Assembly (NCBI GenBank): GCA_019240635.1
Contig: JAFAYA010000073.1
Location: 1 to 39,415 of the forward strand
Source: Acidisphaera sp.
GTDB lineage: Bacteria; Pseudomonadota; Alphaproteobacteria; Acetobacterales; Acetobacteraceae
DNA length: 39,415 bases
Direction of reading: 5' to 3'
This document shows positions 1 through 39,415 of the stretch, piece by piece. Under the pieces are notes generated by a model that saw only the letters and a program-made list of their open reading frames with translations, ran no database searches and was not told the origin of the DNA. The stretch's first letter is position 1. The number at the start of each line of letters is the position of its first letter. A program made the position numbers and the translations under genes.

Positions 1-465
1 CTCGCGCTCGATCTCGACCGGCAGGTTGCGCCGCTTGTAGACCCAGTCGATCGGGTAACGGGTGCCCGGTCCGGCGCGCAGGTTCACCTCGTCGGCGCGC
101 AGGGCGGCGAAGCGCGGCAGCGGCAGGCCGGTCACGCTGCCCTTCGCCGGCTCGGCCGGCTGCGCCGGGGCGGGCGGAGCCGGCGCCGGTGCCACCGGAA
201 CGGGCGGGGGTGGCGGGTGCTGCGGCCGCGGCCGCGCAACCTTCGGCGCCCGGATCACCGGGGTGGCGGGGTGCGCGGGCTGGTGCTGGGCCGCCTGCTG
301 CACCGGATGCTGAGGCGGGGCCGGATGAGCCGGGTGCGCCGGGACGGGGACCGCCGGTCGCTGGGGCACGCTCGTCGGCGCCGGCGCCGGCGCCGGCGCC
401 TGCGCGCTCGCCGCTGCCGGCAGCAGACAGACGAGGGCGAGCACGGCCGGGCGCGGCAGACGCAT
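1..465 (-). CDS. SH3-like domain exported protein (3' end outside window)
   Basis: 155 codons are visible and the reading frame runs off the left edge, so the C-terminus is missing. Residues 1-21 look like a Sec signal peptide: an MRLPRP start, a hydrophobic core and an ASA-Q cleavage site. Residues 22-110 are a Pro/Ala/His-rich linker with (AP) repeats, QHP and AHP units. From about residue 118 it reads RFAALRADEVNLRAGPGTRYP then DWVYKRRNLPVEIERE. This matches the start of the bacterial SH3 family common in alphaproteobacteria, in which RADEVNLRxGPGTRYP is a hallmark. The expected role is binding cell-wall or protein ligands in the periplasm; no enzymatic function is implied. It lies downstream of moeB and the DsrE-like gene on the same strand, behind a probable terminator. 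The start is the ATG at 463-465. Confidence 0.8.
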   Translation of the reverse strand, partial: MRLPRPAVLALVCLLPAAASAQAPAPAPAPTSVPQRPAVPVPAHPAHPAPPQHPVQQAAQHQPAHPATPVIRAPKVARPRPQHPPPPPVPVAPAPAPPAPAQPAEPAKGSVTGLPLPRFAALRADEVNLRAGPGTRYPIDWVYKRRNLPVEIERE

Positions 466-590
466 GCGCGATGCCTGCCAAACCCCGCGTCGTTCGGTCA
501 AGCGGCCGATGGTGCTTCACCGACCGTGCAAAAGGAAAACTCCGGGCGTGCTGCCTGGGCGCTGCTCCTGGGACCCCGCTGGGGCAATTT

Positions 591-608
591 CCCAGGCCCT
601 TCCCTGGG
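591..608 (-). terminator. Short hairpin after the DsrE-like gene
   Basis: Read on the minus strand, CCCAGG pairs with CCTGGG around a 6-nt loop and is followed by AAATT. It sits 4 nt past the DsrE-like stop codon. The stem is short and there is no U-run, so this is a weak candidate terminator separating moeB-dsrE from the SH3 gene. Confidence 0.35.
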
Positions 609-612
609 CAGA

Positions 613-993
613 TCAGAGCGAGACAATCTGCCCGCCCGCGCACGCCTCGAGGAACGTTGCGATCCCCGCCACCTCCACACCCGTCAGCAGTCTTGCCGGT
701 GCGACCTCCTCCGCCCGCAGCCCGGCCTCGCAGGCGATCATGCGAACCCCGAGCTCACCGGCCGCTGCCCGCAGCTCCGCGATCCCCGCCACCCCGCGGG
801 CGCGGATCAGGGCGTCGCGCCCGGCATCCGCGATGCAGGCGGGGTCGGCGAGCAGGGCGCGGCAGCCGGCGTTGGTTGCGAACAGGACGACAGGGCGGCC
901 GAGGGCGGCGGCGCCGGTGGCCAGCACGAAGGCGTAGTGCGCGCGGTCGTGCGTGCCGGACATCAGCAGGATGCCCAGGGGTTCAGAGGGCAC
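613..993 (-). CDS. DsrE-family sulfur-transfer protein
   Basis: 126 aa, the usual length for the DsrE/TusD/YchN fold. The N-terminal segment GILLMSGTHDRAHYAFVLATGAAALG and the following PVVLFAT strand are typical of DsrE proteins. Cys88, in GVRMIACEAGLR, falls where the sulfur-accepting cysteine of DsrE/TusD proteins lies. By family knowledge such proteins carry persulfide sulfur in relays for tRNA thiolation, cofactor synthesis or sulfur oxidation. The gene starts 11 nt inside the end of moeB (ATG at 991-993, moeB stop at 983-985), so the two are probably translationally coupled. That suggests, but does not prove, a shared sulfur-transfer job. The specific partner is unknown. Confidence 0.8.
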   Translation of the reverse strand: MPSEPLGILLMSGTHDRAHYAFVLATGAAALGRPVVLFATNAGCRALLADPACIADAGRDALIRARGVAGIAELRAAAGELGVRMIACEAGLRAEEVAPARLLTGVEVAGIATFLEACAGGQIVSL

Positions 994-1801
994 AGGCGGG
1001 CGCCGAGGTGGTGTGGGCGCGCAGGTCGGCGATGGTCGGGTGCGCGCCGCAGAGCGGGCAGAGGGGATCCTTGCGCAGTCGCACGGTGCGGAAGCGGGCG
1101 GCCAGCGCGTCCCAGACCAGCAGGCGGCCGGCCAGGGTTTCGCCGATGCCCAAAAATTCCTTCAGGACCTCGGTGGCTTGCAACGTGCCCATCACGCCGG
1201 TAACGGCGCCGAGCACGCCGGCCTCGCTGCAGGTCGGCACCTCGCCGGGCGGCGGCGCCTCCGGGTAGAGGCAGCGATAGCAGGGAAAATCGCCGGCATG
1301 CGGCTTGAAGGTGGCAAGCTGTCCCTCGAAGCGCAGCACCGCCGCCGAGATCAGCGTGCGTCGCCCGAGCACGCACGCGTCGGCGACCAGGAAGCGTGTG
1401 GGAAAATTGTCGCTGCCGTCGCAGACGATGTCATAGCCGGCGATCAGCGATGCGGCATTCTCCGCGGTCAGCCGCGCCTGAAGCGCGTGCACCGTCACCT
1501 CCGGGTTGATCGCCCGCGCCGCCTGCGCGGCCGACCGCGCCTTGGGCATGCCGAGCCGGGCGGTGTCGTGCGCCACCTGCCGCTGCAGGTTGCACAGCTC
1601 CACCCGGTCGTCGTCGACGATGCCGATCGTGCCGATCCCCGCCGCCGCCAGGTAGAGCGCCAGCGGGCTGCCGAGCCCGCCGGCGCCGATCAGCAGCACC
1701 CGCGCCGCCTTCAGCTTCGCCTGGCCGGTGCCGCCGACCTCGCGCAGCAGGATGTGGCGGGAGTAGCGGCGGATTTCGTCTTCGGAGAGCTCGATCGGCA
1801 T
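983..1801 (-). CDS. moeB: Molybdopterin-synthase adenylyltransferase (MoeB/ThiF/HesA family)
   Basis: 272 aa. MoeB adenylates the C-terminal glycine of MoaD with ATP so that it can be thiocarboxylated for molybdopterin synthesis; ThiF does the same for ThiS. The nucleotide loop GAGGLGSP lies at residues 39-46, the family DGSDN motif at 128-131, and zinc-binding CxxC pairs at 173/176 (CYRC) and 247/250 (CPLC). A PTCSEAG segment holds Cys190. There is no C-terminal rhodanese domain, so sulfur must come from another protein. The start MPIELSEDEIRRYSRHILL is the standard family N-terminus. moaD and moaE are present at 17331-18077, which favours MoeB over ThiF, although one E1 enzyme may serve both pathways. 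It overlaps the DsrE-like gene downstream. Confidence 0.88.
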   Translation of the reverse strand: MPIELSEDEIRRYSRHILLREVGGTGQAKLKAARVLLIGAGGLGSPLALYLAAAGIGTIGIVDDDRVELCNLQRQVAHDTARLGMPKARSAAQAARAINPEVTVHALQARLTAENAASLIAGYDIVCDGSDNFPTRFLVADACVLGRRTLISAAVLRFEGQLATFKPHAGDFPCYRCLYPEAPPPGEVPTCSEAGVLGAVTGVMGTLQATEVLKEFLGIGETLAGRLLVWDALAARFRTVRLRKDPLCPLCGAHPTIADLRAHTTSAPACAL

Positions 1802-1922
1802 CCGCGCTACATGGGGCGTCCCCGGATGCCGGCGAAGGGGCGGGACGCAGCGGTGCGGGGGCTGCTGCCGCTGCCCGCGGCACCGTAACGAGGGAGGCGT
1901 GCCCCGGCCGCCGTCCCGTCGG

Positions 1923-1962
1923 CTGGAGCGTGATCGGCGCAGGCGCGCCGATCACGCTCCAG
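1923..1962 (-). terminator. Perfect 18-bp hairpin after the RTX-like gene
   Basis: The arms at 1923-1940 and 1945-1962 are perfectly complementary, with a 4-nt loop. The hairpin begins 10 nt beyond the RTX-like stop codon at 1973. A short T-run (TTT) follows on the plus strand but none on the minus strand, so it would stall minus-strand transcription by stem stability alone. It lies between the RTX-like stop and the moeB start and probably insulates the two genes. Confidence 0.7.
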
Positions 1963-1972
1963 TTTCGGAGGA

Positions 1973-4093
1973 TCAGACGAAGGCGCTGTGCGACAGGCCG
2001 GAGACGCCCTGCACCGTGACCTGCGTGCCGTCGCCCAGGCTGAACACCGTGCTGCCGCCCGAGCCGGTGGCCGCCTGCGACATCGCCGCCGCCACCTGGT
2101 TGGCCGAGTAGCCGGCCAGCGCGATGTGGTCGGTGCCGGCCTTGAAGCCGTAGATGATGTCGTTCCCTCCGGCGCTGCCGTTGGCGAACTCGTAGAGATC
2201 GGTTCCGGTGCCGCCGAAGAACACGCCGCTGCCCGAGCCGCCGAACACCGTGGAGGCGCCGCTGCCCTCGATCAGCGTCGTGTTGCCCTTGCCCGCGAAG
2301 GTAAGGTCGCTGCCGCTGCCGCCGAAGATCGTGGAGACGCCGGATCCGGCATAGACCTGCTCGCTGCCGTTGCCGTCCAGGATCAGGTCGTAGCCGGAGC
2401 CGCCGACGATCATGTCGGAGGTCGGGCCGCCGAAGATCACGTTCTGGCCGTGCCCGGCGAAGGCGGTGTTGTTCTGGCCGCCGCCGTCGACGATCAGGTC
2501 GGTGCCGGCGTTGCCGACCAGCAGGTTGCCGTCGCCGCCGCCGACCAGCGTGGCGTTGCCCTGGCCGGCCGCAAAGATGTTGCCGCCCTTGCTGCCGCCG
2601 AAGGCCAGCGTGTTTCCCGTGCCGCCGAACAGCGTCAGCTTGCCCGAGCCGCCGGTCACCGCCAGCGAACCGGTACCGCCGATCACGGTGCTGGTGCCGG
2701 CGCCGTTCGCGAAATTCATGCTGCCCTGGCCGGCGAACACCGCGGCGTTGCCGGTCGCGGCGATGGTTGCCGCACCCAGCCCGCCCAGAATGGTGTCCTG
2801 GCCGCCGCTGGCCACCTGGTCGGCACCGCTGCCGAGGTAGATCGCGTTGTCGCCGGTGCCGGTGGCGATCGAATCGTTGCCGGACGCGGCGTTAATCATG
2901 TTGTCGCCGTTGCCGACCGACACGACCCAGCTGCCGCCACCCACGCTCGGCGCGACGAAGTTGTTGTCGGTCAGCGGCATGCTGGAATGGCTGTTCGGAT
3001 TGTAGGTGCCGTCCGCCAGCATCACACCGTTGCCCGTTCCGGCGTACACGGTCAGGCTGGCGTACGAGCCGCGGATCACCTGGTTGGCGCTGCCGCCCGA
3101 CAGGCTCACCGGCTGGTCGGCGGTGTCGTCAACGAGGCTGATGTTGTTGGGCAGCACCACCGTGCCGTCACCGATGTTGGCGTCGGTCAGCTGGGTGTAG
3201 CCGACCTGCGTCGAGCTGACGGTCGGGTCGGTGCCGTTGCTCGGGTCATAGGCGACGAGGCTCGGCGAGCCGCCATTGGCCTGCGCGCTCGCCCCCGCCG
3301 CCGCCTGGTAGCCGGCCTGGATCTGTGCGGCGAACGGGTTGCCGTCCTCGCCGGTGATCGGCATGTAGGTCGGTGCGCTGCCGGATTGGCTGGAGGAGGA
3401 CTGGTCCGAGGTGGGAGGCGAGCCGCTGCCGCTTTGGCTGGTGGTGCCGCTGCCCGAGTTGCTCGCCGCCGCGCTGGTCGCGCTGGAGACGGCGCTCAGC
3501 AGCGAGGCGAGGCCGGCGGGCAGGCCCGGCGCGTCCGGCGCGGCGAACGGGTTCGAGCTGCTCGATGAGGAGGAACTGCCGGACCCGGAGCTTGCCGTCG
3601 CATTGGAGCTGGGCGCGGTGCTCGCGGTCGACGGGGAGGCGGCCGGCGCGCTGCTCGCGGCGCCGCTGCCGGCGGAATTGCCGCTGCTCGCGGCCGGCGC
3701 GCCCGTACTGCTCGAGTTTGTGCCGCTCGAGCTCGTGCCGCTGCCCGACGACCCGGAACCGGTGTCGGCACTCCCGCTCGAGGTCGGCGTGCTGGTCGTG
3801 TCGCTGCCGGTGGAGCTTGACCCGAAGCCGCCAAGTGTCGGCGCGGTCGGCGCGACCAGGAAAGGCAGGGAACTCAGCGGATTGCTGGAGGAAGACGTGC
3901 TGCTGCCCGAGGTGCCGGCGCCGGAGGTGCCGGTTCCGGAGGTGCCCGCGCCGGAAGTACCTGAGCCGGAAGCGCCGGCGCCGGTCCCCGACGTGTCGCT
4001 GCCGGAGCTGGCGGCGGGCGTGCTGGTCGGGGTGGTGGACGTGGACCCGGTGGGCAGGGTCGGGACGGTGGGGACGGAGAACGTGAAGGACAT
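1973..4093 (-). CDS. Large RTX-like repeat protein, probably secreted
   Basis: 706 aa. Residues 1-250 are extremely Ser/Thr/Gly/Ala-rich low-complexity sequence, broken by short hydrophobic islands starting NPL (71) and NPF (181, 252). Residues 290-390 are a more ordinary beta-type segment. Residues about 392-635 carry some two dozen Gly/Asn/Asp-rich turns. Some fit the RTX nonapeptide GGxGxDxUx (GGSGYDLIL, GGSGSDLTF, GGTGTDLYEF); many are degenerate without the Asp. Residues 636-706 (NDIIYGFKAGTDHIALAGY and onward) resemble the C-terminal cap of Ca2+-binding RTX/serralysin proteins. I saw no cysteine and no N-terminal signal peptide, which fits type I secretion using a C-terminal signal. No enzymatic domain is recognisable and no transporter genes are nearby. 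It may be an adhesin, matrix or surface protein. The start MSFTFSVPTVPTLP is the first ATG of the open frame. Confidence 0.75.
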   Translation of the reverse strand: MSFTFSVPTVPTLPTGSTSTTPTSTPAASSGSDTSGTGAGASGSGTSGAGTSGTGTSGAGTSGSSTSSSSNPLSSLPFLVAPTAPTLGGFGSSSTGSDTTSTPTSSGSADTGSGSSGSGTSSSGTNSSSTGAPAASSGNSAGSGAASSAPAASPSTASTAPSSNATASSGSGSSSSSSSSNPFAAPDAPGLPAGLASLLSAVSSATSAAASNSGSGTTSQSGSGSPPTSDQSSSSQSGSAPTYMPITGEDGNPFAAQIQAGYQAAAGASAQANGGSPSLVAYDPSNGTDPTVSSTQVGYTQLTDANIGDGTVVLPNNISLVDDTADQPVSLSGGSANQVIRGSYASLTVYAGTGNGVMLADGTYNPNSHSSMPLTDNNFVAPSVGGGSWVVSVGNGDNMINAASGNDSIATGTGDNAIYLGSGADQVASGGQDTILGGLGAATIAATGNAAVFAGQGSMNFANGAGTSTVIGGTGSLAVTGGSGKLTLFGGTGNTLAFGGSKGGNIFAAGQGNATLVGGGDGNLLVGNAGTDLIVDGGGQNNTAFAGHGQNVIFGGPTSDMIVGGSGYDLILDGNGSEQVYAGSGVSTIFGGSGSDLTFAGKGNTTLIEGSGASTVFGGSGSGVFFGGTGTDLYEFANGSAGGNDIIYGFKAGTDHIALAGYSANQVAAAMSQAATGSGGSTVFSLGDGTQVTVQGVSGLSHSAFV

Positions 4094-4351
4094 GGTGGCC
4101 GCTACCTCTTCTCTGGCTGCTCTCGGGGAGGGGCGGGACGCCGGCGCCCGCCGTTGCCTGGGAGGCCATCAAACACCTGTCTAGAAAATGATCCGTTAAA
4201 CCAGAGCTGGATTTCGCCGCGAGGAATGAACCAAATGGTTGATAGCCTCGGCGTCGATTTACACCATTCCGGCGCCAAGCCAAGGAAAAACGCTGGCGCA
4301 ACTGCCGTAGCGGGATGAGAGTCCTCGGTGGACCCGCGTGGGGAGGCTGGC
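4094..4351. promoter_or_regulatory. Divergent intergenic region between RTX-like and MBL genes
   Basis: This 258-nt spacer contains a stretch at about 4183-4262 that is clearly more AT-rich than its surroundings, as expected for promoters of the two divergent genes. A near-palindrome (AACCA-AA-TGGTT) lies at about 4228-4239 and could be an operator. I could not identify convincing -35/-10 pairs, so promoter positions are left open. Confidence 0.4.
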
Positions 4352-5236
4352 ATGCGCCCGGATGTGCAGGCCTTCTTCGACAAGGCCACCAACACGATCA
4401 CCTATGTCGTGACCGACCTTGCGACGCGCGAGGCGGCGGTGATCGACCCGGTGCTCGACTTCGACCTGAAGTCCGGCCGCACCGCGACGGAGTCGGCGGA
4501 CCGCGTCGCCGCCTGCGTCGCCGAGCGTGGCCTGCACGTCGCCTGGCTGCTCGAGACCCACGTGCATGCCGACCACCTCTCCGGCGCGCCCTATCTCAAG
4601 CAGCGCCTGGGCGGGCTGATCGGCATCGGCGAGCACATCCGGCAGGTGCAGAAGGTCTTCAAGGCGCTGTTCAACGCCGAGCCCGGCTTCGTTACCGACG
4701 GGCGCCAGTTCGACCGGCTGTTCGCCGATGGCGACACATTCGCGATCGGCGGCATCGAGTCGCGGGTGATGCACACGCCGGGACACACCCCGGCCTGCGT
4801 CACCTACGTGATCGGCGACGCCGCCTTCGTCGGCGACACCATGTTCATGCCGGACTTCGGCACCGCTCGCGCCGACTTCCCGGGCGGCGACGCGCGCGCC
4901 CTCTACCGCTCGATCCGCCGCGTCCTCGAACTGCCGCCCGAGACCCGCCTGTTCACCGCGCACGACTACCGCGCGCCCGGCCGCGAAGAATACGCCTGGG
5001 AGAGCACGGTCGCCGCCCAGCGCGCCGCCAACGTGCACGTCCGCGACGGCGTCAGCGAGGAGGAGTTCGTCGCGCTACGCACCGCGCGCGACGCCAAGCT
5101 CGAGATGCCGACGCTGATCCTGCCGGCGGTGCAGGTGAACATGCGCGCCGGCAACCTGCCGCCGCCCGAGGACAACGGCGTCTCCTACCTGAAAATCCCG
5201 ATCACCGACCTCAAGCGCCGGTCGGCCGCGGGCTGA
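4352..5236 (+). CDS. MBL-fold hydrolase, persulfide dioxygenase-like (Blh/ETHE1 type)
   Basis: 294 aa. The metal-binding motif THVHADH gives His70, His72, Asp74 and His75. Further ligands are His145 (TPGHT), Asp162 (GDT) and His204 (TAHDY). The N-terminal pattern TITYVVTDxxTREAAVIDPVLDFDLKSGRT and the PDFGTARADFPGG segment fit the persulfide dioxygenase branch (ETHE1, PDO, Blh) better than glyoxalase II. By family knowledge these oxidise glutathione persulfide to sulfite with a mononuclear iron, detoxifying sulfide. The exact substrate here is inference. An upstream in-frame GTG at 4328 exists. The ATG at 4352 is preferred because GGGAGG lies 5 nt before it. No BigR-type regulator or sulfurtransferase fusion is present. 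Confidence 0.82.
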   Translation: MRPDVQAFFDKATNTITYVVTDLATREAAVIDPVLDFDLKSGRTATESADRVAACVAERGLHVAWLLETHVHADHLSGAPYLKQRLGGLIGIGEHIRQVQKVFKALFNAEPGFVTDGRQFDRLFADGDTFAIGGIESRVMHTPGHTPACVTYVIGDAAFVGDTMFMPDFGTARADFPGGDARALYRSIRRVLELPPETRLFTAHDYRAPGREEYAWESTVAAQRAANVHVRDGVSEEEFVALRTARDAKLEMPTLILPAVQVNMRAGNLPPPEDNGVSYLKIPITDLKRRSAAG

Positions 5237-5352
5237 TCCGGGCCGCGCCCGCGCATAGCTCTCCCCGCATACCGCCGCCCCCGCATACCGCCGCGTTGAC
5301 CGGTGGCGGCGGCTCACGCAATCTGTGAACGGCGGCAGGGCGCGGGCGGCGC

Positions 5353-7050
5353 ATGGACGAGACACCGAGCAGGCCGGAGGCAGGCCGGGCTCCCGCGGAC
5401 CTGGCGTTCTTCGCCGCCGCGGTCGGCGCCTCGCGCCTGCCGATGGTCGTCACCGACCCGCGCCGGCCGGACAACCCGATCGTGTTCGCCAACGACGCCT
5501 TCCTGCGGCTCACCGGCTACGCCCGCGAGGAGGTGACCGGCCGCAACTGCCGCTTCCTGCAAGGTGCCGCAACCGACCCGCACGCGGTCGCCGCGATGCG
5601 CGAGGCGATCGCCGGGCACCGCGAGGTCGCGCTGGAACTGCTCAACTATCGCAAGGACGGCACGCCGTTCTGGAACGCCGTGCAGGTCTGCCCGGTGGTG
5701 GCGATCGACGGCACGCTCACCCACTTCCTCGGCTACCAGGCCGACGTCACGGAACGCCGCGCCGCCGAGGAACGCCGCCGCCAGCAGGCCGACCAGCAGC
5801 TTCAGGCGCTGTCGGACGCCATACCGCATCTGGTCTGGACGGCGCAGCCGGACGGCGCGATCGACTGGTTCAATCGTCGCTGGTACGACTACACCGGCAC
5901 GTCGGCCGAGCAGGTGCAGGGCTGGGCCTGGGCCTGCGTGCATGATCCGGCGATGCTGCCCGAGGTGGTGCGGCGCTGGCGCGCCAGCGTCGCCTCCGGC
6001 GAGCCGTTCGAGATGGTGTTTCCGCTGCGCGCCGCGGACGGCAGCTTCCGCCCCTTTCTCACCCGCGCGGTGCCGCTGCGCGACGCGGCCGGCCGGATCG
6101 TGCGGTGGTTCGGCACCAACACCGAGGTCAGCGAATTCCGGGAGAACGAGGCGCGCTTCGAGCGCCTCGTGGCCGAGCGGACGCGCGAGCTCGAGGCGGC
6201 GAATGCCCGCCTGCGCGCCGAGGCGGCGGCGCGCGGCCGGGTGGAGGCCGAGTTCCGCCAGGCGCAGAAGCTGGAGGCGGTCGGCCAGCTCACCGGCGGC
6301 CTCGCGCACGACTTCAACAACCTGTTGACCGTGGTGATGGGCGGCCTCGAGACGATCGACCGCCAGCTCGCCGCGCTGCCTGACGGTGCGGAACGCGGCC
6401 GCATGCAACGCGCGGTCGAGACCTCGATGCAGGGCGCCAGGCGGGCGGCGACGCTGACCCAGCGGCTGCTCGCCTTCGCCCGGCCCCAGCCGCTCGACCC
6501 GCGGCCGATCGACGTGAACGCCCTGGTGCAGGGCATGACCGACATGCTCCGCCGCACGCTCGGCGAGGGCATCGCCGTCGGCACGCTGCTCGCCGGCGGG
6601 TTGTGGCGCGTGCTGGCCGATCCCAACCAGCTCGAGAACGCGCTGCTCAACCTGACCGTCAACGCGCGCGACGCCATGCCCGAGGGCGGCCGGCTGACCG
6701 TCGAGACCGCCAATCTGCGCCTGGCCCGCGAAGAAGCGGCGCAGGAGGCCGTCCCGGTGCAGCCCGGCGACTATGTCAGCGTGGCCGTCACCGACACTGG
6801 GGCCGGCATGCCGCCCGAGACCGTGGAGCGCGCCTTCGAGCCGTTCTTCACGACCAAGCAGACCGGCCAGGGCAGCGGGCTCGGGCTGAGCCAGGTCTAC
6901 GGCTTCGTCAGGCAGTCCAACGGTCATGTCCGCATCGCCAGCAAGCCGGGGCAGGGCACGACCGTGCGGATCCTGCTGCCCCGGCTGGCCGCGGCGCCGG
7001 CGGATGCGGGTCAGGCGTCGGCCGCCGTGTCTGTCAACAACGCTCGATAA
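5353..7050 (+). CDS. LOV-domain (blue-light) sensor histidine kinase
   Basis: 565 aa, no membrane segment, presumably cytosolic. Residues 25-137 form a LOV-type PAS domain: the flavin-adduct motif GRNCRFLQG places the photoactive cysteine at Cys66. It is followed by NYRKDGTPFWN (Asn98, Asn108) and FLGYQADVT (Gln129), the residues expected to hold FMN. A second PAS domain spans about 150-262. A short coiled linker leads to the dimerisation/phosphoacceptor helix with His319 in GGLAHDFNNLL. The ATPase domain follows, with the N-box NALLNLTVNARDAM, DTGAGM and GQGSGLGLSQVYG. There is no receiver domain. The next gene is a stand-alone response regulator 101 nt downstream and the likely partner, followed by a diguanylate cyclase. 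Light sensing is inferred from the intact LOV motif. The start is an ATG with only a weak ribosome site. Confidence 0.9.
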   Translation: MDETPSRPEAGRAPADLAFFAAAVGASRLPMVVTDPRRPDNPIVFANDAFLRLTGYAREEVTGRNCRFLQGAATDPHAVAAMREAIAGHREVALELLNYRKDGTPFWNAVQVCPVVAIDGTLTHFLGYQADVTERRAAEERRRQQADQQLQALSDAIPHLVWTAQPDGAIDWFNRRWYDYTGTSAEQVQGWAWACVHDPAMLPEVVRRWRASVASGEPFEMVFPLRAADGSFRPFLTRAVPLRDAAGRIVRWFGTNTEVSEFRENEARFERLVAERTRELEAANARLRAEAAARGRVEAEFRQAQKLEAVGQLTGGLAHDFNNLLTVVMGGLETIDRQLAALPDGAERGRMQRAVETSMQGARRAATLTQRLLAFARPQPLDPRPIDVNALVQGMTDMLRRTLGEGIAVGTLLAGGLWRVLADPNQLENALLNLTVNARDAMPEGGRLTVETANLRLAREEAAQEAVPVQPGDYVSVAVTDTGAGMPPETVERAFEPFFTTKQTGQGSGLGLSQVYGFVRQSNGHVRIASKPGQGTTVRILLPRLAAAPADAGQASAAVSVNNAR

Positions 7051-7151
7051 GCCGCGCGCGGCGCGAACGATCGGCGTCTCGCTGACGTTCGCTGCTGTAC
7101 CGCGGCCCCCTCCCGACGAGTCGACCGCGGCGCCGTGGAGTACGTACGTCG

Positions 7152-7523
7152 ATGGGCCGCCGCATCCTTCTGGTCGAGGACGACGAACTGATCCGCCTGA
7201 GCGTGGCGGAACTGCTGGAGGAGGCCGGGTTCATCGTCATCGCGGCCGAGAGCGGCGATGCCGCGGCCGAGCAGATGGACCGGTCGAGCTTCGACCTGCT
7301 GCTGACCGACCTGCAGATGCCCGGTCGGCTGAACGGCGTCGGTCTGGCGATGCGCGCCCGGTGCCGACACCCCGATCTGCCCATCGTGATCATGACCGGA
7401 CGGCCCGACGCCCTGGCCGATCTCGGCCGGCTCGGTGATCGCGAGGCGCTGCTCCCCAAGCCGTTCCGCGCCGGCGACGTGCTCGCCGCGCTGCGGCCGC
7501 TGCTCGGACAGCCCGAGGGCTGA
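7152..7523 (+). CDS. Single-domain response regulator
   Basis: 123 aa, a receiver domain only. The acidic pocket is EDD at residues 9-11, the phospho-acceptor is Asp53 (LLLTDLQMP), the conserved Thr is Thr82 (IMTG) and the Lys is Lys103 (LPKPF). There is no DNA-binding or enzymatic output domain, so it must act by protein contact or as a phosphorelay intermediate. Its place directly behind the LOV kinase makes it that kinase's probable target, and the diguanylate cyclase begins 84 nt further on. The ATG is preceded by GGAG about 11 nt upstream, a somewhat long spacing. Confidence 0.88.
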   Translation: MGRRILLVEDDELIRLSVAELLEEAGFIVIAAESGDAAAEQMDRSSFDLLLTDLQMPGRLNGVGLAMRARCRHPDLPIVIMTGRPDALADLGRLGDREALLPKPFRAGDVLAALRPLLGQPEG

Positions 7524-7607
7524 GCCCGCGCCGGTTAAGCCGGCATTGAACTTCCCCCGTCAGTGTTGCCGAAGGCGCGTGGTTCGCCGGACCGGCTCGG
7601 AGGAAGT

Positions 7608-9707
7608 GTGCTGCGCCGACTGCTCTTCGGGCTGGGTGTGCGCGCCCGGCTGATCGTTCTCACCCTGCTGACGGCGCTCCCGCTCGTCGCCGTGCTGCTG
7701 GCCGGCGCGTCCGGCGAGCGGCACCAAGTGCTGCGCTTGGCGCGGGCGCGCGCGCTCGAACTCGCCCGCCTCGGCGCCGAGCAGGGCGACGACTCCGTGC
7801 AGGAAGCCCGCGTGCTGTTGCACGTGCTGGCGCGCGTGCCCGCCGTCGGGACCATGACTCCCCAAGCGTGCCACCGGGTACTCGGGGACATCAGCGCCGA
7901 CCACCCGCGGCTCGGTTCGATCCTCGTCGTCCGGATGGACGGCACGGTGGCTTGCTCGAGCGCAACCGCGACGCCCACGTATTCGGTAGCCGACCGCGAC
8001 TGGTTCCACCGGGCGCGCGCGGCCGCACCCGGCGGCCTCGTGTTCAGCGACCTGCTGATCGGCCGGCAGACCGGCCAGCCCACCGTCGTGGCCGCGGTCC
8101 GGCTGGGCGGCGCGGACGGGCCCGGCAGCGACGGCGTGATCGCCGCCGGCCTCAATCTCTCCTGGTTCTCGAGCCTCGCGCAGCACGTCTCCTCCGGCCA
8201 GGACGCGGTCGTCCTGCTGGTCGATCCGCACGATGGCGCGGTGCTCGGACGCTATCCGGACCCCGCCGCCTGGGTGGGCAAGCGCTTCCCGGACGATCCT
8301 CTGACCCAGGCGATGCGGGCGGCGCCGCAGGGCGGGGTTGCGGATAGGCCAACCTTCGAGGACATGACGCCGCGCATCGTCGGCTACGCCCCGTTGCCCG
8401 GTGGCGGCTCGGCGATGATGCTGGCCGTCGCATTCGACCGCCGCGCCGTGCTCGCGCGCGCGGATGCGCGGCTTTGGACCGGACTCGCGCTCGCGCTGCT
8501 GGCCGGCGGCCTGGGGGCGCTGCTCGCGTGGCTGCTCGCCGAAGTCTCGCAGCTTCGGCCGATCCGCGCGCTGGCCGACACCGCGATGCGCGTCGGCAGC
8601 GGCAATCTCGCGGTCAGGGTCGAGCTGCCGGCCTGGCAGGCGCCGGAGTTCCGCGCGCTCGGGCGCACCCTCAACCTGATGGCTGCCAAGCTCGCCGCCG
8701 GTCACGCCGAGCTGGTGCGGCGGGAGGCGCTGCACCGGGCGCTGGCCGAGAACTCGAGCGACCTGATCACCCGCATCGCGCTGGACGGCGCCCACGAATA
8801 TGTGTCGCCCTCGGTGCGCAACCTGCTCGGCTGGGAGCCGGATGAGTTCAAAGCCCAGGGCTGGCAGGCGATCGTCCACCCCGAGGACCAGGGACGCGTC
8901 GAGGCCGGGCTCGCGGCGGTGCGCGGCGGTGCGTCGCACGCCACCTGGCAGATCCGCGTTCGCTGCAAGAACGGCGACTGGCTCTGGGTCGAGAGCCGGG
9001 CCGCCCTGGTGCGCGACCCGCTGACGGGCGTGCCGGAGAGCGTCGTCTCCAACACGCGCGACGTGACCAGCCGCAAGCAGACCGAAGACGCGCTGGCCGA
9101 TGCCGCCGACCGGCTGCAGGCGCTGGCCGCCACCGACGCGCTCACCGGGCTCGCCAACCGCCGCGGCTTCGACGATGCGTTCGAGCGCGAGTGGCGCCGC
9201 GCCCGGCGCGAGGCGACGCCGCTCGCCCTGCTGATGATCGACGCCGACCACTTCAAGGCGCTGAACGACCGCTACGGCCATCAGCAGGGCGACCGCTGCC
9301 TGCGGGCGATCGCCGGGGCGATCAGGGCCCGGGTGCGCCGTCCCGGCGACCTCGCCGCCCGGTACGGCGGGGAGGAGTTCGCGATCCTGCTGTCCTCGAC
9401 CGAGGCGCGCAACGCCTTCGCCCTCGGCCAGGACATCCGTCGAGCCGTCCTCGAGCTCGGCATGGAGCACCTTGCGTCGCCCGCCCGGCAGGTCAGCGTC
9501 AGCATCGGCCTGGCGAGCATGACCCCACAGGACGACGCCGCGGCGGCGACCCTGCTCGCGGCGGCCGACGCGGCGCTCTACGCGGCCAAGCGCAAGGGAC
9601 GCAACCGGCTGGAGGTCTGGGCCGCGGACGCGGCCGGCCGCGGGCCGGGCGAGGCCGCCGCCGTCATCGAGCCCGGCGATCAGCCCAACGCGCTGGCGCT
9701 GCCGTAG
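7608..9707 (+). CDS. Membrane diguanylate cyclase with periplasmic sensor, HAMP, PAS and GGDEF domains
   Basis: 699 aa from the proposed GTG start. Transmembrane helix 1 is near residues 13-34, a periplasmic sensor region (Cache-like) spans about 35-286, and helix 2 is near 288-310. A HAMP linker follows, then a PAS domain (about 370-500) and a C-terminal GGDEF domain. The active-site signature is GGEEF at 587-591. The product-inhibition site RxxD (Arg578-Asp581) lies exactly five residues before it, so both synthesis of c-di-GMP from GTP and feedback control look intact. There is no EAL domain. The GTG at 7608 has GGAGG 4 nt upstream and places the first helix close to the N-terminus. An in-frame GTG at 7563 would add 15 residues. 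Its stop lies 28 nt inside the 3' end of the convergent Nudix gene. Confidence 0.88.
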   Translation: MLRRLLFGLGVRARLIVLTLLTALPLVAVLLAGASGERHQVLRLARARALELARLGAEQGDDSVQEARVLLHVLARVPAVGTMTPQACHRVLGDISADHPRLGSILVVRMDGTVACSSATATPTYSVADRDWFHRARAAAPGGLVFSDLLIGRQTGQPTVVAAVRLGGADGPGSDGVIAAGLNLSWFSSLAQHVSSGQDAVVLLVDPHDGAVLGRYPDPAAWVGKRFPDDPLTQAMRAAPQGGVADRPTFEDMTPRIVGYAPLPGGGSAMMLAVAFDRRAVLARADARLWTGLALALLAGGLGALLAWLLAEVSQLRPIRALADTAMRVGSGNLAVRVELPAWQAPEFRALGRTLNLMAAKLAAGHAELVRREALHRALAENSSDLITRIALDGAHEYVSPSVRNLLGWEPDEFKAQGWQAIVHPEDQGRVEAGLAAVRGGASHATWQIRVRCKNGDWLWVESRAALVRDPLTGVPESVVSNTRDVTSRKQTEDALADAADRLQALAATDALTGLANRRGFDDAFEREWRRARREATPLALLMIDADHFKALNDRYGHQQGDRCLRAIAGAIRARVRRPGDLAARYGGEEFAILLSSTEARNAFALGQDIRRAVLELGMEHLASPARQVSVSIGLASMTPQDDAAAATLLAAADAALYAAKRKGRNRLEVWAADAAGRGPGEAAAVIEPGDQPNALALP

Positions 9708-10138
9708 GCGGCGGCCTCGCCCAGCCCGGCCAGCACGCGCGCGAGGCTTCGGCCGACGCGCTTCAGCGCTTCGTCCCAGGCGAACAGGCCGAACCGGTCG
9801 AACTCCGGAAGCAACGCGCCGGACGGCAGAGGCACGCTGGCCCGGCAGCGCAAGGTTGCGGGGTCGGGCAGCGGAGCCCGCCGCAGCGCGAACAGCGCGA
9901 GCGCCTTGCCCGGCAGATAGTCGTGCCGGCCAAGCGCCGCCAGCTCCCGTTCCCGCGCTTCCAGGCCGGTCTCCTCAGCCAGCTCGCGCAGCGCCGCCGC
10001 GACGTCGCTCTCGCCGGGTTCGGCGAGACCTTTCGGGATGTCCCAGCGGGGCGAGCGGGCCGCGTGGCCGAGCAGCATGCAGGCGCCGTCGCTGACGATC
10101 ACCCCGCAGCTCACCCGGGCCGGACGGGTCGTCTTCAA
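9680..10138 (-). CDS. Nudix hydrolase
   Basis: 152 aa. The Nudix box fits the consensus GX5EX7REUXEEXGU exactly (GLAEPGE, seven residues, then RELAEETGL), coordinating Mg2+ for cleavage of a nucleoside-diphosphate-linked substrate. The preceding RWDIPKG also fits RNA-pyrophosphohydrolase-like or dinucleotide hydrolase members. The substrate cannot be told from sequence. The frame is open much further upstream, but that part is antisense-like shadow of glsB. The proposed start is a TTG at 10136-10138 overlapping the glsB stop (TTGA), giving MKTTRPARVSCGVIV. A GTG at 10114 is the alternative. The 3' end overlaps the diguanylate cyclase tail by 28 nt. Confidence 0.8.
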   Translation of the reverse strand: MKTTRPARVSCGVIVSDGACMLLGHAARSPRWDIPKGLAEPGESDVAAALRELAEETGLEARERELAALGRHDYLPGKALALFALRRAPLPDPATLRCRASVPLPSGALLPEFDRFGLFAWDEALKRVGRSLARVLAGLGEAAAYGSASALG

Positions 10139-10392
10139 TAGGTTCGTCGGCCGAACACCGCATGATAGACGACGAGCACGATGATCGCGCCGATCACCGC
10201 GACGAAGATGCTGTAGAGGTTGACGCCGTTTGGCGCGCTGTAGCCGAAGGCGTTGAAGACGAAGCCGCCGACGATCGCGCCGACGACCCCGAGCACGATG
10301 TCGAGCACGAAGCCCTCGCCCGCCTTGTTCACGATCTTGCTGGCGATGAAGCCGGCGATCAGGCCGACCACGATCCACGCGATAAAGCTCAT
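10135..10392 (-). CDS. GlsB/YeaQ/YmgE-family small membrane protein
   Basis: 85 aa with three hydrophobic helices: FIAWIVVGLIAGFIASKIV, then DIVLGVVGAIVGGFVFNAF, then IFVAVIGAIIVLVVYHAVF. The Gly-rich first two helices are the hallmark of the transglycosylase-associated/GlsB family, linked to general and envelope stress. The molecular function is not established. The ATG at 10392 is preferred over one 16 codons upstream because a GGGAGT site precedes it. Its stop overlaps the TTG start of the Nudix gene, suggesting an operon. Confidence 0.85.
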   Translation of the reverse strand: MSFIAWIVVGLIAGFIASKIVNKAGEGFVLDIVLGVVGAIVGGFVFNAFGYSAPNGVNLYSIFVAVIGAIIVLVVYHAVFGRRTY

Positions 10393-10487
10393 CGGCGCAC
10401 TCCCGTTGTTCCGCCGGCGGCCCGGCGTCGCGAGCAACAACCGTTGCGGCGCGGAACGGTTCCGTCCCGGACGCCGGCCGGGTGGTG

Positions 10488-11582
10488 TCAGACGTTGAAG
10501 CGGAACAGCATCACGTCGCCGTCGCGCACGACGTAGTCCCGCCCCTCGACGCGCATCCGGCCCGCCTCGCGCGCGCCTGCCTCGCCGTTGCAGGCCACGT
10601 AGTCCTCATAGGCGATGGTCTCGGCGACGATGAAGCCGCGCTCGAAATCGCCGTGGATCGCGCCCGCCGCCGGCGCCGCGCGGGTGCCGCGCACGACGGT
10701 CCAGGCACGCGCCTCCTTCGGGCCGGCGGTGAAGAAGGTGATCAGCCCCAGCAGGTCGTAGCCGGCGCGGATCACCCGGTCGAGCCCGGCCTCGGCGAGG
10801 CCGAGGTCGTGCAGGAAATCCGGCCGCTCGGCCGGCGACAGCAGGCTCAGCTCGGCTTCGATCGCCGCCGAGATGATCACCGCACCCGCCGCCTCGGCGG
10901 CCGCCCGCGCGGCGACCCGGGCGGACCAGGCGTTGCCGGCCGCCGCCGCCGCCTCCTCCACATTGCAGACATAGAGCACCGGCTTGGCGGTCAGCAGCTG
11001 CAGCCGCCGCGCCGCTTCCGCCTGGTCGGGCGGGATCGCCGCGCGGGCCGGCCGGCCGTCGCCCAGCGCCTGCACGAGCGGCTCGATCAGTGCCGCCTGG
11101 GCGGCACTCTCCCGGTCGCCGCCGCGCGCCCGCTTCTGCAGCGCGGGCAGCCGCCGCTCCAGGCTCTCGAGGTCGGCGAGCATCAGCTCGGTCTCCACCG
11201 TCTCGGCGTCGCGCAGCGGATCGACGCTGCCCTCCACATGCGTGACGTCGCCGCTCTCGAAGCAGCGCAGCACGTGGATGATCGCGTCCACCTCGCGGAT
11301 CGTCGCCAGGAACTGGTTGCCCAGCCCCTCGCCCTTCGACGCGCCACGCACCAGCCCGGCGATGTCGACGAACTCCAGGCTGGTCGGCACGATTTTCGCC
11401 GAGCCGGCGATGCCGGCGAGCGCATCGAGCCGCGGATCGGGTACCGCTACCCGCCCGACATTCGGCTCGATCGTGCAGAACGGGTAGTTCGCCGCCTGCG
11501 CCGCCGCGGTCGCGGTCAGCGCATTGAACAGCGTGGACTTGCCGACGTTCGGCAGGCCGACGATGCCGCAGTTGAAGCCCAT
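10488..11582 (-). CDS. ychF: Redox-regulated ATPase/GTPase YchF
   Basis: 364 aa, full length for the universally conserved YchF/Obg-like P-loop protein, which binds ATP and associates with ribosomes. The P-loop is GLPNVGKS at residues 9-16. The G4 position reads NVEE (NxxE instead of NKxD), the feature that gives YchF its ATP preference. The C-terminal TGS/ubiquitin-like domain ends ...GRDYVVRDGDVMLFRFNV. It lies directly after pth with a TAATG stop-start overlap at 11580-11584, and the pth-ychF pairing is widely conserved. Confidence 0.95.
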   Translation of the reverse strand: MGFNCGIVGLPNVGKSTLFNALTATAAAQAANYPFCTIEPNVGRVAVPDPRLDALAGIAGSAKIVPTSLEFVDIAGLVRGASKGEGLGNQFLATIREVDAIIHVLRCFESGDVTHVEGSVDPLRDAETVETELMLADLESLERRLPALQKRARGGDRESAAQAALIEPLVQALGDGRPARAAIPPDQAEAARRLQLLTAKPVLYVCNVEEAAAAAGNAWSARVAARAAAEAAGAVIISAAIEAELSLLSPAERPDFLHDLGLAEAGLDRVIRAGYDLLGLITFFTAGPKEARAWTVVRGTRAAPAAGAIHGDFERGFIVAETIAYEDYVACNGEAGAREAGRMRVEGRDYVVRDGDVMLFRFNV

Positions 11583-12160
11583 TACGAAACGTCCTGCATC
11601 AGCAACGCCACCCGGGTCATGAACTCCTCCGGCCGACCCTCGGCGAGCAGCGGCGCGGCGTCCGCCACGCTGTCCAGCAACGCCGCGAGCATCGGCTGCT
11701 CGACCTTCGCGAAGTCGCCGAGCACGTGGCCCAGCACGCGTTCCTTGTCGCCGGGATGGCCGATGCCCAGCCGCACGCGCCAGTAGTCCTGGGTCCCGAG
11801 CACGCGATCCAGGCTGCGCAGCCCGTTATGCCCGGCGGCGCCGCCGCCGCGCTTCACCCGGACCTTGCCGAACGCCAGGTCCAGTTCGTCGTGGAACACC
11901 GTCGCTGCCGGCGGCTCCAGCTTGTAGAAGGCGAGCGCCGGCTGCACGCTCTCGCCCGAGCCATTCATGTAGGTGAGCGGCTTGAGCGCCAGCACCCGCG
12001 CGCCGCCGACCTCGCCCTCGGCGCACACGCCCTTGAAACGCCGGCGCCATGACGCGAAGCCGTGCCGCCGCACGATCGTGTCGAGCGCCATGAAGCCGAT
12101 ATTGTGGCGCTGCCGGGCCTGGCCCGGCTCGGGGTTGCCGAGGCCGGCCCAGAGCAGCAT
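11582..12160 (-). CDS. pth: Peptidyl-tRNA hydrolase
   Basis: 192 aa, normal length. Pth frees peptides from prematurely released peptidyl-tRNA. The N-terminal LLWAGLGNPEPGQARQRHNIGF contains the catalytic His19. FHDELDLAFGKVRVKRGG and GHNGLRSLDRVLGTQDYWRVRLGIGHP are the conserved substrate-binding segments. It is encoded between rplY and ychF on the same strand, a common bacterial order. The ATG at 12160 follows GGGGA. Its TAA overlaps the ychF ATG. Confidence 0.95.
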   Translation of the reverse strand: MLLWAGLGNPEPGQARQRHNIGFMALDTIVRRHGFASWRRRFKGVCAEGEVGGARVLALKPLTYMNGSGESVQPALAFYKLEPPAATVFHDELDLAFGKVRVKRGGGAAGHNGLRSLDRVLGTQDYWRVRLGIGHPGDKERVLGHVLGDFAKVEQPMLAALLDSVADAAPLLAEGRPEEFMTRVALLMQDVS

Positions 12161-12201
12161 GGCGCGATCCCCGGAACCGGCCTCCGCCGGAAGCGGCGGG
12201 G

Positions 12202-12888
12202 CTACCGGTCGCCGCGGCCCTTGCCGCCCGACTTGGCGGGAGCCTTGGCGGGTGCCGCGGCCTTGGCGGGCGCGGCGGCGACCGGGGCGGGGGCGGCGGC
12301 CTCGGCCGCCGGTTCCGGCATCTTGCTCGGCGCCGCCACGGTGAGCACGACGAAGTCGCGATCAAGGATGGTCGGGCGCGTCCCCTCGGTGCCCTTCAGG
12401 TCGGACCAGCGCACGTTGTCGTTGATGTCGAGCGCCGAGAGGTCGGCGTCGAAATGCTCCGGCACACGCTCGGGGTCGCAATAGACCTCGACGGAGTGGC
12501 GCACGACGTTCAGCACGCCGCCGCGCTTCAGCCCGGGGCTGAGGCCCTCGCCGGCGAAGCGCACCGCCACCGCGACGCGCAGCTTCTCGCCCGGGGCGAG
12601 GCGCTGGAAGTCGACGTGCTCAGGCTTGTCGGTCACCGGGTGGAACTGCACGTCGCGGATCACCGCGCGCGTGCTGGCGCCCTCGAGCGACAGATCGAAC
12701 AGGCGCGAGCGCCAGCCGCCGCGGCCGAGTTCGCGCAGCACGGCGGCAGGATCTAGCGCGACGAGCGTCGGCTCCCGCCGCGCGCCATAGACGATGCCCG
12801 GCAGCTTGCCGGCGCGCCGTGTCGCGCGCGCCCCGCCCTTGCCGCCGCGCGTGCGCGGCTCGGCTTCGATGGTGGTGAAGGTCGCCAT
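12202..12888 (-). CDS. rplY: 50S ribosomal protein L25 (CTC/TL5 type)
   Basis: 228 aa, the long form of L25 with an N-terminal 5S-rRNA-binding domain ([24 protein letters not shown]) and the C-terminal TL5/CTC beta domain ([39 protein letters not shown]). The last roughly 35 residues are an Ala/Pro/Lys-rich tail (repeated PAKA units) ending GKGRGDR, a common alphaproteobacterial feature and probably disordered. The open frame extends 73 codons further upstream, but [15 protein letters not shown] is the family start and AGGAG lies about 10 nt before it. It is the first gene of the rplY-pth-ychF run. Confidence 0.93.
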
Positions 12889-13026
12889 TCGATCCCACTC
12901 CTGCCGCCGCCGGGGCGCGCCTGCGCGCGCCGCTGGAGTGCCGGCGCGTTCCCGGCGCGATGTAGCCCATCCGCCGCTACTCATCAATGACGCCGCCGCG
13001 ACGACCGGCCGCGTCGGCGGCTTTGC

Positions 13027-13055
13027 TTGACTCGCCCCGGCGGGATACCTAGAAC
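13027..13055 (+). promoter_or_regulatory. Sigma70-type promoter for rpsT
   Basis: TTGACT at 13027-13032 and TAGAAC at 13050-13055 are separated by exactly 17 nt. The pair stands 63 nt before the rpsT ATG and points toward it. The -35 matches 5/6 and the -10 4/6 of consensus, good for so GC-rich a genome. Confidence 0.6.
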
Positions 13056-13118
13056 ACGCGCCTCCCGCGCGGCGCGCCGCGCGGATGCCACCCACACCCT
13101 CGTTCAACGCAGAGGCAC

Positions 13119-13388
13119 ATGGCGAACACCGCGTCCGCGCGCAAGCGCATCCGCCAGACCGAACGCCGCACCGAGCGCAACCATGCGCGCAAGTCGCGCA
13201 TGCGCAACTTCATCCGCAAGGTGGAGGCGGCGATCGCCGGCGGCGACAAGGGGAACGCGGCCGCCGCGCTGCGCGCCGCGCAGCCGGAGATGCAGCGCGC
13301 TGTGGGCAAGGGGGTGGCGCACCGCAACACCGTGGCGCGCAAGCTCTCGCGCCTCGCTTCGCGGATCAAGGCGCTGCCCGCCGGTTGA
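13119..13388 (+). CDS. rpsT: 30S ribosomal protein S20
   Basis: 89 aa, strongly basic, full length. [39 protein letters not shown] is the typical S20 N-terminus, and [19 protein letters not shown] the helical C-terminus that packs on 16S rRNA. GAGG lies 4 nt before the ATG. It has its own promoter (13027-13055) and a hairpin directly after the stop, so it is probably monocistronic. Its position directly before dnaA is usual in alphaproteobacteria. Confidence 0.95.
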
Positions 13389-13393
13389 GCACG

Positions 13394-13416
13394 GGGCTGC
13401 GGCGCCGCCGCAGCCC
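13394..13416 (+). terminator. Hairpin after rpsT
   Basis: GGGCTGCGGC pairs with GCCGCAGCCC around a 3-nt loop, starting 5 nt past the rpsT stop. A strong 10-bp GC stem; only a short ATTT follows 7 nt later rather than a proper U-run. Confidence 0.6.
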
Positions 13417-13773
13417 GCACGGATTTCCCTCCTTGACGGCAAGGTTGCAGCCCGATGACAATGCCGCGCGGTCACCGCCGGCACGCACGCGCCCGCCAAT
13501 GCGCCTGATCGATCATCCGTCACTTAGCCATCGGATTTGAGTCCTGCTGCCAGGACAGTTCGGCAGCGATAAAGCATTGCACAAGTAATTGGCGCGCCCT
13601 TTTTTGGGACAGTTGTCAGCACGCTTTTGACGTTGCCTGTATTCCGTCCACGCGCTAAGCATCGGCTCGGCTCGTTAAGCACATCAAGTCGGAAAGATTT
13701 TGCTTCGCCCCACGCGGGCGAGGCCACGGCAATGTTGCTTCGCGGCGGCGCGCCGCGTGATCGAAGGTGGGCG
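13417..13773 (+). promoter_or_regulatory. dnaA upstream region with candidate promoter and short repeats
   Basis: This is the longest gene-free stretch of the window and is locally AT-richer (about 13500-13690). A possible promoter is TTGACG at 13433-13438 with GACAAT at 13457-13462 (18-nt spacer). A small inverted repeat GTCCTG-CTGC-CAGGAC covers 13541-13554. The octamer GGACAGTT occurs twice (13553-13560 and 13607-13614). One GAGTC (13539-13543) fits the GANTC methylation site of CcrM-type enzymes. I found no sequence close to the DnaA box TTATNCACA, so there is no evidence that this is the replication origin. Confidence 0.4.
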
Positions 13774-15363
13774 GTGTCGAACAACGGCATGGACCAGCAG
13801 GCTGTCGCTTCCCCGCAAAGCCTCGCCGCGCTCGCCGAACTCGAACGGGACACCGCGCCGCAAGACACCCTGCCGGAACACGCCGTGCCGAACGGCACTC
13901 TGCCGGAAGACACCGTGACGCAGGCCGGCCCGAGCGCTGTCCAACTCGCCGGCCAGTGGGAGCAGGTGCGCGACCGGCTGCAACGCGAGGTACCGGAGGT
14001 CGAGTACCGCTCCTGGCTGCGGCAGATGACGCTCGCCGGGCGCGACGGCGACGAGGTCACGCTCTGCCTACCCACGCGTTTCCTGCGCGACTGGGTGAGC
14101 AGCCGCTACGGCGACCGGCTCAGCGCGCTCTGGCGGTCCACCGAGCGGCGGGTGCGGCGCGTCGATATCCGCGTGGGCGGAGCGATCGCCGCCGTGTCGA
14201 GCGCCGGCCTCGCGGAAAGCCTCGATGCATCGCCGCCGGATGGTCCGTCTGCCGACGCGTCTCCCATCGCCGGCCCTGGCCGCCCGCGCGCGGAGGAGAA
14301 GGCGGACATGCGCAGCGATCTCGCCGCCCCGCTCGACCGTCGCTTCGATTTCGAGGGCTTCGTCGTCGGCAAGCCCAACGAGTTCGCCTATGCCTGCGCC
14401 CGCCGCGTCGCCGAGCGGCCGGGCAGCCCCGCGTTCAATCCGCTGTTCCTGTACGGCGGCGTGGGTCTCGGCAAGACGCACCTGATGCACGCCATGGCCT
14501 GGGAGCTGCTCGGACGGGCGGACACGCGCGGCGTCTCGCTCGCCTACATGTCGGCCGAGAAGTTCATGTACCGCTTCATCGGCGCCATCCGCAGCCAGTC
14601 CACGATGGAGTTCAAGGAGCAGCTGCGCAGCCTCGACGTGCTGATGATCGACGACCTGCAGTTCCTGATCGGCAAGGACAACACCCAGGAGGAGTTCTTC
14701 CACACCTTCAATGCGCTGATCGACGCGGGGCGGCAGATCGTCGTCTCCGCCGACAAGTCGCCGTCCGACCTCTCGGGGCTCGAGGACCGGCTGCGCACGC
14801 GGCTCGGCTGCGGCATGGTGGCCGACATCCACGCCACCACCTTCGAGCTGCGCATCTCCATCCTGGAGGCCAAGGCGGCGCGTGCCAACGTGGCCGTGCC
14901 GCCGAAGGTCAAGGAGTTCCTGGCCCACAAGATCACCGGCAACGTGCGCGAGCTGGAGGGCGCCTTGAACCGGCTGATCGCCCACGCCAACCTGTTCGGC
15001 CGGCCGCTGACGCTCGAGACCACGCAGGAGGTGCTGCACGACTTGCTGCGCGCGCACGACCGGCGCGTCACCATCGAGGAAATCCAGCGCCGTGTCGCCG
15101 AGCACTGGGGCATCCGGCTCACCGACATGTCCTCCGCCCGCCGCGCCCGCAACGTGGCCCGCCCCCGCCAGGTCGCGATGTTTCTCGCCAAGCAGCTCAC
15201 CAGCCGCTCGCTGCCGGAGATCGGCCGCAAGTTCGGCAATCGCGACCACACGACGGTCATGCACGCGGTCAACCGGGTGACCGAACTGATGGCCCGCGAC
15301 ACCGCCTTCAGCGATGACGTGGAGCTGCTGCGCCGGATGCTGGAGACCCAGGGGCCGGGTTGA
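13774..15363 (+). CDS. dnaA: Chromosomal replication initiator DnaA
   Basis: 529 aa from the proposed GTG. Domain I (about 50-125; QWEQVRDRLQREVPEVEYRSWLRQM) follows a poorly conserved head with a duplicated TLPE(H/D) unit. A variable linker is followed by the AAA+ domain with Walker A GGVGLGKT at 228-235 and Walker B MIDDLQ at 291-296. The DNA-box-binding domain IV is at the C-terminus and carries the signature NRDHTTVMHAVNRV (Arg490, Asp491, His492). All ATPase and DNA-binding signatures look intact. GTG 13774 is chosen because GAAGG lies 6 nt upstream. The ATG at 13789 (MDQQAV...) is a fair alternative, and the open frame continues upstream to 13627 without family similarity. Confidence 0.93.
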   Translation: MSNNGMDQQAVASPQSLAALAELERDTAPQDTLPEHAVPNGTLPEDTVTQAGPSAVQLAGQWEQVRDRLQREVPEVEYRSWLRQMTLAGRDGDEVTLCLPTRFLRDWVSSRYGDRLSALWRSTERRVRRVDIRVGGAIAAVSSAGLAESLDASPPDGPSADASPIAGPGRPRAEEKADMRSDLAAPLDRRFDFEGFVVGKPNEFAYACARRVAERPGSPAFNPLFLYGGVGLGKTHLMHAMAWELLGRADTRGVSLAYMSAEKFMYRFIGAIRSQSTMEFKEQLRSLDVLMIDDLQFLIGKDNTQEEFFHTFNALIDAGRQIVVSADKSPSDLSGLEDRLRTRLGCGMVADIHATTFELRISILEAKAARANVAVPPKVKEFLAHKITGNVRELEGALNRLIAHANLFGRPLTLETTQEVLHDLLRAHDRRVTIEEIQRRVAEHWGIRLTDMSSARRARNVARPRQVAMFLAKQLTSRSLPEIGRKFGNRDHTTVMHAVNRVTELMARDTAFSDDVELLRRMLETQGPG

Positions 15364-15467
15364 GCGCGACCCGGCCGCCGGGCTGGCCGCGGTCCTCTAC
15401 CGTCGGGCTTTCACTGGCCATTCACGGCGCGCACCACTAAACAGCGGGCACGCGGTGGCCCGTACGC

Positions 15468-16067
15468 ATGCTGACCGACCTGCCGAACCTGCTGACGCTC
15501 TCGCGCATCGCCGCGATCCCGCTGATCGTCGGGCTCGTGGCACTGCGCGACGCGCGCGCCGACCTGGCCGCCTGCGTCATCTTCAGCGCCGCTGCGGTGA
15601 CCGACTATTTCGACGGCCGCATCGCTCGGGTGCGCCGGCAGCAATCGGCGTTCGGCCGCATGCTCGATCCGATCGCCGACAAGCTGCTGGTCGGCGCCAC
15701 GCTGATGATGCTGGTCGGGCTCGCCCGGGTCTCCGCCTGGGGCCTCTACCCTGCCGTGGTGATCATGCTGCGGGAGATCCTGGTGAGCGGCCTGCGCGAG
15801 TACCTGGCCGGCGTGCGGGCGGGGCTGCCGGTCACGCGGCTCGCCAAGTGGAAGACCGGCGTGCAGATGGCCTCGCTCGGCATGCTGCTCGCCGGCGACA
15901 GCGCCGCACGGCTCCTGCATCTCGGCTTCCTGCCGGTCTCCGCCCTCGGCGAGAGCGCCATCTGGGTCGCCGCCCTGCTGACGCTGCTGACGGGCTGGGA
16001 CTACCTGACCGTGGGGCTGCGCCATGCCGCGGCGCCGGGCGCCCGGGATGCCGTGCCGCCGCGCTGA
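15468..16067 (+). CDS. pgsA: CDP-diacylglycerol--glycerol-3-phosphate 3-phosphatidyltransferase
   Basis: 199 aa integral membrane enzyme that makes phosphatidylglycerol phosphate, the first step to phosphatidylglycerol and cardiolipin. The CDP-alcohol phosphotransferase motif DGx2ARx8Gx3Dx3D is complete: Asp49, Gly50, Ala53, Arg54, Gly63, Asp67 and Asp71. The N-terminal LPNLLTLSRIAAIPLIV and several further hydrophobic helices match the family. It is followed after 13 nt by mobB, and moaD/moaE lie further downstream; pgsA beside moaDE is a frequent alphaproteobacterial arrangement. Confidence 0.93.
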   Translation: MLTDLPNLLTLSRIAAIPLIVGLVALRDARADLAACVIFSAAAVTDYFDGRIARVRRQQSAFGRMLDPIADKLLVGATLMMLVGLARVSAWGLYPAVVIMLREILVSGLREYLAGVRAGLPVTRLAKWKTGVQMASLGMLLAGDSAARLLHLGFLPVSALGESAIWVAALLTLLTGWDYLTVGLRHAAAPGARDAVPPR

Positions 16068-16080
16068 GCCGTGCCCGGCC

Positions 16081-16596
16081 ATGAGGGTGCTCGGCCTGAT
16101 CGGCTGGTCCGGCAGCGGCAAGACCACGCTGCTGACCGCCGTCCTGCCCCTGCTGGCGGCGCGCGGCCTGCGCGTCTCCACCGTCAAGCACGCCCATCAC
16201 GGGTTCGACCTCGACCGGCCCGGCAAGGACAGTTTTCGCCATCGCGCCGCCGGCGCGCACGAGGTCGTGGTCGCCAGCAGCGCGCGCTGGGCGCTGATGC
16301 ACGAGGTGACCGGGGCGGAGCCCGGCCTGCCGGCGCTGCTCGCCCGCTTGGCACCGGTCGACCTGGTGCTGGTCGAGGGCTTCAAGGCGAACCCCCACCC
16401 CAAGCTCGAAGTGCACCGCCCCTCGCTCGGCCGGCCGGCCTTCTGGCCGGAGCGGCCGGACGTGCGCGCGGTCGCCAGCGACGCGGCGCTGCCGGGCTGC
16501 AATCGCCCGGTGCTGCCGCTCGACGATCCGGCCGCCGTCGCCGCCTGGGTGCTCGGCTGGCTCGCAGGCCAGGAGACCGACATTAGCCGGGCATGA
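16081..16596 (+). CDS. mobB: Molybdopterin-guanine dinucleotide biosynthesis adapter MobB
   Basis: 171 aa. The P-loop GWSGSGKT spans residues 8-15, followed by the MobB signature KHAHHGFDLDRPGKDSFRHRAAGA and LVLVEGFKANPHPKLEVHR. MobB binds GTP and assists MobA in attaching GMP to molybdopterin; it is helpful rather than essential in characterised bacteria. The start MRVLGLIGWSGSGKTT at 16081 is preferred to an in-frame ATG at 16024 that lies inside pgsA. It sits between pgsA and a lipoprotein gene, upstream of moaD/moaE, making a cofactor-synthesis cluster. mobA is not in the window. Confidence 0.9.
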   Translation: MRVLGLIGWSGSGKTTLLTAVLPLLAARGLRVSTVKHAHHGFDLDRPGKDSFRHRAAGAHEVVVASSARWALMHEVTGAEPGLPALLARLAPVDLVLVEGFKANPHPKLEVHRPSLGRPAFWPERPDVRAVASDAALPGCNRPVLPLDDPAAVAAWVLGWLAGQETDISRA

Positions 16597-16619
16597 ACGC
16601 ACTATGGGGCATGAACGCA
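16589..16619 (+). repeat. 13-bp direct repeat at the end of mobB
   Basis: GGGCATGAACGCA occurs at 16589-16601 and again at 16607-16619, an 18-nt period. The first copy overlaps the mobB stop codon. Significance unknown. Confidence 0.6.
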
Positions 16620-16717
16620 ACAGGTGTGGCCGTCCCGCGAAGTACGCCTTGAGCGGCGCGAGCGGTGAAGGCACATTCCCGCGGCTTGGCCGACCGGCCT
16701 GACAAGGAAGTTTCGCG

Positions 16718-17323
16718 ATGCGGCGTATCGCCCTGCCAGGGCTGGCCCTGCTGCTGCTCTCCGGCTGCGGTTTCGGCACTTTCGTCGGCAACACCCACAC
16801 CTTCCTGCTGAACCCCGACCGCCCGATCGGCGACAGCGAGACGATGCGCCGGGTGCGGGCGCTGGCGGTGGAGGAGCAGCCGCTGCAGCCCGAGCCCGGC
16901 AACGTCTGGCCGGGCCCGGTGCCGCCGGAACCGACGCTGGCGGACCTCCAGCGCACGGCCAACCAGGGCCCCGCGCCGGCGCCGTTGCCGAACCAGCCGC
17001 CGTCAACCCCGCCCGCGACCCCGAGCCTGCCCCGCGGGTTGCCGCACGGCAGCTCGACCCCGCCGGCGGACAATCAGCCCGGCCTCAGCGTGCCCGGCAC
17101 CGCTGCGGTGCAGCCCCGGCCGGGCGCGCCGCTGACCGCGCCGCCGGGCAGCCACCTCTACCAGACGCCGGCCGGAACGATGATCGGCACGCCGAGCGGC
17201 GGGGTGGACACGCTGACCGCCCCGAACGGCGCCAGCGGCGGCATCGCCGTGCCGAACGGCAACGGCACCACGACGATCATCGCTCCCAACGGCACGATCA
17301 CCACCGTGCCGACGCCGAAGTGA
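16718..17323 (+). CDS. Pro-rich lipoprotein of unknown function
   Basis: 201 aa. Residues 1-17 form a lipoprotein signal peptide with lipobox LSGC (Cys17). After a short conserved-looking stretch (FGTFVGNTHTFLLNPDRPIGDSETMRRVRALAVEEQPL) the centre is Pro/Ala/Gly-rich. The last 60 residues contain repeated TPxGxxxxxTxPNG units (for example TPAGTMIGTPSGGVDTLTAPNGASGG and APNGTITTVPTPK). A lipid-anchored envelope protein is likely. I do not recognise a family. ACAAGGA lies shortly before the ATG. It lies between mobB and moaD on the same strand. Confidence 0.75.
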   Translation: MRRIALPGLALLLLSGCGFGTFVGNTHTFLLNPDRPIGDSETMRRVRALAVEEQPLQPEPGNVWPGPVPPEPTLADLQRTANQGPAPAPLPNQPPSTPPATPSLPRGLPHGSSTPPADNQPGLSVPGTAAVQPRPGAPLTAPPGSHLYQTPAGTMIGTPSGGVDTLTAPNGASGGIAVPNGNGTTTIIAPNGTITTVPTPK

Positions 17324-17330
17324 GCGGCCG

Positions 17331-17612
17331 TTGAGCGAGGTGCGCGCGGCCGGTTCCGGGCTGCACCTGCTCTACTTCGCCTGGCTGCGCGAGCGGCTCG
17401 GCACCACCGAGGAGCGTGTGGACCTGCCCGCCTCGGTGCGGACGGTCGCCGATCTGTTCGCCTGGCAGGCGGGGCGCGGTCCCACCTACCGGGCCGCGTT
17501 CGCCGGCCCATCGCGCGTGCGCTGCGCCGTCAACCAGGATTTTGCCGGCGGCGACGCCCCGGTCCGCCCGGGCGACGAGATCGCCTTCTTTCCCCCGGTG
17601 ACCGGCGGCTGA
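17331..17612 (+). CDS. moaD: Molybdopterin synthase small subunit MoaD
   Basis: 93 aa, ubiquitin fold. The C-terminus ends PVTGG, the double glycine that MoeB adenylates and that then carries the thiocarboxylate sulfur. LHLLYFAWLRERLGTTEERVDLP and VRCAVNQDFAGGDAPVRPGDEIAFFPPVTGG match MoaD. A TTG at 17331 is taken as the start. A GTG at 17340 is possible, but the only purine-rich sequence abuts it too closely. The gene ends exactly where moaE begins (TGA-ATG). Confidence 0.9.
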   Translation: MSEVRAAGSGLHLLYFAWLRERLGTTEERVDLPASVRTVADLFAWQAGRGPTYRAAFAGPSRVRCAVNQDFAGGDAPVRPGDEIAFFPPVTGG

Positions 17613-18077
17613 ATGGCCACGGTGCGTGTTCAGGCCGGACCGTTCGATGTCGGCGCCGAGACCGCCGCGCTGACCGCCGGGCGCACCGATATCGGCGGCA
17701 TCGGCTGTTTCCTCGGCACGGTGCGGGCCGGGTCAGGCGAACGGCGCGTCGCCGCGATGCACCTCGAGCACTATCCGGGGATGACCGAGCGGGCGATGCA
17801 GCGCATCGCCGCCGAGGCCGAGCGCCGCTGGGAGCTGCTGGGCTGCACGCTGATCCATCGCACCGGGCCGCTGGCGCCGGGCGAGCCTATCGTCCTCGTC
17901 CTTGCAGCCGCCGCGCACCGCCAGCCGGCCCTCGCCGCCACCGAGTTCCTGATCGACTGGCTCAAGACCAGGGCGCCCTTCTGGAAGAAGGAGATTTTTG
18001 ACGACGGCACCGAGGCCTGGGTCGAGGCGCACGACGCCGACGACACCGCCGCCGCCCGCTGGCGGGAGCGGGACTGA
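17613..18077 (+). CDS. moaE: Molybdopterin synthase catalytic subunit MoaE
   Basis: 154 aa, normal length. MoaE dimerises and, with two MoaD, converts cyclic pyranopterin monophosphate to molybdopterin. FLGTVR, MHLEHYPGMTERAMQ, and IDWLKTRAPFWKKEIFDDG with the conserved active-site lysines are all present. It starts immediately after moaD. Its stop lies 3 nt from the stop of the convergent ilvE, leaving no room for a separate terminator. Confidence 0.95.
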   Translation: MATVRVQAGPFDVGAETAALTAGRTDIGGIGCFLGTVRAGSGERRVAAMHLEHYPGMTERAMQRIAAEAERRWELLGCTLIHRTGPLAPGEPIVLVLAAAAHRQPALAATEFLIDWLKTRAPFWKKEIFDDGTEAWVEAHDADDTAAARWRERD

Positions 18078-18080
18078 GCC

Positions 18081-18980
18081 TCAGGCCGCCAGCCGCGCGA
18101 CTTCCTCCGGCGCCAGGCGCACCAGGCGTTGGAACTCCCCGAGCAGCGTCTCCGTGACCCGGCCGGGCGTGTAGGCGTGCGCGCCGATCGAGCGCACCGC
18201 CGTGACCTCGGCCGCCGTGCCGACGATGAACGCCTCGCTGGCGCGGCCCAGCTCCTCCGGCATGATCGCCCGCTGTACCACCTGCATCTGCAGCCGGCGC
18301 GCCAGCGCCATCACCGTCCGCCGGGTGATGCCGTCGAGGAAGCAGTCAGGATCGGGCGTGTGCAGCGCGCCGTCGATCACGAAGAAGACGTTGGCCCCGG
18401 TCGCCTCGGCCACCCGGCCGCGCCAGTCCAGCATCAGCGCGTCGTCGTAGCCCGCCGTCTCGGCGGCGTTACGGGCGAGGGTGCCGATCATGTAGAGGCC
18501 GCTCGCCTTGGATCGCACCGGCGCGGTCGCCGGGTCCGGGCGCCGCCACTCCGCTAGCGTCATGCGCAGGCCGCGCATGCGATCGGCGCCGAACACGTTC
18601 GGCCAGGCCCAGCAGGCGATCGACAAATGCACTTTGGTGTTGTTGCCGGCGACCGAGAGCTGCTCGCTGCCACGCCAGGCGATCGGCCGCACATAGGCCT
18701 CGCTCAGCCCGTTGGCCGCCAGCACGCCCTCGCACGCGGCGTCGATAGTGGCGACGTCGAAGGGCAGGTCGAAGCCGAGAATCCTGGCCGAGCCGATCAG
18801 CCGGTCGGTATGCTCGCGCAGCTTGAAGATACGCCCGGCATAGGCCCGTTCGCCTTCGAACACGGCGCTGGCATAGTGCAGGCCATGCGACAGGACATGC
18901 AGCCTGGCCTCCCGCCACGGCACGTACGCGCCATCCAGCCAGATCACGCCGTCGCGGTCGTCGAACGGCACAGGCGTCAT
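18081..18980 (-). CDS. ilvE: Branched-chain amino acid aminotransferase
   Basis: 299 aa, fold-type IV PLP enzyme catalysing the last step of valine, leucine and isoleucine synthesis. The Schiff-base lysine is Lys158 (RSKASGLY) and the cofactor-binding EATGAN motif follows with Glu192. HGLHYASAVFEGERAY and GITRRTVMALA are further family motifs. The ATG at 18980 is preceded by GGGGAGG at good spacing. A TTGACT hexamer (minus strand, 19044-19039) is a possible -35 without a clear -10. It is transcribed divergently from the MarR-type gene. The leuCDB genes at the window's end belong to the same pathway. Confidence 0.93.
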   Translation of the reverse strand: MTPVPFDDRDGVIWLDGAYVPWREARLHVLSHGLHYASAVFEGERAYAGRIFKLREHTDRLIGSARILGFDLPFDVATIDAACEGVLAANGLSEAYVRPIAWRGSEQLSVAGNNTKVHLSIACWAWPNVFGADRMRGLRMTLAEWRRPDPATAPVRSKASGLYMIGTLARNAAETAGYDDALMLDWRGRVAEATGANVFFVIDGALHTPDPDCFLDGITRRTVMALARRLQMQVVQRAIMPEELGRASEAFIVGTAAEVTAVRSIGAHAYTPGRVTETLLGEFQRLVRLAPEEVARLAA

Positions 18981-19076
18981 GGCGTCCTCCCCGATGATGT
19001 CTTCCCTACGCCGGACGGTACGGGTGGCGCCCCGAACAAGTCAACAAGACTGCCCTAACCCGAAGGAATGCCAGAC

Positions 19077-19673
19077 ATGCCGGACGCGAAGGGTTTTGCA
19101 GCGGAGCCGAGGGCGCCGGAGCCGAAAGCCTTGGAGGCGAAAGGTCTGGAGTCGAAAGGGTTGGCGCCGGCCGGCTCCAACCTGCTGTTCCTGCGGGAGG
19201 AGGAGATCCGGCTGGCCCAGGACCTGCTGTTCTTCGCGTACCGCGACTTCACCAACGCGGCCGACCTGATCCTCGCGGAGCTCGGCCTCGGCCGCGCGCA
19301 TCACCGCGCGCTGCACTACATCGGCCGCAACCCCGGCATCAGCGTCAGCGAGCTGCTGGCCATCCTGCGCATCACCAAGCAGAGCCTGGCGCGCGTGCTG
19401 ACCGCGCTGGTCGAGCAGGGCTACGTCGCGCAGTCGCCCGGCCACGCCGACCGGCGCCAGCGCCTGCTGGCGCTCACCCAGGCCGGCCAGGCGCTGGAGC
19501 GCCGGCTGTTCGAGCGCCAGCGCGAGCGCCTCGCCGCCGCCTTCCGCGAAGCGGGCGGGGCGGCGGTGGAGGGGTTTCGGCGGGTGATGCGCGGCATCAT
19601 GGACGAAGCGGGGCGCGGCTACGTCGAGCGGTCCGAGGCGGCGGTGCGCGAGCCGCGCATCCGCCCATCCTGA
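19077..19673 (+). CDS. MarR-family regulator, PetP-like
   Basis: 198 aa. Winged-helix MarR domain: NPGISVSELLAILRITKQSLARVLTALVEQGYVAQSPGHADRRQRLLALTQAG, flanked by dimerisation helices. The first 35 residues are extra, made of short charged repeats (KALEA, KGLES, KGLAP) encoded by three 15-bp units at 19122-19166, probably flexible. A MarR gene directly before an OmpR-type regulator resembles petP-petR of Rhodobacter capsulatus, where petR is needed for cytochrome bc1-related growth; function here is inference. The start at 19077 is preferred over the ATG at 19068 because AAGGA sits 9 nt upstream, whereas it abuts the first ATG. Confidence 0.82.
   Translation: MPDAKGFAAEPRAPEPKALEAKGLESKGLAPAGSNLLFLREEEIRLAQDLLFFAYRDFTNAADLILAELGLGRAHHRALHYIGRNPGISVSELLAILRITKQSLARVLTALVEQGYVAQSPGHADRRQRLLALTQAGQALERRLFERQRERLAAAFREAGGAAVEGFRRVMRGIMDEAGRGYVERSEAAVREPRIRPS
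19122..19166 (+). repeat. Three 15-bp tandem units in the MarR gene
   Basis: Units at 19122-19136, 19137-19151 and 19152-19166 share the pattern CGAAAG followed by TGG and keep the reading frame, encoding (P/A/S)K-(A/G)-L-(E/A) repeats. Confidence 0.7.
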
Positions 19674-19742
19674 CCTCGTCCAGCCCGACTTCGTCCAGCG
19701 TGACGGCTTTTTTCCGCCGGGCCGGCGCCGTATGAGGAAGCG

Positions 19743-20426
19743 ATGGCCGACGACTCCCACATCCTCGTCGTCGACGACGACGCCCGGCTGCGCGGCCTGC
19801 TCGGCCGCTTCCTCGCCGAGAACGGGTTTCGCGTCACCGTCGCCGAAAACGCGCTGGAGGCGCGCGACAAGCTGCGCTTCATGCATCCCGACCTGATGGT
19901 GCTGGACGTCATGATGCCCGGCGAGTCCGGCCTCTCGCTCACCGAGAGCCTGCGCCGCGACCACTCCGGGCTGCCGGTGCTGCTGCTGACCGCGCGCGGC
20001 GCCCCGGAGGACCGCATCGCCGGCTTCGAGGCGGGTGCCGACGACTACCTGCACAAGCCGTTCGAGCCGCGCGAGCTCGTGCTGCGCATCCGCGCGATGC
20101 TGCGGCGCGTCGTCCCTGCGTCTTCCGGCCCGGTGCGGCTCGGCACCGCGATTTTCGACGCCGAGCGCGGTGAGCTGCGCGCGCCGGAGGGCACCATCCA
20201 CCTGACCGGCGGAGAGGTCGCGCTGCTCTCGGCGCTGGCGCACCGGCCGAACGAGGTGCTGTCGCGCGAGGACCTCGTCGAAGTGCTCGGCATGGACGGC
20301 GGCGCCGAGCGCGCGATCGACGTGCAGGTCACCCGCCTGCGGCGCAAGATCGAGCCGGATCCGCGCGAGCCGCGCTTCCTGCACACCGTGCGCGGCCGCG
20401 GGTACGTGCTCAAACCCGGCGCCTGA
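19743..20426 (+). CDS. OmpR-family response regulator, PetR-like
   Basis: 227 aa. Receiver domain with Asp55 (LMVLDVMMPG), acidic residues DDD at 11-13, Thr83 and Lys105 (LHKPF). The C-terminal winged helix ends in the wing sequence VQVTRLRRKIEPDPREPRFLHTVRGRGYVL, which binds DNA. It lies 69 nt after the MarR-like gene and 23 nt before a sensor kinase, presumably its partner. The MarR plus OmpR pair recalls petP/petR; chromosomal targets are not visible here (no petABC in the window). GAGGAAGCG precedes the ATG. Confidence 0.92.
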   Translation: MADDSHILVVDDDARLRGLLGRFLAENGFRVTVAENALEARDKLRFMHPDLMVLDVMMPGESGLSLTESLRRDHSGLPVLLLTARGAPEDRIAGFEAGADDYLHKPFEPRELVLRIRAMLRRVVPASSGPVRLGTAIFDAERGELRAPEGTIHLTGGEVALLSALAHRPNEVLSREDLVEVLGMDGGAERAIDVQVTRLRRKIEPDPREPRFLHTVRGRGYVLKPGA

Positions 20427-20449
20427 GCGGCGCTCGAGCGGGATTCGCC

Positions 20450-21799
20450 ATGCACCCGCCGCGCATCGGCCTGATGCAGTGGGGGTTCGGCCGCGCGGTC
20501 AAGCGCATGCTGCCGCGCTCGCTGCTCGGCCGCAGCCTGCTGATCATCCTGCTGCCGCTCGTGCTGGTGCAGGCGGTGGCGCTGCAGATCTTCTACGGCA
20601 GCCACCTCGACATCGTGTCGCGCCGCCTCTCCAGCGCGGTCGCCGGCGAGGTCGCCTACACGCTCGAGCTGCTGCGCCGCTTCCCTGACCCGTCCGACCG
20701 CCAATGGATCCTGCGCAACGCCTGGGAGCGTTACGAGATCGTGATGCGCATCGAGCCCGGCGTGCTGCCGACGCCGGGCAGGAGCCCGAACGTGCTCGGC
20801 CCAATGGACGACGAGTTCGCCGCGGCGCTCGCCGAGAAGGTGCGCCTGCCGTTCACGATGGACTGGAGCTACGACCCCCGCACCGTGCTGGTCCGCGTGC
20901 AGCTGCCGGACGGCGTGCTGGCGGTGGAGGCGCCGCGCAAGCGGCTGGACACCGGCACCATCTACCTGTTCGTGATCTGGCTGGTCGGCACGGCGCTGCT
21001 GCTGTTCGGCGTCGCCGCGTTGTTCATGCGCAACCAGGTGCGCGCGATCCGCCGCCTGGCGGCGGCCGCCGAGGCGTTCGGCATGGGGCGCGACCGCGGC
21101 CCGATCAAGCCGGAGGGCGCGTCGGAGGTGCGCCAGGCCGCGACCGCGTTCAACCGCATGCAGGAGCGCATCCGGCGGTTCCTCACGCAGCGGACGGAGA
21201 TGTTGGCCGGCGTCTCGCACGACCTGCGCACGCCGCTGACCCGGCTGCGCCTGGCCCTGGCGATGCTGCCGGCGCGGGCCGAGCTGCGCCAGGACGTCGC
21301 GGAGATGACCGCCGACGTCGAGGAGATGGAGCGGATGATCGGCGGCTATCTCGCCTTCGCCCGCGGCGAGGGCGCGGAGCAGGCGCAGCCGACCGACCTC
21401 GCGGCGGTGCTGGAGGAGGTCGCGGCCGGCGCCCGGCGCGCCGGCGCGGCGGTCGATCTCTCCACCCCGCCAGGGCTGACTCTGAAGCTGCGCCCGGACG
21501 CGGTGCGCCGCGCCATCACCAACCTCGTCGACAACGCGCGCCGCCACGCCCGCCGCGTGGCCCTCACGGCGCTGCCGCTCGGCGTGCGCGGCGTAACCGT
21601 CACGGTCGACGACGACGGGCCGGGCATCCCGCCGGACCGGCGGGAGAGCGTGTTCCGCCCGTTCGAGAGCGGCGCGGCTGGCGGCACCGGGCTCGGCCTC
21701 ACCATCGCGCGCGACATCGTTCGCGCGCATGGCGGAGACATCATCCTCGAGGAGAGCCCGCTCGGCGGCCTGCGCGCCCGCATCCGCCTGCCGATCTGA
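20450..21799 (+). CDS. EnvZ-type membrane sensor histidine kinase
   Basis: 449 aa. Transmembrane helix 1 at about 27-48, a periplasmic domain of about 120 residues, helix 2 at about 171-192, HAMP to about 245, then the phosphoacceptor helix with His257 (GVSHDLRTPLTRLRLAL). The ATPase domain carries NLVDNARRHA, DDGPGIP and GGTGLGLTIARDIV. The architecture matches EnvZ-like kinases, and it follows the OmpR-type regulator by 23 nt, so the two should form a two-component pair. The signal is unknown; the periplasmic domain shows no recognisable ligand motif. An in-frame ATG at 20474 could shorten the N-terminus. Confidence 0.92.
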   Translation: MHPPRIGLMQWGFGRAVKRMLPRSLLGRSLLIILLPLVLVQAVALQIFYGSHLDIVSRRLSSAVAGEVAYTLELLRRFPDPSDRQWILRNAWERYEIVMRIEPGVLPTPGRSPNVLGPMDDEFAAALAEKVRLPFTMDWSYDPRTVLVRVQLPDGVLAVEAPRKRLDTGTIYLFVIWLVGTALLLFGVAALFMRNQVRAIRRLAAAAEAFGMGRDRGPIKPEGASEVRQAATAFNRMQERIRRFLTQRTEMLAGVSHDLRTPLTRLRLALAMLPARAELRQDVAEMTADVEEMERMIGGYLAFARGEGAEQAQPTDLAAVLEEVAAGARRAGAAVDLSTPPGLTLKLRPDAVRRAITNLVDNARRHARRVALTALPLGVRGVTVTVDDDGPGIPPDRRESVFRPFESGAAGGTGLGLTIARDIVRAHGGDIILEESPLGGLRARIRLPI

Positions 21800-21803
21800 C
21801 CGG

Positions 21804-21849
21804 GATCAGGGCGGAGATCAGAGCGGCAGGATCAGAGTGGCGGGATCAG
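21804..21849. repeat. Four GATCAG-containing units between convergent genes
   Basis: GATCAG recurs at 21804, 21816, 21830 and 21844 with similar G-rich filler (period 12-14 nt), spanning the short gap between the kinase stop and the phasin stop and entering the phasin 3' end. It looks like a slippage-generated tandem repeat. Confidence 0.6.
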
Positions 21850-22289
21850 CGCGGCGCCTCGCTCGCCGACTTCTCCATCAGCGCCTTCATCTCGTCCATC
21901 GCTTCCATCACCCGGCTGTTCAGCAGCCCGAGCGCCTCGGTGTTGGCGCGCTGGATCAGGTCGCTCAGCTCCTTGGTGTTGGCGACCGCCCGCTCGTAGG
22001 CGCTCTTGAGCAGGTCGGCGTGGCGTGCCGCCTTGCCCTGCGGCGACTCCGTCGCGGCGATGGCGCGCATGTTCTCGCTCAGCTCGCTCATCGTCTGCTG
22101 CATGATCTCCATGTTGCGCTTGGCGACGGCCTGCGCGCCCTCGAGCGCCACGCGATTGGCGGCGGAGAACACTTCGAGATTGCGGCGATAGGCGCCGAGC
22201 AGCGTCTCGAAATCCGGCATCGAGGGCAGCTTCATCGCCGCGAACATGCGGGCGGGGTCGGTCAGCTTGTTGTCCGGATCCATCGCCAT
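21846..22289 (-). CDS. Phasin family protein
   Basis: 147 aa, helical and amphipathic: MFAAMKLPSMPDFETLLGAYRRNLEVFSAANRVALEGAQAVAKRNMEIMQQTMSEL matches the phasin_2 family, which coats polyhydroxyalkanoate granules. No PHA synthase or depolymerase is in the window, so granule binding is inferred from family only. The ATG at 22289 is preceded by GGAAGGA. The frame upstream is open but lacks phasin similarity. It is last in the run UbiK-YbjN-ProC-regulator-phasin, separated from the regulator by 149 nt that may hold its own promoter. Confidence 0.88.
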   Translation of the reverse strand: MAMDPDNKLTDPARMFAAMKLPSMPDFETLLGAYRRNLEVFSAANRVALEGAQAVAKRNMEIMQQTMSELSENMRAIAATESPQGKAARHADLLKSAYERAVANTKELSDLIQRANTEALGLLNSRVMEAMDEMKALMEKSASEAPR

Positions 22290-22438
22290 GGTCGGTTTCC
22301 TTCCACTGCACGGCCATGCTGGCCGAAGGCCCCGCCCGGCCCAGCGCCGTGCGGCCGTTCCCATGATAGCGAAACGCCGGCGGCGCGCGACGCCTGGTTG
22401 CGGTAGTGAATCGTGATCTCGCGCCGCAGCAGGCCGGC

Positions 22439-23158
22439 TCAGATCGGCGGCATCGCGGGTGGCGCCGGGAATGGCGGCGCTTCCGGCGGGTCCGGCGGTG
22501 GCGGGGCAGGGGGGACGACCTCGTCGGGCGGCGCCTCCGGCGACTCCCGCGTGGTCCGGTCCGGCAGCCAGGCCGCGGCCTGCTCGGCCCGCGCCAGCGA
22601 CCCGTCCAGCGCGGCCATGGTCGCCGAGAGGTCGGCGCTGCCGTCGCGCTGCCACGCGCGCACCGTCCACAGCCACACCGCCAGCAGCGCCTTCGCCCGC
22701 AGCGCGCCGAGCGGGCCGGAGGCCGGCACCCCCGCACCGTCGAGCAGCCACGCCATGCTGCGCAGAGTGGCCGCGGCGAGCAGCAACGCGGTCACGGGCT
22801 CGAAGGGCAACCCGCGCAGCAGCGCCAGCACGCCCGCCCGGTGCGCCTGCAGCACGTCGATGCGCCGCATCACCGCCTCGAACAGCCGGTCGCGCACGCT
22901 GCCTTCCGCGCCGGCATCGCCCGCCAGCGCCGCCTGGTCGGCGATGCGGCCGAAGCGCAGCAGTACCGCGACGCGGCAGGGAAAGCGCGCCCGCGCCCGG
23001 TCCAGCGGCAGCCCGCCCAGCCGGGCGGCCGCGCCGACGCTCAACCGGGCGTAGCCCCGTTCGGCGATCACCGCGAAGGCGCTGGCGACGAGCGCGCGAT
23101 CGAACTCGGCATCGCCGAGTGCCGCTGGATCGAGGCCCGTGCCGATCGGCCCGCTCAC
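22439..23158 (-). CDS. TetR-like transcriptional regulator with Pro-rich tail
   Basis: 239 aa. Residues about 18-62 (FDRALVASAFAVIAERGYARLSVGAAARLGGLPLDRARARFP) fit the TetR N-terminal helix-turn-helix: a helical start, GYARLSV, then AAxxGG. The rest is helical and Ala/Leu-rich, as in TetR ligand domains (or COQ9-like proteins, which share this fold). The last 35 residues are an acidic proline-rich tail (repeated PP, PEAPP), unusual for TetR. The start is the GTG at 23158, overlapping the proC stop (GTGA), so translation is coupled to proC. Ligand and targets unknown; the neighbouring phasin is an obvious candidate target. Confidence 0.7.
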   Translation of the reverse strand: MSGPIGTGLDPAALGDAEFDRALVASAFAVIAERGYARLSVGAAARLGGLPLDRARARFPCRVAVLLRFGRIADQAALAGDAGAEGSVRDRLFEAVMRRIDVLQAHRAGVLALLRGLPFEPVTALLLAAATLRSMAWLLDGAGVPASGPLGALRAKALLAVWLWTVRAWQRDGSADLSATMAALDGSLARAEQAAAWLPDRTTRESPEAPPDEVVPPAPPPPDPPEAPPFPAPPAMPPI

Positions 23159-23958
23159 CCCGCCAGCTCGCGCGACCGCGCGGCCGCCGCCGCCACGGCG
23201 CGGGAGATCGCCTCCGGCCACGCCGTCGGCGCCATCAGCACCGCGAGCGCGCGCTCGGTCGTACCGCCGGGGCTGGTCACCGCCCGGCGCAGCGCCGCCG
23301 CGTCCTCCTCGCTGGCCGCGAGCAGCGCGCCCGAGCCGCTCACCGTGCGTCGCGCCAGCAGCCGCGCGAGGCTCGCCGGCAGCCCCTGCGCCAGCGCCGC
23401 CTGCTCGAGCAGCTCGGCAAGCAGGAACACGTAGGCCGGCCCGGAGCCCGAGACGGCGGTGACCGCATCGATCATCGCCTCGTCCTCGACCCAGGCGACG
23501 GCCCCGATCGCCGCCAGCAGCGTGTCGCAGAGGGCGCGCTGCGCGGCGCTCACCCCGGGCCCGGCGACGGCGACGGTCACGCCCTGGCGCACTGCCGCGG
23601 GCGTGTTCGGCATCGCCCGCACCACCGCTGCCTCGCCCAGCAGCTGGCGGATGCCGCCCAGGGTCCGCCCGGCCATGATGGAGAGGAACACCGCCGACCC
23701 CGCGAACCGCCGATAGGCGGGCAGCACCGCCGCGGCGTTCTGCGGCTTGACCGCCAGCACCACCGCGGCCGGCGCGAAGTCGCGCGGAATTGCGTCGGCG
23801 TCGGCGACCAGCGCCGCGCCCTCGACCGGCACCGGCGGCGCGGGATCGACGGCGACCGAGGCCGCCAGTCCCCGCTCACGCCAGCCGGCGAGCATGGCCC
23901 CGCCCATCCGCCCCGCGCCGACCAGCAGGATCGGCGGGATCGCGCCGGCGCTGCTCAC
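23155..23958 (-). CDS. proC: Pyrroline-5-carboxylate reductase
   Basis: 267 aa, normal length, last step of proline synthesis (NAD(P)H-dependent). The Rossmann loop PPILLVGAGRMGGAM is at the N-terminus, VVLAVKPQN and VVRAMPNTPAAVRQG lie in the middle, and the signature AVSGSGPAYVFLLAELLEQAALAQGLP and SPGGTTERAL near the end. The proposed start is GTG 23956-23958, which lies at the edge of a MITE-like element (23961-24111). No Shine-Dalgarno sequence precedes it. The frame is also open into the element from a GTG at 24012, which would add 18 element-encoded residues. The gene ends in a GTGA overlap with the TetR-like gene. Confidence 0.92.
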   Translation of the reverse strand: MSSAGAIPPILLVGAGRMGGAMLAGWRERGLAASVAVDPAPPVPVEGAALVADADAIPRDFAPAAVVLAVKPQNAAAVLPAYRRFAGSAVFLSIMAGRTLGGIRQLLGEAAVVRAMPNTPAAVRQGVTVAVAGPGVSAAQRALCDTLLAAIGAVAWVEDEAMIDAVTAVSGSGPAYVFLLAELLEQAALAQGLPASLARLLARRTVSGSGALLAASEEDAAALRRAVTSPGGTTERALAVLMAPTAWPEAISRAVAAAAARSRELAG

Positions 23959-23960
23959 GC

Positions 23961-24111
23961 TAGTGGTCCGATCGCTGCAGTCGGTTCCCGACTGCAGCGT
24001 GAATCGGCCCACAAGCAGACTCTCTGGTCGTGCGATTCACGATGCAGATGGCGCACCGGCCGATGTTCGGGCCCGCGATACGGGGAGCCATCTGCATCGA
24101 TCGCACCACTA
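23961..24111. mobile_element. MITE-like element with nested inverted repeats
   Basis: About 151 bp bounded by TA at both ends (23961-23962 and 24110-24111). The termini are imperfect inverted repeats: CGCTAGTGGTCCGATCGCTG from 23958 inward, and CGCTAGTGGTGCGATCGATG read inward from 24114 on the other strand. Inside are two hairpins. The first has a perfect 12-bp stem (23973-23984 with 23988-23999, loop TTC). The second has a long stem (24030-24052 with 24087-24106). Both carry an asymmetric TGA/TCA bulge in mirror positions, so the element as a whole is nearly symmetrical. It has no coding capacity. Terminal TA suggests an IS630/Tc1-mariner-type insertion, but no transposase is present to confirm it. 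Confidence 0.65.
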
Positions 24112-24119
24112 GCGGCCGC

Positions 24120-24623
24120 TCATGCCTCCCCGGCGCACTCCAGCATGGCGGCCTGCATCGCCTCGCCCGGCGCCTTGCCGCCCCACAGCACGAACTGGAA
24201 CGCCGGATAGAAGCGCTCGCACTCGGTGATCGCGATGTCGACCATGTCCTCGATGCTCTCCGACGAGGCGCCGGGGGCGCCGCGCAGCAGCACGGAGTGG
24301 CGGAACACCGGCATGCCGTCGTCGCTGTCCATGCCGAAATGGCCGATCCACAGCCGCTCGTTGGCCAGCGCCAGCAGCTCGTAGAGCGCGCTGCGGCGGC
24401 GCGCCGGCACCTTCAGGTCGAAGGCGCAGGTGAAGTGCATGGCGCTGATCTCGTGCGACCAGCTGAAATAGAGGCCGTAGTCGCACCACTTGCCCGGCGC
24501 CTCGGCCGCCATCTCGGAGTCGCTGCGCCGGTCGAACGCCCACTCGTTGGCGGCGACGATCTGCTCCACGATGTCGAGGGGGTTGGCGGCGCTGTCCTGC
24601 GCCTGGGTCGGCTGGACGGACAT
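24120..24623 (-). CDS. YbjN domain-containing protein
   Basis: 167 aa. ANEWAFDRRSDSEMAAEAPGKWCDYGLYFSWSHEISAMHFTCAFDLKVPARRRSALYELLALANERLWIGHFGMDSDDGMPVFRHSVLL matches the YbjN/type III secretion chaperone-like fold found throughout Rhodospirillales. A biochemical role is not established; YbjN in enterobacteria is tied to stress and motility phenotypes. The ATG at 24623 follows GGGAGA. It lies downstream of ubiK, and its stop is only 8 nt from the MITE-like element that separates it from proC. Confidence 0.85.
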   Translation of the reverse strand: MSVQPTQAQDSAANPLDIVEQIVAANEWAFDRRSDSEMAAEAPGKWCDYGLYFSWSHEISAMHFTCAFDLKVPARRRSALYELLALANERLWIGHFGMDSDDGMPVFRHSVLLRGAPGASSESIEDMVDIAITECERFYPAFQFVLWGGKAPGEAMQAAMLECAGEA

Positions 24624-24762
24624 TCTGGGTCTCCCATGAAGAGGAAGGCCGGGACGGACGGCGAAAACCGGAATCCCAACGAGTTCGAAGCCGAAGCGCC
24701 CGGGCCACCCTACCGGCGCGCCAGTGTGCGCCGCAAGTGGTGTTACCGGCGCGCAGGGGCGC

Positions 24763-25158
24763 TTATTCGATCGGTCCAGAAGCTGTTCCGGGCGGCGAGG
24801 GAGGCACCGGCGGCGGTTCCGGCGGGCCCGGATCGGGCGCCGGCTGGACCGCCGACTGCAGCGCCGATTGGGCGGCCGGCGGCGTTTCGAGCGCGGAGAC
24901 CCGCGCTTCCAGCTCGGCGATCCGATGGCGCAGCATCGCGAGCTCGCCCTCCGCCGATTCCTGGGCGACGCGGGCATTCGCCGCCAGCTCCTGGATGGCG
25001 TCCAGCTCCTCGCGCTTGACGAGGTCGAGCCGCCGGATCGCCTCGTCGATGCGCGCGCGCACCAAGCTCTCCGCCTCGTCGCGCAACCCGGCGAGCGCGG
25101 ACATCGCTCCTCCGGCTACGCCGGCGAGGTCGTCGAAGAAGCGGGGTCGATCGGCCAT
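24763..25158 (-). CDS. UbiK/BMFP-domain ubiquinone biosynthesis accessory factor
   Basis: 131 aa. The first 95 residues are the BMFP domain: FFDDLAGVAGGAMSALAGLRDEAESLVRARIDEAIRRLDLVKREELDAIQ, followed by a trimeric coiled coil (ELAMLRHRIAELEARVSALE). UbiK-type proteins assist ubiquinone synthesis and bind lipids in characterised bacteria. The last 35 residues are a proline-rich tail (PAPDPGPPEPPPVPPSPPG). The ATG at 25158 starts MADRPRFFDDL, the family N-terminus. It is first in the minus-strand run leading to ybjN and proC, divergent from hldD. Confidence 0.85.
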   Translation of the reverse strand: MADRPRFFDDLAGVAGGAMSALAGLRDEAESLVRARIDEAIRRLDLVKREELDAIQELAANARVAQESAEGELAMLRHRIAELEARVSALETPPAAQSALQSAVQPAPDPGPPEPPPVPPSPPGTASGPIE

Positions 25159-25234
25159 GGCGGGTGTCCTTGCGGGCTGAGCGCCATGTGGGCGCGGCTT
25201 CCGCCTCCGGCCAGCCCCCCCTATAAGCGCCGGC

Positions 25235-26215
25235 ATGATTCTGGTCACCGGGGGCGCCGGCTTCATCGGCTCCAACCTGCAGGCCGCGCTCGCGACGCGC
25301 GGCGAGGAGACCGTCGTGCTCGACCGCCTGGGCAGCGCCGGCAAGTGGCGCAACCTCGCCCGCCACCCGCCCTCGCGCATCGTCCATCCCGACCGCGTGG
25401 ACGACTTCCTCGCCGCTGACCCGCCGCTCGATATCGTCTTTCATCTCGGCGCGGTCAGCACCACCACCGCGCTGGACGGGGATCTCGTCTGGACCAGCAA
25501 TGTCGGCCTGTCACAGCGCTTATGGTCCTGGTGCGCGGCGCGCCGGGTGCGGCTCATCTATGCCTCCTCGGCGGCCACCTACGGCGACGGCACGGCCGGC
25601 TTCCGCGACGACGCCTCGCTCGCCTATCTGCAGGGCCTTCGCCCGCTCAACCTGTACGGCTGGAGCAAGCACGCCTTCGACCTCTGGGTGGCCCGCCGGC
25701 TGGCGGCCGGCGACCCGCACCCGCCGCAATGGGCGGGGCTGAAATTCTTCAACGTCTACGGCCCGAACGAGTACCACAAGGGGCCGATGATCTCGGTCGT
25801 GAAGGTCAAGCACGACGAGGTCGCCGCCGGTGCCCGGCCCCGCCTGTTCCGCTCCGACCAGGCCGACCTGCCGGACGGCGAGCAGAAGCGCGACTTCATC
25901 TGGGTCGGCGACGTCGTCGCCATCATGCTCTGGCTGATGGACACGCCCGCCGCGAGCGGCCTGTTCAACGTCGGCACCGGGCGCGCGCGCAGCTATCGCG
26001 ACCTCGCGCAGGCCGTCTGCCGCGCCGCCGGCGCCGCCGCGGAGGTGGAGTTCATCGACATGCCGGCCCCCTTGCGCGGCCAGTACCAGTCGTTCACCGA
26101 GGCGCGGGTCGAGGCGCTGCGCGAGGCCGGCTACGCCGACGCTTTCACCCCGCTCGAGGAGGGCGTGCGGCGCTACGTGCAGGACTACCTGGCCGGTCCC
26201 GATCCGTACCTGTGA
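25235..26215 (+). CDS. hldD: ADP-L-glycero-D-manno-heptose-6-epimerase
   Basis: 326 aa short-chain dehydrogenase-type epimerase making ADP-L-glycero-D-mannoheptose for the lipopolysaccharide inner core (also called rfaD). The NAD(P) loop TGGAGFIGS is at 5-13. YASSAATYGDG supplies the Ser/Thr of the active site and LYGWSKHAFD the Tyr-x3-Lys pair. FFNVYGPNEYHKGPMISVV and QKRDFIWVGDV are HldD-specific motifs. Other heptose genes are not in the window. Its TGA overlaps the lgt start (TGATG). Confidence 0.93.
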   Translation: MILVTGGAGFIGSNLQAALATRGEETVVLDRLGSAGKWRNLARHPPSRIVHPDRVDDFLAADPPLDIVFHLGAVSTTTALDGDLVWTSNVGLSQRLWSWCAARRVRLIYASSAATYGDGTAGFRDDASLAYLQGLRPLNLYGWSKHAFDLWVARRLAAGDPHPPQWAGLKFFNVYGPNEYHKGPMISVVKVKHDEVAAGARPRLFRSDQADLPDGEQKRDFIWVGDVVAIMLWLMDTPAASGLFNVGTGRARSYRDLAQAVCRAAGAAAEVEFIDMPAPLRGQYQSFTEARVEALREAGYADAFTPLEEGVRRYVQDYLAGPDPYL

Positions 26216-27021
26216 TGCCCGTCCTGATCTTCCCGTCCTTCGACCCCGTGCTCCTGCATGTCGGGCCGCTCGTCATACGATGGTATGCGCTCGCTTATAT
26301 CGTCAGCCTGGTCCTGGGCTGGCGGTTGATGCGCCGCCTCGCCCAGCTTTCGCCTGTCGTCGCGACCCCGCTGCAGGTGGACGACTTCCTGACCTGGGCG
26401 ACGCTCGGCGTCGTGCTCGGCGGCCGGCTCGGCTACGTGCTGTTCTACCAGCCGTTCCACTACTTTTCGGACCCCGGCGCGGTGGTGGCGGTCTGGCAGG
26501 GCGGGATGAGCTTTCACGGCGGCGCGCTCGGCGTGACCATCGCCATCCTTTGGTACACCTGGCGCCACCGCATCCCCGTGCTCGGCTTCGCCGACCGCAT
26601 CGCCGTCTGCGCGCCGATCGGCCTCGGCCTCGGCCGTATCGCCAACTTCATCAACGGCGAGCTATGGGGCCGCCCGGCGCCCGCCTGGCTGCCCTGGGCG
26701 ATGATCTTTCCCAACGGCGGGCCGATCCCGCGCCACCCCAGCCAGATCTACCAGGCGCTGCTGGAGGGGCTCGTGCTGTTCGCCGTGATGTACGCGCTGT
26801 CGCGCCGCCCGGCGCTGCGCGCCCGCTTCGGCTGGCTCACCGGCGCCTTCCTGGTCGGCTACGGCATCGCCCGTATCATCGGCGAGTTCTTCCGCGAGCC
26901 CGACGCCTTCCTTGGTTTCCTGGCGTTCGGCGCCACCATGGGCCAGCTGCTGTCGATCCCAATGCTGGTCGCCGGGGCCTGGCTGATCTGGCGCAGCCGG
27001 CCCCAGGAACTACCGGCATGA
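26215..27021 (+). CDS. lgt: Prolipoprotein diacylglyceryl transferase
   Basis: 268 aa inner-membrane enzyme transferring diacylglycerol from phosphatidylglycerol to the lipobox cysteine of prolipoproteins. Seven or so hydrophobic helices are visible. Key residues in family positions are His101 (MSFHGG), Arg141 and Asn144 (GLGRIANFINGELWGRP), and the RHPSQIYQ and EFFREPD segments. The window itself encodes at least three lipoproteins that would be substrates. The ATG at 26215 overlaps the hldD stop. The longer open frame upstream is hldD in another frame. Confidence 0.95.
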   Translation: MPVLIFPSFDPVLLHVGPLVIRWYALAYIVSLVLGWRLMRRLAQLSPVVATPLQVDDFLTWATLGVVLGGRLGYVLFYQPFHYFSDPGAVVAVWQGGMSFHGGALGVTIAILWYTWRHRIPVLGFADRIAVCAPIGLGLGRIANFINGELWGRPAPAWLPWAMIFPNGGPIPRHPSQIYQALLEGLVLFAVMYALSRRPALRARFGWLTGAFLVGYGIARIIGEFFREPDAFLGFLAFGATMGQLLSIPMLVAGAWLIWRSRPQELPA

Positions 27022-27034
27022 CGGAACTGCCGGC

Positions 27035-28009
27035 GTGACGGAGCGGCTCGACCGCTTCATGGCCCGCGCGGGAGCTGCCTACTACGCGGGCCGCGACCCC
27101 TATGCGGACTTCACCACCGCGCCGGAGATCGCCCAGGCGTTCGGCGAGGTGCTCGGCGCCTGGGCGGCGGTGGTCTGGCAGGGCATCGGCCGCCCCGACC
27201 CGGTGCTGCTCGCCGAGGCCGGACCCGGGCGCGGCACGCTGATGGCCGACGCGCTGCGCGCGGTTCGCCGGGTCGCGCCGGATTTTGCGGCGTCGCTCCG
27301 CCTGCACCTCATCGAGACCTCGCCGCGGCTGCGCGCGCTGCAGGCGGCCCGCCTGCCTGACGCCGCCTGGCACGACGACCTCGGCGACCTGCCGGACGGG
27401 CCGCTGATCCTGCTCGCCAACGAGTTCCTGGACGCGCTGCCGATCCGCCAGTTCGTCCGCCGCGGCGCCGGCTGGACCGAACGCCACGTCGATGCCGGCC
27501 GTCTCGTCGAGCGCCCCGCCGGACCCTGCTCCCGCGTCGCCCCGGAGGGAGAAGTGGTCGAGATCTGCGAGGCCGCGCTCGCCGTCGCCCGCACGCTCGG
27601 CGCGCGCCTCGCCGGGGATGGCGGGGCCGCGCTGTTCCTGGACTACGGCCCGACGGAGAGCGCCCCCGGCGAGAGCCTGCAGGCCTTGCGCGACGGCCGC
27701 CCGGCGGATCCGCTGGCCGAGCCCGGCCGCGCCGACCTGACCGCGCATGTCGATTTCGCCGCCTTCGCCGCGGCGGCGCGGCACGCTGGCGCCACGGTGC
27801 ACGGTCCGCTGCCGCAGGGCCTGTTCCTCGCGCGCCTCGGCCTGTTCCGCCGCACCGACCGGCTCGCCAGCGGCAAGCACCCCGCCCAGGCGCTCGCGCT
27901 GATCGAAGCCGCGCGCCGGCTCGCCGAACCGGACCGGATGGGCCGGCTGTTCAACGCGCTCGCCCTGACGCCACCCGGCGCGCCGGTGCCGCCGGGCTTC
28001 GAGCCATGA
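27035..28009 (+). CDS. MidA/NDUFAF7-family SAM-dependent methyltransferase
   Basis: 324 aa. DPYADFTTAPEIAQAFGEVLGAWAAVVWQ, LLAEAGPGRGTLMADALRAVRR (SAM-binding Gly-rich loop), LHLIETSPRLRALQ and LLANEFLDALPIRQFV are diagnostic for the DUF185/MidA family. The mitochondrial member NDUFAF7 methylates an arginine of complex I subunit NDUFS2; a comparable role here is inference. The usual N-terminal segment before the MARA-AYY helix is short, so the GTG at 27035 may be slightly internal or the protein simply begins late. It lies 13 nt after lgt and 10 nt before pgeF. Confidence 0.9.
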   Translation: MTERLDRFMARAGAAYYAGRDPYADFTTAPEIAQAFGEVLGAWAAVVWQGIGRPDPVLLAEAGPGRGTLMADALRAVRRVAPDFAASLRLHLIETSPRLRALQAARLPDAAWHDDLGDLPDGPLILLANEFLDALPIRQFVRRGAGWTERHVDAGRLVERPAGPCSRVAPEGEVVEICEAALAVARTLGARLAGDGGAALFLDYGPTESAPGESLQALRDGRPADPLAEPGRADLTAHVDFAAFAAAARHAGATVHGPLPQGLFLARLGLFRRTDRLASGKHPAQALALIEAARRLAEPDRMGRLFNALALTPPGAPVPPGFEP

Positions 28010-28019
28010 GGGCCGGCCA

Positions 28020-28799
28020 ATGAGCGCCGAGGCGCTTCGCGCCCCCGGCTTCGCCGCACCGCACGGCTTCTTCACCCGGCGCGGCGGCGTTTCCGCCGGG
28101 CCCTACGCGACGCTGAACTGCAGCCTTTCCGGCGGCGACGACCGCGCCGCCGTGCTGGAGAACCGCGCCCGCGCCGCCGGGGCGGTCGGCGCCGACCCCG
28201 CCCGCCTGGTCGGCCTGACCCAGGTGCACGGCGCCGAGGTGGTGCAGGTCGTCGCGCCCTGGCCGCCCGGCGCCGGCCCGCGCGCCGACGCCATGGTGAC
28301 GGATGTGCCGGGGGTCGCGCTGGGCATCGTCACCGCCGACTGCGCGCCCGTGCTGTTCCACGATCCCGCGATGGGCGCGGTCGGCGCCGCGCATGCCGGC
28401 TGGCGCGGGGCGCTCGCCGGCATCCTGGAGGCGACGCTCGCCGCGATGGCGGCCATCGGCGCCGCTCCGTCGCGCATCCGCGCCGTCATCGGCCCCTGCA
28501 TCGCCCAGGCCTCGTACGAGGTCGGCCCCGACCTGCGCGAGGCGCTGCTCGCCCGCGCGCCGGACGATGCCCGCTTCCTCGCTCCCGGCCGGCCCGGCCG
28601 CTGGCAGTTCGACCTGCGCGGCTACTGCGCCGCCCGGCTGCGCGCGGCCGGGGTGTCGGTCGGCGCGGTCGAGGCCGACACCTGCGCCGACGCCGTCCGC
28701 TTCTTTAGCCACCGGCGCCGCGTGCGCGCCGGCGGCGGCCCGATCGGCCACCAGATTTCTCTCGTCGCCTGCCCGCCAAGGGGACGCGATGCGGCCTAG
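28020..28799 (+). CDS. pgeF: Peptidoglycan editing factor PgeF (YfiH/YlmD laccase-like family)
   Basis: 259 aa. The zinc-binding triad His70 (LTQVHG), Cys108 (TADCAP) and His125 (AHAGWRG) is intact, and GPCIAQASYEVG follows. By family knowledge PgeF removes wrongly incorporated L-Ser-containing muropeptide precursors; related proteins act on purine nucleosides. Its 3' end overlaps the following lipoprotein by 11 nt. The set lgt-midA-pgeF is a tight plus-strand run and looks like one operon. Confidence 0.92.
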   Translation: MSAEALRAPGFAAPHGFFTRRGGVSAGPYATLNCSLSGGDDRAAVLENRARAAGAVGADPARLVGLTQVHGAEVVQVVAPWPPGAGPRADAMVTDVPGVALGIVTADCAPVLFHDPAMGAVGAAHAGWRGALAGILEATLAAMAAIGAAPSRIRAVIGPCIAQASYEVGPDLREALLARAPDDARFLAPGRPGRWQFDLRGYCAARLRAAGVSVGAVEADTCADAVRFFSHRRRVRAGGGPIGHQISLVACPPRGRDAA

Positions 28800-30126
28800 C
28801 CTCGCCTGGCTCGTGCTGCCCATTGCGCTGGCCGGCTGCGGCGACCTGCCGCGCCCGTTCATGGGCCGGCCCGGCGCGCAGGCCATGCGCCTGCTCCAGC
28901 CGCCGCCGCCGCGCCTCGCGGTGCCGCCGCCCCGCGAAGCCATGCTCGGCGACGGCGCGCGCGACGCCTATGCCGCGGCCGTCGCCGAGGCCCTGCTGCA
29001 GCAGGCGGTGCCGGCGGTCGCCGGGCCGAGCAAGCCCGGCGACTGGCGGCTGGTGCTCGGCGCCAAGGCGAGCGGCGACGTTGTCGTGCCGAGCTATACC
29101 GTCGAGAACCCCAAAGGCGAGAAGCAGGGCAGCATCGACGGCGCACCGGTCCCGGCCGGCCAATGGGCCGGCGGTGACCGCCTCGCGCTCGTCCAGGAGG
29201 CGCTTGGCGCGGCGCCCGGCATCGCTACCCTGCTGACCGGCATCGAGGCGGCGATCCAGCAGAGCGACCCGAACAGTCTGGTCAACCGGCCGGCCCGCGT
29301 CGTGCTGACCGGCGTCGCCGGCGCGCCCGGCGACGGCGACCAGTCGCTCGCGCTGCAGATGCGCCGCGAGCTGCCGAAGACCGGCGAGGTCGTGCAGGAC
29401 AGCCCGGGCGGTGCCGACTTCTCGCTCGCCGGCAAGGTTACGGTCGCCCCCGGCGCCGGCGGCACGCAGCGGGTGGAGATCCAGTGGATCGTCGCCGACG
29501 CGCGCGGCGACGAACGCGGCCGCATCGTGCAGATCAACGAAGTGCCCCCCGGCACGCTCGACCAGTACTGGGGCGACGTCGCGCTGGTGGTGGCGCAGCA
29601 GGCGGCCGGGGGCATCAAGGAGGTCATCCTCAACCAGACCGCCGCCCGCCAGCTGGCCGCCGACCAGCGCGCCGCGCAACCCGAGGCACCGCCTGCGCCG
29701 GCTCCGCCCGGGCCGGCCGCGCCGCCGGAGCGCCCGGTGTCGCTGACCGCGCCGGCCCCGCCGGCCGCGCTGCCCCTGGCGCCTCCCGCCGTCGCGCCTC
29801 CCGCGGTCGCGCCGCGCCAGCCCTCACCGACCCAGCCCGCGCCGGCCAAGCCCGGGACGGCCCAGCCGAGCGCGGCCAAGTCGAGCACGGCCAAGCCCTT
29901 GCAGGCCGAGCCGGTTGGGGGCGTCGCCCAGCCGCCGAAGGCGCCGGAACGGCCGAAGCTCGCGGCGGGCGCCCCGGCGCAGCCGGATGCACCACAGCCG
30001 CCGTCCGGGAAATCGTCGACCAAGCCCGACATCGTCAAAGGGCCGCCGAAACAGGCGGCAACTGCCCGAACGCCCGCCGCCGGCTGCCCCAGCGCGTCGA
30101 TGGACACACTGCGGTCACATTGCTAG
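28789..30126 (+). CDS. Large lipoprotein of unknown function
   Basis: 445 aa. Residues 1-17 are a lipoprotein signal peptide ending in the lipobox LAGC (Cys17). Residues about 45-310 form a folded part with regular alpha/beta-looking sequence (for example RVEIQWIVADARGDERGRIVQINEVPPGTLDQYWGDVALVVAQQAAGGIKEVI). Residues about 315-435 are a Pro/Ala/Lys/Gln-rich tail that could span the envelope. I do not recognise a characterised family. The ATG at 28789 lies within the end of pgeF (11-nt overlap) and follows AAGGGG, so it is probably part of the lgt-midA-pgeF operon. A hairpin lies just beyond the stop. Confidence 0.8.
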   Translation: MRPSLAWLVLPIALAGCGDLPRPFMGRPGAQAMRLLQPPPPRLAVPPPREAMLGDGARDAYAAAVAEALLQQAVPAVAGPSKPGDWRLVLGAKASGDVVVPSYTVENPKGEKQGSIDGAPVPAGQWAGGDRLALVQEALGAAPGIATLLTGIEAAIQQSDPNSLVNRPARVVLTGVAGAPGDGDQSLALQMRRELPKTGEVVQDSPGGADFSLAGKVTVAPGAGGTQRVEIQWIVADARGDERGRIVQINEVPPGTLDQYWGDVALVVAQQAAGGIKEVILNQTAARQLAADQRAAQPEAPPAPAPPGPAAPPERPVSLTAPAPPAALPLAPPAVAPPAVAPRQPSPTQPAPAKPGTAQPSAAKSSTAKPLQAEPVGGVAQPPKAPERPKLAAGAPAQPDAPQPPSGKSSTKPDIVKGPPKQAATARTPAAGCPSASMDTLRSHC

Positions 30127-30135
30127 AAGGCGCCG

Positions 30136-30156
30136 GCCGCACGTCCCCCGTGCGGC
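30136..30156 (+). terminator. Hairpin between the lipoprotein gene and prs
   Basis: GCCGCACG pairs with CGTGCGGC around a 5-nt loop (TCCCC), 10 nt after the lipoprotein stop and 25 nt before the prs ATG. It could end the lgt operon or form a leader structure for prs. No U-run. Confidence 0.45.
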
Positions 30157-30180
30157 GTTCCGTAAGAGCAGCGCGCGCCC

Positions 30181-31113
30181 ATGAAGATCGTCGCCTGCAA
30201 CAGCAACCGCCCGCTCGCCGAGGCGGTCGCCGCAAAACTCAACCTGCCGCTCACCCGCGCCTCGGTCCGCCGCTTCGCCGACATGGAGGTGTTCGTCGAA
30301 ATCCACGAGAACATCCGCGGCGAGGATGTCTTCGTGATGCAGTCGACCTCCTACCCGGCCAACGACAACCTGATGGAGCTGCTGATCACGCTCGACGCGC
30401 TGCGCCGGAGTTCCGCGCGCCGCGTGACGGCGGTCATTCCGTATTTTGGGTATGCGAGGCAGGACCGGAAGTCCGGTCCGCGCACGCCGATCAGCGCAAA
30501 ACTGGTCGCCAACCTGATCACCGAGGCCGGCGCCAACCGCGTGCTGACGATGGATCTGCATGCCGGGCAGATCCAGGGGTTTTTCGACATCCCCGTGGAC
30601 AACCTGTTCGCCGCGCCGCTGTTCGCGCGCGACATCCGCGAGCGATTCGCCGGGCGCAGCATCGTCATCGTGTCGCCCGATGTCGGCGGCGTGCTGCGCG
30701 CGCGCGGGCTCGCCGAGCGGCTGAACTGCGACCTCGCGATCATCGACAAGCGGCGCGAGCGTGCCGGGGTGTCGGAGGTGATGAACGTGATTGGCGAGGT
30801 GGCCGGGCGCGACTGCATCCTGCTCGACGACATCGTCGACTCCGGCGGCACGCTGTGCAACGCCGCCGCCGCGCTGATCGAGAAGGGCGCGCACTCGGCC
30901 AGCGTCTACACGACGCACGGCGTGCTGTCCGGCGGCGCGGTGGCGCGCATCGCCTCCGGACCGATCGCGCTGATGACGATCACCGACAGCATCCTGGCGA
31001 CCGAGGCGGTGCGGCTCGCGCACAACGTGCGCCAGCTCACCATCGCACCCTTGCTTGCCGAGGCGATGCGGCGCATCAGCGACGAAAGCTCGGTCAGCTC
31101 GCTATTCTGCTGA
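30181..31113 (+). CDS. prs: Ribose-phosphate pyrophosphokinase
   Basis: 310 aa, full length. Makes PRPP from ribose 5-phosphate and ATP for nucleotide, histidine and tryptophan synthesis. Visible motifs are [25 protein letters not shown], the catalytic flexible-loop region [55 protein letters not shown] and the PRPP loop DDIVDSGGT. All active-site segments are present. The ATG starts directly after a GC-rich leader holding a hairpin. Confidence 0.96.
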
Positions 31114-31133
31114 CGCACGACAGGAGGACGGCC

Positions 31134-31754
31134 ATGAAGCTCTACTATACACCCGGCGCCTGCTCGATCGGCATCCACGTGATCCTCGAGGAGATCGGCA
31201 AGCCGTACGAGGCCCAGTCCCTCAATTTCAAGGAGCAGGAGCAGTACGCACCGGCGTTCAAGACGATAAACCCGAAGTCGAAAGTGCCGACCCTGGTGCG
31301 CGACGACGGCTCGGTGCTCACCGAATTTCCGGCGATCGCGTATTTCCTGGCGCGCAGCAATCCCGGTGCCGGACTCTGGCCGGAGGACCTGGACGCGCAG
31401 GCGCGGGCGCTCGAGGCGATGGACTACGCGGTCTCCACGATGCACATGCAGGGTTTTGCGCGCATCGTGCGGCCGAACAATTTTGCGCCGAACGCGGCGG
31501 ACGAGGAGAAGGTGAAGGCGCGCGGCCAGGAGGTGTTCCTGAAGGGCTTCGACCTGCTCGAAAAGGCGCTGGCCGGCCGCGAGTACGTCGCCGGCCGCTT
31601 CTCGATCGCCGACACGGCGCTGTTCTATGTGGAGTGGTGGGCTGCGAAGCGGCTCAAGCTGACGCTGCCGCCGAACTGCGCGGCGCATCTCGAGCGCATG
31701 CTGGCGCGCCCCGCCGTGCAGCGCGTGATGCAGCAGGAAGGGCTCGCTGCCTGA
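31134..31754 (+). CDS. Glutathione S-transferase (beta-class-like)
   Basis: 206 aa. The N-terminal thioredoxin-fold domain starts MKLYYTPGACSIGIHVILEE, with Cys10 at the beta-class catalytic position. The cis-proline/glutathione-binding segment is KVPTLVRDDGSVLTEFPAI, and a helical C-terminal domain follows. Conjugation or reduction of electrophiles by glutathione is the family role; the substrate is unknown. A strong AGGAGG lies 7 nt before the ATG. The stop codon overlaps the proposed CTG start of the next gene. Confidence 0.9.
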   Translation: MKLYYTPGACSIGIHVILEEIGKPYEAQSLNFKEQEQYAPAFKTINPKSKVPTLVRDDGSVLTEFPAIAYFLARSNPGAGLWPEDLDAQARALEAMDYAVSTMHMQGFARIVRPNNFAPNAADEEKVKARGQEVFLKGFDLLEKALAGREYVAGRFSIADTALFYVEWWAAKRLKLTLPPNCAAHLERMLARPAVQRVMQQEGLAA

Positions 31755-32329
31755 GCGGGCTCGCCCCGCAGGCCTTCTGGTACCTGCGGCATGGCCAGAC
31801 GGACTGGAATGCGAAGGACCTGGCGCAGGGGAACCTCGAGGTTCCGCTGAACGCGACCGGCATCGCCCAGGCGGAGGAAGCGGCGGTGCTGCTGCGCGGC
31901 CGCGGCATCGCCACGCTGATCTGCTCCCCGCTCGGCCGTGCCCGCACCACCGCGGAGATCGTGTCGCGCGCGATCGGGCTGCCGATCCTCTGCGAGGAGG
32001 CGCTGCACGAGGCTTCGTTCGGGGTGAACGAAGCCAAGCCGATCTTCGACGCCTGGTTCGCCGACTGGATCGCCGGCCGCGCGACGCCGGAGGGTGCGGA
32101 ATCCTTCGCCGCGCTGCGCGAGCGTGCGGTGCAGGCGGTGAACCGTGCTCTGACCCACCCCGCTCCGGTGCTCGTGGTGGCGCACGGCTCGCTGTTCCGC
32201 GCGCTGCGCGCGGAAATGGGGCTGGACCCCTCCGTCCGGCTCGCGAACGCGACGCCGCAGCTCTGCGAGCCGCCGCCGCGGCCGGGAACGCCCTGGACGC
32301 TCACCCCGGCGACCCAGGTCGCGGGCTGA
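31751..32329 (+). CDS. Histidine phosphatase (phosphoglycerate mutase superfamily), probable CTG start
   Basis: 192 aa from the proposed start. The catalytic motif RHG is at residues 13-15 (FWYLRHGQTDWN), the second histidine is in VLVVAHGSLFR, and CSPLGRARTTAEIV is the conserved mid segment. This superfamily removes phosphate from small molecules; the substrate is not evident. No ATG, GTG or TTG occurs in frame near the motif: the frame is open far upstream inside gst, and any internal start would delete RHG. CTG at 31751 overlaps the gst stop (CTGA) and has AGGAAGGG 8 nt upstream, so coupled initiation at CTG is the best reading. A sequencing error is the alternative. Confidence 0.8.
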   Translation: MSGLAPQAFWYLRHGQTDWNAKDLAQGNLEVPLNATGIAQAEEAAVLLRGRGIATLICSPLGRARTTAEIVSRAIGLPILCEEALHEASFGVNEAKPIFDAWFADWIAGRATPEGAESFAALRERAVQAVNRALTHPAPVLVVAHGSLFRALRAEMGLDPSVRLANATPQLCEPPPRPGTPWTLTPATQVAG

Positions 32330-32380
32330 TCCAGCCCAGCCGGGTCTATCCGGCAACCCTTCGATTGTGCCTGAGCCCGG

Positions 32381-33097
32381 TCAGTCGGTGCCGGCGGGCC
32401 CGGGCGGGCTTGTGGCTGGCGGGCTCGTGGCCGGCGGCTGTGCGGGCGGGGTCGGCGCGGCCGGGGCTGGGGTGGCCGGCGGCGGCAGCGGTGTCGCCGT
32501 CACCGGCGGCGGCGAGGGCGCCGTGGATGTTGGGGCCAGGGCTGGGTTCGGCGGGGCTGGGTTCGGCGGGGCTGGGTTGGGCGAGGCTGGGGGCGGCGGC
32601 TTCGGCTCCGGCGGCGCGACGGCGATCGGCACCGTGTAGTCCGGCACGATCCGTGCCTGCGCGCCGGCGATCACCAGCACCCTTTCGCCGAGCGGCAGCG
32701 GCTCCGCGTCGCGCTGCGTCACCGAGACCAGGTCGCCGTTGGTCTTGCGCACGATGTACTCGAAGGCCCGCACATCTCCGGTCGCATGCTCGACGGTGGA
32801 GCCGACCACGCCGCCCACCACCGCGCCGCCCAGTGCGCCGAACGCCTTGCTGACGTCCCCGCCGGGCCCCTGCGCGCCGGCGATGCCGCCCGCCGCCGCC
32901 CCGGTCGCCGTGCCGACCGTGCCGGCGGCGCTGACCGCCACCGGCCGCACCCCCACCACCACGCCCTGCTCCACCTTGTTCGCCTGTTGCACGGCGTTGC
33001 TGGCATAGACGTTCGGCGAGTAGCTCGGGCCGCAGCCCCCAAGCCCCACCAGCAGCACAGCCACCAACCCGGTGCAGGCCATCGTCGCGAGCCGCAT
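32381..33097 (-). CDS. Glycine-zipper lipoprotein (SlyB/17-kDa antigen-like)
   Basis: 238 aa from the proposed ATG at 33097. Signal peptide MRLATMACTGLVAVLLVGLGGC with the lipobox cysteine at residue 22. NVYASNAVQQANKVEQGVVVGVRPVAV, then a glycine-zipper segment (GTATGAAAGGIAGAQGPGG and ALGGAVVGGVVGSTVEHATG), and YIVRKTNGDLVSVTQRD are typical of the SlyB/Pcp outer-membrane lipoprotein family. The C-terminal 70 residues are a Pro-rich tail with three NPAPP repeats. Starts at 33133 and 33106 are in frame; 33097 has GGAG about 9 nt upstream and gives a normal signal peptide. Role in envelope integrity is inferred. Confidence 0.85.
   Translation of the reverse strand: MRLATMACTGLVAVLLVGLGGCGPSYSPNVYASNAVQQANKVEQGVVVGVRPVAVSAAGTVGTATGAAAGGIAGAQGPGGDVSKAFGALGGAVVGGVVGSTVEHATGDVRAFEYIVRKTNGDLVSVTQRDAEPLPLGERVLVIAGAQARIVPDYTVPIAVAPPEPKPPPPASPNPAPPNPAPPNPALAPTSTAPSPPPVTATPLPPPATPAPAAPTPPAQPPATSPPATSPPGPAGTD
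32539..32583 (-). repeat. Three 15-bp tandem units in the lipoprotein tail
   Basis: Units at 32539-32553, 32554-32568 and 32569-32583 are nearly identical and encode NPAPP-type pentapeptides on the minus strand. A decayed fourth unit follows. Confidence 0.8.
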
Positions 33098-33167
33098 CGG
33101 GCGCATCTCCGCGGATATCTGGGCGCGCTTCATAGGGAGAACCCGCCCGGCCCGCCACCCCGCCGGC

Positions 33168-33197
33168 TTGACGGCAGCGCCGCCGCCCGCGCATAAG
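33168..33197 (+). promoter_or_regulatory. Candidate promoter for ffh
   Basis: TTGACG at 33168-33173 and CATAAG at 33192-33197 are 18 nt apart, about 70 nt before the ffh ATG. Reasonable sigma70-type match; no transcript evidence. Confidence 0.45.
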
Positions 33198-33212
33198 GCG
33201 GCCGGACTGAAC

Positions 33213-33241
33213 CGCCGCTCCGCGAGGCTCGCGCAGCGGCG
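33213..33241 (+). other. Stem-loop in the ffh leader
   Basis: CGCCGCT (33213-33219) pairs with AGCGGCG (33235-33241), and inside it CGCGAG pairs with CTCGCG around a single base, separated by one C-C mismatch. The structure lies between the candidate promoter and the ffh start, ending 24 nt before the ATG. The inner pair leaves a 1-nt loop, so in practice the top one or two pairs would open. Confidence 0.5.
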
Positions 33242-33265
33242 CTTTCGGCTTTGAGGGCGCGAACC

Positions 33266-34636
33266 ATGTTCGACACGCTGTCGGGCAAGCTCACCGGAGT
33301 GCTCGACCGGCTGCGCGGCCGCGGCCGGCTGGACGAGGCCGACGTCGCCGAGGCGCTGCGCGAGGTCCGCCTCGCCTTGCTGGACGCCGACGTCGCCCTG
33401 CCGGTCGTGCGCGACTTCATCGCCCAGGTGCGCGAACGGGCCGCCACCGCCGAGGTGATGGAGAGCGTCACCCCCGGCCAGCAGGTCATAAAGATCGTCA
33501 ACGACGCGCTGGTCGAGGCGCTCGGCGGCGCGGGCGCCGTGCCGCTCAACCTCAACGCCCCGGCGCCCATCCCAATGCTGGTGGTCGGGCTGCAGGGCTC
33601 CGGCAAGACCACCACGGCCGGCAAGCTGGCGCTGCGCCTGTCCCGCCGCGACCGCCGCCGCGTGCTGCTGGCGAGCCTCGACACCCAACGGCCGGCCGCC
33701 CAGCTCCAGCTTGCCCAGCTGGCGCAGAGCGCCGGGGTCCCAAGCCTGCCCATCGTCGCCGGCCAGACGCCGGTGGAGATCGCCCGCCGCGCCATGGACA
33801 CCGGCCGCCGCGAGGGGTTCGACCTGGTGATCCTCGATACCGCCGGCCGCCTTTCGATCGACCAGCCGCTGATGGACGAGGTGAAGGCCATCCGCGCCGC
33901 CACCGAGCCCGTCGAAACCCTGCTCGTCGTGGACGCGATGACCGGCCAGGACGCCGTCAACACCGCCCGCGCCTTCAATGAGGCGCTCGGAGTTACCGGC
34001 ATCGTGCTGACCCGCATGGACGGCGACGCCCGCGGCGGTGCCGCGCTGTCGATGCGCGCCATCACCGGCGCGCCGATCAAGCTCACCGGCACCGGCGAGC
34101 GCATCGACGCCCTCGCGGACTTTCACCCCGAGCGGGTGGCCAGCCGCATCCTCGGCCTCGGCGACGTCGTCAGCCTGGTCGAAAAGGCCGCCGAGACGAT
34201 CGACGAAGAGGAGGCGGAAGAGCTCGCGGCCAAGATGATGAAAGGCCGCTTCACGCTTGATGATTATGCAAAGCAGCTCAAGCAGATCGGCCGCATGGGT
34301 AGCCTGTCGGGCATCCTCGGCATGCTGCCGGGCATCGGCAAGATCAAGGACCAGATCGAGAACGCAAACCTCGATACTGCCATCCTCAAGCGTCAGGCGG
34401 CGATCATCGGCTCCATGACCCGCAAGGAGCGGGTGACGCCGGACATCATAAAGGCCAGCCGCAAGAAGCGCATCGCCGCCGGCTCCGGCACCTCCGTGCA
34501 GGAGGTGAATAAGCTGCTGAAACAGTTCGATGACCTGGCCGGGATGATGAAGCGCATGAGCCGGCTGGGGCAGAAGGGCCTGATGCGGCACGGCATCGGC
34601 GCGCTGCTGCCTGGGCGGCGGCAGACGTGGCATTAG
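33266..34636 (+). CDS. ffh: Signal recognition particle protein Ffh
   Basis: 456 aa. The N domain is followed by the GTPase domain with G1 [10 protein letters not shown] at 108-117, DTAGR at 191-195 and [10 protein letters not shown] at 249-258. The Met-rich M domain ([55 protein letters not shown]) binds 4.5S RNA and signal sequences. Full length and intact. The ATG at 33266 (MFDTLSGKL, the family start) is preferred to an open frame from 33251; GAGGG precedes it. It heads the ffh-rpsP-rimM-trmD-rplS cluster, but a repeat element separates it from rpsP. Confidence 0.96.
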
Positions 34637-34655
34637 CAATGGGCAGGAACGAAGG

Positions 34656-34766
34656 CCAGGGGCTCTGCCCCTGGACCCCGGCAAAGGCAGAGCCTTTGCA
34701 ATCCTTCACTTCAAGCAAGGGGGTCTGGGGCCCGGCCCCAGCGGGGTCCAGGGGCGGAGCCCCTGG
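34656..34766. repeat. Composite palindromic repeat between ffh and rpsP
   Basis: The outer arms at 34656-34680 and 34742-34766 are inverted copies of a 25-bp sequence differing at one base; each arm is itself a hairpin (CCAGGGGC with GCCCCTGG). Between them are a second hairpin GCAAAGGC-AGA-GCCTTTGC (34681-34699) and a palindrome CTGGGGC-CCG-GCCCCAG (34725-34741). Such AGGGGC-rich palindromes are dispersed repeats in many alphaproteobacterial genomes, to my knowledge. It fills nearly the whole spacer and could attenuate readthrough from ffh into the ribosomal genes. Confidence 0.75.
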
Positions 34767-34787
34767 GCTGTTTCTTTGGGAGGACCA

Positions 34788-35120
34788 ATGAGCCTGAAAA
34801 TCCGACTTGCCCGCGCCGGTGCGAAGAAGCGGCCGTACTACCACATCGTCGTGGCGGACAGCCGCAGCCCGCGCGACGGGCGGTTCATCGAAAAGCTCGG
34901 CAGCTACAACCCGATGCTGCCACCCGAGCACGCCGACCGGGTGCGGCTCCAGGGCGAGCGCATCCAGCACTGGATCGGCCAGGGCGCGGTGGCGACCGAC
35001 CGGGTGGCGCGCTTCCTCGGCCGCGCCGGGCTCGCGCCGATGCCGGCGATTTCCGAGCAGCCCAAGAAATCCGCACCGAAGAAGAAGGCGCAGGAACGGG
35101 CACGCGCCGCCGCGGCGTGA
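34788..35120 (+). CDS. rpsP: 30S ribosomal protein S16
   Basis: 110 aa. [44 protein letters not shown] and [20 protein letters not shown] are unmistakable S16. The C-terminal 25 residues are a basic Lys/Ala-rich extension ([18 protein letters not shown]) common in alphaproteobacteria. GGGAGG lies 4 nt before the ATG at 34788. It is followed after 4 nt by rimM. Confidence 0.96.
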
Positions 35121-35124
35121 ACCC

Positions 35125-35640
35125 GTGGCGGCCCGGGTCCTGCTCGGCGTGGTCGGGCGGCCGCACGGCGTGAGGGGCCTGCTGCACGTTCAAAGTTTTG
35201 CTGTCCAACAGGCTGATCTTGCATCATACACGCCGTTGTCCGACGACCGGGGGAGGCAGTTCGCGCTGCGCTGGGCAGGGCAGGGCGTTGCCGAACTGAC
35301 CGAGCTGACGGCTGCCGGCCCCCGTCGCATCGCCGACCGGGACGCCGCCGGGCGGCTGGTCAACATGCGGCTCTATGTCGAGCGCGACCGGCTGCCGCAA
35401 CCGGACGCCGACGAGTTCTACATCGCCGACCTGGTTGGCCTCGCGGTGGTCGGGCGTGACGGTGCGGCGCTCGGACGGGTGGCGGCGGTCCACGACTATG
35501 GCGCCGGCGCCAGCCTGGAGATCGAGCGGCCGGACGCGCCGCCACTGCTGGTCCCCTTCACCCGCGCCGCCGTCCCGGAGGTGGACCCCCGCACCGGTCG
35601 TCTGGTCGTGCAACCGCCCGCCGAGGTGGAGGCACCGTGA
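35125..35640 (+). CDS. rimM: Ribosome maturation factor RimM
   Basis: 171 aa. RimM binds S19 and helps mature the 30S head. [23 protein letters not shown] is the family N-terminus; [39 protein letters not shown] and [23 protein letters not shown] form the PRC-barrel. The start is the GTG at 35125 (no ATG is available at this position), 4 nt after the rpsP stop. Its TGA overlaps the trmD GTG. Confidence 0.94.
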
Positions 35641-36362
35641 CCTGGCGCGCCGGCGTGCTGACCCTGTTCCCGGAGATGTTCCCGGGGCCGCTCGGCCTAT
35701 CCCTCGCCGGGCGGGCGCTGCGCCAGGGCGTCTGGAGCATCGAGGCGCACGACATCCGCGCGCACGCCACCGACCGGCACCGGACCGTGGACGACACCCC
35801 GTTCGGCGGCGGCGCCGGCATGGTGATGCGCCCCGACGTGGCCGACGCCGCCATCGCCGCGGTCGCCGACCGCCGGCCGCTGCTCTGTCTCACCCCGCGC
35901 GGCCATGCGCTTACCCAGACGCGGGTTCGCGCGCTGGCCGGTGGCCCGGGGGTGGTGCTGCTGTGCGGCCGCTACGAGGGGGTGGACCAGCGGGTGATCG
36001 AGGCGCGCGGCCTGGAGGAGGTCAGCATCGGCGACTTCGTCCTCTCGGGCGGCGAGCCGGCGGCGCTTGCGCTGCTCGACGCCTGCGTCCGCCTGCTGCC
36101 CGGCGTGATGGGCGCCGCCGAGAGCGCCGCCGAGGAGAGCTTCTCGGCCGGGCTGCTGGAATATGCCCATTATACCCGCCCTGCCGAGTGGCAGGGCCGG
36201 CGGGTGCCGGAGGTGCTGCTCTCCGGCCACCACGCCGCCGTCGCCGCCTGGCGCCGGGCCGAGGCCGAGCGCGTCACCCGCGAGCGCCGGCCCGATCTCT
36301 GGGCGGCGCATGGGGGAGACATGCAGGGCGCGTCGGTTGCGTCGGCGGCGGGCACGCCGTAA
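35637..36362 (+). CDS. trmD: tRNA (guanine-37-N1)-methyltransferase
   Basis: 241 aa. TrmD methylates G37 next to the anticodon with SAM, preventing frameshifts. The trefoil-knot motifs [15 protein letters not shown] and [30 protein letters not shown] are intact, as are [14 protein letters not shown] and [24 protein letters not shown] start overlapping the rimM stop (GTGA), so translation is coupled. It precedes rplS by 22 nt, the standard bacterial order. Confidence 0.96.
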
Positions 36363-36384
36363 GGAACGCCGAAAGGATCGCACC

Positions 36385-36774
36385 ATGAACATCATCCAGC
36401 AGTTCGAGGCCGGCGAGGTCGCCCGCCTGACCGCTTCCCGCGCGGTGCCGGATTTCTCCCCCGGGGACACGCTGCGGGTCGCGGTGAAGGTGGTGGAGGG
36501 CGAGCGCACCCGCACCCAGGCCTTCGAGGGCGTCTGCATCGCGCGTTCCAACAAGGGGCTGAACAGCAATTTCACGGTGCGGAAAATCAGCTACGGCGAG
36601 GGGGTAGAGCGCGTATTCCCGCTCTACTCGCCGGCGGTCGCTGAGATCGCGGTGGTGCGCCGCGGCGACGTGCGGCGGGCCAAGCTCTATTACCTGCGCG
36701 GTCGCCGCGGCAAGTCGGCCCGCATCGCCGAGAAGTCGGGCGAACGGGCCGCCGAACCGAAAGCCGCCGAATAG
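36385..36774 (+). CDS. rplS: 50S ribosomal protein L19
   Basis: 129 aa. [83 protein letters not shown] is typical L19; it lies at the 30S-50S interface. The C-terminus has a short extension rich in Ala/Lys/Glu. GAAAGGA lies before the ATG at 36385. leuC follows after only 9 nt, so the ribosomal cluster probably continues into the leucine genes. Confidence 0.96.
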
Positions 36775-36783
36775 GGGCGCGCC

Positions 36784-38196
36784 ATGCCTGAAGCCAGGCC
36801 GCGGACGCTGTTTGACAAGATCTGGGACAGCCACGTCGTCGAGCGGCTGCCGGACGGCACCTGCATCCTCTACATCGACCGCCACCTCGTGCACGAAGTC
36901 ACCAGCCCGCAAGCCTTCGAGGGTCTGCGCCTGGCCGGCCGCCGGGTGCGCCGGCCGGACTGCACGATCGCGGTGGTCGATCACAACGTGCCGACGGAAA
37001 ACCGCCGCAACGGCATCGCCGAGGAAGAGAGCCGCATCCAGATCGAGACGCTCGAGCGCAACGTCGCCGAGTTCGGCGTGCCCTACTTCCCGCTGCTCAG
37101 CGCCCAGCAGGGCATCGTGCACATCATCGGCCCGGAGCAGGGCATCTCGCTGCCGGGCATGACCATCGTCTGCGGCGACAGCCACACGTCCACGCACGGC
37201 GCCGTCGCCGCGCTCGCCTTCGGCATCGGCACCTCGGAAGTCGAGCACGTGCTGGCCACCCAGACGCTGCTGCAAAAGCCGGCGAAAAACATGCGCGTGG
37301 CGGTGGACGGCGCGCTGCCGGTCGGCGTCACGGCTAAGGACGTGGTGCTGGCGATCATCGGCCGCATCGGCATCGCCGGCGGCACCGGCCATGTCATCGA
37401 ATATACCGGCGAGACGATACGCGGCCTCGACATGGCCGGGCGCATGACGGTCTGCAACATGTCGATCGAGGCCGGCGCGCGCGCCGGCCTGGTAGCGCCG
37501 GACCAGAAGACCTTCGACTACATCAAGGGCCGCCCCTTTGCCCCGGCCGGCGATGCCTTCGATCGCGCCGTGGCGTACTGGCGCACCCTCCCGTCCGATG
37601 AAGGCGCGAGCTACGACAAGCAGGAAAAGCTCGACGCCAGGAAAATCGCGCCGATGGTCACCTGGGGCACCAACCCCGAGGCCGTCGCGCCGATCACCGG
37701 CATCGTCCCCGACCCCCGCGAGGCCGCCGACGAAGCCCGCCAGGCGCAGATGCAGCGCATGCTCGACTATATGGGCCTCACCCCCGGCCAGAAACTCGCG
37801 GAAATTCCGGTGGACGTCGTCTTCATCGGCAGCTGCACGAACAGCCGCCTGGAAGACATCCGCGCCGCCGCCGCGATCGCCCGCGGCCGCCGCGTCGCCG
37901 AGGGCGTGCGCGCGCTGGTCGTCCCCGGCTCCGGCATCGTCAAGGAGCAGGCCGAAGCCGAGGGCCTCGACCGTATTCTTCTCGAGGCCGGCTTCGAGTG
38001 GCGGGAAGCCGGCTGCTCGATGTGCCTCGGCATGAACCCCGACCGCCTAAAACCCGGCCAGCGCTGCGCCAGCACGTCGAACCGCAATTTTGAGGGTCGC
38101 CAGGGCCCGGGCGGACGCACGCACCTGCTCTCCCCAGCCATGGCCGCCGCCGCCGCCGTCACCGGCCACCTCACCGACGTGCGGGAGCTTGCCTGA
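36784..38196 (+). CDS. leuC: 3-isopropylmalate dehydratase large subunit
   Basis: 470 aa, aconitase family. With LeuD it isomerises 2- to 3-isopropylmalate in leucine synthesis. The [4Fe-4S] ligands are Cys351 (GSCTNSR), Cys411 and Cys414 ([11 protein letters not shown]). [31 protein letters not shown] and the C-terminal [24 protein letters not shown] are intact. It begins 9 nt after rplS and overlaps leuD by one base (TGATG). Confidence 0.96.
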
Positions 38197-38819
38197 TGCA
38201 GGCCTTTACCACGCTGACCGGCGTCGCCGCCCCGCTGCCGATCGCCGACGTGGATACCGACAAGATCATCCCCGCGCGCTTCCTGAAAACCGTAAAGCGC
38301 AGCGGCCTCGGCGTGCACCTCTTCTACACGCTGCGCTTCGACAAGGACGGACGCGAGCGCCCGGATTTCGTGCTGAACACCGAGCCCTATCGTCACGCCG
38401 AAATCCTGATCGCGCTGGAAAATTTCGGCTGCGGCAGTTCGCGCGAGCACGCGCCCTGGGCGCTGCTGGATTTCGGCATACGCTGCGTGATCGCCCCCGG
38501 CTTCGCCGATATCTTCTACAACAACTGCTTCAAGAACGGCGTGCTGCCGATCCGCCTGCCGCGGGATGTGTGCGACCGGCTCATGGACGATGCGCGCATG
38601 GGCGGCAATGCGCGGCTGACCGTTGATCTCGCTCGTCAGGTCGTGGTGCGGCCGAACGGGGAAGAGGTCGGCTTCGACATCGACCCGTTCCGCAAGCACC
38701 TGCTGCTCAACGGGCTGGACGATATCGGCCAGACGTTGCAGCACGCGACGAGCATCGGCACCTACGAGACCAAGCGCGGCACGGAGCAGTCCTGGCTGCC
38801 GCCCGTGCACGTCGGCTGA
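38196..38819 (+). CDS. leuD: 3-isopropylmalate dehydratase small subunit
   Basis: 207 aa, swivel domain partner of Leu[67 protein letters not shown] is the diagnostic core. The ATG overlaps the leuC stop, implying coupled synthesis of the two subunits in equal amounts. leuB starts 6 nt after the stop. Confidence 0.96.
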
Positions 38820-38825
38820 GCACGC

Positions 38826-39415
38826 ATGGCGGCGAACAAGCGCCTGCTCGTGCTGCCCGGCGACGGCATCGGCCCGGAGGTGATGCGCGAGGTGCGCCAC
38901 GTCATCGAGTGGATGGACCGGCGCCGCGCCGTGACCTTCGACATCGCCGAGGACCTCGTCGGCGGCGCCGCCATCGACAAGCTCGGCAAGCCGATCACCG
39001 AGGCCACGGTGGCCCGCGCGAAAGAAGCCGACGCCGTGCTGTTCGGCTCGGTCGGCGGGCCGAAATGGGACACGCTCGGCTTCGCGATGCGCCCGGAGAT
39101 CGCGATCCTGACCTTGCGCCGCGAGCTCGGCCTGTTCGCCAATCTGCGGCCGGCGGTGGTGCTCGACCCGCTGGTGGACGCGAGCACGCTGAAGCCCGAT
39201 GTGGTGCGCGGGCTCGACCTGATGATCGTGCGCGAGAGCACGGGCGGCATCTATTTCGGCGAGCCTCGCGGCATCGAGGAGCTGCCGGACGGGCAGAAGC
39301 GCGGCGTCAACACCGAGGTCTACACCACCGGCGAGATCGAGCGCGTGGCCCGCGTCGCCTTCGATCTCGCGCGCAAGCGGCAGGGCCGCGTGTGCAGCGT
39401 CGAGAAGGCCAACGT
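38826..39415 (+). CDS. leuB: 3-isopropylmalate dehydrogenase (3' end outside window)
   Basis: 196 codons are visible before the window ends; the family is about 350-370 aa. LLVLPGDGIGPEVMREVRHVIEWM, DAVLFGSVGGPKWD, LRRELGLFANLRPAVV, DLMIVRESTGGIYFGEPRGIE and NTEVYTTGEIERVARVAFDLARKR are standard LeuB sequence with substrate-binding arginines in LRRELGLFANLRP. It oxidatively decarboxylates 3-isopropylmalate with NAD+. The ribosome site before the ATG is weak, so it may rely on coupling to leuD. The catalytic Lys/Asp region downstream is outside the view. Confidence 0.95.
   Translation, partial: MAANKRLLVLPGDGIGPEVMREVRHVIEWMDRRRAVTFDIAEDLVGGAAIDKLGKPITEATVARAKEADAVLFGSVGGPKWDTLGFAMRPEIAILTLRRELGLFANLRPAVVLDPLVDASTLKPDVVRGLDLMIVRESTGGIYFGEPRGIEELPDGQKRGVNTEVYTTGEIERVARVAFDLARKRQGRVCSVEKAN

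Follow-up and report, generated by a model that had tools for sequence, protein, structure and literature searches.

The spacer between the ybjN-family gene and proC on this Acidisphaera sp. contig holds a copy of a miniature element belonging to a genuine, patchily distributed family of MITEs of Acetobacteraceae and other Alphaproteobacteria, REP-like in its internal organization. The family is what is new here; MITEs as a kind of system are already known. Our preferred explanation, which we regard as probable, is that the element is moved in trans, most likely by an IS630/Tc1-mariner-type DDE enzyme, and inserts at CTAG. A trans-acting transposase would recognise the element ends and carry out this insertion, duplicating the central TA and possibly all four bases. 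Coordinates refer to the window, i.e., the whole stretch of 39,415 nucleotides that was analysed.

Boundaries and anatomy of the element

The initial annotation described a nested palindrome at 23958-24114. Its inverted repeat was confirmed (arms 23958-23989 and 24083-24114, with a complementarity of 84%; repeats I2, I3, and I6 lie internally), its fold was far more stable than those of shuffled sequences, and many copies were found in the same genome. CTAG, and thus TA, was indeed present at both ends, but the limits shrink to 23960-24112: the complete element, read on the minus strand, spans 153 bp from CTAG to CTAG, as delimited by alignment of copies from its own genome, a 13-copy alignment, and the empty orthologous site L076. 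Beyond these boundaries the bases vary from copy to copy in the own-genome alignment. The CG of CGCTAGTGGT is a chance match absent from other copies, and the extra CG on each side of CTAG is flank outside the element proper. The terminal CTAG on the proC side (23960-23963) is target-derived or duplicated and its counterpart on the ybjN side (24109-24112) was placed by the own-genome alignment; nearly all copies have CTAG at both ends. This tetranucleotide occurs 8 times in the window against about 108 occurrences expected from base composition, and two of the eight are the element ends.

In the sense of the ybjN-proC operon, the element consists of unit 2, a linker, and unit 1. Unit 1 (23960-24013, plus strand) is made of CTAGTGGTCCGATCG, a 10-bp variable stem, a TTC loop, and CGTGAATCGGCCCAC, as defined by a 50-sequence alignment in which the CTAG tag was retained in nearly all units. 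It is self-complementary over 21 pairs with a TGA bulge. The linker (24014-24024, minus strand), which reads GAGAGTCTGCT on the operon strand, separates it from the second self-complementary unit. Unit 2 (24025-24112, minus strand) was delineated from repeats I1-I3, the fold, and the copies, and comprises CTAGTGGTGCGATCG, a ATGCAGATGGC stem, a variable loop, and GCCATCTGCATCGTGAATCGCACGACCA, with GGTGC at its end and CGTGAATCGCAC internally. The element is thus a head-to-head pair of units of 54 and 88 nt. After CTAG its ends read TGGTCCGATCG, with the end form CTAGTGGTSCGATCG. Terminal inverted repeats, claimed previously, do exist on both sides, but the 15-nt ends differ at one base (GGTCC versus GGTGC). 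This base finds its complement within the unit to which it belongs and would be a mismatch if the two ends paired with each other; the units therefore pair with themselves, and perfectly so at each end. Neither the reading frames of the element nor the alignment of its copies contained a conserved ORF, in agreement with the lack of coding capacity noted before.

Copies and distribution

The MAG from which the element comes (G000) is a 2.39 Mb draft that is 72% complete. It contains 11 complete copies, of which L014 has an internal deletion, four more that are truncated at contig ends, and several fragments. The copies for which the initial annotation proposed to search thus number about 15 in this genome, with more in several genera. 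Identities in the own-genome search ranged from 77 to 97%, and nine other full-length copies were 86-97% identical to the window copy. A MAG of the same genus (G001, 97% complete) has three complete copies, all adjoining genes other than those next to the G000 copies. Across 120 genomes of the family, the exact end 15-mer was found 21 times in G000, five times in G001, and once or twice in each of three of the 118 others; the reversed pattern, used as a control, matched once in all 120 genomes. Searching with the unit 1 pattern retrieved 61 stretches in named genomes, mainly MAGs of Roseomonas, where the element has a version of 122-123 bp. By sequence identity, the element was also recognised in G001, Roseococcus thiosulfatophilus (G045), Caldovatus aquaticus (G048), Rhodovarius lipocyclicus (G127), and a Rhodospirillaceae genome (G086). 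Similar DNA was not found in collections of plasmids and phages. Some loci (L016 and L033) hold half-copies, which are not required of a strict MITE and count against that reading.

Two loci show elements joined end to end. At L200 (about 2562-2804, minus strand), two complete elements lie in tandem and have a degenerate CTAG (CTCG) in common, as if the terminal CTAG of one had served as insertion site for the second. In G086 (L037, identical to L202, CP030885; about 1635-1800), a copy adjoins a second palindrome with which it has one CTAG in common. The latter differs in sequence and has the same layout, namely CTAGAGCG, GATCG-stem-CGTGAATCGCTCT, and GCTCTAG, which suggests a wider superfamily of double-hairpin elements bounded by CTAG.

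Empty sites and target duplication

The orthologous ybjN-proC spacer of G001 is free of the element (...GAGGCGTAAGGGC-GTG-AGC), and so are those of 24 other relatives in which both genes were recognised. The element therefore interrupts this junction, as had been proposed, and the window copy would postdate the divergence from the nearest relative. At three G000 sites, G001 clearly lacks an insertion: ybjN-proC, glcE-glcF, and the pair formed by a secretion ATPase and a membrane protein. A selected regulatory RNA, local to the ybjN-proC operon and not mobile, could account for the very stable fold and for the position at the proC start; yet some 15 further copies are scattered through the genome, and every relative examined lacks the element in the orthologous spacer. 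We rule this explanation out as the primary one. A conserved spacer and the absence of further copies, which would have spoken for such a local structure, were both contradicted, and the mobile reading stood.

Since the flanks of G000 and G001 are too diverged to read a duplication, sister species of Roseomonas were used instead. Empty sites with joined flanks (about 89-96% DNA identity) were found for five loci. At three of them CTAG is present once (the empty site being seen in one, two, and one species, respectively), a fourth has CTAA in ten species, and a fifth has CTAT in several. Filled sites have one CTAG on each side as opposed to the single CTA(G/A/T) of the empty ones. Hence, insertion duplicates at least TA within CTAN, and all four bases may be duplicated; duplications of 2 and 4 bp read alike because CTAG stands on both flanks. 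Another case was found in G000, where a copy (L002, 1502-1654, G000:C20) interrupts a gene of the CorA transporter family, the frame being ended by the terminal TAG. When this copy was removed and one CTAG kept, the frame became continuous and Pfam CorA matched across the junction (E 2e-18). The TA formerly noted at both boundaries is accordingly part of a target duplication, as the empty Roseomonas sites and the corA frame indicate. At one Roseomonas site (L222, L217, L197), the four bases after the duplicated TA read ACCA in ten empty species and GCTG in the filled allele, a difference at three positions that the insertion reaction may have left behind.

These sites would also suit a MITE of an IS5-family element with a CTAG or YTAA target and a 4-bp duplication. 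In Pseudomonas syringae, the IS5-type MITEPsy1 is inserted behind CTAG or YTAA, which becomes duplicated (PMC3189936), so the TA is not unique to IS630-type insertion, and the CTAG, CTAA, and CTAT found here are what such an origin allows. However, the TGGTCCGATCG ends are unlike the GGAAGG-type end given for MITEPsy1, and we judge an IS5 origin unlikely.

Candidate transposases

In its anatomy the element also resembles a REP/BIME-type dimer (REPIN) such as would be spread by a Y1 transposase of the RAYT type: it has a tetranucleotide tag on the outside and imperfect hairpins in head-to-head pairs, occurs as singles and in tandem arrays, and lends TAG stop codons to neighbouring genes (PMC3733652). 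Its hairpin units form head-to-head dimers as those of REPs do, whereas the tag before the imperfect hairpin is CTAG and not GTAG or GTRG. Against a RAYT, Y1_Tnp (PF01797) was absent from all five genomes searched (G000, 72% complete; G001, 97% complete; G035, G045, and G048), while the same search was positive in five control genomes. The target duplication at empty sites is a further objection, as is the observation that the CTAG present at both ends is single in empty sites, which implies that one of the two, if not both, acts as target sequence. Spread by a RAYT is thus a quite improbable explanation.

We provisionally favour an IS630/Tc1-mariner-type driver. That IS630 prefers TA within 5'-CTAG-3' is announced in the title of a 1991 paper by Tenzen and Ohtsubo (cited in PMC2170065). 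Duplication of TA is established for this family, ISY100 being a member that shows it (PMC2170065). This kinship, suggested in the initial annotation, is in keeping with the TA-in-CTAG target, but the transposase copy with the same ends that it called for was not among the PF13358 loci of 18 genomes. No IS630-type DDE protein (PF13358) was detected in G000 at its 72% completeness, and none of the PF13358 loci of 17 other genomes, scanned for CTAGTGGT ends, had matching ones. Likewise, when end-to-end spacing was scanned in three Roseomonas genomes, paired ends lay at most about 240 bp from each other, i.e., in miniature forms only.

Position and orientation relative to genes

Most copies touch the end of a gene, and the TAG within CTAG is the stop codon of that gene. 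CTAG is very rare in the genome and, beside genes, would often form a TAG stop. Such a distribution would account for the placement of copies at the ends of genes and in tight operon junctions, ybjN-proC among them, because insertion at the rare CTAG near genes would often mean insertion at a stop codon.

The orientation of the copies is left unexplained by this cause. In G000 and G001 together, ten copies lie between co-directional genes (L031, L003, L004, L005, L006, L010, L011, L032, L038, and L040), and in all of them unit 1 points toward the start codon of the downstream gene, a bias with a two-sided p of about 0.002 that was noticed post hoc. In upstream to downstream order, these pairs are ybjN and proC, permease and MFS, DUF1194 and aldo-keto reductase, glcE and glcF, secretion ATPase and membrane protein, permease and ABC ATPase, SpoVR and ApbA, dehydroquinase and TIM barrel, and the L003 and L006 genes followed by an ABC ATPase and a short-chain dehydrogenase, respectively. 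Genes around the G000 copies were called from frame GC content and Pfam; within this set, Pfam supports both sides of eight pairs and the downstream side only of two. In Roseomonas, where a rough gene call gave 12 copies in one orientation to 8 in the other, no clear bias was seen. As CTAG is a palindrome, insertion alone should not cause an orientation bias. We tentatively consider, as a rather unlikely proposal, that the element acts as an operon-compatible mobile RNA device, kept in one orientation between co-transcribed genes of the genus (10 of 10), whose RNA fold or own upstream GTG might sustain or reset downstream translation once the Shine-Dalgarno site has been displaced.

The proC initiation region

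The proC gene (pyrroline-5-carboxylate reductase, 23155-23958, minus strand; Pfam P5CR_dimer, E 2.7e-30) starts at a GTG (23956-23958) situated 1 nt outside the element, and the ybjN-family gene (24120-24623, minus strand; Pfam YbjN, E 1.8e-37; 91% identical to its G001 ortholog) ends 7 nt before it. The element does adjoin the proC start codon, as initially described. The GTG itself is native, however, for GTG-AGC is conserved in the element-free L076; this rules out the element as its source and speaks against replacement of the original start. A GGAGG at the 3' end of ybjN (24125-24129, minus strand), judged by its sequence, was probably the Shine-Dalgarno site of proC, and a similar purine stretch occurs at the ybjN end of L076 just before the proC GTG. 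In the window the element now lies between the two, and it is the insertion that would have parted them.

An in-frame GTG within the element (24010-24012, minus strand; ORF 23155-24012) would add 18 residues to ProC, an extension that may be possible on sequence grounds. It lacks comparative support: the native GTG is conserved, the upstream GTG is base-paired in the predicted RNA, and 1-nt deletions in the L004 and L005 copies break its frame. The idea that the element supplies a promoter or terminator found no support either, as scanning revealed neither a sigma-70-like promoter nor an intrinsic terminator. A fold bridging the upstream GGAG to the start codon was considered and rejected, being consistent by eye with glcF and failing at the other junctions. 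In the predicted fold, the RNA forms a closed four-way junction whose end lies immediately ahead of the proC GTG. Positioned over the initiation region, this junction should weaken or uncouple translation of proC, and our model points to a likely reduction or uncoupling of ProC synthesis.

Folding and paired stem changes

The DNA strand folded at -64.1 kcal/mol, whereas shuffles gave -40.4 +/- 3.2 (z -7.4) and none of the 200 reached the same stability; the 153-nt RNA fold had a z of -8.3. An Rfam scan of the window gave zero matches. Among 50 distinct unit 1 sequences, 96.1% of pair cells were paired versus 89.3% in shuffles, and 12 pairs had changed on both sides as opposed to a shuffle mean of 4.3. 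The covariation score was 0.208 against 0.081 (0 of 500 shuffles as high); because the sequences are related, these counts are not probabilities. Sliding the partner by one to three columns reduced the paired fraction to 27-53%. Throughout the alignment, the TGA bulge is almost invariant.

Such a pattern could also be produced without selection on folded DNA or RNA. Quasipalindrome-templated mutation during replication perfects the arms of a palindrome without selection, is compatible with the MITE reading, and could yield the same covariation; within one genome, L010 and L004 already differ from the window copy by changes that match between the arms. By contrast, pairing persists in distant genera whose stems are unrelated in sequence (L037, L196, and L199), and the near invariance of the bulge is not what templated repair, which should erase it, would leave. 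We regard templated mutation as a possible source of the matched changes, though a less likely one than not.

Comparison with known systems

The element is similar to the bacterial MITEs related to IS630/Tc1-mariner, namely RUP of pneumococcus and Correia/NEMIS of Neisseria, in being shorter than 200 bp with terminal inverted repeats and TA ends, in encoding no protein, and in having a structured transcript and copies beside genes (PMC2229807). Compared with RUP and NEMIS as described, it is G+C-rich, has CTAG ends and no matching IS found, and is built of two self-complementary units whose stems change in step. With MITEPsy1 of Pseudomonas syringae, a MITE of about 100 bp, it has in common a CTAG (or YTAA) target and its duplication (PMC3189936), but their ends and internal structures differ, and MITEPsy1 has been seen to move.

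On the side of REPs, the GTAG-tagged dimers (BIME/REPIN) likewise consist of tagged imperfect hairpins in head-to-head heterodimers, often supply TAG stops, and also occur as singles (PMC3733652). The element described here differs from them in its CTAG tag, target duplication, longer units (54 and 88 nt), and the absence of Y1/RAYT from the genomes searched. The CGTC-tagged REPs of Alphaproteobacteria are found in the same class, mostly as head-to-head dimers, and have no known transposase (PMC3733652); they possess an unpaired CGTC tag and a stem of 8-9 bp, in contrast to CTAG and 21 pairs with a TGA bulge. The palindrome adjoining the copy in G086 (CTAGAGCG...GCTCTAG) resembles the element in its CTAG ends and its GATCG-stem-CGTGAATC units and differs in sequence. 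It may be of the rhizobial RIME or Brucella Bru-RS sort.

The insertions at ybjN-proC, glcE-glcF, and the secretion ATPase and membrane protein pair provide natural cases of a 153-nt structured insert between co-directional genes, with empty orthologs for comparison. What moves the alphaproteobacterial palindromes that have no dedicated transposase is an open question (PMC3733652), on which a REP-style dimer with target duplication and no RAYT found has a bearing. The element bridges two classes that are usually kept apart, namely REP-like hairpin dimers, thought to be RAYT-dependent, and MITEs with a TA target.
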